Notes under the pieces: model-generated
Seen by the model: only the letters and a program-made list of their open reading frames with translations
Databases searched by the model: none
Told to the model about the DNA's origin: nothing
Made by a program: the position numbers and the translations under genes
Source: Sulfurimonas sp.
Lineage (GTDB): Bacteria; Campylobacterota; Campylobacteria; Campylobacterales; Sulfurimonadaceae
NCBI RefSeq assembly: GCF_029027405.1
Contig: NZ_CP093396.1
Location: 2,491,497-2,555,496, forward strand
Reading direction: 5' to 3'
DNA length: 64,000 nucleotides
Shown: piece by piece, positions 1-64,000 of the stretch
Layout of the letters: the number at the start of each line of letters is the position of its first letter
How positions within the stretch are numbered: position 1 is the stretch's first letter

Positions 1-1070
1 AGTGGAGCAACTATTTCCATTTCATCATTTCGAAAAGTTTTATATTTGCATAAAAAATGTGTTCCTTCTTGTGTAACCACACCACTTACTTGATGAGTTC
101 CGAGTTGTATAGAGAAGTCTATACTTTGTGAATCATTTTTCTCAAAAGGTCTAGAAATCAAATAGGCATCTGTATATCCACGATTTTGTAAAGATTGCAG
201 TTCATATTGATATTTTGAATCATCAAACTTATCTTCATAGTAGTCATTCAGTGCCATTCTATAAGCTTTTGCAGTAACTCCAGCATAATAAGCTGTTTTT
301 GTTCGACCTTCTATTTTAATGGAATCAACAACATTAGAATTAAGGATTTCTTTCATATGAGAAGCAAGATTTAAATCTTTTGCATTCATTACATATGTTC
401 CAACACCCTCATCTTCTTCAAGCCTAAATAGCGTTCCAGTTTCAGGGTTCGCCGCATAAATCTCATAAGGAAATCTACAATCATTTGCACAACTTCCACG
501 ATTTGGAACTCGACCACTTTGAAGAGTTGAAATAAGACAGCGTCCACTATACGCAAAACACATACTTCCATGAACAAAAATCTCTAATTCTAAATCTGGA
601 AGTTCTGTTTTTATAGCTACTAAATCCTTTAAAGATATCTCTCGTGCAGTAATTATCCGAACAGCACCCATATCATAAAATATTTTTGCATCTAAAATAT
701 TCATTACATTTGCTTGAGTTGATAGATGCAAAGGAATTTGTGGAGCTAAATCATTACAAAGTTTTAAAACTCCAGGAGTTGCAACTATAAAAGCATCTGG
801 CTTTAACTCCGCCATTGCTAAGATATGTTTTTTTAAAAGTGTGATTTGAGAGTTAAAAGGAAATCCGTTTATAGTTGTATATACTTTTTTACCACGAGCA
901 TGGGCATAATCTATGCCTTCTTTAAATTCTTCCATAGAAAATTCTTTACCACTTCGTATACGAAGAGAAAAGTGACTAACACCACCATAAACAGCATCTG
1001 CCCCAAAATCTAGTGCAATTTTTAATTTTTCTAGTGTTCCCGCAGGGGATAACAATTCAACTTTTTGCAT
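1..1070 (-). CDS. Peptidase U32 family protein, C-terminus cut by the window edge
   Basis: About 356 codons are read leftward from an ATG at 1070 with no stop before the window start. The protein begins MQKVELLSPAG, the usual U32 opening. Around residues 155-180 it carries the family signature (E-I-F-V-H-G-S-M-C-F, then G-R-C-L-I-S), followed by further conserved cysteines in a GSCANDC segment. U32 proteins were first called collagenase-like proteases; several are now known to be radical-free Fe-S enzymes or factors acting on tRNA hydroxylation (TrhP/YegQ type), so proteolysis is uncertain. The start overlaps the stop of cheZ by one base (TAATG), implying translational coupling. The same neighbour pair occurs in Helicobacter pylori (HP0169/HP0170), from memory. 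Confidence 0.85.
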   Translation of the reverse strand, partial: MQKVELLSPAGTLEKLKIALDFGADAVYGGVSHFSLRIRSGKEFSMEEFKEGIDYAHARGKKVYTTINGFPFNSQITLLKKHILAMAELKPDAFIVATPGVLKLCNDLAPQIPLHLSTQANVMNILDAKIFYDMGAVRIITAREISLKDLVAIKTELPDLELEIFVHGSMCFAYSGRCLISTLQSGRVPNRGSCANDCRFPYEIYAANPETGTLFRLEEDEGVGTYVMNAKDLNLASHMKEILNSNVVDSIKIEGRTKTAYYAGVTAKAYRMALNDYYEDKFDDSKYQYELQSLQNRGYTDAYLISRPFEKNDSQSIDFSIQLGTHQVSGVVTQEGTHFLCKYKTFRNDEMEIVAP

Positions 1071-1762
1071 TATTGTCCGAATTGTGCTAAAAGTGCCTCA
1101 ATATCGTCTGTTGATGCTACATCATTATTTTCATCACCAACTATATGTTTTGCAGATGAAACTCTCTTCTCATCATCAATTTTACCTTCAAACAAAGTAT
1201 TCATATATGTTGAAAGTGCTCTCATAACATTTATAACACGCTCTATTTTTTGACGGTGTATATCTTGATACTGCATAATATCCATAACACTCATAATAGC
1301 ATCTCCACTATTTTGAAGTGTTTCTAAGCCTTCATTAGAATTTACTAAAGCTTCTTCATTTTTTTCTAGCTGTGTTTTAAAAGCCTCAACATCAGGAAAT
1401 TTTTCACTTAAAGTTTTAAATAGCTCAATATTTGAAGTTAATATTTCAATAACTTTATTTGCATTTTCTTCTTTATCCATTAAATCATTACTGATACCTT
1501 CAATAATGTCAAAAATCTCACTTGCTTTTTCTTCACTCTCTTTTGTTACATCATCTAGCTGATGCACCATTTTATTTTCATCAGTAGCTGGGAGTGGCCA
1601 GTGATGAGAAGTGTTTTCGCCATACCCTGCTGGAATACCGTCATCATCGCTATTTTCTGTGCTTTCTTCTTTAGCAGTTTCTTCTGAACTTACCTCATCA
1701 CCAAGTCCTTCAATATCATCAATTTCCCCATTCATCATAGCATCTAATTCTTCTTGAGTCAT
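1070..1762 (-). CDS. cheZ: Remote CheZ-type CheY-P phosphatase
   Basis: 230 residues, acidic and mostly helical. The phosphatase motif D-x-x-x-Q lies in the helix MQYQDIHRQKIERV (D167 and Q171), matching the D143/Q147 pair of E. coli CheZ. The C-terminus TDDIEALLAQFG resembles the short CheY-binding tail of CheZ. The N-terminus TQEELDAMM resembles the CheY-binding peptide at the start of FliM. A low-complexity acidic linker (about 20-60) separates the ends. The role is removal of phosphate from CheY-P to reset flagellar switching in the cytoplasm. The group matches the diverged CheZ described in H. pylori (HP0170). The assignment rests on motif and neighbourhood, not overall similarity. Confidence 0.8.
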   Translation of the reverse strand: MTQEELDAMMNGEIDDIEGLGDEVSSEETAKEESTENSDDDGIPAGYGENTSHHWPLPATDENKMVHQLDDVTKESEEKASEIFDIIEGISNDLMDKEENANKVIEILTSNIELFKTLSEKFPDVEAFKTQLEKNEEALVNSNEGLETLQNSGDAIMSVMDIMQYQDIHRQKIERVINVMRALSTYMNTLFEGKIDDEKRVSSAKHIVGDENNDVASTDDIEALLAQFGQ

Positions 1763-1829
1763 TTCAATTCCCTAGCTAAATTTATTTATTGTCACTATAA
1801 TAACATAAAAACCTAATAAGGGCTATATG

Positions 1830-2609
1830 ATGAAAGTAGATTTACACAATCACACCAAACTTTGCAATCACGCACAAGGTGAAATCTCACAATATATCGA
1901 ACAAGCTATTAAACAAAAAACAAAGTATTTTGGTATTTCTGATCATGCTCCAATGGATTTTGATGAAAGATATCGTATGAAATTTTCTGATATGAAGAAC
2001 TATGAAAAAGAAGTTCTAGATAATAAAGAAAAATACAAAGACAAAATAGAAATTTTATTAGGTTATGAAGTAGATTTTTTACTTGGACACATGGATGAAA
2101 GAGTTTTAAATGCAGATGTTGATTATCTTATTGGTTCCGTTCATTTTGTTGATGAGTGGGGATTTGATAATCCTGAGTTTATAGGCAACTATGAGAAACA
2201 GGATATAGATGAAATATGGCAAAAATACTTTGACACCATAGAAGAAATGGCAAATAGCAAGCTTTTTGATATTGTAGGGCATCTAGACTTGATAAAAGTC
2301 TTTAAATATATGCCAAAAAAAGAGATTACTCTCATCACCAAAAATGCACTAAAAGCCATAAAAAAAGCAAATATGGTTATAGAACTAAATGTTGCAGGAT
2401 ATAGAAAACCAGTTAAAGAAGCTTATCCTTCACTATCTCTTTTAAAAGAAATATTTAAATTAAATATACCTATAAGTTTTGCATCTGATGCACATAAGCC
2501 AGAACAGGTGGGTCTTTTCAATGATGAAATAGTAAAAATGGCCAAAAATGTAGGTTACACAGAATGTGCCATCTTTAGGAAAAGAAAAAGAAAAATGATT
2601 AGTTTTTAA
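1830..2609 (+). CDS. hisJ: PHP-domain histidinol-phosphatase (HisJ family)
   Basis: 259 residues from the second of two tandem ATGs; the AAGGG at about 1815-1819 is better spaced for this one. It begins MKVDLHNHT, giving the metal-binding H-x-H of the PHP superfamily. Further metal-site histidines are in the ISDHAPMDF, LLGYEVDF, GSVHFVDEWGF and VGHLDLIKVF segments, and the closing FASDAHKPEQVG is typical. In the HisJ family this enzyme hydrolyses histidinol phosphate in histidine synthesis. Other PHP phosphoesterases share the fold, so substrate is inferred. The gene is convergent with the fecR-like gene, with stops only 2 bases apart and no obvious terminator. A hisIE gene lies elsewhere in the window. 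Confidence 0.78.
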   Translation: MKVDLHNHTKLCNHAQGEISQYIEQAIKQKTKYFGISDHAPMDFDERYRMKFSDMKNYEKEVLDNKEKYKDKIEILLGYEVDFLLGHMDERVLNADVDYLIGSVHFVDEWGFDNPEFIGNYEKQDIDEIWQKYFDTIEEMANSKLFDIVGHLDLIKVFKYMPKKEITLITKNALKAIKKANMVIELNVAGYRKPVKEAYPSLSLLKEIFKLNIPISFASDAHKPEQVGLFNDEIVKMAKNVGYTECAIFRKRKRKMISF

Positions 2610-2611
2610 TT

Positions 2612-3169
2612 TTACTTATCAAACGGAACAACTCGTCCAACCATAGCTTCTAAACTTCTTAATTCATAATCATGATGAGATTGCATCTCTGTCGTGTTTT
2701 TAATTTTATATTTTGTAATCCATACCATCTTATGGTGGGTAGCTTTTAAGTTTTTTGTTTTTAAATGCGCTCCAACTTCAGTATGTCCATAACAAGTACA
2801 AAAATAAGTCTTGCCATCTTCTACAAAAGTATAAGTTCCTGTTCCGCGAATTCCTGCTGTCATATTTGTAGTTACTATGCCGTGATTACCTTTGCTAAAA
2901 ACAGCCATAACTCCGCCATTTATTACATTTAAGATTTTTTTTGAGCCTAGAGTGTCAAGTTTAAATTTTGTATTGCTTTTTGCAAAAAAAGCATCTTTAC
3001 CGATATTAAACTTTACTTTTGAGTTTGCTTTTACTTCAATAGTATCACCATATTTAATCTTAGTGTTTTTGTTAACAACCACACCGTTTACCAATACATC
3101 CCCACTACCTGTTATTCCTTGAGCTTGAAGTAATCCAACCAAACTTAAAAAAAATAAAAACTTCCTCAT
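2612..3169 (-). CDS. Secreted FecR-domain protein
   Basis: 185 residues from the ATG at 3169; AGGAG sits 6 bases upstream, whereas the preceding in-frame GTG would be too close. A signal peptide (MRKFLFFLSLVGLLQAQG) is followed by a FecR-like region: G-S-G-D-V-L-V-N-G, then a KIKYGDTIEVKANSKVKF stretch and a beta-rich part ending near VGAHL. FecR domains occur in anti-sigma regulators, but this copy has no transmembrane segment or sigma partner beside it. Such stand-alone periplasmic FecR proteins are common in Campylobacterota and have no assigned role. A C-x-C pair (FCTCYG, about residue 125) is notable. Function unknown. Confidence 0.75.
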   Translation of the reverse strand: MRKFLFFLSLVGLLQAQGITGSGDVLVNGVVVNKNTKIKYGDTIEVKANSKVKFNIGKDAFFAKSNTKFKLDTLGSKKILNVINGGVMAVFSKGNHGIVTTNMTAGIRGTGTYTFVEDGKTYFCTCYGHTEVGAHLKTKNLKATHHKMVWITKYKIKNTTEMQSHHDYELRSLEAMVGRVVPFDK

Positions 3170-3292
3170 CACACACTCCTTTTAGTAAATTTATATGACA
3201 GATTAATTATAACATAAAACTATGAAAAACAACTGTTTATGAAGTAATTAGCTTAGCTGAAGCTTTAAAGCGATTTTTAATAATTACATCTG

Positions 3293-3298
3293 TATAAT
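3293..3298 (+). promoter_or_regulatory. -10 box of the trxA promoter
   Basis: A perfect TATAAT preceded by TG (extended -10) lies 32 bases upstream of the trxA start, with AAAGGAAA as ribosome site between. This is the only evident promoter for trxA, the membrane protein gene and trxB, which follow at short spacing. No clear -35 is visible, as is usual for sigma-70 promoters in this phylum. Confidence 0.65.
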
Positions 3299-3330
3299 GT
3301 CTTACATATTAATTATAAAAGGAAATTGTA

Positions 3331-3651
3331 ATGGGAAAATATTTAGAACTAACTAGCACAGATTTTGAAGCAACTTTAAGCGAAGGTGTATCTTTAGTAG
3401 ACTTTTGGGCGCCATGGTGTGGACCTTGTCGTATGATAGCTCCAGTTATCGAAGAATTAGCTGAAGATTTTGATGGAAAAGCTAAAATCTGCAAAGTAAA
3501 TACTGATGAAGAGCAAGATATTGCTGTTAAATTTGGTATTCGTTCTATCCCAACTATCATGTTCTTCAAAAATGGTGAGATGGTTGATCAAGTTGTTGGA
3601 GCACAGTCTAAACAAGCTCTAGCAGAAAAAATAGACGCTCTTCTAGCGTAA
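3331..3651 (+). CDS. trxA: Thioredoxin
   Basis: 106 residues, the standard length. The active site is W-C-G-P-C (C30 and C33) and the cis-proline segment is RSIPTIMFF. It reduces protein disulfides in the cytoplasm, using electrons from thioredoxin reductase, whose gene is two places downstream. Good AAAGGAAA ribosome site and a TATAAT promoter. Nothing unusual in the sequence itself; the odd feature is the extra gene between trxA and trxB. Confidence 0.97.
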   Translation: MGKYLELTSTDFEATLSEGVSLVDFWAPWCGPCRMIAPVIEELAEDFDGKAKICKVNTDEEQDIAVKFGIRSIPTIMFFKNGEMVDQVVGAQSKQALAEKIDALLA

Positions 3652-3669
3652 TTAAAGCGAAGCTGTATA

Positions 3670-4158
3670 ATGGCAAAAAAAGGAGGTAAAAGCCTTCTTT
3701 CGTTATCTACGCTATTAGCTTCATTCTTTGGCTCTGCTATGATAGCAGTTGCCTTTGCATACTTCAACTATAAATTTTCAGAGTATAAGTTTATTGATTT
3801 TAATGAATGGATTTTTTATGAAAAAAAAGCTATTTTTAAACCAAGTGCCCAAAAATATATAGTAGTTTTTTATAGTTCAAGAGCTACAAATACTGCCCAA
3901 CTTTTAGCTAAAACCGATTTAAATCTTCCAATATTAGCTATTGACTACTACAACGAAAGCTTCCCAAACTCTAAAAATACAACTTTTTTAAGAAGTGGTA
4001 CAAAAAATTCTCTCTCATTTATACAGAGATTTAACATATACGAATCCCCCTGCATCTTTTTTATAAAGAAATCAAAAGATACTCTTTATAAACAAGATAG
4101 TATGATTCGTAAACTAGATAATTTAAAAGAATTATCTGAGCAAGTAAAAACTTTATAA
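3670..4158 (+). CDS. Membrane-anchored thioredoxin-like protein without CxxC
   Basis: 162 residues, start ATG at 3670. An N-terminal hydrophobic segment (about residues 10-32) suggests an anchor with the rest outside. The remainder has the pattern of a thioredoxin fold: IVVFYSSRATNTAQLL where the redox strand and active-site helix would be, and YESPCIFFIKK where the cis-proline strand would be. The active-site C-x-x-C is missing; a single Cys precedes the final strand. It lies 18 bases after trxA and 14 before trxB, so it is almost certainly co-transcribed with the thioredoxin system. No function is known to me; the Trx-fold reading is inference from pattern. TATAAT overlaps the start codon and may be coincidental. 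Confidence 0.6.
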   Translation: MAKKGGKSLLSLSTLLASFFGSAMIAVAFAYFNYKFSEYKFIDFNEWIFYEKKAIFKPSAQKYIVVFYSSRATNTAQLLAKTDLNLPILAIDYYNESFPNSKNTTFLRSGTKNSLSFIQRFNIYESPCIFFIKKSKDTLYKQDSMIRKLDNLKELSEQVKTL

Positions 4159-4172
4159 ACTAAGGAAAGACA

Positions 4173-5117
4173 ATGATATTAGATTGTGCAATTATTGGTG
4201 GCGGACCTGCTGGACTTACTGCTGGACTATACACTACTCGTGGTGGTTTAGAAAATGTTACAATGTTTGAAAAAGGTATGCCTGGTGGACAAATTACTTT
4301 AAGTTCTGAAATAGAAAACTATCCTGGAGTAACTGGTGAAATCACAGGAATGGATTTGATGATGCCGTGGCCTGAACAATGTCAAAAATTTGGTCTTAAA
4401 CATGAGATGGTTGAAGTTATAAAAGTAAGTAAAGATGGTGATATATTTACAATTCATAAAGGTGACGGAACTACACAAGAAGCTCATAGTGTTATAGTAG
4501 GTACTGGTTCTCGTCCTCGCCGTGCAGGTTTTGCAGGAGAAGATGAATTTTTTGGTCGTGGAGTTAGTACTTGTGCTACTTGTGATGGTTTCTTTTACAA
4601 AGGCAAAGAAGTTGCAGTTATTGGTGGTGGAGACACAGCTTTAGAAGAAGCTCTTTATCTTGCTAAGATTTGTACAAAAGTTTATTTAATTCACAGAAGA
4701 GATGAATTTCGTTCTGCTCCAAATACTGTTGATAGACTAAAAAGAACTGAAAATATAGAACTTGTTTTAAACTCTGTTCCTGATGAGGTTTATGGTGACA
4801 ACATGGGTGTTACAGGTATTCGTGTTAAAAACAAAGATGGAAAACTTCGTGATATTGAAGTTCCAGGTGTTTTTACTTTTGTTGGTAATGATGTAAACAA
4901 TCAAACACTTATGCAAGAAAATGGCGAGTTTTTATGTGATATGAATGCAAAAGGCGAAGTTATTGTTAACATAAGTATGGCAACTTCACTTGAAGGACTT
5001 TATGCAACTGGTGACATGCGTATCGCAGCTCCAAAACAAGTTGTAAGTGCAGCTGGAGATGGTGCTGTTGCAGCTCTTCAAGTTATCTCTTTCGTTGATG
5101 AAAAACTAAACGGTTAA
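4173..5117 (+). CDS. trxB: Thioredoxin reductase
   Basis: 314 residues. An N-terminal FAD-binding GGGPAG (about residues 9-14), the redox-active C-A-T-C (C134 and C137), the NADPH-binding GGGDTA (about 151-156) and a C-terminal ATGDMR FAD motif are all present in the expected order. It passes electrons from NADPH through FAD to thioredoxin. It follows the membrane thioredoxin-like gene by 14 bases, with TAAGGA as the ribosome site, and precedes dapB by 11 bases, so these genes probably form one transcript. Confidence 0.96.
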   Translation: MILDCAIIGGGPAGLTAGLYTTRGGLENVTMFEKGMPGGQITLSSEIENYPGVTGEITGMDLMMPWPEQCQKFGLKHEMVEVIKVSKDGDIFTIHKGDGTTQEAHSVIVGTGSRPRRAGFAGEDEFFGRGVSTCATCDGFFYKGKEVAVIGGGDTALEEALYLAKICTKVYLIHRRDEFRSAPNTVDRLKRTENIELVLNSVPDEVYGDNMGVTGIRVKNKDGKLRDIEVPGVFTFVGNDVNNQTLMQENGEFLCDMNAKGEVIVNISMATSLEGLYATGDMRIAAPKQVVSAAGDGAVAALQVISFVDEKLNG

Positions 5118-5128
5118 AAAGGCAAAAA

Positions 5129-5896
5129 ATGATTAAAGTTGGTGTATTTGGCGCAAATGGCAGAGTAGGACAACTTATTATTGATGATTTAAAAGATACT
5201 CAAGATATAAGTTTAAGTAGTGTGTTTGTAAGAAACGAGTTGAATTTTTCTATTGATCCGTCTGTTTTGGTATCTACAAATATAAACTCATTTTTTGATG
5301 CTTGTGACATTGTTATAGATTTTTCTCTTCCTGAGGCTTGTGAAGCACTTTTAGAAGCAGCTATAAAAAATCCTAAACCTTTAGTTATTGGCACAACTGG
5401 CTTAAGTGCACACCAACTTAATCTTTTAAAACAAGCAAGTGAGATTATGCCTATATTGTATGCTACGAATATGTCTTTAGGTGTAGCATTACTAAACAAA
5501 TTAGTTTATCAAGCATCTGCAGCTCTTAAAGGTTTTAATATAGAAATAGTTGAAATGCATCATAAACATAAAAAAGATGCTCCTAGCGGAACTGCTCTTA
5601 CTCTTGGAGAATCTGCTGCTAATGGTCGCGGACTTGGTTTAAATAAGGTTAGAGTAAGTGGCAGAGATGGAAATATTGGCGAGAGAACTGAAGATGAAAT
5701 AGCTGTGATGGCTCTTAGAGGTGGAGATATTGTAGGAAAACACACTGTTGGTTTTTACAATGATGGTGAATTTATAGAGTTAAATCATACAGCAACTTCA
5801 AGAAATACTTTTAGTAAAGGTGCTATTCGTGCAGGAACTTGGCTAGCTAATAAAAAAGCTGGACTCTACTCAATAAGTGATTGCCTAGAGCTTTAA
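5129..5896 (+). CDS. dapB: 4-hydroxy-tetrahydrodipicolinate reductase
   Basis: 255 residues. The N-terminal dinucleotide-binding motif is GVFGANGRVG, a GTTGLS segment follows, and the catalytic region is EMHHKHKKDAPSGTAL, which carries the conserved His and Lys. It catalyses the NAD(P)H-dependent step of the lysine/meso-diaminopimelate pathway, supplying both lysine and the peptidoglycan cross-linking residue; the MurE encoded in this window uses that product. Spacing of 11 bases after trxB suggests read-through from the trx promoter. Confidence 0.95.
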   Translation: MIKVGVFGANGRVGQLIIDDLKDTQDISLSSVFVRNELNFSIDPSVLVSTNINSFFDACDIVIDFSLPEACEALLEAAIKNPKPLVIGTTGLSAHQLNLLKQASEIMPILYATNMSLGVALLNKLVYQASAALKGFNIEIVEMHHKHKKDAPSGTALTLGESAANGRGLGLNKVRVSGRDGNIGERTEDEIAVMALRGGDIVGKHTVGFYNDGEFIELNHTATSRNTFSKGAIRAGTWLANKKAGLYSISDCLEL

Positions 5897-5922
5897 TTAT
5901 AAAAAATTTAGGACAAATTCAG

Positions 5923-5928
5923 TATAAT
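5923..5928 (+). promoter_or_regulatory. -10 box of the purF promoter
   Basis: A TATAAT lies 38 bases upstream of the purF start, with AAGGAAAA as the ribosome site between. It separates purF from the preceding dapB unit. Confidence 0.6.
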
Positions 5929-5966
5929 TCTATTAATAATTTATGATGAGATAACAAGGAAAACTA

Positions 5967-7322
5967 TTGAGAGAAGATGTTAACGAAAAATGTGCAGTTG
6001 TAGGAATTTTTGGACATGAAGAAGCTTCTAAACTAGCTTACTTCTCTCTTCACGCACTCCAACATCGGGGACAAGAAGCTGCGGGAATTAGTTCTTCAGA
6101 TGGAAAAAAACTTCGTACTATTAAAAAACGCGGTTTAGTAATGCGTGTTTTTGATGAAGCTAAGTTAAAAACTTTAAGTGGTTCTAGTGCGATTGGTCAT
6201 ACTCGTTATTCAACTGCTGGTGAGGATTCAATTCTAGATGCTCAACCAGTATTTGCCAGATATGACTTAGGTGAAATGGCGATAGTTCACAACGGTAACC
6301 TCACAAATGCGGAAGAAGTTAGAAATAACCTTATAAAAAAAGGTGCAATTTTTCAAACTTTTATGGATACAGAAAATCTAATACATCTAATAGCAAAAAG
6401 TGAAGAAGAAAAACTTACTCCTAGGATAATAGATGCTGTTAAAAAAATAGAGGGTGCTTTCTCTTTAGTTTTTTTAAGTAGAACAAAAATGTTTGCTATG
6501 CGTGATCGTTTTGGGTTTCGTCCACTTAGTCTTGGACGACTACCAAATGGTGGCTATATAGTAGCAAGTGAAACCTGTGCCTTTGACCTTGTAAGTGCCG
6601 AGTTTGTTAGGGATATTGAGCCAGGAGAACTTCTTATATTTAAAGAGGGACGAGAACCAAAAAGTATTAAAATATTTGAACCTACCCCAAAACATTGTAT
6701 TTTTGAGTATGTATATTTTGCAAGACCAGATTCTTTAGTTTATGGTCAGTCAGTTTATCAGATAAGAAAAAATATGGGAAAAGAACTCGCAAAGATAAGG
6801 CCTGTTGAAGCAGACTTGGTCGTACCTGTTCCTGATGGAGGAGTTCCCTCTGCTATTGGTTATGCCCAAGAGAGTGGTATTCCCTATGAAATGGGAATTA
6901 TGAGAAACCATTATATTGGTCGTACATTTATAGAACCTACACAAGAAATGCGTGATTTAAAAGTAAAAATGAAACTCTCTCCTATGACAGATATCATAAA
7001 AGGGAAAAAAGTTATAGTTGTTGATGATTCTATCGTTCGTGGAACTACATCAAGACGAATTATAAGAATGTTAAAAGAAGCAGGAGCGAGTGAAGTACAT
7101 ATGCGTGTATCATCTCCTCCCACAACTGACCCTTGTTACTATGGCGTAGATACTCCAAATAAGGATAAACTAATAGCTGCGAATATGACACAAGATGAAA
7201 TATGTAAATATATTGAAGCTGATTCATTGGCTTATTTAGACGAAAAATCTCTACTCAGAAGCGTAAATACAAAAAAAGACAATTACTGTACTGCTTGTTT
7301 TACAGGAAAGTATATAGTTTAA
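5967..7322 (+). CDS. purF: Amidophosphoribosyltransferase, Fe-S type
   Basis: 451 residues from a TTG start with AAGGAAAA just upstream. After a short propeptide (MREDVNEK) comes the glutaminase nucleophile Cys9 in CAVVGIFG, so N-terminal cleavage is expected. The C-terminal half is a phosphoribosyltransferase domain with the PRPP loop VIVVDDSIVRGTTS. Cysteines at the positions of the Bacillus-type [4Fe-4S] cluster are present (HCIFEYVYF, DPCYYGVD and C-x-x-C in CTACFTG). It makes phosphoribosylamine from PRPP and glutamine, the first step of purine synthesis. The stop overlaps the start of the next gene by one base (TAATG). Confidence 0.96.
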   Translation: MREDVNEKCAVVGIFGHEEASKLAYFSLHALQHRGQEAAGISSSDGKKLRTIKKRGLVMRVFDEAKLKTLSGSSAIGHTRYSTAGEDSILDAQPVFARYDLGEMAIVHNGNLTNAEEVRNNLIKKGAIFQTFMDTENLIHLIAKSEEEKLTPRIIDAVKKIEGAFSLVFLSRTKMFAMRDRFGFRPLSLGRLPNGGYIVASETCAFDLVSAEFVRDIEPGELLIFKEGREPKSIKIFEPTPKHCIFEYVYFARPDSLVYGQSVYQIRKNMGKELAKIRPVEADLVVPVPDGGVPSAIGYAQESGIPYEMGIMRNHYIGRTFIEPTQEMRDLKVKMKLSPMTDIIKGKKVIVVDDSIVRGTTSRRIIRMLKEAGASEVHMRVSSPPTTDPCYYGVDTPNKDKLIAANMTQDEICKYIEADSLAYLDEKSLLRSVNTKKDNYCTACFTGKYIV

Positions 7323-8281
7323 TGACTCAAATATATACTTATGGCAACTATCTAAAAAATAAATTTAATTGCAAAGTTTACAAAGTTGGTATTAATATTT
7401 CTGGCTTCACTTGCCCAAATATAGATGGAACAGTTGCAAAAGGTGGCTGTACATTTTGTGAAAATGACTCTTTTTCAGCAAGTACCAATCAAATACAAGA
7501 ACTTAAAGGTTTTCACCTTAACTTAAACTCCAAAGAAAACCCTTTCTTGCAAAAGCAACTTGAACAGCTTGAAATTCAATTTAATGCCATTAGCAAGAGG
7601 CAAAAAAATGAGTATAGTGCTAAAAAATTTTTAGTATATTTTCAATCTTTTACAAATACTTATGCTCCCTTTGAAACTCTCAAAGCACTTTATGATAAAG
7701 CTTTATCTTTTGATAATGTTGTAGGACTTAGCATTGGTACTCGCTCTGATTCTATTACTGATGAAACCCTTGATTATCTTTGTGAGTTAAACAAAGAAAA
7801 AGAAATTTGGATAGAATTTGGAATACAGTCTATCTACGATGAAACACTAAGTAAAATAAATCGTGGTCACGATAGTGCAAATGTAAAAAAGTGGATTTTA
7901 AAATCTAAAGCAAAAGGTTTAAATGTTTGCGGACATCTTATTTTTGGTCTTCCTGATGAGAACCAAGAGATGATGTTAGAAACTTCAAAACAAGCTTATG
8001 AATGGGGAATTGACTCTGTAAAATATCACCCACTATATGTAGTGAAAAAAACAGCTCTAGCAAATGACTTTTTAAAAGGTAAATTCACTCCAATTACAGA
8101 AGAGTTATACCTTGATACATTAGTCAAATCTATCGTTATGAAACCTAATAATATTTCAGTTCAAAGAGTTACAGCAGGGATAGATGACTCATCCTTACTC
8201 TCTCCAAATTGGTGCAGAAATAAAAACCAACAAGTTAAAAATATTAACAAAGCATTAAAACATTTAGGTTTAAAATACTAA
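7322..8281 (+). CDS. YhcC-type radical SAM protein (TIGR01212 family)
   Basis: 319 residues from the ATG that overlaps the purF stop (TAATG); an in-frame ATG 27 bases earlier lies inside purF and is less likely. The N-terminal cluster motif is [16 protein letters not shown], the atypical cysteine arrangement of the TIGR01212/YhcC group. A glycine-rich SAM-binding region and the C-terminal [12 protein letters not shown], also typical, follow. The role of this family is not firmly established; tRNA or protein modification has been suggested. Coupling with purF is visible; a functional link is not. The 3' end overlaps the convergent chemoreceptor gene by 4 bases. Confidence 0.85.
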
Positions 8282-10149
8282 TTAGTTTTAAAAAATTCTA
8301 ATTGCAGATTTAATTCTTCTGTCATTGAAGATAGATGCTCTGTTGATGATGAAATCTCTTGTACACTCTTAGAGTTTGAAGCAGATATATCGTTAATCTG
8401 GTGTATCTTAGTCATAATTTCTTTAACACCCTCTCCTGTATTTCTAGTATAATCAGAAGATACAACAACTCTCTTTAATGCTAGTGACATTTTTTGAGTA
8501 CTTAACGCTACTTGCTCATCAACTACACTTGAAGATTCAACTAACTTGTCAAATTCTTTAGAATTTACTGATATTTGCCCAGATGCTTCAATAATATTTT
8601 GAACAATTACATTTACAGATGCTTGAATTTCTACTAAAGATTTTTGTGTTCTCTCCGCTAATTTTCTAACTTCATCTGCAACTACTGCAAAACCTCGTCC
8701 GTGTTCACCTGCTCTTGCTGCTTCAATAGCAGCATTTAAAGCTAAAAGATTTGTTTGATCCGCAATGTCACCTATTATCTCTAAAATATCTTTAACCTGC
8801 TCAGCATCTGTAGATAATTCATTTAGTTTTATAGCTAAATTATGTTCTACTTCGGCACTATTTCTTATGCTTCCTATCAATGAGTTAAAACCACTAGAAA
8901 CTTCATCTATTATACTTGAAGCTTCATTCATTTCCTCTAGTGCCTTTGAAGTTTCTTCTAGTGTATCATTCATTTTATTATCTATAACTGTTGCTTCTTT
9001 ACTTGTTTCATGAACAATATTAGATAATTCTTCTACACTTTCACCAATACTAGCTGCTGTAACTGATAACTCATTAGCAATAGCAACATTTTCAATAGAT
9101 GTATTTTTGCTTTTGTTTACTGTATTGTTTAACTTTTTAGAAAAAGTGTTTATAGCATCCACCATTACGCTTAGTTCATCTTTTACATCATACTGGTACT
9201 GTACTGTTAAATTATTTTTATTTTCAGCAATTTCACGAGATATTCTACTTATGGGTTTTGTGATAGATGATATTATAAATAAAACAAAGATAATTACACC
9301 AACAAGCATAATTACTATCGTTGTATAAAATAAGTTCGTATTATCATTTAACTTTTCTTCTAGCTCTTTACGAGATTGTTTTAACATCTCCTTGAGACTA
9401 TCTTCAGTTTTATAAACTGCTGAGCGAAGTTCTCCTTGTAGTCCTAATTTTTCGTTAAGTCCCAAGATTTTGTATGCATTTGCTAATGCAATAAATTTAC
9501 TTTCATAATTTTTGATTTCTTTGTTGATTAGTAATTTTTGTGAGTTATTTTCAATATTTGCAATGGATTTTAATATATTTTTTATATTTTTAGAATGTTC
9601 ATTTAAATACTTCTCGTCCTTCCTAAGTAAAAAATCTTTTTCATTTCTTCTAAGAGTTAATGTTTCACTTAAAATTTTGTAATTTTTAATTTTTGTAATC
9701 AAAGTTTCTGCACTATGAATAGACTTTCTCAACTCTCCTCTATACCCTCTTTTTTTATCTATGCCTATTTTTTTTACTTGTTTTAAAATTTCATTAAATT
9801 TTATTTTATAAACATTAAGATTTACTTTTAAAGATTTACTCTCTTCGTCCACATAAATTTCATTGTCATTAAACTTTTTCTCAAGCGTTATAATTTTATC
9901 TTCAATAGTTTTCATAATTAAATTGAACTTATCTACATATTTGACTTTTTTTCTAGCTAAAAAATCCTTTTCATTTCTTCTTTCTTGAAGAATTAAAACT
10001 TCTATATCACTTAAATCATTCTCTATTAAAGCTAAGTCTGATTGAATTGTTTGAATTTTTGATGAGAGTAGTACAATAACTATAATTGTAGAAACTAGCA
10101 ATAGAGCTAAAAGAAGTAATCTTTTGGAAATGGACATTGATTTAAGCAT
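8278..10149 (-). CDS. Methyl-accepting chemotaxis protein with HBM-like sensor domain
   Basis: 623 residues; AAGGTG precedes the ATG. Two membrane segments (about 10-30 and 275-298) bracket a periplasmic helical domain of about 245 residues. A HAMP-like region follows, then a cytoplasmic signalling domain with the invariant hairpin tip [18 protein letters not shown]. The sensor contains two copies of a motif R-R-N-E-K-D-F-L-x-R-K...K-Y (near residues 56 and 166), the hallmark of the helical bimodular (HBM) domain, which binds organic acids in known Pseudomonas receptors. It should signal to CheA/CheW and, via CheY, to the flagellar motor. The ligand is not predictable. There is no linked che operon, though cheZ is about 7 kb away. 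Confidence 0.9.
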
Positions 10150-10215
10150 AATTCACCTTGTATAAATTTATATCTTTATTTAACAAGGATAGCACAATTT
10201 AATTAATTATCCTAA

Positions 10216-10764
10216 TTAATGACCATAAACCTTTCCAAAATGAGAAACATTTCTAAAGTAAGGTGGCCAATCAAAATAAACTCTGAAAGACTTCGCTTCT
10301 CCTGGTCTTAAATTTCTAGCAACAATGAACTCTTTTGTTATAGATTGAGGTCTATATAAAATATTAGAACCTCCTTTAAAAAAGTCCATGAAACCACTAG
10401 GTTTAAAGTAAGAACCACCTTTTATATTACCAGTTACATGACCTTTGTTTACAAGTTTAATCTCAAAGGTAACTTTACCTATCTCATGATTGCCTTCATT
10501 TCTTACTATACCAGTATAAACAATTTTTTCTATACTTAAAAGTCTTTTATTTTTCATTTTATAAAGTTTTGGAATTTTTGTATATTTATCTACTACTACA
10601 ATGGAAAAACCTAAAAAAAGTAAGCAAATCAATGAAATAGAAATTATCATAGGAGGTATCAATTTTTTGTTTTTTTGTTTTATAGATGCTACTATACCTC
10701 CAACAAAAATAAAAAAAATTATACCAATAACAATAAAATGCCAATAATTAAAAAGTGTTGTCAT
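10216..10764 (-). CDS. Small membrane protein, DUF2393-like (second of a pair)
   Basis: 182 residues if the ATG at 10764 is used; it overlaps the upstream stop as ATGA, and an alternative in-frame GTG lies 6 bases earlier. Two membrane segments (about 8-28 and 36-58) are followed by an extracytoplasmic beta-rich domain with the pattern L-x-x-x-E-K-I-V-Y-T-G-x-V-R-N and NEGNHEIGKVTFEIKLVN. That looks like a CARDB/FxLYD-type beta sandwich: a repeated 'modified-conjunction' domain that compares new and old terms of secreted proteins. I believe this matches the DUF2393 proteins of Campylobacterota, but from memory only. No known function. It forms a coupled pair with the next gene. Confidence 0.6.
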   Translation of the reverse strand: MTTLFNYWHFIVIGIIFFIFVGGIVASIKQKNKKLIPPMIISISLICLLFLGFSIVVVDKYTKIPKLYKMKNKRLLSIEKIVYTGIVRNEGNHEIGKVTFEIKLVNKGHVTGNIKGGSYFKPSGFMDFFKGGSNILYRPQSITKEFIVARNLRPGEAKSFRVYFDWPPYFRNVSHFGKVYGH

Positions 10765-11273
10765 TTGCACTTTGCTCCTAATAAAATATTATATTTTTTA
10801 GAGTAGTAAAAAGGCTCTAAAAACATCTTCAATTCTTTTGTTTGACCTACTTCTATATCTTCAATAGTAATCGATATTTTTTGAAATGCTTTAAATGAAA
10901 ATAAAAAGTTTTTCAACTTATTGTTACTAACTTTATATGCTTTAGCAGTTACTTTGCAACGATTAAAATAGCGTTTTGAGTTATTTGTAATTGTTCCTTT
11001 AATTACAACTGCTTCTGTAAATGTTAATTTTTTTTCACTTGTTAATACAAGAGCATTTTTAAATAAAAATTCATGCATTTTCACATATCCAATAGTTGGA
11101 ACACCCAATAGTATAATAAAAGAAGAGAGTATAAAAAAGATTGCTAAAACTGTTTTTCGTCTAAGGATAATACCTATAATAATCAAGAATAAAAATAGTA
11201 TAAAAGTACCACCAAAAAGCATATAATCGTACGATATGAGATTATTTATAAAAGCGATTGTTTTTGATTTCAC
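10761..11273 (-). CDS. Small membrane protein, DUF2393-like (first of a pair)
   Basis: 170 residues from a GTG start with AGGAAA upstream. The architecture is the same as its downstream neighbour: two membrane segments (about 18-38 and 44-62) and an outer domain with LTFTEAVVIKGTITNNSKRYFNRCKVTAKAYK. The parallel 'gain of a conserved V/I-x-G-x-(I/V)-x-N' pattern suggests the pair arose by duplication. It follows hisIE by 16 bases and overlaps its partner by 4 bases, so the two are co-translated. A complex of the two proteins in the inner membrane is plausible but not shown. Confidence 0.6.
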   Translation of the reverse strand: MKSKTIAFINNLISYDYMLFGGTFILFLFLIIIGIILRRKTVLAIFFILSSFIILLGVPTIGYVKMHEFLFKNALVLTSEKKLTFTEAVVIKGTITNNSKRYFNRCKVTAKAYKVSNNKLKNFLFSFKAFQKISITIEDIEVGQTKELKMFLEPFYYSKKYNILLGAKCK

Positions 11274-11289
11274 TATATTTATTTCCTAC

Positions 11290-11976
11290 TTAGTTTGCTC
11301 TTGAATCTTTTTCAGCTATTCCACTCATATTAAATCTACGAGCCAACTCTTGCTTTATTCTATCTGGAGAGATATTTTTTACAGCAAGAGCAACTAGCAT
11401 ATGATAAGTCAAATCTGCTGCTTCATAAACCATCTCATGTTCATTATTATCTTTATATGCGAAAGAAAATTCACCGGCTTCTTCTACAACTTTTTTCAAA
11501 ATTGTATTGTCGCCTTTACTCATAAGTTTTGCTGTCCATGAAGACGCAGGGTCTGCATTTTTACGCTCTTGTATCGTATGGTAAAGAGTATCAATAACTC
11601 CATATAACACCTCCGAACTAACTTCTATATCTCCTTTTGCTTCTCCAGACTCTAACTCTGTAAAAAAGCATGAACGCCTACCTGTATGACAAGCAACTCC
11701 TTCTTGAGTAACTTTTATAAGTAACGTATCATTATCACAGTCAATATTAAATGAGTGTATTTTTTGAATATTTCCACTGCTCTCACCTTTTTTCCAGATG
11801 CGTTGTTTGCTTCGTGAAAAATAATGCGCTATCTTTGTATTTAGTGAAAGTTCCAAAGCCTCTTTATTCATATATGCCATCATTAAAACTTCACTATTTT
11901 TTTCATCTTGAACGATGACTGGCAAAAGCTCAGACTTTTGCCAATCGACTCTATTTAAGACTGCATCTAAAATCAT
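11290..11976 (-). CDS. hisI: Bifunctional phosphoribosyl-AMP cyclohydrolase / phosphoribosyl-ATP pyrophosphatase
   Basis: 228 residues. The N-terminal HisI part (about 1-115) has MMAYMNKEAL, the SRSKQRIWKKGESSG motif, the metal site D-C-D-N-D and the later GVACHTGRRSCF cysteines. The C-terminal HisE part (about 125-215) has KKVVEEAGEF and the acidic YEAADLTYHMLV. The fusion catalyses steps 2 and 3 of histidine synthesis. The start overlaps the stop of the SPFH gene by one base (TAATG). The rest of the his genes are not in the window apart from the PHP phosphatase. Confidence 0.95.
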   Translation of the reverse strand: MILDAVLNRVDWQKSELLPVIVQDEKNSEVLMMAYMNKEALELSLNTKIAHYFSRSKQRIWKKGESSGNIQKIHSFNIDCDNDTLLIKVTQEGVACHTGRRSCFFTELESGEAKGDIEVSSEVLYGVIDTLYHTIQERKNADPASSWTAKLMSKGDNTILKKVVEEAGEFSFAYKDNNEHEMVYEAADLTYHMLVALAVKNISPDRIKQELARRFNMSGIAEKDSRAN

Positions 11977-13070
11977 TACTGTGCCGTAGTTCTTTTTCTA
12001 GTTTCTTTTGTATCAACCCAAATATTTGGAGTTGAACCACCAGGAGTTAAGAAAATCTTAGCATCTCTATTTACTTGAAGTGCCTCATTAAACTTACCTT
12101 GAACATTAAGTTGCTCTAGTTGTAAAAGTTTAGTAGTCAGTGATTTTGAAATCAAAATATTTGCTTTTGCTTTTGCATCTGCTTGAATTGTAATAGCATC
12201 CGCTATACCTTTTGCTTCAATTCTAGCTTTTTGAGCCACTCCTTCTGCTTCAGCAGCTCTTTTTAGTGCTTCTTGTTTTACACGCTGAACATCTTGTTCT
12301 GCTTTTTGTACTTCTTGTTTAGCTATCTGAACTCTCTCTATCTGCTCTTTTACTTTTATAGGTAAAACAATATCACGAAGCTGAACTGATTGAAGTATAG
12401 CTGGAGAATTTTCTAGAGCTAAAACACTCTCTCTAATTCCTGCTTCTATCTCAGCACCCAAATCATTTCTCATCTGTGTAAGTGATTCAGCATCATACTT
12501 ACCAATTACATTACGAACAACATCTCTTACAACAGGATTAATAATTTTATCTTCCCACGAGAATCCCCAGTTTGAAATTGTTTGTGCCGCAAACTGAGAG
12601 TTAAGTCTATACTGAACAGTTAGCTCAATAGAAACTGGTAAACTCCTTTTATCCAGAACTGTAACTGCTGGTTTTGCAATAATACCTGATTTAGAACCAC
12701 CAGTAGCCTCTATCCGAGAGGCGTAGTTAATGATACGAACTTTAGTATCTACAATATAAACCTTTTGAATCACTGGAATGATAAAGTGAAGTCCTGGCAA
12801 AAGTGCTTGATCTTGATACTTACCATTTGTACTTAAAATCCCACGCTGTCCCTCTTCAACAATAGTAAAAGGTTTTGCTAAAACTAACATGATAATAACA
12901 GCAACAATAAAATAAGCTATCCCTGCTTTTCCTCCACCGAAATTCAAATCAATCTTTGGCATCTGTGGACCACCGCCACCTCCGCCACCAGAACCACCAC
13001 TGGATTTTTTTCCAAATCCTCCACTTTCACTCTTTTTTTTGTTAAAATAATCATTCATATCTGATGCCAT
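11976..13070 (-). CDS. SPFH/prohibitin-family membrane protein (HflK/HflC-like)
   Basis: 364 residues from MASDMNDYF at 13070, which has GAGGAG 8 bases upstream; an in-frame ATG 7 codons earlier lies on top of that ribosome site and is rejected. A Gly/Ser-rich N-terminal stretch (about 10-35) precedes one membrane segment (about 48-65). An SPFH domain and a long Ala/Glu/Lys coiled coil (about 240-310) follow. Such proteins assemble as large membrane rings and regulate proteases or organise microdomains. The Gly-rich head resembles HflK. It is followed by hisIE with one-base overlap and preceded by ilvE; ilvE plus an SPFH protein are neighbours in related genomes, from memory. Confidence 0.85.
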   Translation of the reverse strand: MASDMNDYFNKKKSESGGFGKKSSGGSGGGGGGGPQMPKIDLNFGGGKAGIAYFIVAVIIMLVLAKPFTIVEEGQRGILSTNGKYQDQALLPGLHFIIPVIQKVYIVDTKVRIINYASRIEATGGSKSGIIAKPAVTVLDKRSLPVSIELTVQYRLNSQFAAQTISNWGFSWEDKIINPVVRDVVRNVIGKYDAESLTQMRNDLGAEIEAGIRESVLALENSPAILQSVQLRDIVLPIKVKEQIERVQIAKQEVQKAEQDVQRVKQEALKRAAEAEGVAQKARIEAKGIADAITIQADAKAKANILISKSLTTKLLQLEQLNVQGKFNEALQVNRDAKIFLTPGGSTPNIWVDTKETRKRTTAQ

Positions 13071-13105
13071 TAAAATATTCTCCTCTTTCATTTTATTTTA
13101 TTTTT

Positions 13106-14026
13106 CTAATCTATATAAGTTAAATAGTGTTCATACTTAGTATTTCTACCAAAAACTATGTCAAAATATGTACTCTGAATTTTTTCAGTCATCTCTCCAC
13201 GAGAACCACAACCGATATCTCTAGCATCTACATTTGCTATTGGAGTAATTTCTGCTGCTGTTCCGGTTAAAAAAGCTTCATCTGCAACATATACTTCTTC
13301 TCTTGTAATTCTTCTACGAGTTACTTTAATACCAAAATCTTCAGCCATTTCTATAACCATTTTTTGAGTTATAGATGCTAAAGAGTTATCATTTGGAGGA
13401 GTTATTAACTCACCATTTTTTACCATGAAAAAACATGCACCCGAAGCTTCTGCTACATAACCTTGGTCATCTAAAAGAAGTGCTTCATCATATCCACAAT
13501 CAATAGCTTCAAATTTAGCCATTTGAGAGTTTAAATAATTAGCAGATGCTTTTGCTTTACCCATATTTGAAGTATTAGCTGGGCGAGTCATAGATGCTAT
13601 TTTAAGTCTTATTCCATTTTTAAGCCCATCTTCACCGAGATAAGCACCCCATTCCCAAGCTGACATAACAGTTTCAACAGGAGCATCTTTATGATAAACA
13701 CCCATAACTCCATAACCTAAGAATGCAAAAGGTCTAATGTAAACATTATCTCCTACAAATTCATTCTTTTTTATTAGTTCTATTTGAACTTTATTCATCT
13801 CCTCAACTGTGTAAGGGATATCAATAAGAGTCATTTTTGCTGACTCTTTTAATCTTCTAGTATGCTCATTTAAACGAAAAATTGCATACCCTTTTTTAGT
13901 CTTGTAAGCTTTAGTACCTTCTATTACACCATTTCCATAGTGTAGCGTGTGGGAAAGTACATGTATCTTGGCATCTTGCCAAGCTACAAATTCTCCATTC
14001 ATCCAAATATATTTGGCTGCATCCAT
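13106..14026 (-). CDS. ilvE: Branched-chain amino acid aminotransferase
   Basis: 306 residues from MDAAKYIWMNG at 14026, with GGAG 6 bases upstream; the earlier in-frame ATG is not preceded by a ribosome site. Class IV PLP aminotransferase: substrate-loop HTLHYGNGVIEGTKAY, the PLP lysine in KASANYLNSQ, and YVAEASGACFF plus FLTGTAAEITPI near the C-terminus. It catalyses the last step of valine, leucine and isoleucine synthesis. The gene is first in a leftward run with the SPFH gene and hisIE. Confidence 0.94.
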   Translation of the reverse strand: MDAAKYIWMNGEFVAWQDAKIHVLSHTLHYGNGVIEGTKAYKTKKGYAIFRLNEHTRRLKESAKMTLIDIPYTVEEMNKVQIELIKKNEFVGDNVYIRPFAFLGYGVMGVYHKDAPVETVMSAWEWGAYLGEDGLKNGIRLKIASMTRPANTSNMGKAKASANYLNSQMAKFEAIDCGYDEALLLDDQGYVAEASGACFFMVKNGELITPPNDNSLASITQKMVIEMAEDFGIKVTRRRITREEVYVADEAFLTGTAAEITPIANVDARDIGCGSRGEMTEKIQSTYFDIVFGRNTKYEHYLTYID

Positions 14027-14170
14027 TAAAATCTCCAATTAAGTGTTGCTTTATTAAGTCATTGCTATTTTATCCAAATTGATGTTTATTATTTATTAGT
14101 AATAGTTTATCTTTAAGTATTTTTTCATATAATATGAATTATAAATCCACTTAATGAAAAGGGGCAAATT

Positions 14171-15532
14171 TTGTCACAAAATCCAAACAAAACATTAGAT
14201 GAAATTCTTAAGCAAAGAGAAGACAGACAAGCTATTGTTTCAACTGAAGAAGCCTTAGAGGTTGAAAAACAAGAAGCTATTTGGGCTGATGAAGCAAACC
14301 AAGAAACTCATCTTTTCAATGAGGTAGAAGATGAATCTCCAACTAAAATATTTGAAGCACTACCTGCTAATCATGTTTATGCAAAATATGAAGATATTGA
14401 TAAAGACTTACTTCAAAAAGATATAGAACAAATTAAAGAAAAACTCGGTCCAGTATCTGAAAAAGACTTTCAACATCTACTCAAACTTGAGCGATGGTCA
14501 AGAGGTGCTACATTTGCTGGTTTCTTTATGATATATCTAGTAACTGCTTTAGAAGTTTCTATAGGACTTGGTGCATTTGCTTTTTGGACATTAGGTATTA
14601 TTGCTGCAACTCTTGTAGGTGTTGGAAATGTTACAAGATGGGCTGATGTAACTCATCCTATCTTGCATGGTGCTTATGATAAGGTTCCAAACATTCCATT
14701 AAAGTATAAGAAAAAAGGGTATGCTAGGGGTACTAGAAGATATATCGACTGGCTTGACTGGATAAAACCAGATGCTTGGGAGTATGAGCATAACATTATG
14801 CATCACTATCATTTAGGCGAAGCTGATGATCCTGATAATGTTGAAAGTAATCTTCAATGGCTTATAAATTTTCCTGCTCCTTACTGGTCTAAAAAAATTA
14901 TTGTTTATGCTTTTGCCTGTGTTTGGAAGCCTGTTTATTATGCTCCAAATACTATGAGAATTTTGGATAATAAAGAAAGACGAATAAACAAGCAACCTGA
15001 AACTACAGACTATAACTATCTACCATTCTCTGAAACTGGCATAAAACTTTGGAAAGATTTTTATTTACCTTATGGATTATTTCAATTTGTTGCTATGCCA
15101 CTTCTATTTTTACCACTTGGTTGGGGAGCAGTTCTAAGTGCTTTAATCATTTTAGTTATGGCAGAAGTATATGCAAATCTACACTCATTTTTAGTGATTG
15201 TACCTAATCACTCGGCTGGAGATATTTATCAATTTTCTCAGCCTCACAAGTCTCAAGGAGAGTTCTATCTTAGACAAATTATGGGAAGTGTTAATTACAA
15301 TACAGGAACTGATTTAATAGACTTTTCACATGGCTTTTTAAATTATCAAATTGAGCATCACTTATTTCCAAACACTCCTCAATCCTACCAACAAAAAATG
15401 CAACCTCTTGTAAAAGAAATCTGTTTAAAGCATAATATCGAGTATAGACAAGACAGCGTTTGGAAGAGAATAGGCATGACCATTGATTTAATGGTCGGAA
15501 AAGATAAAGTATTGAGAGTTGAGGGAATTTAA
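14171..15532 (+). CDS. Membrane fatty-acid desaturase with long acidic N-terminal extension
   Basis: 453 residues from a TTG start with AAGGGG upstream. The three histidine boxes are HPILH (H162, H166), HNIMHH (H207, H211, H212) and QIEHH near the C-terminus, with four or so hydrophobic segments. The first 105 residues are hydrophilic and acidic, and absent from a typical desaturase. Members of this superfamily insert double bonds or hydroxyls into lipid acyl chains using a di-iron centre and oxygen. The gene is convergent with a second desaturase, with 5 bases between the stops. The exact substrate cannot be told. A role in membrane fluidity is an inference. Confidence 0.85.
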   Translation: MSQNPNKTLDEILKQREDRQAIVSTEEALEVEKQEAIWADEANQETHLFNEVEDESPTKIFEALPANHVYAKYEDIDKDLLQKDIEQIKEKLGPVSEKDFQHLLKLERWSRGATFAGFFMIYLVTALEVSIGLGAFAFWTLGIIAATLVGVGNVTRWADVTHPILHGAYDKVPNIPLKYKKKGYARGTRRYIDWLDWIKPDAWEYEHNIMHHYHLGEADDPDNVESNLQWLINFPAPYWSKKIIVYAFACVWKPVYYAPNTMRILDNKERRINKQPETTDYNYLPFSETGIKLWKDFYLPYGLFQFVAMPLLFLPLGWGAVLSALIILVMAEVYANLHSFLVIVPNHSAGDIYQFSQPHKSQGEFYLRQIMGSVNYNTGTDLIDFSHGFLNYQIEHHLFPNTPQSYQQKMQPLVKEICLKHNIEYRQDSVWKRIGMTIDLMVGKDKVLRVEGI

Positions 15533-15550
15533 AACCCTCAATACTCTTTT
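15514..15550. terminator. Bidirectional terminator between the two desaturases
   Basis: Stem TTGAGGG/CCCTCAA (15519-15525 with 15535-15541), extended by a G-T pair and a further three pairs after one mismatch, loop of 9 bases. It contains the stop codons' surroundings of both convergent genes and is followed by TTTT on the plus strand. Confidence 0.7.
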
Positions 15551-16530
15551 AAGACATTGTTTATTTGAACATATGCTTGAATTGGTGTAGTTTCAAAATA
15601 CTTAATATTATGTTTTTTTGCAAAATCTCTTGTCATATCCTGTACTTTTAAAAGATTGAACCTTGGTGCTTTTGGAAATAGATGATGTTCGATTTGAGTA
15701 TTTAATCCACCATAGAACCAATGAACAAATTTTCCACCAATCAATGAACGAGATGTTCTCATCTGAAGTTCCATCCATGAAAGTAACTCACTCTCTTCTT
15801 TTTCAAAAACTTCACACCCTAAGTGGTTAGTAATAAATCCAAATGCAAGCCAACCGGACAAAACAAGATATAAAGTGATAAAAATAGTAATAGCACTAGC
15901 AAATGGCATAAAATAAAATATAGGTCCCCATATAATTGGCCAATGAAGAAGCATCATTGAAAGTTCACCATATTTTTTTCTCTTAATTGCAAAGCTGTAT
16001 GATTGAGTTATAAAAGCAGGATACATAAAAAACATTGCTCCCCAAAAAATAAGATATTTAATACTTCTTAAAAATTTGCTATTACCTTTTTGTTTTGTTG
16101 TAAAAGCACCATCCATAGCAAGTATATCTTCATCTTTATCAGGAACATTACACCAAGTATGGTGATTGACATTATGTTTAAAATCCCACCAAGAAGATGA
16201 ATTACTTAAAATAAAAGCAGAGAATGGATAACTAAGCTTGAAGGACAGTGTTTTATTTTTAAAATATTGAGTATGTAAAATATCATGAGAAATAAACACC
16301 GCACGAGTAAATATAATAGTAAGAAATATTCCTAAAAAGAAAGCATGGAATGCCCCTAAAGCCATTTCTTGCCAATTTATCACAATTGTGTAAAATATCG
16401 CCATTGATAGTATTGTTGCTATCATTTCAATTGAACCACGAACTGGAATACGCTCTAAAAGACCAGCTGCTCGAACTTCATCTTTTAACTCTTTGAAAAT
16501 ATCAGGATATATTGACACAGACATACTCAC
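15538..16530 (-). CDS. Membrane fatty-acid desaturase
   Basis: 330 residues. Histidine boxes HDILH (H82, H86), HNVNHH (H119, H123, H124) and QIEHHLFPKAP at about residue 275, with hydrophobic segments about 35-75, 165-190 and 200-225. It belongs to the acyl-lipid desaturase superfamily: di-iron, membrane-bound, oxygen-dependent. It is distinct from the facing desaturase, which is longer. The presence of two such enzymes points to an organism that meets oxygen, at least at low levels. Substrate and regiospecificity cannot be read from sequence. Confidence 0.87.
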   Translation of the reverse strand: MSMSVSIYPDIFKELKDEVRAAGLLERIPVRGSIEMIATILSMAIFYTIVINWQEMALGAFHAFFLGIFLTIIFTRAVFISHDILHTQYFKNKTLSFKLSYPFSAFILSNSSSWWDFKHNVNHHTWCNVPDKDEDILAMDGAFTTKQKGNSKFLRSIKYLIFWGAMFFMYPAFITQSYSFAIKRKKYGELSMMLLHWPIIWGPIFYFMPFASAITIFITLYLVLSGWLAFGFITNHLGCEVFEKEESELLSWMELQMRTSRSLIGGKFVHWFYGGLNTQIEHHLFPKAPRFNLLKVQDMTRDFAKKHNIKYFETTPIQAYVQINNVLKEY

Positions 16531-16599
16531 ACCTTTAAATACAAATTTTTAGCACCCATTATATCCAGAAAATTAAATAATTATACTGATATATGTCAA

Positions 16600-16626
16600 A
16601 ACAAAGCCCATGTAGAAATGAGCTTT
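16600..16626 (-). terminator. Terminator of the porin gene
   Basis: Read leftward, AAAGCTCAT (16626-16618) pairs with ATGGGCTTT (16611-16603) with one G-T pair; GTTTTG follows. It starts 6 bases after the porin stop codon. Confidence 0.7.
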
Positions 16627-16631
16627 AAGTC

Positions 16632-17828
16632 TTACCAGTGAACCTCAGCAGTAAGCATCGCAGAAGTCCAGTCTTTTGAATCTGAATTTTTTAAGTCATA
16701 AGTTTGACCTGAAAGAAACCATTTAACATTTTTGTTTTGTTGCCAAGCTAAACCATATATAGCGTTATACTCGGTTGAAGTAATATCATTGCTTAGTGTG
16801 TCTTTATTTTCCCAGTTATCATAACGACCAACTAAAGAAAACTGCTTTTTCTCACCAAAACGCAAAGTAGTATTTATAGAATAACCTTGACCATTCCAGT
16901 CAGTTGTGCTATCAACACGGTCATTGTCAGATTTAATATATTGAGCAGCTATTAAAAATGATGGCATATTATATACCGCGTGTAGACCATAAAACTTATA
17001 ATCAGCAGTCTTACCAGATGCATCTGCATTATGAGAGTTTTGCATATTATATTGACCAAAAAATGAAGCATCTGCATAACTGTCTTTTGTAGGTTTTCTC
17101 TTTTTTGTACCATTTCCTAAAATAGATGCTGTTAATCTCCACTCAGCTGAAACACCATCGCCAATTTCTTCATCATTAGCTCCACCATTATCATTTGATC
17201 CATGGTAACCTTCACCATTAAATATACCTAGCTCAGATGTAAAATAATCAGTTTTTGTTTTAAAATTAAAACCTAAATCAGCAGAATTCGTTAGATGTCC
17301 AGCTTCACTCGCTTCTACAAAAACTTTAGAAATAGAACGCATCCCCCAACCTTGATGCTCTTCATAATCGATCCAAGGTCTGTGAACCATACCAAACTCA
17401 ACACCTGTAAAAGGTAAAACATCATTTAAATAAAGGTACGCATATTTAACATAAACATTTGAATGACCTTCACCTTTAGCTGTTTTATTTGTATAAGTTG
17501 CATCTAAAGTCACACGAAGGTAACTTTTAGGGTCCTCTAATAAGTACGCTTTAACTTGAAAGTAGTTTCGACGCATTTCAAAGTTATTTGTGCTATCACC
17601 TTCTTTCATATTTTTGTTTACAAAGCCTAAGTAATGCGTCCCGTTAAACTTTAATTTTGAAGCTTTTGCAGAAACTTTTGTACTAGAACTTTTTAGCTCT
17701 ACTCGACCTTCCCCTGCCGTTGTAAAAACTTGTCCATCTTTGTCAGAATATAACTTAATATCACCTGCAATTGCACCTACTGTACCAATTGTTAATGCAG
17801 CAAATGCTGATAAAACGATTTTTTTCAT
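16632..17828 (-). CDS. Outer-membrane porin
   Basis: 398 residues from MKKIVLSAF at 17828, with AAGGAA 7 bases upstream; an in-frame upstream ATG would add 12 residues in front of the signal peptide. A signal peptide (about 1-21) precedes alternating amphipathic strands and ends with the aromatic terminal residue of an outer-membrane barrel (AEVHW). It is most like Campylobacterota porins of the phosphate-selective OprO/OprP-like or general type. Specificity is not certain, but its position next to a pstS relic and two polyphosphate kinases makes anion or phosphate uptake worth considering. It is a single-gene unit with its own terminator. Confidence 0.82.
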   Translation of the reverse strand: MKKIVLSAFAALTIGTVGAIAGDIKLYSDKDGQVFTTAGEGRVELKSSSTKVSAKASKLKFNGTHYLGFVNKNMKEGDSTNNFEMRRNYFQVKAYLLEDPKSYLRVTLDATYTNKTAKGEGHSNVYVKYAYLYLNDVLPFTGVEFGMVHRPWIDYEEHQGWGMRSISKVFVEASEAGHLTNSADLGFNFKTKTDYFTSELGIFNGEGYHGSNDNGGANDEEIGDGVSAEWRLTASILGNGTKKRKPTKDSYADASFFGQYNMQNSHNADASGKTADYKFYGLHAVYNMPSFLIAAQYIKSDNDRVDSTTDWNGQGYSINTTLRFGEKKQFSLVGRYDNWENKDTLSNDITSTEYNAIYGLAWQQNKNVKWFLSGQTYDLKNSDSKDWTSAMLTAEVHW

Positions 17829-17897
17829 TTTAGATTCCTTTTTTTTTGTTATGCTATTATACAAAATATATATTATATTATTATTATAAGGATAGTT

Positions 17898-18176
17898 ATG
17901 CGTTATGCAGATTTTGACAAAGCTCTGGAGAATTTAAACATAGTAACACGCATGACACAGAATGAACTTAAAAATCAATATCTAAGATTATCAAAAAAGT
18001 ATCATCCTGACATGCAAAAGGGAAATGATAAAAAGTTTAAAGAGATAAATGAAGCATATAAAACTATACAAATATATATGAAAAATTTTAGATTTTCTCT
18101 AGATGAAGAAGAGTTTAATAGACAAAATCCTTTGGCAAATAGACCTGATGATTGGTTTAAAAGTTTTAACTCCTAA
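17898..18176 (+). CDS. Small stand-alone J-domain protein
   Basis: 92 residues; AAGGATAG lies upstream of the ATG. Residues about 4-65 form a J-domain with the diagnostic H-P-D in SKKYHPDMQKG and the KEINEAYKTI helix. The C-terminal tail (FNRQNPLANRPDDWFKSF) has no G/F or zinc region, so this is a type III DnaJ-like protein that should stimulate DnaK ATPase on a specific client. The gene is divergent from the porin gene. No client is apparent. Confidence 0.85.
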   Translation: MRYADFDKALENLNIVTRMTQNELKNQYLRLSKKYHPDMQKGNDKKFKEINEAYKTIQIYMKNFRFSLDEEEFNRQNPLANRPDDWFKSFNS

Positions 18177-18205
18177 AGATACAAGAACCATAATTATTTA
18201 ATATT

Positions 18206-18303
18206 ATTAGTTGCCTAGTCATATTATAAAAGAGCAGGAAAAGATGCACCCGCTCTATTGATGAACTGAATGCAACTGCCACACTAAGTATTTTATTTAA
18301 CAT
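18206..18303 (-). pseudogene. Decayed 5' end of a pstS-like phosphate-binding protein gene
   Basis: Reading leftward from an ATG at 18303 (AAGG ribosome site upstream), the first codons give MLNKILSVAVA, the start of a signal peptide. A shift of frame gives INRAGASFPALL at 18262-18227, then stop, Y, D, stop, A. PstS proteins open their mature part with a GAGASFPAPLYYDWA-like motif; here TAT has become TAA and TGG has become TAG. No further pstS sequence is seen before the J-domain gene, so only the first 35 or so codons survive. The call is by eye from a well-known motif and should be checked by translated search. Confidence 0.6.
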
Positions 18304-18341
18304 TTTCGTACCTTTTTGTTTTAAGATTCGAAAGTATAAAA

Positions 18342-19217
18342 TTACTTCTTAAGTGAAAACTTAAATCTTTTCTCCATAGCTATCGCTTCATCTCTTCCAT
18401 AAACTATTATTTCTTTGTCTATCTCTATCTTTTTTGAACTTATTTTATCAGGATAATCAACAAAGTTTAAGATATGTTTAATGCAGTTTACTCTAGCTTT
18501 TTTCTTGTTGTCACTTTTCACAATTGTCCAAGGCGCTGCTTCTGTATGAGTTGCACTTAACATCATAAACTTAGCAAGTGAATACTCATTCCAAAGCCTT
18601 TGTGACTCTTTATCAACAGGAGATAATTTATACTGCTTTAGTGGGTCTGTTTCTCTAGCTTTAAATCTACTCGCCTGCTCATCTTTTGATACTGAGAAAT
18701 AAAATTTAAATATTTGAATACCTTCATCTACTATCATTTTTTCAAACTCTGGAGCATCTTTTAGAAATTTATGATGTTGTCTTTCTGTACAAAATCCCAT
18801 AACAGGTTCAACCATTGATCTATTATACCAACTTCTATCAAAAAGCACCATCTCTCCTGCACTTGGTAAGTGCTTTGCATATCTTTGAAAATACCATTGT
18901 GAAGTCTCTTTATCACTAGGTTTTTCCAATGCTACAACTCTTGCCCCTCTTGGATTTAGATGTTCTGTAATTCTCTTGATAGTTCCACCTTTTCCAGCAG
19001 CATCACGACCTTCAAATATCATAAGAATTTTAAGACCCTTATCTTTTACATGATTTTGAAATTTTAAAAGCTCTACTTGAAGTTCAGAAAGCTCTTTTTC
19101 ATAAGCTAGCTTTTCTTCTTTTACCCAAATCTGAACTTTACCTTCTTTTTTTGATGCTGATCTTCTATCTGAACTTTTAGTTCTTCTTTCTTTATTTTTT
19201 TCTTTATTTTTTGCCAT
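18342..19217 (-). CDS. ppk2: Polyphosphate kinase 2 family protein (second of a tandem pair)
   Basis: 291 residues. Walker A is GRDAAGKGG (70-78) and the lid/Walker B segment is LFDRSWYNRSMVEPVMGF (about 125-142). The rest is the PPK2 core, ending with the basic and aromatic stretch of the family. PPK2 enzymes transfer phosphate between polyphosphate and nucleotides; class I members work mainly on nucleoside diphosphates to make NTPs or the reverse. The N-terminal 30 residues are strongly basic. It is 12 bases downstream of a paralogue and co-transcribed with it. Confidence 0.93.
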   Translation of the reverse strand: MAKNKEKNKERRTKSSDRRSASKKEGKVQIWVKEEKLAYEKELSELQVELLKFQNHVKDKGLKILMIFEGRDAAGKGGTIKRITEHLNPRGARVVALEKPSDKETSQWYFQRYAKHLPSAGEMVLFDRSWYNRSMVEPVMGFCTERQHHKFLKDAPEFEKMIVDEGIQIFKFYFSVSKDEQASRFKARETDPLKQYKLSPVDKESQRLWNEYSLAKFMMLSATHTEAAPWTIVKSDNKKKARVNCIKHILNFVDYPDKISSKKIEIDKEIIVYGRDEAIAMEKRFKFSLKK

Positions 19218-19229
19218 TTAACTCTCCTT

Positions 19230-20138
19230 TTAGCCTATAAATTTACCTGTACTTGACACTTGTGCATCCATTATCTCTATCTCTCTTGCTCCTGATATAA
19301 CAATGCTAGGATCAAGTGCATAATTTAGAGAATCTTCTCTTCCTTCATAATCAACTGCATGAAGTATGACCTTTAACGACTCTAATCTAGCTTTTATCTT
19401 ATCTTTTGAACGGATGATAGTCCATGGTGCTCTGTGAGAATGTGTTTGCTTTATCATGTTGTACTTTGTAGTTGTAAACTCATCCCATTTTTCTTGAGCT
19501 TGCATATCTATCTCACTCAGTTTCCATTGTCTAAGAGAATCATTTTTTCTTCTTTCAAATCTTCTAGCCTGCTCATCTTTTGTAACACTATAATAAAGCT
19601 TAACAAGTATGATACCTTGACGAACTAAATCATTTTCAAAGCCTTTAACCCCTCTCATGAAATCATCATATTCTTTTTTTGTACAAAAATTAAATACTGA
19701 CTCAACCATAGCTCTGTTGTACCAACTTCTATCAAAAAGAACAATCTCTCCACCAACTGGAAAGTATTGTATATATTTTTGATAAAACCATTGAGTTTTT
19801 TGCTCTTCTGTTGGTTTACCAAGTGCTACAACACGATAATGTTTTTCATCCATATATCTAGTTACTCTTCGTATAGTTCCTCCTTTACCAGCAGCATCTC
19901 TACCTTCAAAAAGAATAATCATTTTTTGATTTGTATTCTCAAGATGTTTTTGCAACTTAATAAGTTCTGCTTGATAAGGCTTTAATCTTTGCTCGTCAGC
20001 TCTTTTTATATCAGCTTTACTTTTAGGAGATTTTTTACTTTTTATTTTTACTTTTGATTTTTTATACCCGTCTATCAACTCTTCTAAAGAAACTACATTT
20101 CCATCTACTTCAAACATACTATTATTATTTACTTCCAT
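19230..20138 (-). CDS. ppk2: Polyphosphate kinase 2 family protein (first of a tandem pair)
   Basis: 302 residues, AAAGG upstream of the ATG. Walker A GRDAAGKGG lies at 79-87 and LFDRSWYNRAMVESVFNF at about 134-151. A lysine-rich segment (about 26-50) and a short N-terminal extension (MFEVDGNVVSLEELIDGYKK) precede the core. It has the same fold and activity class as its downstream neighbour but clearly diverged sequence, so the pair is an old duplication or reflects two substrate preferences (for example ADP and GDP or AMP). Substrate cannot be assigned by eye. Confidence 0.92.
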   Translation of the reverse strand: MEVNNNSMFEVDGNVVSLEELIDGYKKSKVKIKSKKSPKSKADIKRADEQRLKPYQAELIKLQKHLENTNQKMIILFEGRDAAGKGGTIRRVTRYMDEKHYRVVALGKPTEEQKTQWFYQKYIQYFPVGGEIVLFDRSWYNRAMVESVFNFCTKKEYDDFMRGVKGFENDLVRQGIILVKLYYSVTKDEQARRFERRKNDSLRQWKLSEIDMQAQEKWDEFTTTKYNMIKQTHSHRAPWTIIRSKDKIKARLESLKVILHAVDYEGREDSLNYALDPSIVISGAREIEIMDAQVSSTGKFIG

Positions 20139-20484
20139 TTATCTAACCTTTATAGTCTATACGATAAGTATACTCCTAATAATCTTAGTAATCTCTTTGT
20201 AAGCAAACTTTTTTATACTTCTACGCTTTCAAAAGGAGAAATAAATTTTTGACAAAAACAATTGGGCTTAATGAATAATACAAGGGTTTGAATAATCATT
20301 TTTCTTATAACTGATTAGATAATCTTCTAGAATTTTTAAATTTAAATTTTTAGAAATCATTTCAAATGTAAAAATACTTTGTTATCTTTTAGCATGGATT
20401 AACCGTTTTAAACAAGGCGGTAAAATTCATAAATATACTTAAAAATTATGCTAATATGTTGGCAATAATCTAAAAAGGAAATAC
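20139..20484. other. Intergenic region between divergent ppk2 and cetB-like genes
   Basis: 346 bases with no gene that I can support. Leftward, TATACT and TAGACT elements close to the ppk2 start (about 20150-20175) are candidate -10 boxes, followed by AAAGG. Rightward, AAAAAGGAA at about 20473-20481 is the ribosome site of the cetB-like gene, and TAATAT at about 20452-20457 is a possible -10. A very AT-rich run of AAATTTAAATTT type lies around 20331-20355. Confidence 0.5.
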
Positions 20485-20868
20485 ATGCAAGAATATGTTT
20501 TAAAAAGTGATGATTTTTTAGTATCACAAACTGATGAAAAAGGTAAAATCATATTTGCAAATGATGATTTCTGTAAAATAGCTGGATATACATTAGAAGA
20601 ACTTATTGGCCAACCTCATAGTATTGTTCGTCATAAAGATATGCCCAAAGCAGCATTTAAAGACTTATGGCAAACTGCGAAAAGTGGTAAAGTATGGACT
20701 GGTTATGTAAAAAATGCTACTAAAGATGGTGGCTATTACTGGGTTTTTGCAACTGTTTATCCTATGTATGATGATATAACACATCAGAAAACATTTATGT
20801 CTTGTAGAAGAAAACCTTCAACGCAAGAAATAATAGATGCCCAAACACTATATAAAACACTTAACTAG
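20485..20868 (+). CDS. PAS-domain energy-taxis sensor, CetB/Aer-like
   Basis: 127 residues, one PAS domain and nothing else: TDEKGKIIFANDDFCKIAGYTLEELIG, then the diagnostic Aer-type R-H-x-D-M-P in SIVRHKDMP, and KDGGYYWVFATVYP. Aer-type PAS domains bind FAD and sense redox or energy state. It has no membrane or signalling part, so it must act through another protein; the next gene, 9 bases downstream, encodes exactly that. The arrangement parallels CetB and CetA of Campylobacter jejuni, which together form a split Aer receptor. The cofactor is inferred from the family. Confidence 0.85.
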   Translation: MQEYVLKSDDFLVSQTDEKGKIIFANDDFCKIAGYTLEELIGQPHSIVRHKDMPKAAFKDLWQTAKSGKVWTGYVKNATKDGGYYWVFATVYPMYDDITHQKTFMSCRRKPSTQEIIDAQTLYKTLN

Positions 20869-20877
20869 GATAATTCT

Positions 20878-21996
20878 ATGAATACCTTACAAAAAAATAT
20901 AATACTTATTGTTTCATTTGCTTTATTAATAGCATCTTTATTGTTAACAAATTCTACTATAATTCAAGTTATTGTAGCAGTAATTGCGATTGGTGTCGCT
21001 ATAGCTCTTCAAAATATTCCATCATCTCGAGAAGCTAATACCTTAAATGAAAAAATAATACAGCTAATAGAAATGCTGAAGTTTAATATTAATAAAATAG
21101 CTATCGATCAACATGCAACTTCGCAAACAGAACAAAATTTTAATAAGATAATAACAATCCATCAGTCATCCATAGAAGAAGATATAAAAGTTGCAGGTGA
21201 AATGGTTTTGACAGCTGACAAAGTTTCAAAAGGAAATTTTTCTATAAGAATTGCTTCTAATTCAAAAACACCATATGTTCATGTTCTTAAAAATAGTATG
21301 AATAAAATGCTTGAAGAATCTGAGAAAAATTTGGATAATGCTATCAGTACACTTCAAAGCTTTTCTGATGGTAAATTTACTACAAGAAGTACTGTAACCG
21401 TTGAAGCTAAAATGGCTGATTTGTTAAACAATATTAATACTCTTGGTAAATCTCTTGAAGATATGCAACGACAAAATGAAGATTCAAATAATCAAATAAT
21501 AGAATCATCAAATACATTAAATACTACAATAGAAAATATTACAAACACAACAATCGTTGAGTTTAAAGATAGTATAAATAATATTGTAGATAGAATTCAT
21601 TCTGTTTCCCAAAAAGAAAATGAAATGGTTGATAATCTACAATCTCTTGTTCAAAATGCAAATGAAATGAAAACGATACTTTTAACTATTGGCGATATCG
21701 CAGAACAAACAAATTTACTAGCTCTAAATGCAGCCATTGAGGCAGCTCGTGCGGGTGAGCATGGTCGTGGTTTTGCAGTTGTTGCTGATGAAGTTAGAAA
21801 ATTAGCTGAGAGAACACAAAAAAGTCTCTCCGAGACAACAGCTACTACCAATGTTTTGATTCAGTCTATCTCAGATAGTTCAGAAACTTTAAATAAAAAT
21901 GCCCAAGAAGTAAAAGCTATCTCAGGCGATGTGAATAAAGTAAGTAGCAAGATGGATGAAATCATAGGTACTTTAAATAGTTTATCTAATTCATAA
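20878..21996 (+). CDS. CetA-like methyl-accepting signalling protein
   Basis: 372 residues; AGGAT upstream. Two closely spaced hydrophobic segments at the N-terminus (about 9-25 and 28-45) leave almost no periplasmic domain, so the protein cannot bind an external ligand by itself. A HAMP-like linker follows (about 85-200), then the chemoreceptor hairpin with [18 protein letters not shown] and [17 protein letters not shown]. Its partner is the PAS protein encoded just upstream. In C. jejuni, CetA with CetB gives energy taxis; here that role is inferred from architecture and gene order. Confidence 0.85.
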
Positions 21997-22019
21997 TTAT
22001 TTATGTGTTGATATTATAA

Positions 22020-23939
22020 TTATTTTAATTTTTCTAAAATTGAATCTACTGAGAAACCAAATTTCTCAAATAATTGACCAGCAGGAGCAGATGCACCAAA
22101 ACTATCCATACCAATAACAGTATCAGCAAATCTATACCATTCTAAACCACGAGCCGCTTCAATAGCAACAGTTTTAGTTCCTTCTTTGATGATTGAAGAG
22201 ATATATGATTTATCTTGTTCAATGAAAAGGTCAAAACATGGAACTGAAACAACATTTACAGGTACATCAATATCATTTAATGATTTTTTGACATTTAAAG
22301 CAAGTTCAACTTCACTTCCAGAAGCCATAAGAGTTATAACTGCATTTTCATCAGATGCTAAAAGATATCCACCTTTAGATGCTTCACCACTTACAACACT
22401 TGGAAGAACTGAAAGATTTTGACGAGAACATACAAATGCTGATGGAGATTTACTCATAGCTAAAGCTGTTTTCCAAGCCTCAATATTTTCCGCTCCATCT
22501 GCTGGTCGCCAAACATAAAAGTTTGGTAGGGCACGAAATTGAGATAAGTGCTCGATAGGTTGATGTGTTGGGCCATCTTCACCAACACCAATACTGTCAT
22601 GTGTCCAGATAAAAAATTGCTGGATGCCAGTAAGTGCTGCAATTCTTGCCGCAGGTTTTAAATAGTCTGAAAAAACAAAGAATGTAGCTGAAAAAGGCAT
22701 AAGTGGACCATAAAGTGCCATTGCATTTACAATAGATGCCATTGCATGTTCACGAATACCAAAGTAAATATTTCTACCTTTTGGATACACACCCATGTCA
22801 TTTAGGTTTGTCTTATTTGATGGGCTTAAATCTGCTGAACCACCCAAGAAGCTTGGAATGCCACGAGCGATAGCATTCATAATTTTTCCATTAGTTCCAC
22901 GAGTGGCTTCTGCTTTTTCAAAAATAGGGTAATTAATACGAGAAAAATCAGGATTTAGTAAAGCATCTAGAGTTTCATTTTGCTCCATTAAAGGCATGGT
23001 TTTTTGAGAATGAATCCATTCACGCTCCAATAAATCACCTTCTTCAATAGCACATCTAAAACGAACTAAAACATCTTCATCAACATGAAAAGTTTTACTA
23101 GCATCAAATCCAGCATCTTTTTTAGCTTGAGCAATAACTTCATCTCCAAGAGGTGCACCATGAGAATGATGAGAACCTTCTAACTTACTAGCACCTTTAG
23201 CAATGATAGTGTTAGCGATGATTATAGTTGGTTTAGTATTTGACTTTGCAGTAGTGATAGATGCATCTATCTCATCAAAGTTGTGACCATCACACTCCAA
23301 CACATCCCAACCTTGAGACTCAAATCTTTTAGTTATATTTTCTGAGATACTTAAATCTGTTGAACCTTCGATAGTTATACGATTTGAATCATAAATAAGA
23401 ATTAAATTATCAAGCTTATTATGTCCTGCAATAGAACATGCTTCATACGAAATACCTTCTTCTAAATCTCCATCTCCACATAAACAATAAACATTATGAT
23501 TAATTAATGAAGCCGCATCTGAATTTACTTGTGCCCCCATAAACTTAGAAGCCATAGAAAAACCAACAGCATTTGCAATACCTTGACCAAGAGGACCAGT
23601 AGTGATTTCAATTCCTTCTGTATGTCCATACTCTGGATGCCCTGGAGTTTTAGAATCTAATTGACGAAAGTTTTTTAAATCATCTATTTCTAAACCATAT
23701 CCCCAAAGGTAATAAAGAGAATAAATAAGACCTGTTGCATGTCCACCTGAAAAAACCAATCTGTCACGGTTTAACCAATCTGGATTTTTTGGATTGTGCT
23801 TTATATGCTCGCTTAACACAACAGCAATATCTGCAAGTCCCATCGGAGCACCAGGGTGACCTGAATTCGCACGCTGAACCATATCTGTTGCTAAAAATCT
23901 TACCGAATCTGCCATCTTTTGACGCATTACATTACTCAT
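22020..23939 (-). CDS. tkt: Transketolase
   Basis: 639 residues, the full family length; AAGGAA lies upstream of the ATG. Visible markers are GHPGAPMG and GHPEYGHTEGIEITTGPLGQG in the substrate region, the thiamine-diphosphate motif GDGDLEEGISYEA, and the pyrimidine-domain segment DSIGVGEDGPTHQP. It transfers two-carbon units in the non-oxidative pentose phosphate pathway. It follows ispA, with a structured gap containing a terminator-like hairpin between. Confidence 0.97.
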   Translation of the reverse strand: MSNVMRQKMADSVRFLATDMVQRANSGHPGAPMGLADIAVVLSEHIKHNPKNPDWLNRDRLVFSGGHATGLIYSLYYLWGYGLEIDDLKNFRQLDSKTPGHPEYGHTEGIEITTGPLGQGIANAVGFSMASKFMGAQVNSDAASLINHNVYCLCGDGDLEEGISYEACSIAGHNKLDNLILIYDSNRITIEGSTDLSISENITKRFESQGWDVLECDGHNFDEIDASITTAKSNTKPTIIIANTIIAKGASKLEGSHHSHGAPLGDEVIAQAKKDAGFDASKTFHVDEDVLVRFRCAIEEGDLLEREWIHSQKTMPLMEQNETLDALLNPDFSRINYPIFEKAEATRGTNGKIMNAIARGIPSFLGGSADLSPSNKTNLNDMGVYPKGRNIYFGIREHAMASIVNAMALYGPLMPFSATFFVFSDYLKPAARIAALTGIQQFFIWTHDSIGVGEDGPTHQPIEHLSQFRALPNFYVWRPADGAENIEAWKTALAMSKSPSAFVCSRQNLSVLPSVVSGEASKGGYLLASDENAVITLMASGSEVELALNVKKSLNDIDVPVNVVSVPCFDLFIEQDKSYISSIIKEGTKTVAIEAARGLEWYRFADTVIGMDSFGASAPAGQLFEKFGFSVDSILEKLK

Positions 23940-23969
23940 AATTGTTATTCCTTAATTTTATTCTATAAA

Positions 23970-23986
23970 ATGAAGGCAACCTTCAT
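23970..23986 (-). terminator. Hairpin with T-run between ispA and tkt
   Basis: Perfect 7-base stem ATGAAGG/CCTTCAT with a 3-base loop; read leftward it is followed by TTTTAT. It lies 30 bases before the tkt start and would end or attenuate transcription coming from ispA. Confidence 0.65.
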
Positions 23987-23999
23987 CTATTAGTCCCGC

Positions 24000-24041
24000 A
24001 AAGGAACAAAGTCCCTTTACTCCGCTTGCACCGCTGTGGTG
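24000..24041 (-). other. Structured leader segment between ispA and tkt
   Basis: Two further inverted repeats precede the terminator hairpin: AAAGGAAC (24000-24007) with GTCCCTTT (24011-24018), 8 pairs with one G-T, and CACC/GGTG at 24029-24041. Together with the hairpin at 23970 they fill the 110-base gap. The gap is GC-richer than its surroundings. Confidence 0.4.
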
Positions 24042-24049
24042 ACTAAAGT

Positions 24050-24898
24050 TTATTTTTTATGTCTGTTTATATATTTTGTTAGTACTGGGGATAACTCACT
24101 ATGTAAACTATCCTCAAAACTATTTAACTCTTTGTTTAATTCATCTGCCAAAATATTTGCTTCATTCACCGCAGTATTTAGCCCTAAAATTGTTACAAAA
24201 CTATTTTTATCTTCATCATTATTTGTAAGTTTTCCAGCTTCAAGTGAGCTTTGTGTTACATCTAATATATCATCTTGAATTTGAAATAAAAGTCCAAGTT
24301 TTATACCAAAGTCATAAAGTTCTTCACCTAGTTCTTCTCGTCCTATAATTATAGCTCCCATCTGCATAGATGCTGCTATAAGTTTAGCTGTTTTGTTTGT
24401 ATGTAAAACCTTAATATCTTGTAGTTTTAGCGGTTTATTTTCAAAATAACAGTCAATAGCTTGACCTAAAACCATTCCATTGAGTCCGCCGTTTTTAGCT
24501 AAATTATTTATAAGTTTTACTCTTATGTAGTCTGAAAAAGGAGCCTCTGATAAAATTTCAAAAGAGTAAGTATTTAATGCATCTCCTACTAATATAGCTG
24601 TTACTTCATCATAAGCTATATGTAAAGTCGGTTCTCCACGACGAAGTGGTGAGTTGTCCATCGCAGGTAAATCATCATGGATTAGAGAGTATGTATGAAG
24701 AAGCTCAACAGCAAAAGCAGCATGTCTCGCGCCTTGTGCTAAAAGTGGGTTGTATGCATTTACAACACCTAGCAAAAGAGCTGGTCTAAACCTCTTTCCA
24801 CCAGCAATCAGCATCTGTCCTAAAGCTTTTTCATAAGTAGGATGAATACTAGAGGAAGTTGGTAAATTATCTAATAAAAACTGCTCAAATTTTTGCAT
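24050..24898 (-). CDS. ispA: Polyprenyl diphosphate synthase (farnesyl/geranylgeranyl type)
   Basis: 282 residues. First aspartate-rich motif is DDLPAMDNSPLRRG and the second is DDILD; GGKRFRP near residue 33 binds the allylic diphosphate. It condenses isopentenyl diphosphate units to farnesyl or geranylgeranyl diphosphate for quinone tails and undecaprenyl carriers. Chain length cannot be fixed by eye, but the residues before the first motif (LLHTYSLIHDD) fit a short-chain enzyme. Gene order places it last in the [2Fe-2S]–panD–ybaB–PDZ run, ahead of tkt. Confidence 0.92.
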   Translation of the reverse strand: MQKFEQFLLDNLPTSSSIHPTYEKALGQMLIAGGKRFRPALLLGVVNAYNPLLAQGARHAAFAVELLHTYSLIHDDLPAMDNSPLRRGEPTLHIAYDEVTAILVGDALNTYSFEILSEAPFSDYIRVKLINNLAKNGGLNGMVLGQAIDCYFENKPLKLQDIKVLHTNKTAKLIAASMQMGAIIIGREELGEELYDFGIKLGLLFQIQDDILDVTQSSLEAGKLTNNDEDKNSFVTILGLNTAVNEANILADELNKELNSFEDSLHSELSPVLTKYINRHKK

Positions 24899-24932
24899 AT
24901 GAAATTATATATAGATAGTTGTTAAATGGGGG

Positions 24933-25937
24933 TTAATTTTTTGAACTTTTTTCTTTACCTTTAATATTTACAAAAAATTCAAAATTTTCTCTCTCAAACA
25001 GTAAAGATGCATGAAATTTAAAATCACTTATATACTTTCTAATTTCATATACATTATTTATTTTTTTTCCATTTACTTGAAGAAGTTTATCTCCTATTTT
25101 AAGACCATAGCCTTTAAACTCATTGTCTATTCTCATTATGCTTAGATTATTACTAAAGTAAATTCCTTTTTCTTCTAAAAAGGTATCACTAATATATCCT
25201 CCACCATATCTTTTTTTAGTTTTAACGTTAAAGGTTAAATATTTCAAACCTCTTTTTATTTTAACCTTATGGTAAGACCCAACTTTTGAGAACAATATCT
25301 TTTTCATAAACACAGAAGCATTTTTAACTTTTTTTCCATCAAGCATAACAATATAATCATTCTTTTTAAATGGATTATCTTTAACAAAAGGGTTTACTCT
25401 TTTTATAAGAACAAGCTTTTTCTCATTTTTAACTCGTATTCCTATATCTCCATAGATGCTAGATTTATTTTTTAAAAATCTTTGTATATAATCTTTTTGA
25501 ATTATTCCTCTTGAAGTAACTAGACCTTCAAAAGCGCAGCAACTATTTAAAAGTAAAGCTGGTGAAGTTGTTTTCTCACTAAATTTTGCAAAATTATTTA
25601 ATCCAACTTGTCTGTTTGTGATTCTTCCTTCTATTGCTTTTCTCTTATCTACAGCTGCAATACCAAGAGTTAGATGATTATTCATTTTAAAAGGATACTT
25701 AAACTTTTTTCTATCTTTTACTAAATACAAAGAAAGAAAAGGGTCGTGCTTTATAATTTTTGCATTTGGTTGATGCAAGGAAAAAATTAATTTTTGATTT
25801 TTCAATATAGGGACTTGAAGTGAATACTTTTTTACAGCATTGGAATGAGATATTTTTAATTTACAAGAGTCATATCCACCCTTGCACGCATATAAGTTAA
25901 AAAAAAGAAAGTTTAGAGCTAGAAACAGCCTAAACAT
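24933..25937 (-). CDS. Exported PDZ-domain protein of unknown function
   Basis: 334 residues. A signal peptide (MFRLFLALNFLFFNLYAC) is followed by a stretch with conserved cysteines (C-K-G-G-Y-D-S-C, and CC near residue 133) that lacks a serine-protease triad I can recognise. Two PDZ-like regions follow: PFKKNDYIVMLDGKKVKNAS (about 190-210) and GYGLKIGDKLLQVNGKKI (about 273-290). It may be a lipoprotein or periplasmic, but the Cys placement does not fit a lipobox cleanly. Similar proteins sit near panD and ybaB in related genomes, as far as I recall. It directly abuts ybaB (TAAATG). Confidence 0.65.
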   Translation of the reverse strand: MFRLFLALNFLFFNLYACKGGYDSCKLKISHSNAVKKYSLQVPILKNQKLIFSLHQPNAKIIKHDPFLSLYLVKDRKKFKYPFKMNNHLTLGIAAVDKRKAIEGRITNRQVGLNNFAKFSEKTTSPALLLNSCCAFEGLVTSRGIIQKDYIQRFLKNKSSIYGDIGIRVKNEKKLVLIKRVNPFVKDNPFKKNDYIVMLDGKKVKNASVFMKKILFSKVGSYHKVKIKRGLKYLTFNVKTKKRYGGGYISDTFLEEKGIYFSNNLSIMRIDNEFKGYGLKIGDKLLQVNGKKINNVYEIRKYISDFKFHASLLFERENFEFFVNIKGKEKSSKN

Positions 25938-26255
25938 TTATTTTCCTGCAAATGGGTTCATTCCACCCATACCGCCAAGCATTCCCATTGCGGAACTTTT
26001 TTGATTTTGTTGAACCATTTTGCTGGCATCATTCAAAGCTCCAATAAGAAGTATTTGAAGCGAGTCTTTATCATCAAGTAAGGAATCATCAATATTCAAA
26101 TCAATAACCTCACCTTTTCCATTCATACTTATTTCAAGCATTCCACCACCACTCTTAACACTAAAAGTTTTGGACTCAAGTTCTGTTTGAAATTTAGTAG
26201 CATTTTCTTGCATACCTTCAAATATCTTACTCATATCGCCCATATTTGAAAACAT
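25938..26255 (-). CDS. YbaB/EbfC nucleoid-associated protein
   Basis: 105 residues, family length. Central block KSGGGMLEISMNGKGEVIDLNIDDSLL and the acidic/hydrophobic helix following are typical of YbaB/EbfC, which forms dimeric tweezers and binds DNA. A C-terminal Gly/Met-rich tail (MGMLGGMGGMNPF) ends the protein. Its start overlaps the panD stop by one base (TAATG). Confidence 0.9.
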   Translation of the reverse strand: MFSNMGDMSKIFEGMQENATKFQTELESKTFSVKSGGGMLEISMNGKGEVIDLNIDDSLLDDKDSLQILLIGALNDASKMVQQNQKSSAMGMLGGMGGMNPFAGK

Positions 26256-26620
26256 TAGATGCTATCCGCTATATAGTCAATATTATTATTATCATCTAAG
26301 ATAACAACTTTTGGTTTATAAGTTTGGAGTTCTTTTTCATCATATGTCGCATAAGCAACTATAATTATTTTATCACCAGGATGAACTTTTCTTGCTGCTG
26401 CACCATTAAGACAAATGTCTCTCTTACCGCGCTTACCTAAAATAATATAAGTCGAAAATCTTTCGCCATTATTAACATTTAAAATTTCAACTTTTTGTCC
26501 AACTCTCATCTTAGAAGCTTCTAAAAGCTCCTCATCTATCGTAATAGATCCAACATAATTCAGGTTAGCATCTGTAACTGTTGCACGATGAATTTTACTA
26601 TATAGCATATCAATTAACAT
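26255..26620 (-). CDS. panD: Aspartate 1-decarboxylase precursor
   Basis: 121 residues. The self-processing site Gly-Ser lies in [11 protein letters not shown] (about G24-S25), so the protein should cleave to a beta and an alpha chain with a pyruvoyl group. The N-terminus [15 protein letters not shown] aligns with E. coli PanD, which supports this start. It makes beta-alanine for pantothenate and coenzyme A. It is coupled to ybaB downstream and follows the [2Fe-2S] gene by 9 bases. Confidence 0.95.
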
Positions 26621-26629
26621 TTAACTTTC

Positions 26630-27004
26630 CTACATTCCCATCTGTTTTTTCATATCTGCAGGAGTTATCGCTTCATCCCACAACTCTTTATCGATAACAT
26701 ACTCATCTACGATATTTCCACCCATAATATGCTCTTGGATTATTCTATCTATTTTTTCTTTTGTAAGAGCTGTATACATTACATGACCAGGCTCAACTAA
26801 CATAACTGGACCAGAAGAGCATCTATTTAAGCATGAAGTACGAATAGGTTGTACAGTACCCATGATTCCTTCTTTCATAAGCTTACCTGCTAAATATTGA
26901 AATAAGTCTTGTGTTTGTGGCGTTACACAAGAAGGTTTTGGCATGCCGGGAGGAGCTGATTGCTCACATTTAAATATATAAAATGCTGGTTGAGGAATTC
27001 CCAT
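26630..27004 (-). CDS. Thioredoxin-like [2Fe-2S] ferredoxin
   Basis: 124 residues. Four cysteines that could hold a [2Fe-2S] cluster are at FKCEQSAPPG, KPSCVTPQTQ, RTSCLNRC (two), the spacing of thioredoxin-like [2Fe-2S] ferredoxins. The segment CSSGPVMLVEPGHVMY is typical. It is first in the panD–ybaB run. The redox partner is unknown. Confidence 0.85.
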   Translation of the reverse strand: MGIPQPAFYIFKCEQSAPPGMPKPSCVTPQTQDLFQYLAGKLMKEGIMGTVQPIRTSCLNRCSSGPVMLVEPGHVMYTALTKEKIDRIIQEHIMGGNIVDEYVIDKELWDEAITPADMKKQMGM

Positions 27005-27110
27005 ATAATTTATCCTTATTATTTTGATGCAATTATAGCAAAAATTTTACGAGATAATCTCATGGATAAAAACAAGTTTCTAATTTTAAGTTACAGTGCA
27101 ACTTTTTAGC

Positions 27111-27116
27111 TATAAT
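27111..27116 (+). promoter_or_regulatory. -10 box upstream of the beta-barrel gene
   Basis: TATAAT lies 25 bases before the TTG start at 27142, with AAAGGC as the ribosome site between. It faces away from the divergent [2Fe-2S] gene. Confidence 0.6.
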
Positions 27117-27141
27117 TCACTTTATAAATTAAAGGCAAAAC

Positions 27142-27720
27142 TTGAAAAAAATTATACTTTTAGCACTAATATTAACATCTTTATACTCAAATCAAACTGC
27201 AGATAAATCAAAGGTTTATGTTGGTCTAAGTGGTGGGTATATGAATGAAGCATTTAGCGATGATGCAAAAACAACTGGCTCAGCAAAAATGGCAAAATTC
27301 AAAATCGGTTACGGAATAAGAACAGCTTATGCTATTGAATTTTCTATTGATTATCTAAAAAACACATCAAATGTATTTTCCACTCTTCCAGCTAAAGATG
27401 GTGACAAATATGGACTAAATGTTGAGCTTATAAAAGGATTTAATTGGGACATATTTATAAACCCTTATTTTAAAGCTGGTATTGGTACTGGTATATTTGA
27501 TATAAAATATTACTCTTCAAATCAAAATTCATTAAACTATAGTTCTTTTAATCTTGGTTTAGGTTTTTTCATTCCTATAAATGAGCATCTAGACTTTGAA
27601 GTTGGTTATGACTATAAATATGTGTCTTATAGAAAACTCATAAGTAGTAATCAAGAAATACTTAAAGATTTAAACTCTAATATAAATGGTGTTTACATTG
27701 GTATAAATGCAAGATTTTAA
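27142..27720 (+). CDS. Outer-membrane beta-barrel protein (OmpW/OmpA-barrel size)
   Basis: 192 residues from a TTG start with AAAGGC upstream. A signal peptide (MKKIILLALILTSLYS) precedes an alternating barrel that ends in the consensus aromatic GVYIGINARF. The AKFKIGYGIRTAYAIEFSIDYL and GFFIPINEHLDFEVGYDYKY stretches resemble eight-stranded barrels of the OM beta-barrel domain family. Cargo or function unknown. It is convergent with murE; the stops are 5 bases apart. Confidence 0.8.
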   Translation: MKKIILLALILTSLYSNQTADKSKVYVGLSGGYMNEAFSDDAKTTGSAKMAKFKIGYGIRTAYAIEFSIDYLKNTSNVFSTLPAKDGDKYGLNVELIKGFNWDIFINPYFKAGIGTGIFDIKYYSSNQNSLNYSSFNLGLGFFIPINEHLDFEVGYDYKYVSYRKLISSNQEILKDLNSNINGVYIGINARF

Positions 27721-27725
27721 TCACC

Positions 27726-29021
27726 TTAATTAATATTTAATAGTTCCCTTACAATTTCTCTATCATCAAAAGGGAATTTTTTATCGTAAATAATTTGAAA
27801 AACTTCATCGCCCTTTCCAAGTATCACAACAACTTGATTCCCATCTTGATCGTCAAGTGCCATCTCAATAGCTTTTTTTCTATTTAACTCAACACTTACT
27901 ATACTTTTATCTTCTATACCAGCTAAGATATCATTGATTATTTCTTGGGGGTCTTCATTTCTAGGATTATCACTTGTAACATATACTTTTTTTGCTAAAC
28001 TTGCTGCAATGCGTCCCATCAATGGTCTTTTTTCTTTATCTCTATCTCCACCTGCTCCAAAGACAACAAGTAACTCTTTTTCTTTTAAAGCATTTAGAAC
28101 CTGCTGCATTCCATCTGGAGTATGAGCAAAATCTACTATAACATTTGGAGATTCACAAACCTGCTCCATTCTCCCACTTACACCAGCAAAATTATCAACG
28201 ACTTCTACTATCTCTTCTAATTTTTTGCCAACTAAAATATCAACTGCACCTATAGCTGCCATTAGATTATACAGATTGAAAAAACCATGAAGAGAGGATG
28301 TAAAGGGAACTATATTTTGAAAATGTTGGATTATCCCGCTTGAGGCATCATTTAAAGAATAAGCCATTAACTTGTAAGTTGCTGGATTTTCTATGCCATA
28401 AGTAAACGTATTCTTTATATTAAAAGCCACTCTTGGTTCATCTTTATTTATAAGTTTTTTACTCTCATCTTGAAAAAAACTATTTTTTACAGATATGTAC
28501 TCACCAATTGTTTTATGGAAGTCTAAATGGTCTTGAGTAATATTTGTCAATATTTTAAGTTCAAAATCAAGCCCTTCAATTCGTTCTTGAACAATAGAAT
28601 GAGAACTAACTTCCATTATAAAAAATTCACATCCAGCTTCTACTGCCTGATAAATATGTTTATAGGTATTTAAAACACTTGGTGTAGTCAAAGATTTTCC
28701 TTCAACTACTTCATCATTCATAAAAAAACCTCGAGTACCCTGCATAGCTGTTTTATAACCTAAGTCCAACAAAAAAGAGTATATTGCACTGGCTGTGGTA
28801 GTTTTGCCATTTGTACCGGTAATACCTATTATTTTTATTCTATCTACGCCAAAGATATTTGCTATTGATTTTATATTTAAAATAGAGTGCGCATAATTCT
28901 CTTTTGCATTTTGAAGATATTTTTTGTTTTGAGCAGTTAATACAAAAGCTGTTTGACTATCGCACTCAGATGAATTTTCACTAACAAACTTATATTCTTG
29001 ATTTGGTAATTCAATCTTCAC
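27726..29021 (-). CDS. murE: UDP-N-acetylmuramyl-tripeptide synthetase, meso-DAP type
   Basis: 431 residues from a GTG start overlapping the preceding TAG by one base (TAGTG). The ATP loop is GITGTNGKTT; the motif D-N-P-R in SDNPRNEDPQEI binds meso-diaminopimelate, so the enzyme adds DAP rather than lysine. It joins DAP to UDP-MurNAc-L-Ala-D-Glu in the cytoplasm. Shorter at the N-terminus than the E. coli enzyme (495), as is usual in this phylum. Translationally coupled to the TPR gene. Confidence 0.95.
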   Translation of the reverse strand: MKIELPNQEYKFVSENSSECDSQTAFVLTAQNKKYLQNAKENYAHSILNIKSIANIFGVDRIKIIGITGTNGKTTTASAIYSFLLDLGYKTAMQGTRGFFMNDEVVEGKSLTTPSVLNTYKHIYQAVEAGCEFFIMEVSSHSIVQERIEGLDFELKILTNITQDHLDFHKTIGEYISVKNSFFQDESKKLINKDEPRVAFNIKNTFTYGIENPATYKLMAYSLNDASSGIIQHFQNIVPFTSSLHGFFNLYNLMAAIGAVDILVGKKLEEIVEVVDNFAGVSGRMEQVCESPNVIVDFAHTPDGMQQVLNALKEKELLVVFGAGGDRDKEKRPLMGRIAASLAKKVYVTSDNPRNEDPQEIINDILAGIEDKSIVSVELNRKKAIEMALDDQDGNQVVVILGKGDEVFQIIYDKKFPFDDREIVRELLNIN

Positions 29022-29605
29022 TATCTAAACTCTATTTTTAATTTTTGAAATAGCTTTGTAAGTAGTTCATCACTCGGGTAAATACTAAGTGCATTTTCTA
29101 AATATGTAAGTGCCATTTCTGCAAATCCATGCTCTATTAAATTATCTAAAAAGTCTATGAAATCCTCTTTTTGAGTGATAATTACACGAGTTGAAAACAT
29201 TATATTTTCAAAAGTTTCTTTAAAATCCGCACCATTCTCGATAAGGTCTTTAAAATCCTTGTAAAGAATTCCATCTTCAAACTCTAATCTATCTTTTAAA
29301 GGTTCTGCAAATATTTCACCAAGCTTATCTAATGTTCCGTCCATTGTTTGTAAAATATCACTAATAATTTTATCTGCTTGCTCTTTGTCTTCATCTTTCA
29401 ATATTTCATAATAATCAAAAAGAGCCTCTGCTCCACCTTCGCCACTAAGTGCCATCTCTGATAATATTACGCCATTGTAAGCTTCCTTTGAATTTGGAAA
29501 ATCTTGCAAAACAATCGCAAATTTTTCCAAAGCATTTTTATAATTTGACTTAGAAAAACTATCTTTTGCTTGTGTTAATGTTTTATGTTTACTTACTACA
29601 TTCAT
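29021..29605 (-). CDS. TPR-like helical protein between nfu and murE
   Basis: 194 residues, no signal peptide. The N-terminal part reads as one to two tetratricopeptide units (FSKSNYKNALEKFAIVLQDFPNSKEAYNGVILS), and ALTYLENALSIYPSDELL near the C-terminus resembles another. It sits between nfu (9 bases) and murE (one-base overlap), the same order as H. pylori HP1492-HP1494, from memory. Likely a protein-protein interaction scaffold; the partner is unknown. Confidence 0.7.
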   Translation of the reverse strand: MNVVSKHKTLTQAKDSFSKSNYKNALEKFAIVLQDFPNSKEAYNGVILSEMALSGEGGAEALFDYYEILKDEDKEQADKIISDILQTMDGTLDKLGEIFAEPLKDRLEFEDGILYKDFKDLIENGADFKETFENIMFSTRVIITQKEDFIDFLDNLIEHGFAEMALTYLENALSIYPSDELLTKLFQKLKIEFR

Positions 29606-29614
29606 GTTTACTAC

Positions 29615-29890
29615 TTATAAATTATCTATATCATTTTCCATACCAGCTGGTACATTAATTACTACTAATTCTGGGTGAATATCCATTTTCAATTGTCTTT
29701 CAACACCATATTTCAATGTATTTCCACTACTTGCACAACCAATGCATGCACCTTTTAGTTGCACATATACATTTGCATTTTTAACAGTTATAAAGTCTAT
29801 ATCTCCACCATCAAGTGCTAAAGATGGACGAATCTTATCAATCGCAGTTTTTACTGGATTCATCAGCTCTTCATCAGTAAATGGAATCAT
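29615..29890 (-). CDS. nfu: NifU C-terminal-domain (Nfu) Fe-S carrier
   Basis: 91 residues, a single Nfu domain. The cluster-binding C-x-x-C is in GACIGCASSGNTL, preceded by LDGGDIDFITV as in other Nfu proteins. Such proteins take an assembled Fe-S cluster and pass it to target enzymes. No A-type N-terminal extension is present. It is probably the first gene of the nfu–TPR–murE transcript. Confidence 0.93.
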   Translation of the reverse strand: MIPFTDEELMNPVKTAIDKIRPSLALDGGDIDFITVKNANVYVQLKGACIGCASSGNTLKYGVERQLKMDIHPELVVINVPAGMENDIDNL

Positions 29891-29955
29891 ATATTTTCCT
29901 TTTTAATTATTTATACATAAAATATGACAAAATCGCTTAACAAGTCATAAAAGTT

Positions 29956-31170
29956 TTAACTTAACGCCAATACTTCATGCATATATCTAGGTTTACGCAT
30001 TCCAACCAAGATATAATCTATACTTTCTCTTTGTTTTAAAAAATTCAATGCAAAATCTTGCATAGATAAATCACTTTTTTCAAATAAATCTTTAAACTTT
30101 AATCTTGTATTTTTAGAACACTCAAAAGCTACCATCTTTCTATATTCTATAAAAAATAGGTCTATAAAATTTAGCATCGTTTCTTTATTTTTTTCATCAA
30201 CAACCTCTAAAGCTGTTCTAACATGAGGTAAAATTTCTGCAAAGAAAAATGAGTCATAATCTCCAATCCAGCCAAATTTATGTTTCGATACATCTAACTC
30301 TTCAAAAAGATTATATATTGGTTGCAACATATCATTATCACAAACTTCAAGTAATTCATTTAAATGATGATAATATTCTTGTGGCTCATTATAATCAGCT
30401 AATCGATACATCAAGTTATCTAGTTGTGCATTTAAAGGTCTATTAACCAAAACTCTCAAGCCATTTTCTTTAGCCCATGAAGCACACTTTAAACCTTCTT
30501 GCTCAAGTATATTTATTGGAAGCTGTATGGTGCTAAAACTATGAGTATCATTCCCAACATCTTCACTAGCTCTATCTGCTATTGTGATTAAATCTTCATA
30601 TGGTAAAAATTCATTACTGTTTTGTGCTTTAGAAAAATTATTTGAGCTGATTCCATACGAAAGAATTCTTCCTTTTCTAACCTCTTCTTCTAGCGCAAAA
30701 AAAGCTCTATATAGCCTTAAATACATCTCGTCCAATCTCTCATCTTCATCAACGCCTTTATTTATAGCATCTAGAAGATAATATTCTGGATTATGAATAA
30801 GATAACAGCTTATTTGCTTCATTTCTAAGCGTTTTAATGATTGCGTTAGCTGATCTTGTAAAAAAGATTTTGAGATTGAGTGATAACAATCAGGGGCAAA
30901 CTCTACAACTTCTTCAAAAGCTTGTTCCTTATGTCTTTTAAGATTTTCACCTTGAATATAGCCAAATTTACTTACTATCTCTACTTTTGATTTCGTATTT
31001 TCATCAAACTCTCTAAATGCTAAAGCAATAGCACGCTCTGCTCCTCCATCCATGTAGTTTGAGGATGTGTCAATCATGCTTATACCCAAGGTAATTGCTT
31101 CTTTTAAGCTTTGGATGTGTTGCGGATTATAATCACTTATTCTATAAGTTCCAAATGCGAAATTACTCAT
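29956..31170 (-). CDS. Aldo/keto reductase-like protein with enlarged C-terminus
   Basis: 404 residues, longer than the 280-350 of a normal aldo/keto reductase. The TIM-barrel start FGTYRISDY, MIDTSSNYMDG (with the catalytic Asp and Tyr), a VSKFGYIQG segment (Lys), and CYLIHNPEYYLL (His) are all visible. About residues 265-350 form an extra insert (NLMYRLADYNEPQEYYHHLNEL...) with a helical, acidic character. A NADPH-dependent oxidoreductase is likely; the substrate and the purpose of the insert are unknown. It lies alone upstream of the rplQ end of the alpha operon. Confidence 0.8.
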   Translation of the reverse strand: MSNFAFGTYRISDYNPQHIQSLKEAITLGISMIDTSSNYMDGGAERAIALAFREFDENTKSKVEIVSKFGYIQGENLKRHKEQAFEEVVEFAPDCYHSISKSFLQDQLTQSLKRLEMKQISCYLIHNPEYYLLDAINKGVDEDERLDEMYLRLYRAFFALEEEVRKGRILSYGISSNNFSKAQNSNEFLPYEDLITIADRASEDVGNDTHSFSTIQLPINILEQEGLKCASWAKENGLRVLVNRPLNAQLDNLMYRLADYNEPQEYYHHLNELLEVCDNDMLQPIYNLFEELDVSKHKFGWIGDYDSFFFAEILPHVRTALEVVDEKNKETMLNFIDLFFIEYRKMVAFECSKNTRLKFKDLFEKSDLSMQDFALNFLKQRESIDYILVGMRKPRYMHEVLALS

Positions 31171-31244
31171 GTAAAGTCCTAATATTTAAAGTATTTTAGA
31201 ATTGGGAAGTTGTATTTTTTAAATCAATGCGGTTTATGCGCGTA

Positions 31245-31265
31245 GGCTCTCTGTCGAAGAGAACC
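31245..31265 (-). terminator. Stem-loop after rplQ
   Basis: Read leftward, GGTTCTCT pairs with AGAGAGCC around a 5-base loop (8 pairs, one G-T), 15 bases beyond the rplQ stop. No T-run follows directly, so it may be a terminator with help or only an RNA 3' end stabiliser. Confidence 0.45.
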
Positions 31266-31280
31266 AAGCGTTAGTGTACG

Positions 31281-31631
31281 TTATACTAACTCTATAAACG
31301 CCATTGTCGTAGCATCACCACGACGAATTCTTGTTCTAGTAATTCTTGTGTATCCACCAGTACGATCAACATACTTAGGAGCAATTTCATTTACTAAAGT
31401 TTTTGTAGCTTCTTTACTTTGAAGCGCCGCGAATACTGATCTGTGAGCATTAGAGTCATTCTTACCAGCGATTGTGATAAGTTTTTCAACGTATGAACGT
31501 AACTCTTTAGCTTTAATAGCAGTAGTTTCAATTTTACCATGTTCTATTAACGAAATACTAAGATTCTTAAGTAAAGCAGCACGATGTGCACTTGTACGAC
31601 TTAGTTTACGGTATCCATGACGATGTCTCAT
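31281..31631 (-). CDS. rplQ: 50S ribosomal protein L17
   Basis: 116 residues. [24 protein letters not shown] is the invariant L17 opening and the EKLITIAGK and [13 protein letters not shown] segments match the family. It is the last gene of the alpha operon, 15 bases after rpoA, and is followed by a stem-loop. Confidence 0.98.
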
Positions 31632-31646
31632 CTATTATTCCTCTTC

Positions 31647-32645
31647 TTAAGCCTGTGCGGCTTCTATTTTCTTTTTTAATGCACTAATTACATCATCAGC
31701 TAAGTCAGCGCCAACTGCAAAACCAAATTCTTGTAATTTATCTACGATTTCATCATATGACTTTTTACCAAGGTTTTTAACATTTTTTAAATCATTTTGA
31801 CTCATTAATGCTATCTCACCTATTAGTTTTATGCTTGAGCGGTCAAGACAGTTAAAACTTCTTGCGCTCAAACCTAAACTATCAATATGAGTTGACAATT
31901 TTTTAAGATCAGGATTTTCTTCAACACGCTCTATTGTTGTTGCAGTTTTAATACTAATCTCTGAATTAAATACAGCTAATTGAGCATACATAACTTCTAA
32001 AGAGTTTTTAAACGCATCTAATGGAGTTATTTGTCCATCAGTTCTAATGTTCATGATAACTCTTTCAAAGTTAGGATTGTCTTCTACAAGCACATTCTCA
32101 ATTTTATAAGTTGCACTACGAACAGGAGTGAAATAAGCATCTAATGCTATATATCCATCTTCTAGTTCATCGTGTGTATCTTCACTCGCTACATACCCAA
32201 TACCCTGAGCAATTTTAATAGTAAAATTAAGAGTAGAGTCTTCATTTAGTGTTGCTAATGGAGCATCTGGTGTCACAACCTCAACTTCATCATTAATAAG
32301 GTCATTTCCTTTAACACTGCAAGGACCAACAAAGCTATAACTAATTTCTGATTCAGTGGCATCATCTTTAAGTCTAAAACGAATTTCTTTAAGATTTAAA
32401 ATGAAATCAGAAATATCTTCAAGCATACCACGTACAGAGTCAAACTCGTGCTTAGCACCTTCTATTTTAATAGCTATTGGTGCATAACCAACTGAGCTAC
32501 TTAACAGAAAACGGCGAAGTGGATGAGCTAAAGAAATAGCATAACCTGTTTCAAAAGGGTACGCCATAATATTTGCTTCATTATCACTAATTTGTTCTAC
32601 CTCAAACTCTTGTGGAGCAAGGGGAGTAGTTTTAATTTTTTTCAT
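31647..32645 (-). CDS. rpoA: RNA polymerase alpha subunit
   Basis: 332 residues. The N-terminal dimerisation domain has [25 protein letters not shown], and the C-terminal domain, about 250-325, has the [16 protein letters not shown] and the [13 protein letters not shown] helix-hairpin-helix that contacts DNA and activators. It follows rpsD by 20 bases within the alpha operon. Confidence 0.98.
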
Positions 32646-32665
32646 TTAACGCCTTTTAATAACTA

Positions 32666-33292
32666 TTATTTAGAGTAAAGCTCAACGATTAAACGCTCTT
32701 CAACAGGAATAACAACTTCTTCACGCTCTGGTAAACGAGTATAAATACCAAATACTTTCTCAGCATCTATATCAACCCATGGAGCTATACCAGTTTGATT
32801 AGTAAGTTCTATAGCGCGTACAACTTGTACATTTTTCTTGCTTGCTTCACGAACTTCAATTTTCTGACCAGGCTTAACACGGTAAGAAGGAATATCAAGT
32901 TTTTTACCATCTACTAAAAGATGACCATGAGTTACAAGTTGACGAGCGAAACGACGAGTTGATGCAAAACCCATACGATAAACAACATTATCAAGTCTAC
33001 TTTCAATTAATGAAATAAGGTTTGTACCTGTATTTCCATCTTTTCTTTTTGCTTCAACAAATAATGCACGGAATTGCTTTTCAGAAACACCATACATGAA
33101 TTTTGCTTTTTGCTTTTCATTAAGTTGTAAACCATACTCAGAAACTTTCTTGCGACGCTGACCATGTTGACCAGGACCGTAAGGTCTTTTTTCTAATGCA
33201 GATTTACCTGCTAAACGACGCTCACCTTTAAGGTTAAGACTTACACCAAATCTTCTTTCGATTTTTTCTACTGGACCTCTATATCTTGCCAT
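32666..33292 (-). CDS. rpsD: 30S ribosomal protein S4
   Basis: 208 residues, family length. It starts [16 protein letters not shown], lacks the zinc-binding cysteines (C- form), and has the S4 domain [33 protein letters not shown]. In many bacteria S4 represses the alpha operon by binding its leader; an inverted repeat is seen in the leader upstream of rpmJ. Confidence 0.98.
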
Positions 33293-33303
33293 CAGTAATC
33301 TCC

Positions 33304-33696
33304 TTAAACTCTACGACGCTTAGGTGCGCGACAACCATTGTGTGGTAATGGAGTAACATCTTTCATAAATGTAACACGAATACCTTCAATAGCACCAACA
33401 GCTTTAACAGCTGTCTCACGACCTGAACCTGGACCTTGAACTTTAATACCAAGTTCTTTAATCCCATGAATTTGAGCTTTTGCTACTGCATCTTCAACAG
33501 CTGCTTGAGCCGCGAATGGAGTAGATTTTTTGCTACCTTTAAAACCAAGACTACCAGCAGAAGACCAAGCAACCATGTTACCCATCTCATCTGTAATAGT
33601 TACAAGAGTATTGTTAAACGATGCAGCTATATGGCAAATACCACGTGCAATATTTTTCTTTACTACTTTTTTTCTAACAGCTTTTCTTTTTGCCAT
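33304..33696 (-). CDS. rpsK: 30S ribosomal protein S11
   Basis: 130 residues. [19 protein letters not shown] and the [17 protein letters not shown] ending are S11 signatures. It is part of the 30S platform. Separated by 11 bases from rpsD and 10 from rpsM. Confidence 0.98.
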
Positions 33697-33706
33697 CTAT
33701 AATCCC

Positions 33707-34069
33707 TTACGCTGCGCCGACAGTTTTACGTTTACCCTTACGAGTACGCGCATTTGTCTTAGTTTTTTGACCACGACATGGAAGACCACGACGGTGACGA
33801 AGACCTCTATATGAACCTAAATCCATAAGTGCCTTAATATCCATTGCAACTTTTTTACGCAAATCACCTTCAACCATATGGCTGGCACGGATCTCTTTTG
33901 TAATCGCTGCTACATCGTCTTCGCTTAATTCGAAAACTCTTTTACTATAGTCTATACTTGTCGCATCTAAAATTTTACGAGAAGCATGTAAACCAATTCC
34001 ATAGACATACGTTAAACCGTATTCTATTCTTTTTTTCTTAGGTAAATCAACACCAGAAATACGAGCCAT
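33707..34069 (-). CDS. rpsM: 30S ribosomal protein S13
   Basis: 120 residues. [26 protein letters not shown] and the C-terminal [26 protein letters not shown] are characteristic. It lies at the 30S head contacting the 50S. It follows rpmJ by 2 bases. Confidence 0.98.
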
Positions 34070-34071
34070 GG

Positions 34072-34185
34072 TTATCCTTGTCTCTGTTTATGTTTTTTAA
34101 CTTTGCAGATTACTCTTACAATGCCTTTTCTCTTAACAACTTTACAGTCATCACACATCTTCTTAACTGAAGCTCTTACTTTCAT
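34072..34185 (-). CDS. rpmJ: 50S ribosomal protein L36
   Basis: 37 residues. It begins [17 protein letters not shown] and holds the zinc ligands C11, C14, C27 and H32 (C+ form). It is the first gene of the alpha operon here; its usual neighbour infA is about 12.8 kb away at 46971-47189. Confidence 0.95.
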
Positions 34186-34233
34186 AAGTAGTCCTTTGTT
34201 TATACATCTTTGCTGCTTTTAGGCAGGTATATT

Positions 34234-34252
34234 ATTCTCACAAAATGAGAAT
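34234..34252 (-). promoter_or_regulatory. Inverted repeat in the leader of the rpmJ (alpha) operon
   Basis: ATTCTCA cAAAA TGAGAAT, a perfect 7-base stem around a 5-base loop, lies 49 bases upstream of rpmJ. Candidate -10 elements further upstream (TATACT/TATATA, about 34275-34300) would put it inside the leader. It could be an RNA stem for S4 autoregulation or a DNA operator; the sequence alone does not decide. Confidence 0.45.
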
Positions 34253-34373
34253 ATTTTCCTTGCCAATACTTGTATCTAGTTATATATAGTATATAAAGAT
34301 AGAAATACTCTTTTGTTTTTGTTAAAACAGCAAAGCGGAGGAGGATTGTACCCAAATCAATGTAAAAGTTTTA

Positions 34374-34718
34374 TTAATCCCATACTACACTAACGCCATA
34401 TTCAGAATTTAATATAATCTGTTTATTGTAGTAAACCTTTTTATTATACTTTTTGCTAAGTAACTCAACTTCTAATGATTCTCGAGTTAGAAGTTCTCTT
34501 ATCTCTTTATATGAAAGCCATTTTCCATATCTTGATAGTGAGTTTTGCCATATCTTAAAATCACAAGTAGAATTTTGAGTTAGTTCAAACATCTCTCCAT
34601 CTTCAGTTTTCCATTTCGCGTTAGAACAAGCATATAGTTTTACTTTTTTTCCACTTACCTCTTTATCTCTAACTTCTATCTCTCCATCATCACAATATGG
34701 ACATTTTCCTAAAATCAT
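34374..34718 (-). CDS. Zinc-ribbon protein, topoisomerase C-terminal type
   Basis: 114 residues from MILGKCPYCDD at 34718, with GAGG 6 bases upstream; the longer reading adds 5 residues without a ribosome site. The sequence has the C-P-Y-C...G-E-I pattern, a YACSNAKWKTEDG segment and CDFKIWQNSL, as in the zinc-ribbon modules attached to topoisomerase I. About residues 75-114 are a helix-rich tail. It is a stand-alone zinc-ribbon protein, perhaps for nucleic acid binding. Function unknown. Confidence 0.7.
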   Translation of the reverse strand: MILGKCPYCDDGEIEVRDKEVSGKKVKLYACSNAKWKTEDGEMFELTQNSTCDFKIWQNSLSRYGKWLSYKEIRELLTRESLEVELLSKKYNKKVYYNKQIILNSEYGVSVVWD

Positions 34719-34817
34719 CTTTTGCCTCATCATCTTTTATTTAATGCATAATATGAAAAAAAAATTCTTAATTTAATAAATATGACATTTTGTAAGATTT
34801 TTGATAGAATTTCATCT

Positions 34818-36110
34818 ATGAATACATATTTAAACAAATTTAACGACTCTATAAAAAATACACTTTTTTCAAAACTACCCTTAAATGAACAAAAATTTAT
34901 ACAAAACAAGTCACTTAAATTAAAATTTTCTTTTCAAGAAATAAAACAGATCATAGACATTGCACGCGACTTAAAAACTTGGAATGAACCAGGCATTATA
35001 AATATATTTCCTGAACATGAACAAAAAAAAGTTGTTTTTAGCAGGCTCCGTAAAACTTATGAAGATATTCGTTCCAAGCCAAATTCTTATGTAAATTTTA
35101 AACTGAAAAATATTTCTCAAGAACAAAAATATACTTTTAAAACACAAGCTAAAGATGGTTTCGGACTTGGACTTTGCCCTGTAGCATCTGAGAAAACAAG
35201 ATGCTGTAATCTTTTGACTTTGGATGCTGTTGAGAGCTGTGGTTTTGACTGTTCATACTGTTCTATTCAATCATTTTACAATCAAAACACTATTACTTTT
35301 GATAGTAATTTTGCAGACAAACTAAAAAACCTTAATCTTGATAAAAATAAAACATATCATATTGGAACTGGTCAAGCATCTGATTCTTTGATGTGGGGAA
35401 ATCGTGAGGGTATCTTAGACGCTCTTTTTCTTTTTGCAAAAGAAAATCCAAATGTAATTTTAGAGTTTAAAACTAAGTCAGATAATATAAAGTATTTCTT
35501 ACAAAATGAGGTTCCTAAAAATATACTTTGTACTTGGTCACTTAACACTCCAACAATAATACAAAACGAAGAGCATCTAACAACTTCACTTGACAAACGC
35601 TTAAATGTTGCAAGAAAACTAGCTGACAAAGGCGTAAAAGTAGGTTTTCATTTCCACCCAATAGTACAGTATGAAAATTATCTCGATGAATATGCAAAAG
35701 TTTATGATAGACTTACACAAATGTTTAACCCACAAGAAGTTGCACTAGTTAGTTTTGGAACACTTACCTTCATAAAACCAGTTATAAAACAACTTAGAAG
35801 TAGAGAATTTAAAAGTAAAATAACGCAGATGCCATTTGAAAATGCTAGCGGGAAAAGTTCTTATCCAGATGCCACAAAAGTTGAAATGTTTAAACATGCT
35901 TATGAGAGTTTTAATTCTTGGCACCCCAAAGGCACTTCCTTTGGGGCGTACTCTAAGAGTGAAAGTAATACTGTTTTTTTCTACTTATGTATGGAAGGAC
36001 ACGATATGTGGAACAAAACATTTGGTTACCAATACTCAACAAATAACGACTTTGAAAGAGCTATGCTTAGTTCTTACGCAAAAAAATTAAATATGGAGTT
36101 TCTTATATGA
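34818..36110 (+). CDS. Spore photoproduct lyase-like radical SAM protein
   Basis: 430 residues from the ATG at 34818; an in-frame ATG at 34782 adds 12 residues but has no ribosome site. A TAGAAT box lies 7 bases before 34818. The radical SAM cluster is C-x-x-x-C-x-x-C in SCGFDCSYCSIQ (about 145-155), preceded by GLGLCPVASEKTRCCNL. The rest resembles the SplB group (TGQASDSLMWG, KTKSDN, VGFHFHPI). SplB repairs the spore photoproduct in spore formers; homologues in non-spore formers such as this have no settled role. The stop overlaps the following start by 4 bases (ATGA). Confidence 0.8.
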   Translation: MNTYLNKFNDSIKNTLFSKLPLNEQKFIQNKSLKLKFSFQEIKQIIDIARDLKTWNEPGIINIFPEHEQKKVVFSRLRKTYEDIRSKPNSYVNFKLKNISQEQKYTFKTQAKDGFGLGLCPVASEKTRCCNLLTLDAVESCGFDCSYCSIQSFYNQNTITFDSNFADKLKNLNLDKNKTYHIGTGQASDSLMWGNREGILDALFLFAKENPNVILEFKTKSDNIKYFLQNEVPKNILCTWSLNTPTIIQNEEHLTTSLDKRLNVARKLADKGVKVGFHFHPIVQYENYLDEYAKVYDRLTQMFNPQEVALVSFGTLTFIKPVIKQLRSREFKSKITQMPFENASGKSSYPDATKVEMFKHAYESFNSWHPKGTSFGAYSKSESNTVFFYLCMEGHDMWNKTFGYQYSTNNDFERAMLSSYAKKLNMEFLI

Positions 36111-36760
36111 ACTTATTAAAAATAACACTAGTTTTATCATTACTGATATTTTCAACACAACTTGCAGCTAAAAGCCAAAAAAAAATGACAGTACAAGAAA
36201 AAAAGGCTAATTTTAGAAAACTAATAGCACCTGCAGTTGATAATGTATATAAAGAGCTAGATGCTCAATATAAAGATATTAATGCTAATATTAATAATCC
36301 AAGTTATGCCAAAAAAATATCTTCTCTTAAAAAAACTTATAAGGTTAAATCAAATGAAAAATTGCTTCTTGCATTAAAACCTCATCCTAGAAGTATAGCT
36401 GTTGCACAAGCTGCAATGGAAAGTGCATGGGCAACTTCAAGATTTTTTCGTGAGGGTACAAATATTTTTGGTGTTTGGTCTTTTAATAAAAAAGAACCTA
36501 GAATTGCTGCTGGAGAAAAAAGAGGAAAGAAAACAATTTGGTTAAAAAAATATGCTTCTATTGAAGACTCTGTTCGAGATTACTACAAAACACTTGCTCG
36601 TTCACATGCATTTTCAGAATTTAGAGCATTAAAAATGAAAACTGATGACCCTTATAAACTAGTAAAAAAGCTAGACCGCTACTCTGAGATGGGAGCTAAA
36701 TATGGCAAAGAATTAGCGTCTATGATTAGGTTCAATAAATTTTATCTATATGATAAATAA
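36107..36760 (+). CDS. Bax-like exported glucosaminidase
   Basis: 217 residues. A signal peptide (about 1-21) precedes a glucosaminidase domain: PRSIAVAQAAMESAWATSRFFREG with the likely catalytic Glu, then NIFGVWSFNKK and YASIEDSVRDYYKTLARSHAFSEF. This is the Bax/FlgJ-type N-acetylglucosaminidase fold that cleaves the glycan strands of peptidoglycan. It is coupled to the preceding SPL-like gene. It sits 30 bases from the convergent Csd4-like gene. Confidence 0.85.
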   Translation: MNLLKITLVLSLLIFSTQLAAKSQKKMTVQEKKANFRKLIAPAVDNVYKELDAQYKDINANINNPSYAKKISSLKKTYKVKSNEKLLLALKPHPRSIAVAQAAMESAWATSRFFREGTNIFGVWSFNKKEPRIAAGEKRGKKTIWLKKYASIEDSVRDYYKTLARSHAFSEFRALKMKTDDPYKLVKKLDRYSEMGAKYGKELASMIRFNKFYLYDK

Positions 36761-36789
36761 TTCTTTGAGTCACTATAGGCTATACGAAA

Positions 36790-38088
36790 TCAAATAATAA
36801 ACTTAACCAAAATCATACCAGCGAACTTCTCTTTAGCGTAGTACTCTATTCTATAAATACTTCCTCTTTTATCGATTGAGAAACGCTTAGGTATGTTGGA
36901 TTTTTTTATTTTTATCTCTGTTTCTTTTCTACCTCTAGTTGTAAAACCGATAACATTGACACGATATTTTTTGTTTTCTTTTACTAAAAAGTTACCCTTT
37001 ACCTCAACAAGAGTTCCAAATTTTACTTTTATTAAAATTCCATCTATTTTCAATTCAACACTTTGATTGTTTTTTTCATATACTTGATAATCAGCTTTTA
37101 GCCTTGTTAGTCGTCTATTTCCATATTGGATTGTATAACTATTATCTTTTTTAATAATAGTAAGAAGTGGATTACTAGCTTTAAAATTTAACTCTCCATC
37201 TTTTTTTATAGGAAAATACTTTAGTATATTTCTGATCTGTGAAAGTGGCAATCTTATTTTCTCATCATATAAAGATATATAGATATCATTATTTATAGCA
37301 GCATAAACACCTTGTGGATTTAATACAAACTTTCTTTTATACTCAATGCCCATAATATCCATGTACTTTTCTAAGGCAAGAAGATGATAGTAAACTCTTT
37401 TATTGGTCGGTAAATTTTTACTCGCTTCATTACCAAAAGCTGCTTTTCCTTGATTTATAGCGAAATAAGTAAGAGTTTTTTCCATCTCTTTATCGCCCTC
37501 TTTTGTTCTTGTGTTGTGTAAGCTATAAAAATCTTCTGCTTTTATAAGATTTTTATTTACATGTTCTACAATTTGCAATGATATTTTTTCAAGATTTCCA
37601 TAAACTGGTACATCTATTGATGACTGGTCTATGATAGAGCATTGTCCCCAGCGAGAAGGAGAATGTAAGCTATCAACATAAGTTTTTCTATAATAACCAC
37701 TGCCATCATGAAGATTCACAATAAGCTTTACATTTTCATCTTTTATGTAGTTTTTAATTCTCTCTACTGTTTCATATTCAGGGTCATTTTTTGAAAGATG
37801 TGCAAACTTTCTATTCATATCTCCATATGGACCTCTACTCCTTTTGATGATGCTATAAAAATTCAAATTTGGAACAATCCACACAGATCCTTTTGTAATT
37901 TCGTAGTGAGTTGAAAGCAGAGATGCTGAGATAAAACCACCCGGTTCATCTCCTTGAATACCACCAATTATTAAAAGAGTATTGTTGTCTTGTTTACCTT
38001 TTTTTATAAGGTTAAAATTAAAATTATTTTGAGCATTTAACAACAATGGCATTAAAAGTAAAAAAAGTAACCTAAATAACTTCAACAT
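36790..38088 (-). CDS. Csd4/Pgp1-type peptidoglycan carboxypeptidase (M14/M99)
   Basis: 432 residues from MLKLFRLLFLLL at 38088, which starts the signal peptide. The zinc site is Q45 and E48 (GGIQGDEPGG) with H127 (NLHDGSGYYR): a Gln in place of the first His, exactly as described for H. pylori Csd4 (Q46, E49, H128). The catalytic acid is likely in GNEASKNLP. C-terminal beta domains (about 240-430) follow, as in Csd4. The enzyme removes D-amino acid from the DAP of muropeptides and drives helical or curved cell shape in Helicobacter and Campylobacter. Its start overlaps the M15 gene by 17 bases. Confidence 0.88.
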   Translation of the reverse strand: MLKLFRLLFLLLMPLLLNAQNNFNFNLIKKGKQDNNTLLIIGGIQGDEPGGFISASLLSTHYEITKGSVWIVPNLNFYSIIKRSRGPYGDMNRKFAHLSKNDPEYETVERIKNYIKDENVKLIVNLHDGSGYYRKTYVDSLHSPSRWGQCSIIDQSSIDVPVYGNLEKISLQIVEHVNKNLIKAEDFYSLHNTRTKEGDKEMEKTLTYFAINQGKAAFGNEASKNLPTNKRVYYHLLALEKYMDIMGIEYKRKFVLNPQGVYAAINNDIYISLYDEKIRLPLSQIRNILKYFPIKKDGELNFKASNPLLTIIKKDNSYTIQYGNRRLTRLKADYQVYEKNNQSVELKIDGILIKVKFGTLVEVKGNFLVKENKKYRVNVIGFTTRGRKETEIKIKKSNIPKRFSIDKRGSIYRIEYYAKEKFAGMILVKFII

Positions 38089-38812
38089 GCCACGGTTCAA
38101 ACCGCACTCCATCGTTATTATTTTTGTTATATCGCATACTTATATAATCAAGCTTTTTCATTTTTTCAAACTCAAAAGTTAAAGCAAAATCAGAAGTAAA
38201 ATTTTTATATCCCCAACCCTTTCTTCCAACATCAAAATCACTTATAGTATGGTAAGAGTAAGCAGGAGGTGCTATATCTAAAGTAGCTCTTGTTATATTT
38301 CCACCATTTCTATACAACTTATTGCAGTAAAGGCTTAGTTGTTTAAAAACATTTCTCACACCTGATGTTAAAACCAAAGTACTTCCAACATCTTTTCTCA
38401 ATTTTGTATAATCTTCTAATGCCTTACCTTTAAAAAGATAGTGACCTGTTCGCGGTATTTTAACAACTGTTTTTTTAGATATTTTATTTTCTATATTAAA
38501 GCATGTTTTTTGGCCGAAAAAACCATATTGTTCTGTACTTTCATAAAACAATTTATCAATTAAAGACAATTCATCATTTGTAAAAGAACCTACCGCTGAG
38601 TAGTTTCGTCCATAATATAAAGCTTCTGAGTAAGAAACTAAATTAAAATTTGCAAAACCTACAAATTTTCTCAATCTTTTTAGTCTAGAATTTAAATTAT
38701 TCAGAATTTGATACTCACTATATGATAAATATATATCTTTAGGGTTTTTAGTAAAATCATTTGCAAAAAGTGGCGTTAATGCCATAGTTGTTAAAAAAAA
38801 TCTTCTGTCCAT
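38072..38812 (-). CDS. M15-family D,D-carboxypeptidase-like protein (VanY domain)
   Basis: 246 residues from the Met of MDRRFFLTTMAL at 38812 (an ATG two codons upstream is the alternative). It carries an RRFF twin-arginine-like signal. The zinc and catalytic set of M15B appears at SYHTISDFDVG (H and D) and at the end, EPWHVEV (E and H). A LVLTSGVRNVFKQLSLY segment fits the family. M15 enzymes remove the terminal D-Ala of peptidoglycan stems. A TATAAT sits 7 bases upstream of the chosen ATG with no ribosome site. It is coupled to the Csd4-like gene, so both probably act in sequence on the wall. Confidence 0.85.
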   Translation of the reverse strand: MDRRFFLTTMALTPLFANDFTKNPKDIYLSYSEYQILNNLNSRLKRLRKFVGFANFNLVSYSEALYYGRNYSAVGSFTNDELSLIDKLFYESTEQYGFFGQKTCFNIENKISKKTVVKIPRTGHYLFKGKALEDYTKLRKDVGSTLVLTSGVRNVFKQLSLYCNKLYRNGGNITRATLDIAPPAYSYHTISDFDVGRKGWGYKNFTSDFALTFEFEKMKKLDYISMRYNKNNNDGVRFEPWHVEVI

Positions 38813-38819
38813 AATCATT

Positions 38820-38825
38820 ATTATA
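38820..38825 (-). promoter_or_regulatory. -10 box of the M15–Csd4 pair
   Basis: On the minus strand a perfect TATAAT ends 7 bases before the ATG at 38812, so transcription would start at the codon itself. A divergent TATAAT lies at 38837-38842 on the plus strand. Confidence 0.5.
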
Positions 38826-39071
38826 TCAGATTTTTGTATAATACGTATTTATAAAATATACATATGGGTTATGAAGACCCTAATAGGAAAAACCACTCAG
38901 CTTTTGAAGAAACTTTCAAACTTATTAAAATGGAACTTATACCTATTATAAGAATAGAATTATTATGATGTTAAACTTAATCATAACAACAAAATAAGCA
39001 AATATTTATCTATTATTAAGAACTATTAAACACAAATATTGCTATACTTTCCCACAAAGAAAAGGAAAGAA

Positions 39072-39635
39072 ATGAGAAAAAGTTTAATAGTAACTAGTTT
39101 ACTAGCATTTATAGCGACATCAGTCTTTGCAATTGAAGCAAAAAATGGTACATTCATTAGTTTAGAGGTGGGTTCTACTTCTTATGATGTGAAAGTAGAA
39201 TATAAAACATTTCCATTTAGTTACACATTATCTGAGTCAGGTGGTTCTCAAGCATTAAAAGCTGGTAAATATTTAGGCGAAGTAGGTCGTGTCTATGCTA
39301 CGATAGGCAGAGTTAATGCAGAGGATAGTATACTTAATTATGGTCTTGGTTATGATTACCTTATTTATAATAGCAGTGATTTTACACCATTCCTAGGAGC
39401 TACATTAGGATATCAACAAGTTGATATTGATAATACAAGTCTTAATTTATCTGGTTTAACATATGGTTTAGAACTAGGTGTTGATTACTCTATTAATAAA
39501 AACTTTGATATAGAGCTAGGTTATAGAATGAACTTTAACTCTAATAGTGATGCTATAACAACATCATATGGATCTGTTGAACTTACTATAGAAAATACTA
39601 AAATGTGGTACATCGGTGCTAACTATAACTTTTAA
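39072..39635 (+). CDS. Outer-membrane beta-barrel protein
   Basis: 187 residues from MRKSLIVTSLLAF at 39072, with AAAGGAAAG upstream; a longer in-frame reading from 39039 would precede the signal peptide. The mature part alternates polar and hydrophobic residues and ends in MWYIGANYNF, the aromatic terminal signature. It resembles small porin-like or OmpA-like barrels and the barrel at 27142 in size. It lies just upstream of the IS element. Function unknown. Confidence 0.75.
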   Translation: MRKSLIVTSLLAFIATSVFAIEAKNGTFISLEVGSTSYDVKVEYKTFPFSYTLSESGGSQALKAGKYLGEVGRVYATIGRVNAEDSILNYGLGYDYLIYNSSDFTPFLGATLGYQQVDIDNTSLNLSGLTYGLELGVDYSINKNFDIELGYRMNFNSNSDAITTSYGSVELTIENTKMWYIGANYNF

Positions 39636-39703
39636 TTGAACCCTCTGAACAAGCCAGATGATTCTTCTTTATACTAATATTCTATCATTTTAAAAATTCT
39701 CTT

Positions 39704-39833
39704 TCAATTTTGAAGTGAGTTTCTGTCTTGTTTTTCTATATTTCTACTATTTATTAGCATGTTAGAACCTTATTTTGTTCCTTTTGTATCAGTTCCTAGC
39801 CCTTACCAGTGCAGGTGTCCGTCTCAGATTATA
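39704..39833 (-). repeat. Possible truncated end of a second IS element
   Basis: Read leftward from 39833, TATAATCTGAGACGGACACC resembles the terminal repeat of the neighbouring IS3 element (TATAAT...GACACC). After 53 bases an AAGG ribosome site and an ATG at 39760 open a reading frame of only 18 codons (MLINSRNIEKQ...). This matches the layout of the intact element, where the start is about 60 bases inside the repeat. The rest of the region 39636-39883 shows no gene. Tentative. Confidence 0.35.
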
Positions 39834-39883
39834 ACAAGCAGCCAACATAAAAAAGTGTTGTTGATTTTTATCTATTCCCCGAT

Positions 39884-39910
39884 TATAATGCCCCTAAAAT
39901 CTAAGACACC
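39884..39910 (+). repeat. Left inverted repeat of the IS3 element
   Basis: Starts TATAATGCCCCTAAAA and ends AAGACACC; it matches the reverse complement of the right repeat at 23 of 27 positions. The transposase start is 60 bases further in. Confidence 0.8.
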
Positions 39911-39969
39911 AATTCAGTAGGATTTATTTTCAAAAAAGCTAAAATAAGTAAGAATTATGGAGATAAATT

Positions 39970-41172
39970 ATGAGTAGAAAACAAGGGCAAACTTATACGG
40001 CAAAACAGAAGACTAAAATAGTCTTAGAAATGTTAAAAGAAGATATGACAATAAGTCAGTTAGCAACTAAGTATAAAATCACTTCTCAATCATTAGGAAA
40101 ATGGAAGACTCAATTTTTAGAAAATGCATCTTTAGCATTTGACTTGGGTGGAGCGACGAAAGCTTATAGAGATGAAATAGAAGAGTTAAAAACTGAGAAT
40201 GATGGCTTAGCTAAGGCACTAGGAAAAGCAACTGTAAGAGCAGGTTTCGTTGAAAAAAAGCTAAAGAGCTTGGACTTATGTAATAAAAAAGCTTTGATCG
40301 AGTCCAAGCATAAAAAATTATCAATTTCAGAGCAATGTGAGATATTTGGTATTAGTAGAAGCCACTATTACTATCAACCAGTACCAATGAGTCAAAAAAA
40401 CATCAAACTACTTCATAAAATTGATGAGATAGCTACAGAGAACTCAGAGTATGGTTATAGGTTTATCTACGAGCAACTCAAAGAAGATGGCTATGCCATT
40501 GGCAGAAATAGAGTCTTGAAATATATGGCAATACTTGGCATACAAGCAATATACCCAACTAAAAAGAAACTAACAAGTATTAAAAATAAAGAACATAAAA
40601 TATATGAGTACCTCCTCAAGAAGTATTGGACTAGAGTTGGTAAGAAAAATACTGTCTATGTGCCTACTCCAAACGAAGTATGGAGTGGTGACATTACCTA
40701 TATTCGTATTAACGGAGGTTTTATGTATCTGGCAGCAGTTATAGACTGGCATTCTAAAGCTATACTCTCCTATAAAATATTATCATGCCCTTGTGGTACT
40801 AATTCTATGGATGCAACACTTGCAACCGATGTGCTAGAAAAGGCACTTGCAAAGTATCCTAAGCCTAAGATATTTAATAGTGATCAAGGAAGTCAATATA
40901 CAAGCAATGAGCATACTCAGATACTTAAAAGATATAATATTCAAATATCAATGAATGGGAAAGCTAGAAGTATTCACAATATAGTAATTGAGAGATTTTT
41001 TAGAACCCTTAAACATGGTAATATTTACATAAATGATTATCAAACTATTAGAAATTTAAAAGAAGGAGTTAAAGCTTATATCTATAAATACAACTTTAAG
41101 AGATTTCACTCAAGTTTAGATTATAGAAAACCGATGAATGTTTATCTTGAATATCTAAAAAATGTAGGGTAA
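39970..41172 (+). CDS. IS3-family transposase, single uninterrupted frame
   Basis: 400 residues in one frame, whereas most IS3 elements make this product by a -1 frameshift joining orfA and orfB. The N-terminal part (about 1-90) is the HTH_Tnp_1 helix-turn-helix (KQKTKIVLEMLKEDMTISQ) plus a leucine-heptad region. The C-terminal part is the rve integrase core with D241 (WSGDITYI), D305 (FNSDQGSQYT) and E341 (VIERFFRTLK); D305 and E341 are separated by 35 residues as in DD(35)E enzymes. In the usual S-x-D-N-A motif before the Glu, the Asp-Asn-Ala is replaced by Ile-His-Asn (SIHNIVIERF). The catalytic residues look intact. Confidence 0.93.
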   Translation: MSRKQGQTYTAKQKTKIVLEMLKEDMTISQLATKYKITSQSLGKWKTQFLENASLAFDLGGATKAYRDEIEELKTENDGLAKALGKATVRAGFVEKKLKSLDLCNKKALIESKHKKLSISEQCEIFGISRSHYYYQPVPMSQKNIKLLHKIDEIATENSEYGYRFIYEQLKEDGYAIGRNRVLKYMAILGIQAIYPTKKKLTSIKNKEHKIYEYLLKKYWTRVGKKNTVYVPTPNEVWSGDITYIRINGGFMYLAAVIDWHSKAILSYKILSCPCGTNSMDATLATDVLEKALAKYPKPKIFNSDQGSQYTSNEHTQILKRYNIQISMNGKARSIHNIVIERFFRTLKHGNIYINDYQTIRNLKEGVKAYIYKYNFKRFHSSLDYRKPMNVYLEYLKNVG

Positions 41173-41208
41173 GGTAACAGTTGCTTATGAAATTAAATCT
41201 TTAGGAAA

Positions 41209-41235
41209 GTTGTCTTGATTTTTAGGGGCATTATA
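41209..41235 (+). repeat. Right inverted repeat of the IS3 element
   Basis: Ends with TTTTAGGGGCATTATA, the complement of the left end. Located 37 bases after the transposase stop. Confidence 0.8.
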
Positions 41236-41315
41236 GTGTTAACTTTCTTTTTTAGTTAACAAAATTTCTAAAATAACCTTCCTGTTTTGATTATTTAAAT
41301 TTACACAAAAACACT

Positions 41316-41335
41316 CATAGCTTTAAGTAGCTATG
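41316..41335 (-). terminator. Terminator of the toxin–antitoxin operon
   Basis: CATAGCT/AGCTATG, 7 pairs with a 6-base loop. Read leftward it is followed by AGTGTTTTTGT, 23 bases after the toxin stop. Confidence 0.6.
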
Positions 41336-41357
41336 GTTACCTTCATGCTTTTTTTTC

Positions 41358-41690
41358 TTAAAAAATATTACAAAAAGTTTCTATAATAATTTTATATTCA
41401 TCCGTAGTTATTTTTGATATTTTTGAAGTTACTCTTTTTTTTGATATTGTTCTAATATGATTTAGTACAATATCTGAATCTTTATCTAAATTTTCTCGTT
41501 TTTTTAGTCGCATTCTAAATGGTAGCATATCTTCTATTAAGTGCGTAGATAGTGGAACTACTATAATGGTATCTAAAATCTCATTGGAATCATCATCTGA
41601 TAAAATAATACAAGGTCTGACTTTTCCAACCTCATCGCCTTTTTTTGGGTTTAAATTTATTCCCACTATATCTCTTCTAAGCAAGTCCAT
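41358..41690 (-). CDS. MazF/PemK-type toxin
   Basis: 110 residues from the second in-frame Met (MDLLRRDIVG) at 41690, which fits the usual N-terminus; the upstream Met at 41702 is an alternative. RRDIVGINLNPKKGDEVGKVRPCIILSDD and IVVPLSTH are standard for the MazF/PemK/CcdB fold, mostly sequence-specific mRNA interferases. The start overlaps the antitoxin gene by 14 bases, giving tight co-expression. Activity is inferred. Confidence 0.85.
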   Translation of the reverse strand: MDLLRRDIVGINLNPKKGDEVGKVRPCIILSDDDSNEILDTIIVVPLSTHLIEDMLPFRMRLKKRENLDKDSDIVLNHIRTISKKRVTSKISKITTDEYKIIIETFCNIF

Positions 41691-41925
41691 CATCAACTCC
41701 AAGTTCTAAAAACTCCATATCTTGATGTTTTTTTAACTGCTTAAGTTTTGCTATTTTTTCTTTTTTCTCTATCTCCATTAATACAGAAGAAATCATATCT
41801 TTGTATTTTGCAGATATAAAATAACCTATATCTTGATGTTTTCTTTTATCTACTATCTTAGAAATAGTCATCTCTTTAAATAATGATGGTTTTGTTTGGA
41901 GAGCTGTTATACCATATTCTATCAT
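41677..41925 (-). CDS. Antitoxin of the MazF-type module
   Basis: 82 residues from the ATG at 41925, with AAGGA 6 bases upstream; a TTG two codons earlier would overlap the ribosome site. The N-terminus IEYGITALQTKPSLFKEMTISKIVDKRK resembles the DNA-binding part of Phd/YefM-like antitoxins, and the C-terminus (KLKQLKKHQDMEFLELGVDDG) is the helical, flexible toxin-binding type. It precedes and overlaps the toxin gene. Not recognised as an exact family. Confidence 0.75.
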   Translation of the reverse strand: MIEYGITALQTKPSLFKEMTISKIVDKRKHQDIGYFISAKYKDMISSVLMEIEKKEKIAKLKQLKKHQDMEFLELGVDDGLA

Positions 41926-42002
41926 TTTCAATCCTTGTATTTCAATACTTATAGATTATATCATATATATAGTATTTTGTACTTTTAAATCATAAAGTAG
42001 TG

Positions 42003-42008
42003 TATAAT
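42003..42008 (+). promoter_or_regulatory. -10 box upstream of the CvfB-like gene
   Basis: TATAAT lies 30 bases before the ATG at 42039; it faces away from the toxin–antitoxin operon. Confidence 0.55.
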
Positions 42009-42038
42009 TCCATATAAATTTAAAATACGGAAAAACCA

Positions 42039-42899
42039 ATGAAACAAAACGAATACTTAGAACTAGGTAAAATTAATACTCTCTATATAGATAGACTCAC
42101 AACTCCAGGTGCTTATCTGATGGCATATGATGGAAACGATGTACTTTTGCCAGGACAATACTTGACTCCCCAGATGAAAGAGAGAACTCTTATAGATGTA
42201 TTTTTATATACAGACTCAGAAGATAGACTTGTAGCTACAACACTCACTCCTACTGCAAAACTTGATGAAATGGCACTGTTTGAAGTTATAGATACGGTAC
42301 CTTTTGGAGCATTTATGGACTGGGGGTTAAGTAAAGACCTTTTAGTACCAAATATGTTTCAAAAAACACCTTTTAAAGTTGGCGAAAAAAGATTTATAAA
42401 AGTAATTTATGATGAAAGAACCCATCGCCTTGTAGGGACAGAAAAGCTTGGTGATTTTTTAGAAAAAAGTGTACAAGGTATAAAACCTGCCCAAGAAGTT
42501 AGCATCTTAATAATCGCTAAAACTCCACTAGGATTTAAGTGTATTGTAGAAGATAAATACGAAGGCTTAATTTATCACAATGAAATATTTGAAACTATCA
42601 ACATTGGTAACAAAACAAAAGCCTTTGTAAAAAATATCCGCAAAGATGGACATATTGACCTAAATCTTAGAAAAGCAGGAAGCAAAAAAAGTGGTAGTTC
42701 TGCCGATAAAGTTCTCTCACTATTAAAAGAGAACAATGGTATCATGCCATACAATTATAAAAGTGATTCCCAGCTTATAAAAGATAAATTTGCACTTAGT
42801 AAAAAAGATTTTAAACGCTCTCTTACAGCTTTAGTAGATGCTAAAAAAATAGAAGTTAAAGATACTGGCATCTACTTAAAGGACTTGAGCAATGGCTAA
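42039..42899 (+). CDS. CvfB/YitL-like S1 RNA-binding protein
   Basis: 286 residues. Tandem S1-like OB folds: LVATTLTPTAKLDEMALFEVIDTVPFGAFMDWGLSKDLLVP (about 60-105) and AKTPLGFKCIVEDKYEGLIYHNEIF (about 155-185). The C-terminal 75 residues look like a winged helix (ADKVLSLLKENNGIMPYN...). It matches the CvfB family, which binds RNA and affects virulence gene expression in Staphylococcus; the role here is unknown. It overlaps the next gene by 8 bases. Confidence 0.82.
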   Translation: MKQNEYLELGKINTLYIDRLTTPGAYLMAYDGNDVLLPGQYLTPQMKERTLIDVFLYTDSEDRLVATTLTPTAKLDEMALFEVIDTVPFGAFMDWGLSKDLLVPNMFQKTPFKVGEKRFIKVIYDERTHRLVGTEKLGDFLEKSVQGIKPAQEVSILIIAKTPLGFKCIVEDKYEGLIYHNEIFETINIGNKTKAFVKNIRKDGHIDLNLRKAGSKKSGSSADKVLSLLKENNGIMPYNYKSDSQLIKDKFALSKKDFKRSLTALVDAKKIEVKDTGIYLKDLSNG

Positions 42900-43101
42900 A
42901 AAGAAAAAAAGCATAGAGTTATCAAGTAAAAAAATAAGCTTTATTGTTGAAAAAGTATCATATAAAGTTATTCGTTACTATCCAACCGCAATGACTCTTG
43001 ATGTTATGGTTACAGATGCAGATGGAAACAAAAAAGGCATGCAAAATATAGCTTTTGCACATATTCCTAAAGAAATAAAGAAACTTGTCAAGCCAAATTA
43101 A
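42892..43101 (+). CDS. Small conserved basic protein
   Basis: 69 residues overlapping the CvfB-like gene by 8 bases. The N-terminus is lysine-rich (MAKKKKSIELSSKKI), followed by a beta-like stretch (KVSYKVIRYYPTAMTLDVMVTDADGNKKG) and IAFAHIPKEIKKLV. It is not a family I can name. Coupled translation with an RNA-binding protein and the basic charge suggest a nucleic-acid-associated role, but this is inference. Confidence 0.6.
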   Translation: MAKKKKSIELSSKKISFIVEKVSYKVIRYYPTAMTLDVMVTDADGNKKGMQNIAFAHIPKEIKKLVKPN

Positions 43102-43102
43102 C

Positions 43103-43108
43103 TATAAT
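43103..43108 (+). promoter_or_regulatory. -10 box of trpB
   Basis: TATAAT lies 30 bases before the trpB ATG, just after the stop of the small basic gene, with TAAGGT as the ribosome site between. The gene has its own promoter. Confidence 0.55.
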
Positions 43109-43138
43109 TATCCAAAATATAAAATAAGGTAAAAAACT

Positions 43139-44356
43139 ATGTCTAAATCTTACTTAGATTCAACTCCTGATGAAAATGGATATTTTGGAAAATTTGGAGG
43201 ATCCTTTATACCTCCGATGCTAGAAGCTCCCTTTGAGGAAATAAAAAAAGCATACAAAGAACTAAAAAAATCCCCAGCATTTATAGAAGAGCTTAAATAT
43301 GTTAGAAAACATTATCAAGGACGACCAACTCCTATATCTTTTGCAAAAAACCTTACAAATTTATGTGGTGGAGCAAAAATTTACTTAAAAAGAGAAGATT
43401 TAAATCACACTGGCGCTCATAAGCTTAACCATTGTATGGCTGAAGTAATTTTAGCTAAGCATCTAGGCAAGAAAAAAGTTATAGCTGAAACTGGAGCAGG
43501 ACAACATGGTGTTGCACTTGCTACTGCAGCAGCTTATTTTGGCTTAGAATGTGAGATTCATATGGGTGAAGTAGATATTATCAAAGAGCATCCAAATGTT
43601 GTTCGTATGAAAATACTTGGTGCTAAAGTTGTACCCGCCACTCACGGATTGAAAACTCTAAAAGAAGCAGTTGATAGTGCTTTTGAAAAATATATCGAAA
43701 CTTATGAAGATACTTTATATTGTATCGGTTCTGTTGTTGGTCCGCATCCATTCCCGCTGATGGTTAGAGATTTTCAGTCTATTGTAGGACATGAATCTAA
43801 AGAGCAATTTTTAGAACATGAAAGCAAAGCACCAGATGCCGTAGTGGCTTGTGTTGGTGGTGGCTCAAACGCTATGGGTATTTTTGCTGGTTTTATTGAT
43901 GATAAAGATGTTGAACTTCATAGTGTTGAGCCTATGGGTAGAGGCGATAAACTTGGTGATCATGCAGCAAGTTTAACTTATGGAGAAGAAGGTGTTATGC
44001 ATGGTTTCAACTCCATAATGCTTAAAGATGCTGACGGGGAACCTGCTCCTGTTTATTCTATCGGTTCTGGTATTGATTATCCATCTGTTGGTCCTGAACA
44101 CGCTCACTTAAAAGAGATAGGTAGAACAATAGTTGGTCTTTGTAACGATGAAGAAGCCGTAGATGCTTTTTACAAACTATCTCAACTAGAAGGGATTATC
44201 CCCGCTTTAGAAACAGCTCACGCTATCGCTTATGCAATGAAGTTAGCAAAAACTCTAAGTAAAGATAAAACTATTTTAGTAAATCTTAGTGGTAGAGGCG
44301 ATAAAGATATAGACTTTGTAGTTGATAACCACCCTATTCCAAACGCTAAGTTTTAA
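43139..44356 (+). CDS. trpB: Tryptophan synthase beta chain, stand-alone copy
   Basis: 405 residues. The PLP lysine is K95 in [10 protein letters not shown] (usual form KINN), the catalytic Glu is E117 in AETGAGQHG, and the [10 protein letters not shown] phosphate loop and [11 protein letters not shown] segment are present. It joins indole and serine to tryptophan. It is a single gene, not followed by trpA, and the convergent gene is an MFS transporter. The sequence departs from typical TrpB in places (LNH for [11 protein letters not shown] for AGPHPYP), so it may be a second, non-standard TrpB. A chorismate mutase gene lies 1.4 kb away. Confidence 0.9.
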
Positions 44357-44358
44357 GA

Positions 44359-45552
44359 TTAACTCTTAATATGTAGATGCTCTACTCTTTTTGCAATAAG
44401 TAAGAAGAGTATGCCCATAAAAACTATTGACGCTGTTAGATACAGCGTTGTGTTGTAGTTTCCAAATTTCTCTATCAAAGCAACACTATATAATGGTGCG
44501 CTTATTTGACCGATGCCATAAGCCGCTGTCATAGAACCCATCAAAACAACTGGATTTTTCTCAGCTAGTTTTCCACCTAGATGCATAAATAAAGCGACTA
44601 ATCCAACAAAAGTACCTCCATATAAAGCACCACTAAACAGGTTCATATACATATTTGAAGTGAAAGTCGGGATTAAAATACCTATGATTTGCAAAGCCAT
44701 TGCAAGGATAATTATATTTACACTTCCATGTTTATGTGCTAACCTCATCCAAAGAATAGAAGATGGAATACCTGCTATACCAACTATAAGCCATCCTAAA
44801 TTTCCATAACCATTTAAACCCTCTAAGGAGTTTATAATATCTGGTAAAAAAGTTCCTTGAACGACAAAACCAACACCCTCTGTAAAGTATGCTAATATAA
44901 GAAGAATTACGAAAGGAGAAAAGATTGATTTTGAAAGTTTATGTTTTTGAGCATCTTGCTTTAGGGATTCATCAAACGATAAAATATATATAGCGTATAT
45001 AGAAATAAAAAAAGCAATAATTGTTAAAGTCATCCAAGCATCTGAGAATGTTCCTTCTTTAAGCACGAACTGACTAACTAATTCACAAAATACAATAGCA
45101 ACACCGATGCCACTAAAGTAAATACCCATAGCTTTTGTTTTATCTTCATAGTCTAGTTTTACCATAACCAAAGCACCACCAACTATCAGCACCATAGCTG
45201 CACCAAATCCTGCAACTATTCTAGAGATTAACCAAACAGTATCATTTGTAGTTGTTGCTAAAATAAGAGTAGTTAAAATACTAATAAACATACCAATTCT
45301 AAAAAATTTCTCTTTTGTTATGATATCTCTAATAGTTATAGAAAAGAGTGCTCCACTAAAATAACCCATGAAATTTACAGATGCTAAAACTCCAGCATAA
45401 GATAGCGATAGGTGTTCTTCAAGCATTGGGGGGAGTAGTGATGTAAAAGCAAATCTAGCCACTCCTACACCAACAACAATAGCTAATATACCAGCTAATA
45501 ATATTGCTACATTATCATTTCTATCTAGTAAATTAATATTTATTTTTCTCAT
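44359..45552 (-). CDS. MFS transporter, YbfB/YjiJ family
   Basis: 397 residues with about 12 hydrophobic segments. GVGVARFAFTSLLPPML at the N-terminus and IVAGFGAAMVLIVGGALVM at segment 4 are typical of the YbfB/YjiJ group. Likely an exporter or importer of small molecules; the substrate is unknown. The stops of trpB and this gene are 2 bases apart and convergent, with only a weak A/T hairpin. Confidence 0.88.
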   Translation of the reverse strand: MRKININLLDRNDNVAILLAGILAIVVGVGVARFAFTSLLPPMLEEHLSLSYAGVLASVNFMGYFSGALFSITIRDIITKEKFFRIGMFISILTTLILATTTNDTVWLISRIVAGFGAAMVLIVGGALVMVKLDYEDKTKAMGIYFSGIGVAIVFCELVSQFVLKEGTFSDAWMTLTIIAFFISIYAIYILSFDESLKQDAQKHKLSKSIFSPFVILLILAYFTEGVGFVVQGTFLPDIINSLEGLNGYGNLGWLIVGIAGIPSSILWMRLAHKHGSVNIIILAMALQIIGILIPTFTSNMYMNLFSGALYGGTFVGLVALFMHLGGKLAEKNPVVLMGSMTAAYGIGQISAPLYSVALIEKFGNYNTTLYLTASIVFMGILFLLIAKRVEHLHIKS

Positions 45553-45622
45553 GCAGTTATTATAACAAAATCACTTAAAACTAAGCGAATTTATAGAAAG
45601 TATCGTCGATAAAAGTTTGTAA

Positions 45623-45653
45623 GTATAGCCTTTGAGTTAAGTCAAGGCTATAC
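45623..45653. repeat. Strong inverted repeat in the MFS–chorismate mutase gap
   Basis: GTATAGCCTTTGA pairs with TCAAGGCTATAC around a 6-base loop: 12 pairs with one bulged base. It is near the middle of the 200-base divergent gap. No T-run follows on either strand, so a terminator is unlikely. Confidence 0.55.
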
Positions 45654-45713
45654 ATGAAGAATCGTAAATACATTATATATTTAAATAGTTACTAAAGTGT
45701 TAACAAAGTCTAA

Positions 45714-45719
45714 TATAAT
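45714..45719 (+). promoter_or_regulatory. -10 box of the chorismate mutase gene
   Basis: TATAAT lies 33 bases before the ATG at 45753, with AAAGGAAA as the ribosome site. Confidence 0.6.
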
Positions 45720-45752
45720 TTTGGATAAGATTACTTATTAAAGGAAATTAAA

Positions 45753-46046
45753 ATGGTTAAATGCAACACACTAGAAGAAGTAAGAGTTGAAATAGACAAA
45801 CTTGATGATAAGCTTGTAGATTTAATATCCGAAAGAACTCATATAATAAGCCAAGCAGCAGCATTTAAAAATAGTGTTGAAGAAGTAAAAGCTGATGAGC
45901 GCATAGACTTTATCTTACAAAAAGCTCGTAAAAGAGCAATAGAGTTAAATATATCTCCAAATATGGTTTCAGAACTCTTTAGAATTATGATTGATGAGAT
46001 GGTTGAAACAGAAATATCAGAATTTAGAAATAAACAAATATTTTAA
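45753..46046 (+). CDS. Chorismate mutase (AroQ type)
   Basis: 97 residues, all helical, stand-alone. VRVEIDKLDDKLVDLISERTHIISQAAAFK contains the family R-x-x-I-D-x-x-D-x-x-L pattern and the active-site Lys; IMIDEMVETEI ends it. It converts chorismate to prephenate for phenylalanine and tyrosine. An isochorismate-pyruvate lyase of the same fold cannot be excluded. It is followed after 8 bases by the rhodanese gene. Confidence 0.82.
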   Translation: MVKCNTLEEVRVEIDKLDDKLVDLISERTHIISQAAAFKNSVEEVKADERIDFILQKARKRAIELNISPNMVSELFRIMIDEMVETEISEFRNKQIF

Positions 46047-46054
46047 AGTAAAAT

Positions 46055-46930
46055 ATGAAATATATTTTAATCTTAATCTTAGGCTTTTTTAATCTAATAG
46101 CATCTACTGCTTTTATAAGTCCAAGTCAATTGAAAAATTCTTTAACCGATAAGAAAACTATTATTATTGATGTAGCTGATTATAGTATTTATAAATCAGC
46201 TCACATAAAAGGTGCAATTAACGCCAATATTTCTAACTTTATAAAAGAAGATAGTTTATACTCTGAGTTAAACTCTAATGAAATTTTAGAAAATGAAATA
46301 AAAAATCTTGGTATTAGTTACGATTCAAATGTTATAATATATGCTCATAACACACAAATAGGTATTCTTAATTCTAGTTACCTTGCTTTTGTACTTATCT
46401 ATGCAGGCTTTGAAAATATTAGTATCTTAGATGGCGGTTATCTATCTTGGGTTTTTGAAAATGAACTTCTTGTATCTTCACTAAAAGAAAGTAGCGTAAA
46501 AGAAACAAATTTTACAATCAAAACAAATAAAAATATCCTCTCAACAAACAAATACCTAAGCAAAAACCTAAAGTCTGCTACTATCATAGATGCCAGATCT
46601 CCAGAACTGTATTACGGTATAAAACGCTCAGATAAAACTAAAAGAACAGGTCATATCTCTTACGCAAAGAGTAGTTTTTATTTACATAAGTTTTTAGCAG
46701 ATACAACTCTTAGAAAAATGGATGAACTTAAAAAAATTTATATAGATGGTTATGGACTCAAAAAAACTGATAATATTATAGTGTGTAGTGATGATATCTT
46801 TTCAGCTTCTATGGAATGGTATATCTTATATAAAGAGATGGGATTTAAAAATACTAAGATTTATTATAACTCAATTCAAGAGTGGGCTAATGACCCTGAG
46901 TTACCTATGACAAGATTTAAATGGGAGTAA
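46055..46930 (+). CDS. Exported tandem-rhodanese protein with one degenerate domain
   Basis: 291 residues. A signal peptide (about 1-18) is followed by two rhodanese domains (about 22-140 and 160-291). The first has IDVADYSIYKSAHIKGAIN and IIYAHNTQIG where an active site would be, with no Cys. The second has IIDARSPELYYG and the Cys loop IIVCSDDIFSAS (C244). This is the architecture of thiosulfate and 3-mercaptopyruvate sulfurtransferases, here in the periplasm. A role in sulfur chemistry is plausible in a sulfur-oxidising lineage but is inference. Followed by a strong terminator. Confidence 0.87.
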   Translation: MKYILILILGFFNLIASTAFISPSQLKNSLTDKKTIIIDVADYSIYKSAHIKGAINANISNFIKEDSLYSELNSNEILENEIKNLGISYDSNVIIYAHNTQIGILNSSYLAFVLIYAGFENISILDGGYLSWVFENELLVSSLKESSVKETNFTIKTNKNILSTNKYLSKNLKSATIIDARSPELYYGIKRSDKTKRTGHISYAKSSFYLHKFLADTTLRKMDELKKIYIDGYGLKKTDNIIVCSDDIFSASMEWYILYKEMGFKNTKIYYNSIQEWANDPELPMTRFKWE

Positions 46931-46936
46931 CAGAGA

Positions 46937-46973
46937 AAAGCCTCTGACATAAATGCCAGAAGGCTTTTTTTTA
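46937..46973. terminator. Terminator between rhodanese and infA
   Basis: AAAGCCT and AGGCTT stem with the inner CTG-ACA/TGCCAG pairs, followed by TTTTTTTT on the plus strand. It overlaps the infA stop, so it may serve the leftward S10–spc transcript as well. Confidence 0.8.
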
Positions 46974-47189
46974 TTTATAACGGTAAGTAATTCGCCCTTT
47001 ATCAAGACTATATGGAGTTAGTTCCAATTTAACTGTATCCCCTGGTAATATTTTTATATAGTGCATACGCATTTTACCTGCTATATGACATAAAATTATA
47101 TGTCCATTTTCTAACTCAACACGGAAAGTTGCATTTGGTAATGCTTCAATAATCTTGCCGTCAACTTCTATAACGTCAGCTTTAGCCAT
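46971..47189 (-). CDS. infA: Translation initiation factor IF-1
   Basis: 72 residues. [27 protein letters not shown] and [26 protein letters not shown] are the family signatures of this S1-like OB fold. It blocks the ribosomal A site during initiation. It is the last gene of the S10–spc superoperon here, 22 bases after map. Confidence 0.98.
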
Positions 47190-47211
47190 TTATAAGTCCT
47201 TTTTCTCTACT

Positions 47212-47970
47212 CTAAGCAAGAGATAATATTTCAGCTTTACCGTTGATAACTGCAACAGTATGCTCGTAGTGTGAACCGCGTAAATTATCGGTACTAACAA
47301 CATCCCACTTATTTTCTAAAATAATTGGTTTAGATTCTTTTTGACAAATCATCGGTTCAAGACAAAAAACCATTCCATCTTTTATCTTTGGACCAGCTTT
47401 TGGATTTTTACCTTCAAGGTAATTTGGTATCTCTGGAGCCTCATGAGGCTTTTTACCAATACCATGTCCACAAAAATCATATAGAGGAACAAAACCTCGC
47501 CCTCTAATGAACGCTTCTATTAAAAAAGATAACTCTTTAAATCTCATACCTACTTTAATCTCAGTAATGGCATGATAAAGAGTATCTTTAGAACAAGCTA
47601 TCAATTTCTCATCTTGTATGTCAATTTTACCAACTGGCATAGTTATAGCAGCATCACCAAACCAACCATCAAGTTCTGTTCCAATGTCGTAACCTATTAT
47701 ATCTCCCTCTTGGAGTTTATAATCTGTTGGAATACCATGAATGATTACTTGATTTAGGGAAGTGCAGACTGCATTTGGGAAGCCGTAAAGACCTTTAAAA
47801 GAAGGTTTAGCACCATGACTTCGAATATAATCCTCTGCCTGTGCATCTAAGTCTTTTAAAGAAGCCCCTACTTTAGTATTTGCTCTTAAAAGTTCTAAAG
47901 CTCCACCAACAATTTTGTTAGCGGCTCTTAATTTTTCAATTTCTAAAGGCTTTCTTAGCGCTATGGCCAT
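47212..47970 (-). CDS. map: Methionine aminopeptidase
   Basis: 252 residues. Metal ligands are visible in YDIGTELDGWFGDAAIT, DFCGHGIGKKPHEAPEI and FCLEPMICQ and the closing HYEHTVAVINGK. It removes the first Met from nascent proteins. Starts 3 bases after the secY stop, in the order secY–map–infA that is common across bacteria. Confidence 0.97.
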   Translation of the reverse strand: MAIALRKPLEIEKLRAANKIVGGALELLRANTKVGASLKDLDAQAEDYIRSHGAKPSFKGLYGFPNAVCTSLNQVIIHGIPTDYKLQEGDIIGYDIGTELDGWFGDAAITMPVGKIDIQDEKLIACSKDTLYHAITEIKVGMRFKELSFLIEAFIRGRGFVPLYDFCGHGIGKKPHEAPEIPNYLEGKNPKAGPKIKDGMVFCLEPMICQKESKPIILENKWDVVSTDNLRGSHYEHTVAVINGKAEILSLA

Positions 47971-47973
47971 TAT

Positions 47974-49236
47974 TTATAGACCAACCGCACTTAGTGTTTC
48001 ATACTTGCTCATATAAACTTGAGCTTCAATTTTTCTCATAGTATCAAGTGCAACTTGAACAACAATTAAAACTGCTGTTCCACCAAAGAAGAAAGGAACA
48101 CCCATCCCTTTGATAATCATAAATGGTAAAGTTGCAACAAGACCAAGATATAAGGCACCTGTAAAAGTCAATCTACTAGCAGTTTCTGTTAAAAATTCTG
48201 ATGTTGCATTACCGGTACGAATACCTGGAATAAATCCACCTTGTCTTTTTAAATTATCTGCAATATCTTTTGCATTAAATGTAATCGATGCATAAAAGAA
48301 TGCAAAGAAAATAACAAAAGCAAATGTTAAAAAGTTGAAAAAGTAACTATTTGGATTTAAATAGTCAGCTATCATCTGTACAGTTGGATTAGTACTACTA
48401 GACATAACAGTCATAGGAAACATCAAAATCGCTGATGCAAAAATTACTGGAATAACACCAGCTAAATTCACTTTGATAGGAATGTAATTCATAACTCTTT
48501 TATTTTGATTTTGCATCATAACTTTTTTAGCATAAGTAATAGGTACACGACGCTCACCAAGTTCAACATATATTATTACAGCGACTGTTCCTAAGATAAG
48601 TACAAGAATTGCGATTACAGTTAAAAAACTCATAGCACCTGAATTCACCATTGTAATAGTTTGACCTATTGCAGATGGAATTGCAGAAACTATACCAGCG
48701 AAAATAATAAGTGAGATACCGTTACCGATACCACTCTGAGTAATTTGCTCACCAATCCACATAAGTAACATAGTTCCTGCTAACATTGAGACAGCAGAAA
48801 GGATTATAAATGTATTATGGTCAGCAAGTATTGCACTATTTCCATTTGGACCAGTTAAACTTTGAAGTCCAACACTAATACCAATTGCTTGAATGATTGT
48901 AATTACAATAGTCGCATAACGAATAATTTGCATATATTTTACCATTCCGTCACGCTCTTTTTTCATTTGACCTAAAGGAGCAAAAGTAGCAGCTAGAAGT
49001 TCCATGATAATTGAAGCAGTGATATAAGGCATAATTCCAAGAGCGATAATAGACATTCTTTCAACAGCATTTCCACTAAACATATTAAATAAACCTAATG
49101 CGTCAGCTTGATGTGAGTCGAAAAATGAAGCGATAACAGCAGTATCTACGCCTGGCACTGGTACATAAGCCAGTAGGCGGTAGATAAATAAAAACCCGAC
49201 AGTAATAAGTATCTTATTTACTAGATTTTTATTCAC
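47974..49236 (-). CDS. secY: Preprotein translocase subunit SecY
   Basis: 420 residues, ten hydrophobic segments. GIMPYITASIIMELLAATF and the GGTAVLIVVQVALDTMRKIE closing region are typical. It forms the Sec protein-conducting channel with SecE and SecG. It follows rplO by 2 bases within the spc operon. Confidence 0.97.
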   Translation of the reverse strand: MNKNLVNKILITVGFLFIYRLLAYVPVPGVDTAVIASFFDSHQADALGLFNMFSGNAVERMSIIALGIMPYITASIIMELLAATFAPLGQMKKERDGMVKYMQIIRYATIVITIIQAIGISVGLQSLTGPNGNSAILADHNTFIILSAVSMLAGTMLLMWIGEQITQSGIGNGISLIIFAGIVSAIPSAIGQTITMVNSGAMSFLTVIAILVLILGTVAVIIYVELGERRVPITYAKKVMMQNQNKRVMNYIPIKVNLAGVIPVIFASAILMFPMTVMSSSTNPTVQMIADYLNPNSYFFNFLTFAFVIFFAFFYASITFNAKDIADNLKRQGGFIPGIRTGNATSEFLTETASRLTFTGALYLGLVATLPFMIIKGMGVPFFFGGTAVLIVVQVALDTMRKIEAQVYMSKYETLSAVGL

Positions 49237-49238
49237 AA

Positions 49239-49637
49239 CTATTTACCTGTTGTAGTAACGTTGTCGTCTTTAATTTTTGATGCTAAATCTTTAGCAGATG
49301 CACCAACTAATTTAACTTTAGAAACAGAAGCACCCATCTTGTGAACACCACGGATAGATTCCATAGTAATTTCAGCTAACTCAGCAACAGCTTTGATTTT
49401 TTCTACATTAATAACATAAGGCTTTACATTACGAGAAAAGAATCCAATTTTAGGAAGACGCTTTGCAAGCTGCATTTGTCCACCTTCAAAGTTTCTTTTT
49501 CTTTTGTAACCTGAACGAGATTTCTGACCTTTTTGACCACGAGCTGCAGTCTTACCAGTTCCAGAACCTTGTCCACGACCAACTCTTTTACGGTTACTTG
49601 TTGAACCTTCTGCTGGTAATAAGTTTTCAATACCCAT
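49239..49637 (-). CDS. rplO: 50S ribosomal protein L15
   Basis: 132 residues. [28 protein letters not shown] is diagnostic and [17 protein letters not shown] follows. Positioned between rpsE and secY, as usual. Confidence 0.97.
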
Positions 49638-49640
49638 TTT

Positions 49641-50081
49641 CTATCCTTTTATACGAGTTAATGCTTCAACTGTAGCACGAACAAGTGTTCCTGGATTGTT
49701 TGAGCCAATTGACTTTGTAAGTATATCTTGAATACCTGCAAGCTCAAGAACAGGACGAGCTGCTCCACCTGCAATAACACCCGTACCTTCAGATGCTGGT
49801 TTTAACAAGATACGACTTGCATTGTATTTATGCTCAATATCATGTGCTATTGTTGTACCTTTGATACTTACAGTAGTTAAGTTTTTAAAAGCATTATCTA
49901 CAGCTTTACGGATAGCATCTGGAACTTCCTTCGCTTTACCCATACCATAACCAACAGTACCATTTTTGTTACCAACAACGATAAGTGCAGTAAAACGAAA
50001 TCTTCTACCACCTTTAACAACTTTAGTAACACGACCGATATTTACGATTGATTCTTCAAAATCTTCTCTATTAATTTCCAT
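49641..50081 (-). CDS. rpsE: 30S ribosomal protein S5
   Basis: 146 residues from [11 protein letters not shown] at 50081; AGGGG sits 5-6 bases upstream and a longer reading runs into rplR. It contains [30 protein letters not shown] and [20 protein letters not shown]. It lies at the 30S fidelity centre. Confidence 0.97.
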
Positions 50082-50091
50082 CATATCCCCT

Positions 50092-50448
50092 CTAGAACTT
50101 AATTTCGTTTGCACGAAGTGCATCACCAAATTCAGCAATTACGCCGTGATATTGGTAACCATTACGATCAAATACAACTTCAGAAATCTTAGCTTCATTT
50201 AAAGCAGCAGCAAATGCAGCTCCAAATGCAGCAGCACCTTCTTTATTTGCTTTATGACCCGTTTCTTTCGAGTTTAGTCCACACAAAGTTGTTGCAGTAA
50301 CATCATCTATAGCTTGTACGCTTATATAACGGTTTGATCTAAATACAGAAACACGAGGAAGTGAAGCACAACCAGATATTTTTGCACGAATACGACGCTT
50401 ACGCTTTAAACGATTAGCTACTTTATTTTTTAATACTTTTGCATTCAT
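50092..50448 (-). CDS. rplR: 50S ribosomal protein L18
   Basis: 118 residues. [31 protein letters not shown] and the [20 protein letters not shown] ending match L18, which binds 5S rRNA. It follows rplF by 16 bases. Confidence 0.97.
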
Positions 50449-50464
50449 TTTTTAATATCCTCCC

Positions 50465-51001
50465 TTACTTCTTAGCAGTTTTACCGGCTTTACGCACGAT
50501 ATGTTCTTCCATGTATTTAACACCTTTACCTTTATACGGCTCTGGTGGACGGAAACTTCTTATTTTTGCAGCGGCTGAACCTAAAAGTTGTTTGTCATGA
50601 CTCTTAAGAGTTATAACATTTTTCTCAACACTAGCTTCTAAACCATCAACTAAATCAAAGTTAATGTCATGAGAATGTCCAAGTTGAAGATTCAGAACTT
50701 TACCTTTAACAGCAGCTCTATAACCAACACCATTAATCTCTAGTTGTTTAGTATAACCAGTAGTTAAACCAACAACAATATTTTGAGATAATGCTCTGTA
50801 TGTTCCCCAAAAAGCTCTATGAGCTTTCTCTTGTGACTTAGCTGAAAAAGTTAAAATATTACCATCAATTGCGAAGTCAACATTTCCTTTTGTATCTAAA
50901 TCTACACTTTTTTTGCCTTTAGCAAAAGTTAAAATATCCCCATTTGAACTAACTTTAATATCAGCTGCAAATTCTACCGGTTTTTTACCAATTCTTGACA
51001 T
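50465..51001 (-). CDS. rplF: 50S ribosomal protein L6
   Basis: 178 residues, two homologous halves. MSRIGKKPVEFA at the start and RSFRPPEPYKGKGVKYMEEHIVRKAGK near the end are diagnostic. Gap of 9 bases after rpsH. Confidence 0.97.
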   Translation of the reverse strand: MSRIGKKPVEFAADIKVSSNGDILTFAKGKKSVDLDTKGNVDFAIDGNILTFSAKSQEKAHRAFWGTYRALSQNIVVGLTTGYTKQLEINGVGYRAAVKGKVLNLQLGHSHDINFDLVDGLEASVEKNVITLKSHDKQLLGSAAAKIRSFRPPEPYKGKGVKYMEEHIVRKAGKTAKK

Positions 51002-51010
51002 TTTATCTCC

Positions 51011-51406
51011 CTACCAAATCGTACACAAAACTTCACCACCAATGCCAAGCTCATAAGCTTTGTCATTTGGTAGAACGCCGTGTGATGTACTAACAATAAT
51101 AGTTCCGTAACCATTTTTGAATCTTTTGATATCTTCTTTACCTTTGTAAACGCGTCTACCAGGTTTAGAAACTCTTTTCATTTCATTGATTACAGTGTTA
51201 CCTTCTTCATTATACTTAAGTACAACTTTAATAGTTTTTTTAACGCCATTTTCAATAACATTACAACTTTCAACATAACCTTTATCAACTAAAATATTTG
51301 CTACAGCTTCAACACTCTTAGAATGAACTAAAGTTGTAACTGGTAATTTTCTCATACCAGCATTACGAACACGAGTTAACGCATCAGAAATTAAATCATT
51401 AATCAT
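51011..51406 (-). CDS. rpsH: 30S ribosomal protein S8
   Basis: 131 residues. [17 protein letters not shown] and the [26 protein letters not shown] ending are typical. In other bacteria S8 represses the spc operon; a hairpin in the 78-base gap upstream (51471-51492) might be involved. Confidence 0.97.
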
Positions 51407-51470
51407 TAATTATTTCCTTTGTTTGCAAACCACTATTTTATAAGTGATTGCTAATTATTAGAAGTTTCTA

Positions 51471-51492
51471 CTTGGAGGCAATGCCTACCAAG
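51471..51492 (-). promoter_or_regulatory. Hairpin in the rpsN–rpsH gap
   Basis: CTTGG and CCAAG flank GGC-AAT-GCC with small internal loops, spanning the rpsN stop. The 78-base gap is the widest within the spc genes. It could be an S8-binding or processing site; this is only a pattern. Confidence 0.3.
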
Positions 51493-51670
51493 AAGACTTT
51501 CTAACACCTGGGATTAATCCCTCATTTGCCATTTTTCTAAAGCAAACACGACAGATTCCAAAGTCACGAAGGACAGAGTGTGGACGACCACAAATCTGAC
51601 ATCTTGTATAACCACGAACTTTGAACTTTGGAGTTCTTGCTGCTTTAGCAATCATTGATTTTTTAGCCAT
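51485..51670 (-). CDS. rpsN: 30S ribosomal protein S14, zinc type
   Basis: 61 residues, the short type Z form. Zinc ligands are the pairs CQIC and CRVC. It abuts rplE (one-base overlap). Confidence 0.97.
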
Positions 51671-52215
51671 TAGTTACTCACTTTTGTAAAAGGCATACCC
51701 ATTTTCTCTAAAAGAGCTAATCCTGCCTTATCTGAATCAGCAGTTGTAACAACTGTGATATTCATACCATGAATTTGCATGATTGAATCGTAGCTAATTT
51801 CTGGGAAAATTAATTGTTCGTCAAGACCGAAGTTATAATTACCACGACCATCAAAACCATTTCTTGGAACACCACGGAAATCTTTTACACGAGGAAGTGC
51901 AATAGAAACCAAGCGATCTAAAAAGTTATACATATTTTCACCACGAAGTGTAACACGAATACCAACTGGCATACCTTCACGAACTTTAAAACCAGCAACT
52001 GATTTTTTAGCTATTACTGTTGTTGCTTTTTGACCAGCAATTGTAGTAATTGTATCTTCAATGTTTTTAATAAGTTTATTATCTTTCATTGCAAAACCAG
52101 CACCAACAGAGATAATTATTTTATCTACTTTTGGTGTTTGCATAGGGTTTTTGATCCCTAAATCAGCTTGTAATTCAGATTTTAAACCTAAATATTTTTC
52201 TTTTAAACGAGCCAT
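51670..52215 (-). CDS. rplE: 50S ribosomal protein L5
   Basis: 181 residues. [42 protein letters not shown] and [21 protein letters not shown] are family segments. It contacts 5S rRNA. It starts 3 bases after rplX. Confidence 0.97.
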
Positions 52216-52218
52216 CTA

Positions 52219-52449
52219 TTATGCCTCCACTTTACGAACATTTGAAATATCTATTGGCATCTCTTTATTGATATGTCCGCCTTTAGTATTTTCTTCAGTA
52301 GGTTTGATAGCTTTCTTAGCTACTTTACAACCTTCAACTATTACCTTATTTTTCTTTGGTAATACTTCAAGTATAGTAGCTTTAGTCCCTCTATCATCAC
52401 CAGCGATAATTTCTACTGTATCGCCTTTTTTGAAATTAAACTTTGCCAT
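52219..52449 (-). CDS. rplX: 50S ribosomal protein L24
   Basis: 76 residues, a KOW protein: [36 protein letters not shown]. Short compared with the roughly 100 of E. coli, as usual in this phylum. It overlaps rplN by one base. Confidence 0.96.
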
Positions 52450-52817
52450 TAAACAACCTCCGGTGCAAGAGATACAATTTTCATAAATCCAGCATAACGA
52501 ACTTCACGACCAACAGGTCCAAAAATACGAGTACCGATTGGCTCTCTCTTGTCATCAAGTATAACAGCTGCATTATCATCAAAACGAATAAGAGAACCAT
52601 TTTCACGGTGAATCTCTTTAGCAGTTCTAACGATAACAGCTTTTACAACTTTACCTTTTTTAACTTTTGCAGTTGGAGTCGCTTTTTTAACAGAAGCAAC
52701 GATAACATCACCTATTGTTGCATAACGACGCTTAGAACCGCCAAGTACCTTAATACACATAATCTCTTTTGCACCTGTATTATCAGCTACAACCAAACGA
52801 GTAAAACCTTGGATCAT
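52449..52817 (-). CDS. rplN: 50S ribosomal protein L14
   Basis: 122 residues. [27 protein letters not shown] and the [10 protein letters not shown] ending are diagnostic. First gene of the spc part in most bacteria; here it overlaps rpsQ by one base. Confidence 0.98.
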
Positions 52818-53065
52818 TATTTAGCTCCTGATACTACTGTTTGAAGTCTAAAAGATTTAGTCTTAGAAAGTGGACGACATTCTCTTGCGATAATCTCATC
52901 ACCAACTTTTACTTCATTACGCTCATCATGTACTAAGTACTTTTTGAATCGTTTTACAACTTTATGGTAACGAGGATGCATTACTCGACGTTCAACAACA
53001 ATACTTACTGTTTTGTCGCCTGCAATTTTAACTACTTTACCTTGAATTTCACGTTTATGTGTCAT
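52817..53065 (-). CDS. rpsQ: 30S ribosomal protein S17
   Basis: 82 residues from [12 protein letters not shown] at 53065, with AGGGG upstream; a longer reading runs into rpm[21 protein letters not shown] and [14 protein letters not shown] are typical. Confidence 0.97.
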
Positions 53066-53075
53066 TGCTAAGCCC

Positions 53076-53264
53076 CTAGTTTGGCACTGCTGTAATAGCA
53101 GTGTTGATTTTAGCAATATCTTTTTTAGCAATACGAAGTTCGCTAGTGTTATTTAATTGCATCATCTTTTGTTTGATTTTTAAAGTAAACAATTCTGTTT
53201 TCTTTTCTTTTAGCATTGCATTTAGCTCAGCTACTGTTTTATCTGCTAAATCAGAATATTTCAT
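53076..53264 (-). CDS. rpmC: 50S ribosomal protein L29
   Basis: 62 residues, two helices: [30 protein letters not shown] and [15 protein letters not shown]. It overlaps rplP by 14 bases. Confidence 0.96.
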
Positions 53265-53676
53265 TGCTCATCTCCGCAGTAATTATTTTTGTTTTGAATG
53301 GTAACTTGTGCATAGCAAGAGTTAATGCTTCACGAGCAATATCTTCTGGAATACCAGCCATTTCAAAAATGATACGACCTGGTTTAATATTCATTACCCA
53401 TTGATCAACTGCACCTTTACCTTTACCCATACGAGTTTCAAGAGGCTTAGCAGTTAATGGTTTAGCAGGGAATACACGAATCCAAATCTTACCATTTCTT
53501 TTTATGTGACGAGTTGCAGAAATACGCGCAGCTTCAATCTGACGAGAGTTGATACGACCAGCTTCTACAGCTTTAAAAGCGATGTCACCAAACGCTAATT
53601 TATAACCTGAACGAGCGTAACCACGGTTACGACCTTTCATTACCTTACGGTATTTTGTTCTTTTTGGCATCAACAT
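53251..53676 (-). CDS. rplP: 50S ribosomal protein L16
   Basis: 141 residues. [24 protein letters not shown] and [19 protein letters not shown] are signatures. It lies near the tRNA-binding region of the 50S. Starts 2 bases after rpsC. Confidence 0.98.
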
Positions 53677-53678
53677 AA

Positions 53679-54386
53679 CTATTCAGCCTTTTCACGTCTA
53701 GGAGCTCTCTTACGAGGACGCTCTTTTTTCTCTTCTGCTACTTCAATAGGAACGCCTTTAGTAAGAACTTCCCCTTTGAATATCCATACTTTAACACCGA
53801 TAATACCGTATGTAGTATGAGCTTCAGCAAAACCATAATCAATTTTTGCACGTAAAGTATGAAGTGGAACGCGTCCCTCTAAATACCACTCAGTACGAGC
53901 CATTTCAGCTCCACCAAGACGACCAGCAACTGCTACTTTAATACCTTTAGCACCAGAACGCTGTGCACCTTGCATAACTTTCTTCATAGCTCTTCTAAAT
54001 GCTACACGACGCTCAAGCTGAGTTGCTACATTTTCAGCAACTAATTGTGCTGATGTTTGAGCTTTTTTCTCTTCTTTAATATTAACAGATACTGCTTTAC
54101 CAATAAGCTTTTGAAGATTAGTTTTTAACTTCTCAATGTCTGCACCCTTTTTACCAATAATGATACCAGGACGAGCTGCAACTATAGTCACACGAAGTCT
54201 TTTAATTGTTCTTTCTATAATGATGTTAGCAACACCAGCATAGTATAGCTCTTTCTTCAAATATGTACGAATCTTGTAATCTTCACCTAAAGCTGCTGCT
54301 GCAGTTTTAAAATTAGGGAACCAACGGCTCTCCCAATTGCGATTGATACCAAGACGTAAACCAATAGGATTGACTTTATGACCCAT
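53679..54386 (-). CDS. rpsC: 30S ribosomal protein S3
   Basis: 235 residues. [23 protein letters not shown], a KH domain with the [19 protein letters not shown] loop, and a basic C-terminal tail ([13 protein letters not shown]). It helps form the mRNA entry site. Confidence 0.98.
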
Positions 54387-54387
54387 A

Positions 54388-54705
54388 TTATTTACCCTCC
54401 ACTTCTACTAAGATATGTGCAGTTGGCTTACGGATTCCCGATGCCATACCGCGTGCTCTTGGGCGAAAACGCTTAAGAACAGGACCGTTATCAACACGAC
54501 ATGATGTTACAGTACAATCTTCAGCTTCCATACCACTATTAGCTACTGCAGATGCAAGAACCTTAGAAATAATTTTAGCTGCTTTGTTTGGTGTGAATTC
54601 TAAAGCTGCTAAAGCCTCTTCAGCATTCATACCTTGAATCTCTCTTGCGATAAGACGAGATTTAATTGGCGAAACACGGATAAACTTTAATAATGCTCTA
54701 GCCAT
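54388..54705 (-). CDS. rplV: 50S ribosomal protein L22
   Basis: 105 residues. [18 protein letters not shown] and the extended loop [20 protein letters not shown] that lines the exit tunnel are visible. Starts 2 bases after rpsS. Confidence 0.97.
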
Positions 54706-54707
54706 GA

Positions 54708-54983
54708 TTACACCTTCTTCTGAACAGAGCCCTTATGGCCCTTAAATGTACGAGTTGGTGCAAATTCACCAAGTTTATATCCAATGTGATTCTCTGAAAT
54801 AAATACAGGAATAAATTGGCGTCCGTTATGAACATTCATAGTTAGTCCAACCATATCTGGGCTAATCATAGATCTTCTTGACCATGTTTTTATAGGTTTT
54901 TTGTTCCCTTCAGCCTTAGCTTTAAGAACTTTTTTCATTAAATGATCATCAATGAATGGACCTTTTTTTACTGAACGAGCCAT
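54708..54983 (-). CDS. rpsS: 30S ribosomal protein S19
   Basis: 91 residues. [19 protein letters not shown] and [27 protein letters not shown] are diagnostic. It is 1 base from rplB. Confidence 0.98.
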
Positions 54984-54984
54984 A

Positions 54985-55830
54985 TTAACCTACCCTTTTA
55001 GCATTTGGTTTACGGCGAGTAATAATTAATTTATCACTAGCTTTCTTACGACGAGTTTTAGCACCCTTCGTTGGTTTACCCCATGGAGTAACTGGATGAC
55101 GACCTGAGTTCGTTTTACCTTCACCACCACCATGTGGGTGATCAATTGGGTTCATTGCAGAACCACGAGTTTGAGGACGAATTCCTAAATGTCTTTGACG
55201 ACCAGCTTTTGCGATAACAATGTTACCAAACTCTTCGTTACCAACTGAACCAATAGTAGCTAGACATTCGCCTAATACTAAACGCATTTCAGATGAAGGC
55301 ATACGAAGAGAAACATACTTGCCATCACGACCCATAATTTGAGCAGAAGTTCCAGCAGCACGACACATTTGTCCGCCCTTACCAGTTTTAAGCTCAATAT
55401 TGTGAATCAATGTACCAACAGGTATATTTTTCAACTTCATTGTATTACCAGATTTAACATCTAAGCCATCTTCAGAAGAAGAGATAATATCACCAACAAC
55501 TAAACCTTTTGGTTGAAGAATATATTTCTTCTCACCATCAGCATAAGTAACAAGAGCGATTCGACAGTTTCTGTACGGATCATACTCAATAGCACTTACA
55601 GTTGCAGGAATATCAAATTTATTTCTTTTGAAATCAATGATACGGTAAAGTTTTTTAGCACCAGCTTGACGGTGACGAGATGTAATACGACCATTAGAAT
55701 TACGACCAGCATGAGCAGGAAGTTTCTTTAATAATGAACGAACACTTGCTTTAGCAGTAATATCACTACTATCAACATTTGTGTAAAAACGACGCGATGG
55801 AGTTATTGGTCTATAAGTTTTAATTGCCAT
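54985..55830 (-). CDS. rplB: 50S ribosomal protein L2
   Basis: 281 residues. [26 protein letters not shown] and the peptidyl-transferase region [24 protein letters not shown] are visible. It starts 1 base after rplW. Confidence 0.98.
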
Positions 55831-55831
55831 C

Positions 55832-56113
55832 TTATACCGCCAAACTTTCTATTTGTGCACCCTCTGGTAACTTAACATAAAACTTTTTAAAGTCATTTTG
55901 TTTACCAGCAACACCACGGAATTTTTTAACTTTTCCGTTTTGATTAAGTGAGTTAATTTTTATTGGAACAATTCCAAAATACTCACGAAAAACCTCTTTA
56001 AGACCACTTTTAGTCATTCTAGGAGATGTTTGTACAACGATTACATTATCTTCTTGAAGTCCAAGTGTCTTTTCTGTATATAGTATAGATCTAATATCTG
56101 TAATATCTGCCAT
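55832..56113 (-). CDS. rplW: 50S ribosomal protein L23
   Basis: 93 residues. The short ferredoxin-like fold with [25 protein letters not shown] and [18 protein letters not shown]. At the tunnel exit it docks SRP and trigger factor. Overlaps rplD by one base. Confidence 0.95.
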
Positions 56114-56727
56114 TATTTAGCCTCACCTACAAGATTTTCCCATACCGCTTTTTCGATCACTAATGAACGATAATTAGCAGCTAAATAAGCATTTAATTCA
56201 TTTGATTCAATTACATAAGTACTTGAAAGATTCTCAAACGCTAAAAAAGTTTTTTCATCTAAAAGAGATTTAACTATTAGTACATCTCTTTGATTTAGTG
56301 CTTTAAACAAAGACGCAGCATCTTTAGTTTTACCAGATGCTATCTCAATGCTATCAACGATGAAAAGACTACCGCGAAGTGCATGCTCGTTAAGAGCAAA
56401 GTTAAGAGCAAGTTTCTTTTGCTTTCTATTAACTTTAAGGTCATAATTACGATTGTTTTTAGAACCAAATGCTTTACCACCACCCACAAAGATTGGAGAA
56501 CGACGTGAACCAGCACGAGCGCGACCGCCACCTTTTTGAGCCCATGGTTTTTTACCACCACCACTTACTTCACTTCTACCTTTAGTAGTTGCTGTATTTG
56601 CACGCTGTGCAGCTTGAGCAGACTTAACATATAGATATAAGTTATGTGGGTTAATACCAGAAAAACTCTCTGGTAGTGCTAACTCAGATGCTTTTTCCAT
56701 TTTATCATTTAAAATAATTGCGCTCAT
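56113..56727 (-). CDS. rplD: 50S ribosomal protein L4
   Basis: 204 residues. The tunnel loop [36 protein letters not shown] is diagnostic. In other bacteria L4 also represses its own S10 operon. Overlaps rplC by one base. Confidence 0.97.
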
Positions 56728-57302
56728 TATTTAGCTACCTTTACACGACCTAATGAACCATTAGCTCCAGAAACTGAACCAGATACCGCAATGATATTGT
56801 TTTCAGCATCAAAAGATACGATTTCATTTTTTACACTATTTTGTACATTTCCGTAATGTCCTGGCATTTTCTTACCTTTCATTACACGACCTGGCCACTC
56901 TGCATTACCAATAGAACCTGTTCTACGACCCATTCTATGACCGTGAGATGCAGGACCACCACCGAAATTCCAGCGTTTCATTACTCCAGCAAAACCGCGA
57001 CCTTTAGTTGTAAAAGTAGATCTTAAAACTTTAGCATCTGCTAAAGGAGTTAAATCTAAATCTCCAGCTTCAGTGTTTGCAACTTCTAGAGTAGCAAAAC
57101 GGTTAAACTCAGATGAAAGGTTATATTTCTTTTGCTGACCTTCAATTGTTTTATTCATTTTTTTACCACTGTTGTAAGAAACAATAGCGATACCTTCATT
57201 AACTTCACATACTTTAGACTCTAAGACTCTTAATAGAGTAACAGCTTGACTTGGTACTGTGATTGTACGGCTCATACCGATTTTTTCAACAATATATTCC
57301 AT
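56727..57302 (-). CDS. rplC: 50S ribosomal protein L3
   Basis: 191 residues. [51 protein letters not shown] region at about 95-150 with the conserved Gln/His-rich core. It is 9 bases after rpsJ. Confidence 0.97.
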
Positions 57303-57311
57303 AACCTACTC

Positions 57312-57623
57312 CTACTTATCCATAGAGCGAACTTCAACGTCCACTTCAGGTGCAAGATCAAGCTTCATTAGAGAATCAACAGTTTCTGGTGTAGCAGAAA
57401 CAATATCTATAACTCTAGCGTGAATACGAATTTCAAATTGCTCACGCGCTTTTTTGTTAACATGCGGAGATTTAAGAACAGTATATTTACGAATCTTTGT
57501 TGGTAAAGGGATTGGACCACGAATTTGGGCACCTGTACGCTTTACAGCCTCAACTATTGATGCTACTGATCTATCTAATACACGATGATCGTATGCTTTC
57601 AATTTTAAACGAATTTTTTCCAT
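57312..57623 (-). CDS. rpsJ: 30S ribosomal protein S10
   Basis: 103 residues. [36 protein letters not shown] is diagnostic; S10 is also NusE in antitermination. It is the first gene of the S10 operon, preceded by AAGGAAAAAC and by a hairpin in the leader. Confidence 0.98.
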
Positions 57624-57644
57624 GTTTTTCCTTCTAAAGAACTC

Positions 57645-57661
57645 GTTAGGTCTTGCCTAAC
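57645..57661 (-). promoter_or_regulatory. Leader hairpin of the S10 operon
   Basis: GTTAGG and CCTAAC, 6 pairs with a 5-base loop, 22 bases upstream of rpsJ. A -10-like TAAAAT at 57684-57679 on the minus strand would place the hairpin inside a leader about 50 bases long. Confidence 0.45.
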
Positions 57662-57745
57662 TATTTTAAGGGAGCGGAATTTTACCAAAATAAGTTCTTA
57701 TATTCAAGTATATTAGGGGCAAAAACTATAATTTATTGAAATTTA

Positions 57746-57760
57746 CTTCCTTTAAGGAAG
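57746..57760. promoter_or_regulatory. Palindrome in the divergent rpsJ / ATPase promoter region
   Basis: CTTCCTT-T-AAGGAAG, 7 pairs about a single central base, 14 bases downstream of a plus-strand TATAAT (57727-57732) and 20 bases before the ATPase start. The position fits an operator. Confidence 0.45.
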
Positions 57761-57779
57761 GAAATGATAAAATTGTCTT

Positions 57780-58844
57780 ATGCAAAATCTACTTCAAGAA
57801 TTATATAAAACTGATATTCATTTAGAAAAATTTCATTTTAGAAAAGCATTTATTGAAAATAAAAGTTATCAAATTAATGGAATTTCTCAATGTGGAAAGA
57901 GTAATTTAGTTAAAAATTATCTCTTAGGACTTAAAAAAAACTCCTACTTATATATAGATTGTAATGATATAAGAATAGATATAGATGATTTAAATGCAGA
58001 ACTTGCTAGATTTTGCAATCTAAATAAAATAGATATTTTAGTCTTAAATAACTACAAAACAGAAATAAAAATTGTTAATGTTACTCAGTTGATTATTTGT
58101 TGTGAAACTCATCTAAAACTAGATTTTCTTCAAACTATAACACTTTATCCTCTTGACTATGAAGAATTTTTGGCATATGAGCATAAATACGACTCAACAG
58201 CACTAAATCATTTCTTTCAACTTGGAGGCTTTCCGTCAATGCATAAACTCCACAATGATGAGAGAAACCTTCATATACAAAAGATACTCAAGCTTTCTTT
58301 AGATGCGATGGAGTTTGATATACTTGTATTTTGTGCAAAAATGATGGCTCAAAAACTATCTCCATTTTCTATATATGAACGCTTAAAACAAAGTAGAAAG
58401 ATATCAAAAGACAAACTATATAAATCTTTTGATACTCTGCATAAAAAAAACTATATACATCTTTTAGAAAAAGCGAACCATCCAAAAGCTACAAAAAAAG
58501 TATACCTTTGTGACATCTCTTTAAAATCTGCTCTTAGTCTTGATAAACACTTTGGAAGACTCTTTGAAAATATGATTTATTTAGAATTACTAAAGTCAGG
58601 AGTTAAATCCTTTTATGAAGATGGCATAGATTTTTATCTTCCTTCAAGTGATGAAGTGATTTTAGGAATGCCTTTTACAGATGAGAGAGCTTTGTTTAAA
58701 AAGATGGAAGCCATCGAAGCTTTTATATTTTCTTATGGCATAAAAAAAGTAACCGCAGTAACAATGAATACAGAAGGAAGTGTAAGTCACCCTTTTTCAA
58801 AGGTTGAGATGCTACCATTTGATATCTGGGTATTAGGAGATTAA
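57780..58844 (+). CDS. AAA ATPase-like protein of unknown role (DUF4143 type)
   Basis: 354 residues. The P-loop is NGISQCGKSNLV (about residues 39-50), and YLYIDCNDIRI and ILVLNNYK give a weak Walker B; LDFLQTITLYPLDYEEFLAYE is typical of AAA_14. A C-terminal part with FGRLFENMIYLELLKSG and DFYLPSSDEVI resembles the DUF4143 nuclease-like end. The same gene next to rpsJ and rnhB occurs in H. pylori (HP1321 region), from memory. A TAAAAT lies 6 bases before the ATG and no ribosome site is near, so the mRNA may be leaderless. Abuts rnhB. Confidence 0.7.
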   Translation: MQNLLQELYKTDIHLEKFHFRKAFIENKSYQINGISQCGKSNLVKNYLLGLKKNSYLYIDCNDIRIDIDDLNAELARFCNLNKIDILVLNNYKTEIKIVNVTQLIICCETHLKLDFLQTITLYPLDYEEFLAYEHKYDSTALNHFFQLGGFPSMHKLHNDERNLHIQKILKLSLDAMEFDILVFCAKMMAQKLSPFSIYERLKQSRKISKDKLYKSFDTLHKKNYIHLLEKANHPKATKKVYLCDISLKSALSLDKHFGRLFENMIYLELLKSGVKSFYEDGIDFYLPSSDEVILGMPFTDERALFKKMEAIEAFIFSYGIKKVTAVTMNTEGSVSHPFSKVEMLPFDIWVLGD

Positions 58845-59390
58845 ATGCTATGTGGCATCGATGAGGCAGGTCGTGGACCTATTGCTGGTGATTTAGTTAT
58901 GGCGGGTTGTATCTTAAACTCTCCCGTAGATGGATTGAATGATTCTAAAAAATTGACTGAAAAAAAAAGAGAATCTCTTTTTGAGTTAATCATCAAAGCA
59001 TCTAGCTACCATATAGTAAAGTTTTCTGCACAAGCAATAGATGCTGATGGCATCTCAAAGTGTTTAGCATCTGGACTTAGAGAAATTATGCAAAATTTAA
59101 AGTGTGATGAGTATCTATTTGATGGCAATACAACTTTTGGAGTTGATGGCTTAACTACGATGGTAAAAGCAGATGGAAAAGTTGCAGAGGTTAGTGCAGC
59201 ATCTATACTTGCAAAAGTTACACATGATAGAGATATTTTAAAAGAAGCTTTAAAATATCCCCAGTATCATTTTGAAAAACATAAAGGTTATGGAACTAAA
59301 CTTCATGTTGAGATGATAAAAAAATATGGATATTGTGAAATACACAGAAGAAGCTACAAGCTAAAAGCATTGCAAGGGACTCTGTTTTAA
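58845..59390 (+). CDS. rnhB: Ribonuclease HII
   Basis: 181 residues. CGIDEAGRGPIAGDLVMAGCIL holds the D-E pair and the GRG motif; LNDSKKLTEKKRE, YLFDGN and the ASILAKVTHDRD acidic site complete the set. It cuts RNA embedded in DNA. The start lies directly after the ATPase stop (TAAATG). It overlaps the convergent gene by 4 bases. Confidence 0.95.
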   Translation: MLCGIDEAGRGPIAGDLVMAGCILNSPVDGLNDSKKLTEKKRESLFELIIKASSYHIVKFSAQAIDADGISKCLASGLREIMQNLKCDEYLFDGNTTFGVDGLTTMVKADGKVAEVSAASILAKVTHDRDILKEALKYPQYHFEKHKGYGTKLHVEMIKKYGYCEIHRRSYKLKALQGTLF

Positions 59391-59938
59391 GCAACAGCTC
59401 CTGCATTAAGAGCTAGTATAGCCATTTTTTGCATGTGTTCAGTTATGTTTACTTTAGCATCTATAGCTTTTTTAAGCTCACCTAAAAAGTACTCTTTGGT
59501 TTTTTCATCTGCAATGTTAAATACATATAAAACCCATTCGCTATTAAGTTTTATATCTTCTTGCTCTTTTGTAACTTCAAAGACTCTGTATAGGTTAATA
59601 TTACTATGTTTTAGTAATTTTAAGGCACTAATGTAAAAAGATGGTACATCATAGTTTATAAGTGTTTCTAGTTCATTTTTTGGTATCGTTATTTCATTAT
59701 CAAAAGAATCCTTCTGACCAAGAACAAGGGCATCTCCAATTATAAGTTGCTCTCCTAAAAAGAAAGGCTCTTTTTCATTTGAGATAGCATCTGAATCACT
59801 ATATATAGTATGCTTATCGATAATAGAAAAATCATCAATAGAGATAGAATTAAAAAAACTATAAACAGTATTTGCCTGTATTTCTATATCTATCTCTTTT
59901 GCTTCTTTATTTTTCGGACTAATACTATATGCTTTCAT
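59387..59938 (-). CDS. Conserved hypothetical protein downstream of moeA
   Basis: 183 residues, no signal peptide or membrane segment. The N-terminus MKAYSISPKNKEAKEIDIEIQANTVYSFFNS and FFLGEQLIIGDALVLG look beta-rich; the C-terminal part is helical and ends NITEHMQKMAILALNAGAVA. It starts right after the moeA stop, so it is probably co-transcribed with the molybdopterin genes. I do not recognise the family and assign no function. Confidence 0.65.
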   Translation of the reverse strand: MKAYSISPKNKEAKEIDIEIQANTVYSFFNSISIDDFSIIDKHTIYSDSDAISNEKEPFFLGEQLIIGDALVLGQKDSFDNEITIPKNELETLINYDVPSFYISALKLLKHSNINLYRVFEVTKEQEDIKLNSEWVLYVFNIADEKTKEYFLGELKKAIDAKVNITEHMQKMAILALNAGAVA

Positions 59939-61150
59939 TTAAAAACTCTCCAATAAAATAACACTTACGAAAGTACCTTTTTCAAGGTCCCCATCATCTT
60001 GACTTGTAATCATTAAAGCACTAGAGTTTAAAAGATTTGTAAGTATTGCGGAGCTTCCAACTTTTTTATCTTTAAAGTTTACGAAGTACTCTCCATCTAT
60101 AAGTTCAACATTACAAGCACTAAACTCGCTAAGACGACTTCGTTTTGTAAAATCTTCACTAAGTTTTGCTTCTATCTTTTTATATGCTTCTTTAGTTCCA
60201 AGCATTTTTGAAACAAGAGGAAGTCCATAAAGTATAGAAGTAACTGTTGAAGAATATGCAAATCCAGGAAGAGCTAAAATAAACTTTCCATTTCTCTGTG
60301 CCACTATAATATGTTTACCTGGTTTTATCGCTACACCTTTGTAAACAATCTCCGCTCCAAGACGCGGAATAATATCTTTTACAAAATCATAATCTCCAAC
60401 ACTTACTCCACCTGTACTTATAAGAATATCAGCCGAGCTAAGAGCATTTTCAAATGTTTGCATAATTGAGTCTTTATCATCAGGGGCAACACCAAGTTGA
60501 ATAGAATCTGCTCCAGCTTGTTCAAACAAAGCACAAAGTGTATAATTGTTTGAGCTTCTTATTTGTGCAGGATTATCACTTTGCTCTCCAAGGTCTAAAA
60601 TTTCACTACCTGTTGAGATAACTGCAACTCTTGGTTTTAATGCAACTTTTACCATTACACAGTTTAAACCAGCCATAACACCTATCTCAGCAAAGCCTAT
60701 CTTTGTACCTTTTTGTATAAGAATATCTCCGCTACTGTAAGCTTCAGCAATTGGACGAACAGAAGAGGCAAAAGAAACCTTTTCATCAATGATGATTTTT
60801 CCATCATTCACACTTACATTTTCTATTTGTATAAGTGTATCTGTTCCTTCTGGCATTTTTGAACCTGTAAAAGTTTTAATACATTCGCCACTATTTACTA
60901 TTCTAGTTTCATTATGTCCTGCTGGATTATCTCCAAGAATCAAGATGCTATCTTCATCTAAATCTTCATGCTTAAGTGCATAACCATCCATAGATGCTGT
61001 TGGAAATTGAGGATCGTGAAACTCTGCTACTATATCCTCAGCTAAAATACGCCCTAGAGAAGAGCTAAGAGGTAAATTTTGAGTTCTTAAATTTCCAACA
61101 TCCAATAAATCCAACATTGTTTGACTTGTTTCATACGATAATAATTTCAT
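59939..61150 (-). CDS. moeA: Molybdopterin molybdenumtransferase
   Basis: 403 residues. EFHDPQFPTASMDGYAL, CIKTFTGSKMPEGTDTLIQIENV and ILISTGGVSVGDYDFVKDII are MoeA signatures; the C-terminal GFAYSSTVTSILYG fits. It inserts molybdenum into adenylylated molybdopterin. Its start overlaps moaE by 4 bases (ATGA). Supports molybdoenzymes such as periplasmic nitrate reductase. Confidence 0.95.
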   Translation of the reverse strand: MKLLSYETSQTMLDLLDVGNLRTQNLPLSSSLGRILAEDIVAEFHDPQFPTASMDGYALKHEDLDEDSILILGDNPAGHNETRIVNSGECIKTFTGSKMPEGTDTLIQIENVSVNDGKIIIDEKVSFASSVRPIAEAYSSGDILIQKGTKIGFAEIGVMAGLNCVMVKVALKPRVAVISTGSEILDLGEQSDNPAQIRSSNNYTLCALFEQAGADSIQLGVAPDDKDSIMQTFENALSSADILISTGGVSVGDYDFVKDIIPRLGAEIVYKGVAIKPGKHIIVAQRNGKFILALPGFAYSSTVTSILYGLPLVSKMLGTKEAYKKIEAKLSEDFTKRSRLSEFSACNVELIDGEYFVNFKDKKVGSSAILTNLLNSSALMITSQDDGDLEKGTFVSVILLESF

Positions 61151-61584
61151 TTTAAAATGCCACTCCCTTTTATAGCTGTTGATCTATCTTTGGCATAGAT
61201 GCGTTGCCCATCTTTTAAATCATATTTCCAAATAGGAGCAGATGCTTTAAAGTCTTCTACAAATTCATCTATAAACTCTAAGGCAACTCTTCTTTTTGGA
61301 GAAAAAACTGCTGCTATATAAGATGATTCATGAAGCATTACATCTCCACGAGAGTGAGCCATTTTTATAATCGCACCTTTTACTTTTGCTTTTTTTTGCC
61401 AAGAATTAAACCATTTTTGTAAAATAGGCTCGTATATATCAAAACTAAGTCCCTCTATTTCATCTTCACTTCTAACAGTTCCAACAAAAGGTATATAAGC
61501 CCCATAATTACTTGTTACTTCTTGCTCATACCAATCCTTTAAAATTGTTGGTACATCTAAAGAGCCATCATAAAGATTCAGCAT
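61147..61584 (-). CDS. moaE: Molybdopterin synthase large subunit
   Basis: 145 residues. YGAYIPFVGTVRSEDEIEGLSFDIYEP, the catalytic-site lysine region YDLKDGQRIYAKDR and FSPKRRVALEF(ID) are typical. It works with MoaD to add two sulfurs to precursor Z. It follows moaD by 3 bases. Confidence 0.95.
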   Translation of the reverse strand: MLNLYDGSLDVPTILKDWYEQEVTSNYGAYIPFVGTVRSEDEIEGLSFDIYEPILQKWFNSWQKKAKVKGAIIKMAHSRGDVMLHESSYIAAVFSPKRRVALEFIDEFVEDFKASAPIWKYDLKDGQRIYAKDRSTAIKGSGILK

Positions 61585-61587
61585 CTA

Positions 61588-61809
61588 TTAGCCTCCACAA
61601 ACGGGAGGAAGAAGTGCTACTCTATCTCCATCTTTTAAAACAAAATCTCTTGTGCTTACAAGTGTATCATTTACTGCAACCGCAGAAGTCTCTAACCACT
61701 CTTTCATCTGTGCATCATCTTGAAGTATATTTGCTAATTCATTTAAATTTGTAATATCTAACTCTAAAGGTTCTTTTTGTATCGGTCCTAAAAATTCAAC
61801 TCTTACCAA
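61588..61809 (-). CDS. moaD: Molybdopterin synthase sulfur carrier subunit
   Basis: 73 residues, ubiquitin-like, ending in the functional Gly-Gly (LLPPVCGG). It starts with TTG at 61809, with GGGAG 6 bases upstream. The thiocarboxylated C-terminus donates sulfur. First gene of the moaD–moaE–moeA–hypothetical operon. Confidence 0.92.
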   Translation of the reverse strand: MVRVEFLGPIQKEPLELDITNLNELANILQDDAQMKEWLETSAVAVNDTLVSTRDFVLKDGDRVALLPPVCGG

Positions 61810-61868
61810 GAATGACTCCCCAATATCTATTTATTTTAAGTGATTATATCAAAATAAGCTAAGGGGTG

Positions 61869-61874
61869 TATAAT
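61869..61874 (+). promoter_or_regulatory. -10 box immediately upstream of mqnA
   Basis: A perfect TATAAT ends 5 bases before the mqnA ATG, which predicts a transcript starting at or next to the start codon. AAGGGG at 61861-61866 would be a ribosome site 13 bases away if transcription began further upstream. Confidence 0.5.
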
Positions 61875-61879
61875 TTCGC

Positions 61880-62527
61880 ATGGTTTTTGGAAAAATAGAA
61901 TATTTAAATCTTTTACCTTTTCATGTGTTTATGAAACGCTTTACGAAAAGCAATCAGCAAAGTATGAGTATGCATTATAAAAGAGGAGTTCCTGCAAAGA
62001 TAAACAAAGAATTTTTATCTCATAGAGTAGATGCTGCTTTTATCTCTAGCATAAGTGCAAAAAATCATAACCACGTAAACTTGGGAATAATCGCAAAAAA
62101 AGAAGTTCTTAGTGTCTTAGTTGTCCCAAATGTAAAAAATGAAGCCGATATAGAGTCAGCTAGTTCTAATGTACTTGCAAAAATTTTAGATATCAAAGGT
62201 AAAGTTCTAATAGGTGATAAAGCTCTTAAGCATTACCTCGATAAAAAACCTTATATAGACTTAGCATCTCAGTGGAATTCTAGATACAAACTACCATTTG
62301 TTTTTGCTCTACTTTGCTATCACAAAGATAAGCGTTTATATAAAAATATTGAAGCACAATTCTTAAAACAAAAAATAAAAATCCCACAATATCTTTTAAA
62401 ATCAGCATCTATAAGAACAGGTATTTCAAAAGAAAATATACTTAACTATCTTTCATACATTTCGTATGACTTGGATTTTAAAGCAAAAAAAGGTCTTTCA
62501 CTTTTTTATAAAAAAAGTTCCTATTAA
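61880..62527 (+). CDS. mqnA: Menaquinone biosynthesis enzyme MqnA (futalosine pathway)
   Basis: 215 residues, shorter than the 270-290 of many MqnA proteins but in line with the short forms of Campylobacterota. The opening GKIEYLNLLPFHVF and the later VDAAFISSISAKN are family features of the solute-binding-like fold. It dehydrates chorismate to 3-enolpyruvylbenzoate for futalosine. Menaquinone is the respiratory quinone of this group. It stands alone at its 5' end and is followed after 24 bases by the cytochrome peroxidase gene. Confidence 0.8.
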   Translation: MVFGKIEYLNLLPFHVFMKRFTKSNQQSMSMHYKRGVPAKINKEFLSHRVDAAFISSISAKNHNHVNLGIIAKKEVLSVLVVPNVKNEADIESASSNVLAKILDIKGKVLIGDKALKHYLDKKPYIDLASQWNSRYKLPFVFALLCYHKDKRLYKNIEAQFLKQKIKIPQYLLKSASIRTGISKENILNYLSYISYDLDFKAKKGLSLFYKKSSY

Positions 62528-62551
62528 ATATTGTTTAGATAAAATGATATT

Positions 62552-63472
62552 ATGAAGACAACATTATTACTTTTGTTTCCTATTGTTCTCTTCGCCTCTG
62601 AACCTATATTACCAATTCCTATAGATATAAAAGTAGATTTAAAAAAAGCGAAACTTGGTCAAAAACTATTTTTTGATACTACTCTTTCTAGAGATAATTC
62701 AACCTCCTGCTTTAGCTGTCATGATGTTTTTAATGGTGGAGCTGACCCTGATATAGTCTCTAAAGGTTTCGCAAATAAAAAAGGCAATGTCCAATCCCCT
62801 ACAGTATTAAACGCTAGATACAACTTTAAACAATTTTGGAATGGTCGAGCAGAAGACCTAACACAACAAGCTGATGGTCCCATAAACAACCCAGTTGAAC
62901 ATAACATGAATCCAAGAATTATTGAAGATAGACTAAATAATTCATCACAATACAAAAAAATATTTAAACTTGTTTATGGAACTTCAGTAATTTCCTACAA
63001 ACAAGTCCTAGATGCTATAGTAGAATTTGAGAATGCTCTAACCACACCAAACTCCAAGTTTGACAAATTTTTAAGAGGCGAAATTAGCCTAAGTAAAAAT
63101 GAAAAAGATGGTTATATTCTTTTTAAAAAAAATGGCTGTATTACTTGTCATAATGGAATTAATATTGGTGGTAATGCATTTCAAAAAATGGGAACATTTT
63201 TAGAGTATGAAACAAAAAATGACTATCCTGACAGAAGTAAAATTACACATAATCCAAATCATAAAAATGTTTTTAAAGTTCCTACACTTAGAAACATAAA
63301 TAAAACAGCTCCTTACTTTCATGATGGCAGTGCTAAGACACTAAAAGAAGCTTTGAGTGTAATGACTAAACATAACTTAGGAATTAAACTTGATGATAGA
63401 GAAGTTAAAAAAATTATTTCATTTTTGAAAACACTCGATGGTGAACTACCTAAAATACTGAGGGGAAAATGA
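62552..63472 (+). CDS. Di-heme cytochrome c peroxidase
   Basis: 306 residues. Signal peptide (about 1-16); heme-binding C-x-x-C-H at CFSCH (C53-H57) and CITCH (about 199-203); VPTLRNINKTAPYFHDGSA near the C-terminus. This is the CCP/MauG family, which reduces hydrogen peroxide in the periplasm with electrons from cytochrome c. The stop overlaps the following start by 4 bases (ATGA). Confidence 0.93.
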   Translation: MKTTLLLLFPIVLFASEPILPIPIDIKVDLKKAKLGQKLFFDTTLSRDNSTSCFSCHDVFNGGADPDIVSKGFANKKGNVQSPTVLNARYNFKQFWNGRAEDLTQQADGPINNPVEHNMNPRIIEDRLNNSSQYKKIFKLVYGTSVISYKQVLDAIVEFENALTTPNSKFDKFLRGEISLSKNEKDGYILFKKNGCITCHNGINIGGNAFQKMGTFLEYETKNDYPDRSKITHNPNHKNVFKVPTLRNINKTAPYFHDGSAKTLKEALSVMTKHNLGIKLDDREVKKIISFLKTLDGELPKILRGK

Positions 63473-64000
63473 AACTAAAACAAGTAATGTTCTTAGTGCT
63501 AGGACTTGGAATTATTTCGTCTATTGCTATTATTTATTTTTACATTATTCAAAAAAACTTCACCAAACAACACAGAGAATTTATTCTATCTGTAAGTGCA
63601 TTAGAAAATGCCCATATTGACCTAGAACATCGAATACTAAAAAGTTCAATATATGCTTACCATAATCAAGATGAAATGGCAGCGACCATAAAAAGGGTTA
63701 AAAAAAATTATAAAAACCTAATTGAATCAAGAATATTAAAAGACACCACATATCTACAAACTAAAAAAAATCTATTATTACTTCAAAAAGATATCACTAT
63801 TAATATGCAAAATATAGAAGAATATATTATGTTAAATGCAGGGATCAAGAACTCTTTAGTATTTTTAAGTAGGTATATAGATGAAGCGACATTTTTACAA
63901 AATGAAGATGAACATCTTTTTATAGATGCTATACAAATTTTAAAGAACTTCAACGATGCAAAAAAAATGCAAGATAGTGACTATATAAATAATACAAGTT
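63469..64000 (+). CDS. Membrane sensor protein, N-terminal part (cut by the window edge)
   Basis: About 177 residues before the window ends. AGGGGAAA precedes the ATG. One membrane segment (about 7-26) is followed by a long all-helical region with repeated L-E/K-heptads (ALENAHIDLEHRILKSSIYAY, IKRVKKNYKNLIES, TYLQTKKNLLLLQKD), which resembles a DAHL-type double-helical sensor domain. Such domains precede GGDEF, kinase or MCP outputs; the output is outside the window. It is coupled to the peroxidase gene, which suggests a redox- or respiration-linked sensor, as inference. Confidence 0.7.
   Translation, partial: MKLKQVMFLVLGLGIISSIAIIYFYIIQKNFTKQHREFILSVSALENAHIDLEHRILKSSIYAYHNQDEMAATIKRVKKNYKNLIESRILKDTTYLQTKKNLLLLQKDITINMQNIEEYIMLNAGIKNSLVFLSRYIDEATFLQNEDEHLFIDAIQILKNFNDAKKMQDSDYINNTS

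Follow-up and report, generated by a model that had tools for sequence, protein, structure and literature searches.

The window, i.e., the whole analysed stretch of 64,000 nucleotides from a Sulfurimonas genome of 2.83 Mb in a single contig, contains a trxA–trxB locus with a third gene, designated X in what follows, lying between the two. A gene for an anchored thioredoxin-like protein had been claimed for this place in an earlier note, and the claim was borne out by the open reading frame (162 aa, ATG start, trxA upstream and trxB downstream) and by the family-model matches of its neighbors. The genes and the features recognized within X are the following:

3331..3651, forward strand: trxA, thioredoxin with CGPC (PF00085, E 4e-33; TIGR01068, above cut-off)
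3670..4158, forward strand: gene X, encoding a single-pass membrane protein whose predicted Trx-fold domain has no CxxC (ORF, family matches, dN/dS, models)
3703..3783, forward strand: predicted transmembrane helix, residues 12–38 (model helix H12-38; Kyte-Doolittle)
3790..4152, forward strand: predicted thioredoxin-fold domain, residues 41–161, probably periplasmic (order of secondary structure in the model, Foldseek/VIA, net charge)
3874..3897, forward strand: degenerate active-site stretch SSRATNTA, residues 69–76, in the CxxC slot (without Cys there in 113 homologues)
4048..4053, forward strand: Pro127-Cys128, cis-Pro position and the only Cys of the window protein (Pro in 113/113, Cys in 6/113)
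4075..4106, forward strand: DNA element AAAGATACTCTTTATAAACAAGATAGTATGAT, codons 136–146 of X, with a core 22-mer at 4085–4106 (synonymous conservation, retention in pseudogenes)
4101..4106, forward strand: TATGAT, candidate -10 hexamer, 66 nt upstream of trxB (TAYNAT in 15 X-less or broken loci)
4173..5117, forward strand: trxB, thioredoxin-disulfide reductase (TIGR01292, E 9e-104, above cut-off)

Downstream of trxB two further ORFs follow (5129–5896 and 5967–7322), which we take to be dapB and purF, respectively. On the reverse strand, the ORF at 2612–3172 has a start resembling a signal sequence and contains a C-T-C-Y motif; to us it resembles a FecR-type domain.

The X protein of the window had no match to the Pfam and NCBIfam models at E ≤ 10. 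A scan of 17 members of the X family against family models returned OST3/OST6 in four of them (best E 7e-4) and Thioredoxin_2 in two (best 0.013), the other matches being weak and confined to one or two members each. The closest named homologues, from 87% identity downward, belong to Sulfurimonas. No paper on the gene was found in searches of openly available literature.

The Trx fold and the membrane anchor suggested for this protein from its sequence are both supported by structure prediction and by fold searches with Foldseek and VIA. In the first model (mean pLDDT 80.5, pTM 0.69) residues 41–161 form a predicted thioredoxin fold with beta-alpha-beta and beta-beta-alpha halves on a central sheet, preceded by the N-terminal helix, whose stretch 15–33 has a mean Kyte-Doolittle value of 1.54 over 113 X homologues. 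The second model, made from a homologue 49% identical, has the same order of elements and stops before the last helix; it shares most alignment rows with the first and is therefore not independent of it. Searched against the PDB with Foldseek, the first model matched Trx-fold proteins with a probability of up to 1.00, the best being FetE of Campylobacter jejuni (E 4e-4), and the matches included CcmG (2b1k), StoA, TlpA (4txv, 4txo) and Sco types. VIA gave Z scores of 9.1–10.6 among the 50 entries listed, over residues of about 37–162, with peroxiredoxin, DsbE, ResA and Sco types included. For the second model there was no Foldseek match below E 0.001, and most of the 50 matches listed were again Trx-fold proteins. 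The TM-scores in the listed matches, normalised by the query, were 0.25–0.46. An hhalign comparison of the X and TrxA profiles covered 28 columns with a probability of 7%, aligning Pro127 of X with the cis-proline of TrxA, Pro74; this match is so weak that the kinship of X with the thioredoxins rests on the predicted fold. A profile search of solved structures produced two weak matches, to TmcAL (E 0.5) and to a thioredoxin (E 2.1; profile positions 94–137).

The absence of a CxxC, where the earlier note had pointed to an S-S-R-A-T-N segment, was confirmed and extends to the homologues: neither CxxC nor CxxxC occurs in any of the 113 distinct X homologues, a set that includes one frameshifted copy (L071). 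In the window protein the cysteine-free stretch SSRATNTA comes after strand 62–68, and in the homologues this slot is variable except for Ser69 (108/113) and Ser70 (113/113). Cysteine is rare altogether, with none in 99 homologues, one in 10 and two or more in four. The single cysteine that had been seen before the last strand does exist in the window protein, only its place is the first residue of the last-but-one strand (128–134), directly after Pro127, and it is not a feature of the family (6/113). Pro127, at the presumed cis-proline position before the fourth strand of the fold, is invariant in all 113 homologues. As read from the alignment, the groove proline is kept and the cysteines are gone in the X family. 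A separate observation concerns the distant X homologues of family f14 (L130 ~1492, L131 ~1472, L132 ~1990, reverse strand), in which a Cys-Cys pair precedes the transmembrane segment, on what would be the cytoplasmic side.

The orientation in the membrane was judged from the charges flanking the helix. The net charge before the helix exceeded that after it in 101 of the 113 homologues, was equal in 10 and lower in two, the means being +2.9 and +0.5, respectively. Counts of K+R alone are nearly even on the two sides (means 3.07 and 2.77), so that most of the bias is due to acidic residues that follow the helix. This is modest evidence that the domain of X is probably periplasmic.

Matches to X were present in 129 of the 200 genomes of the family and in 14 of its 18 genera (E ≤ 0.001, remnants included). 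At E ≤ 0.01, with remnants and a few weak hits included, they extended to 162 of the 348 genomes and 44 of the 86 genera of the order, where 42 genera is the safer number, as g41 and g59 rest solely on weak hits (G302, G382, G295). These three genomes were dropped from the X family, their matches being weak and their trx loci without X. A phylum-wide draw had matches in 106 of 298 genomes, every one from the same order; the number of genomes from outside the order is not given for this draw, and absence of X elsewhere is not claimed. Where X is intact, its codons 1–133 are under purifying selection, with a median dN/dS of 0.17 (93 pairs with dS 0.1–1).

Among the first 60 loci, a set with some places present under two records, X was full length and flanked upstream by trxA and downstream by trxB in 57, the remaining three being contig ends (L020, L029) and a remnant (L030). 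In the 38 usable distant loci, in some of which the contig breaks off within X, trxA stood beside X in all 38 and trxB was present as well in 33. The other five are two contig ends (L138, L142), a locus in which no trxB match is seen in the roughly 300 nt between X and the end of the contig (L123) and two loci, L113 and L127, in which X adjoins trxA and other genes take the place of trxB behind it. These counts suggest a closer tie of X to trxA than to trxB.

In 30 genomes with no, weak or partial X match, trxA was sought and matched in 29, and 30 loci were fetched. The adjacency of trxA and trxB that had been claimed for this group was found in 27 of these 30 loci, trxB following closely downstream with gaps of 80–311 nt; among the three loci without a nearby trxB (L176, L177, L178) are a weak trxA-like match and the second trxA copy of one genome. 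The adjacency thus stood where X is missing. X itself is widespread, occurring in 101 of 137 distinct trxA–trxB loci collected, which is not a frequency, as loci were picked partly because X was found there. Of the checks recommended in the earlier note, structure prediction returned a Trx fold and the survey of other trxA–trxB loci found the gene there, so that neither of the results named as refuting was obtained, though many such loci are without X. On a quick TrxB tree of the same 137 loci (101 with X and 36 without, broken or partial copies being counted as without), the presence and absence of X required 17 state changes, or at least seven if only the starred branches are trusted. Together with the close trxA–trxB spacing in X-less loci this means that X is dispensable, and since pseudogene remnants of X are present in some loci, at least part of the state changes were losses.

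A point missed by the earlier note is that the 3' end of X is constrained at the DNA level. Over 60 distinct sequences sharing at least 65% identity with the X of the window (1770 pairs), synonymous differences amounted to pS 0.134 in codons 136–146 versus 0.658 in codons 1–133, and Tyr140, Gln142 and Ser144 each had a single codon in all 60. The exact core, TTTATAAACAAGATAGTATNAT, was found in 98 of the 188 loci collected, repeats of one place included. Of the 125 loci with intact X, 85 had the 23-nt element with at most two mismatches and 40 had three or more, distant families being among the latter; there YKQDS is kept as protein with other codons and the DNA element is not kept, a point against the control-site reading given below.

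Among 38 loci without an intact X, 15 retained the 23-nt element within two mismatches and the other 23 retained it less well; the best of 1140 shuffles had five mismatches. These 15 loci were selected for at most two mismatches, so that their high match is partly by construction, and they are related rather than 15 independent cases: L030 and L068 represent one place, L071 is a frameshifted copy of full length, and there are close kin among the others. What the selection did not prescribe was where the mismatches fall. In the 14 distinct broken loci, 15 mismatches occupied three positions only and the other 20 positions matched in 14 of 14; 13 of the 15 lay on the second and third bases of the Met145 codon, where TATGAT drifted to TATCAT, TACTAT or TACCAT, and two on the last base of the 23-mer. 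Furthermore, AAAGA, located 10 to 6 nt before the element and outside the selection, matched in 69 of 70 cells of the broken loci, while flank positions conserved to at least 90% in intact genes matched at 0.75 farther upstream and 0.76 downstream. It follows from the clustering and from the AAAGA match that AAAGA-N5-TTTATAAACAAGATAGTANNAT is held while the Met codon drifts.

The pattern TAYNAT, which is what a -10 hexamer would need, was kept in all 15 X-less or broken loci that retain the element, at 43–66 nt before trxB in 14 of them and at 180 nt in L062, which has an insert. Further X-less loci carry GTATGATA at 25–37 nt before trxB (L156, L161, L170) or TTGTATAAT at 27–29 nt before it (L164, L167, L172). 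Based on this pattern, we take the frozen bases in X as a putative promoter or control site of trxB. Literature searches returned nothing relevant on promoters embedded in decaying genes and, for the trxA–trxB start sites in Helicobacter, only a clostridial paper. As a separate observation, a REP-like palindromic insert with cores resembling GTGACCACAGCGGTCCAAGCGG lies between X and trxB in L001 (5490–5660), L002, L017, L032, L055 and L070; in L001 and L017 this insert is flanked by two copies of the 3' end of X, which form a 44-nt direct repeat (93 and 89% identity, respectively). The window itself has one copy of the REP-like core with two mismatches at 24022–24041 on the reverse strand, with none in 100 shuffles, and a different, repeat-rich insert separates X from trxB in L027 and L054.

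The frozen bases might instead be a regulator-binding or RNA-processing site rather than a simple promoter, which would be compatible with any of the readings of the protein. The invariance reaches far above the TATGAT hexamer, spanning AAAGA and TTTATAAACAAGATAGTA, more than a -10 box needs, and a sigma-70 scan, which demands a -35 hexamer too, found none for a trxB promoter inside X and did not pick the TATGAT site (5 hits in the region versus 5.2 expected); in this group, -35 boxes are described as weak or lacking. The length of the invariant part and the missing -35 thus leave room for a regulator site. However, TAYNAT remains at its distance before trxB in the broken loci and the drifting bases are the ones that a -10 box tolerates. 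An RNA element is not indicated either, as the fold of the stretch did not differ from shuffles (z -0.27) and no Rfam match was obtained at E ≤ 1 within 3200–5200. The 25-mer of the element occurs only once in the genome, even when up to three mismatches are allowed, which argues against a regulon site. A regulator or RNA site is accordingly regarded as possible, with chances well short of even. Two candidates of this kind were dropped: AAAGAGWCTCTTT as a palindromic operator, because T, G, C and A all occur at its sixth base among the loci listed, and a regulon site based on a looser pattern, which at up to two mismatches had 12 forward and 14 reverse occurrences versus 6 and 8 for the reversed control, the trxB site being the only one without a mismatch.

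For the protein, the docking of thioredoxin at the membrane, proposed in the earlier note, would agree with the linkage of X to trxA even where trxB is replaced by other genes. It is nevertheless unlikely: the net charge, modest as this evidence is with K+R nearly even, suggests a domain outside in 101 of the 113 homologues and thus away from the cytoplasmic TrxA, many genomes retain trxA and trxB without X, and TlpA-type proteins, according to a survey of Dsb proteins in Epsilonproteobacteria, have a periplasmic Trx domain (PMC4460558), an architecture that the probable topology of X fits. Slightly more unlikely is a protein of little function in a locus retained chiefly because of the DNA element that controls trxB. 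Such a locus would account for the decay of X beside a remaining element and for the 17 state changes, but not for the low dN/dS outside the element or the residues that are invariant across distant families, both of which show that the protein is under selection in loci with an intact X. Redox activity of X as a one-cysteine enzyme in this species, through Cys128 beside the cis-proline, is very unlikely. This cysteine does follow Pro127 near the usual Trx active site and recurs there in six of the 113 homologues; in the others, however, position 128 is occupied by Ser (81), Thr (11), Val (9), Ala (3), Ile (2) or Arg (1), and most of the family has no Cys at all. The remaining suggestion of the earlier note, that X may bind a redox partner rather than catalyse, fits the invariant Pro127 and the missing cysteines. 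From this we infer that a redox-dead binding role of the TlpA/ResA/Sco kind would fit X better than TrxA docking.

The reading we prefer, to which an even chance is given, combines a non-catalytic, periplasm-facing Trx-fold binding subunit with a promoter or control site of trxB in the 3' end of its gene. X would be held in the inner membrane by one N-terminal helix, with a Trx-fold domain of TlpA/ResA/Sco shape facing the periplasm, and would have lost the catalytic cysteines while retaining the cis-proline position. The groove, which is the substrate site in other thioredoxins, may then hold a segment of a partner protein without redox chemistry, and the strongly conserved helix may serve for assembly in the membrane. 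X would be co-transcribed with trxA, in second place, and its last codons would carry the site that drives or controls trxB; it is proposed that the bases of the element outlast the decayed protein because they serve in this function.

A redox-dead Trx fold kept across the order in a thioredoxin locus suggests an unnamed binding role in the envelope. The locus can also be viewed as a natural experiment with dual-use DNA, in which the protein reading was lost in some lineages and the regulatory reading appears to stay. In a broader and still doubtful interpretation, X would represent an undescribed order-wide family, without CxxC, mostly free of Cys, facing the periplasm and inherited with trxA, that connects a complex of the envelope with thiol control in the cytoplasm, with a trxB control site in its 3' end and, in one family, regulatory DNA outliving the protein.

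Among the known systems, the best Foldseek match, FetE of C. jejuni (PDB 8t4c), is likewise a membrane-associated Trx-fold protein; it has a CPSC motif and a lipobox and is able to reduce insulin (PMC10783030). X differs from it in having a transmembrane helix and no CxxC. In the Dsb survey a truncated C. jejuni DsbA2 without CxxC is mentioned, and trxA, trxB and Sulfurimonas do not occur in its text (PMC4460558). With the TlpA/ResA/CcmG group X shares, by prediction, the N-terminal anchor followed by a Trx fold, with VIA Z scores of 9.7 to ResA (1su9) and 10.2 to a DsbE-like protein (3gl3). These thioredoxins have a catalytic CxxC, which is absent in X. The Sco1/ScoI proteins (PDB 6n5u, 2ggt) are similar in their Trx-fold domain (Z 10.2 and 9.8, respectively), but Sco binds copper via CxxxC and His, and the former motif is found in none of the 113 X homologues. 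A possible parallel is offered by the non-catalytic b domains of PDI, in which the Trx fold is kept for binding and the cysteines are lost; these are eukaryotic parts of multi-domain proteins. Since X lacks the CxxC of the catalytic families considered, we class it as a separate Trx-fold family rather than as a thioredoxin.
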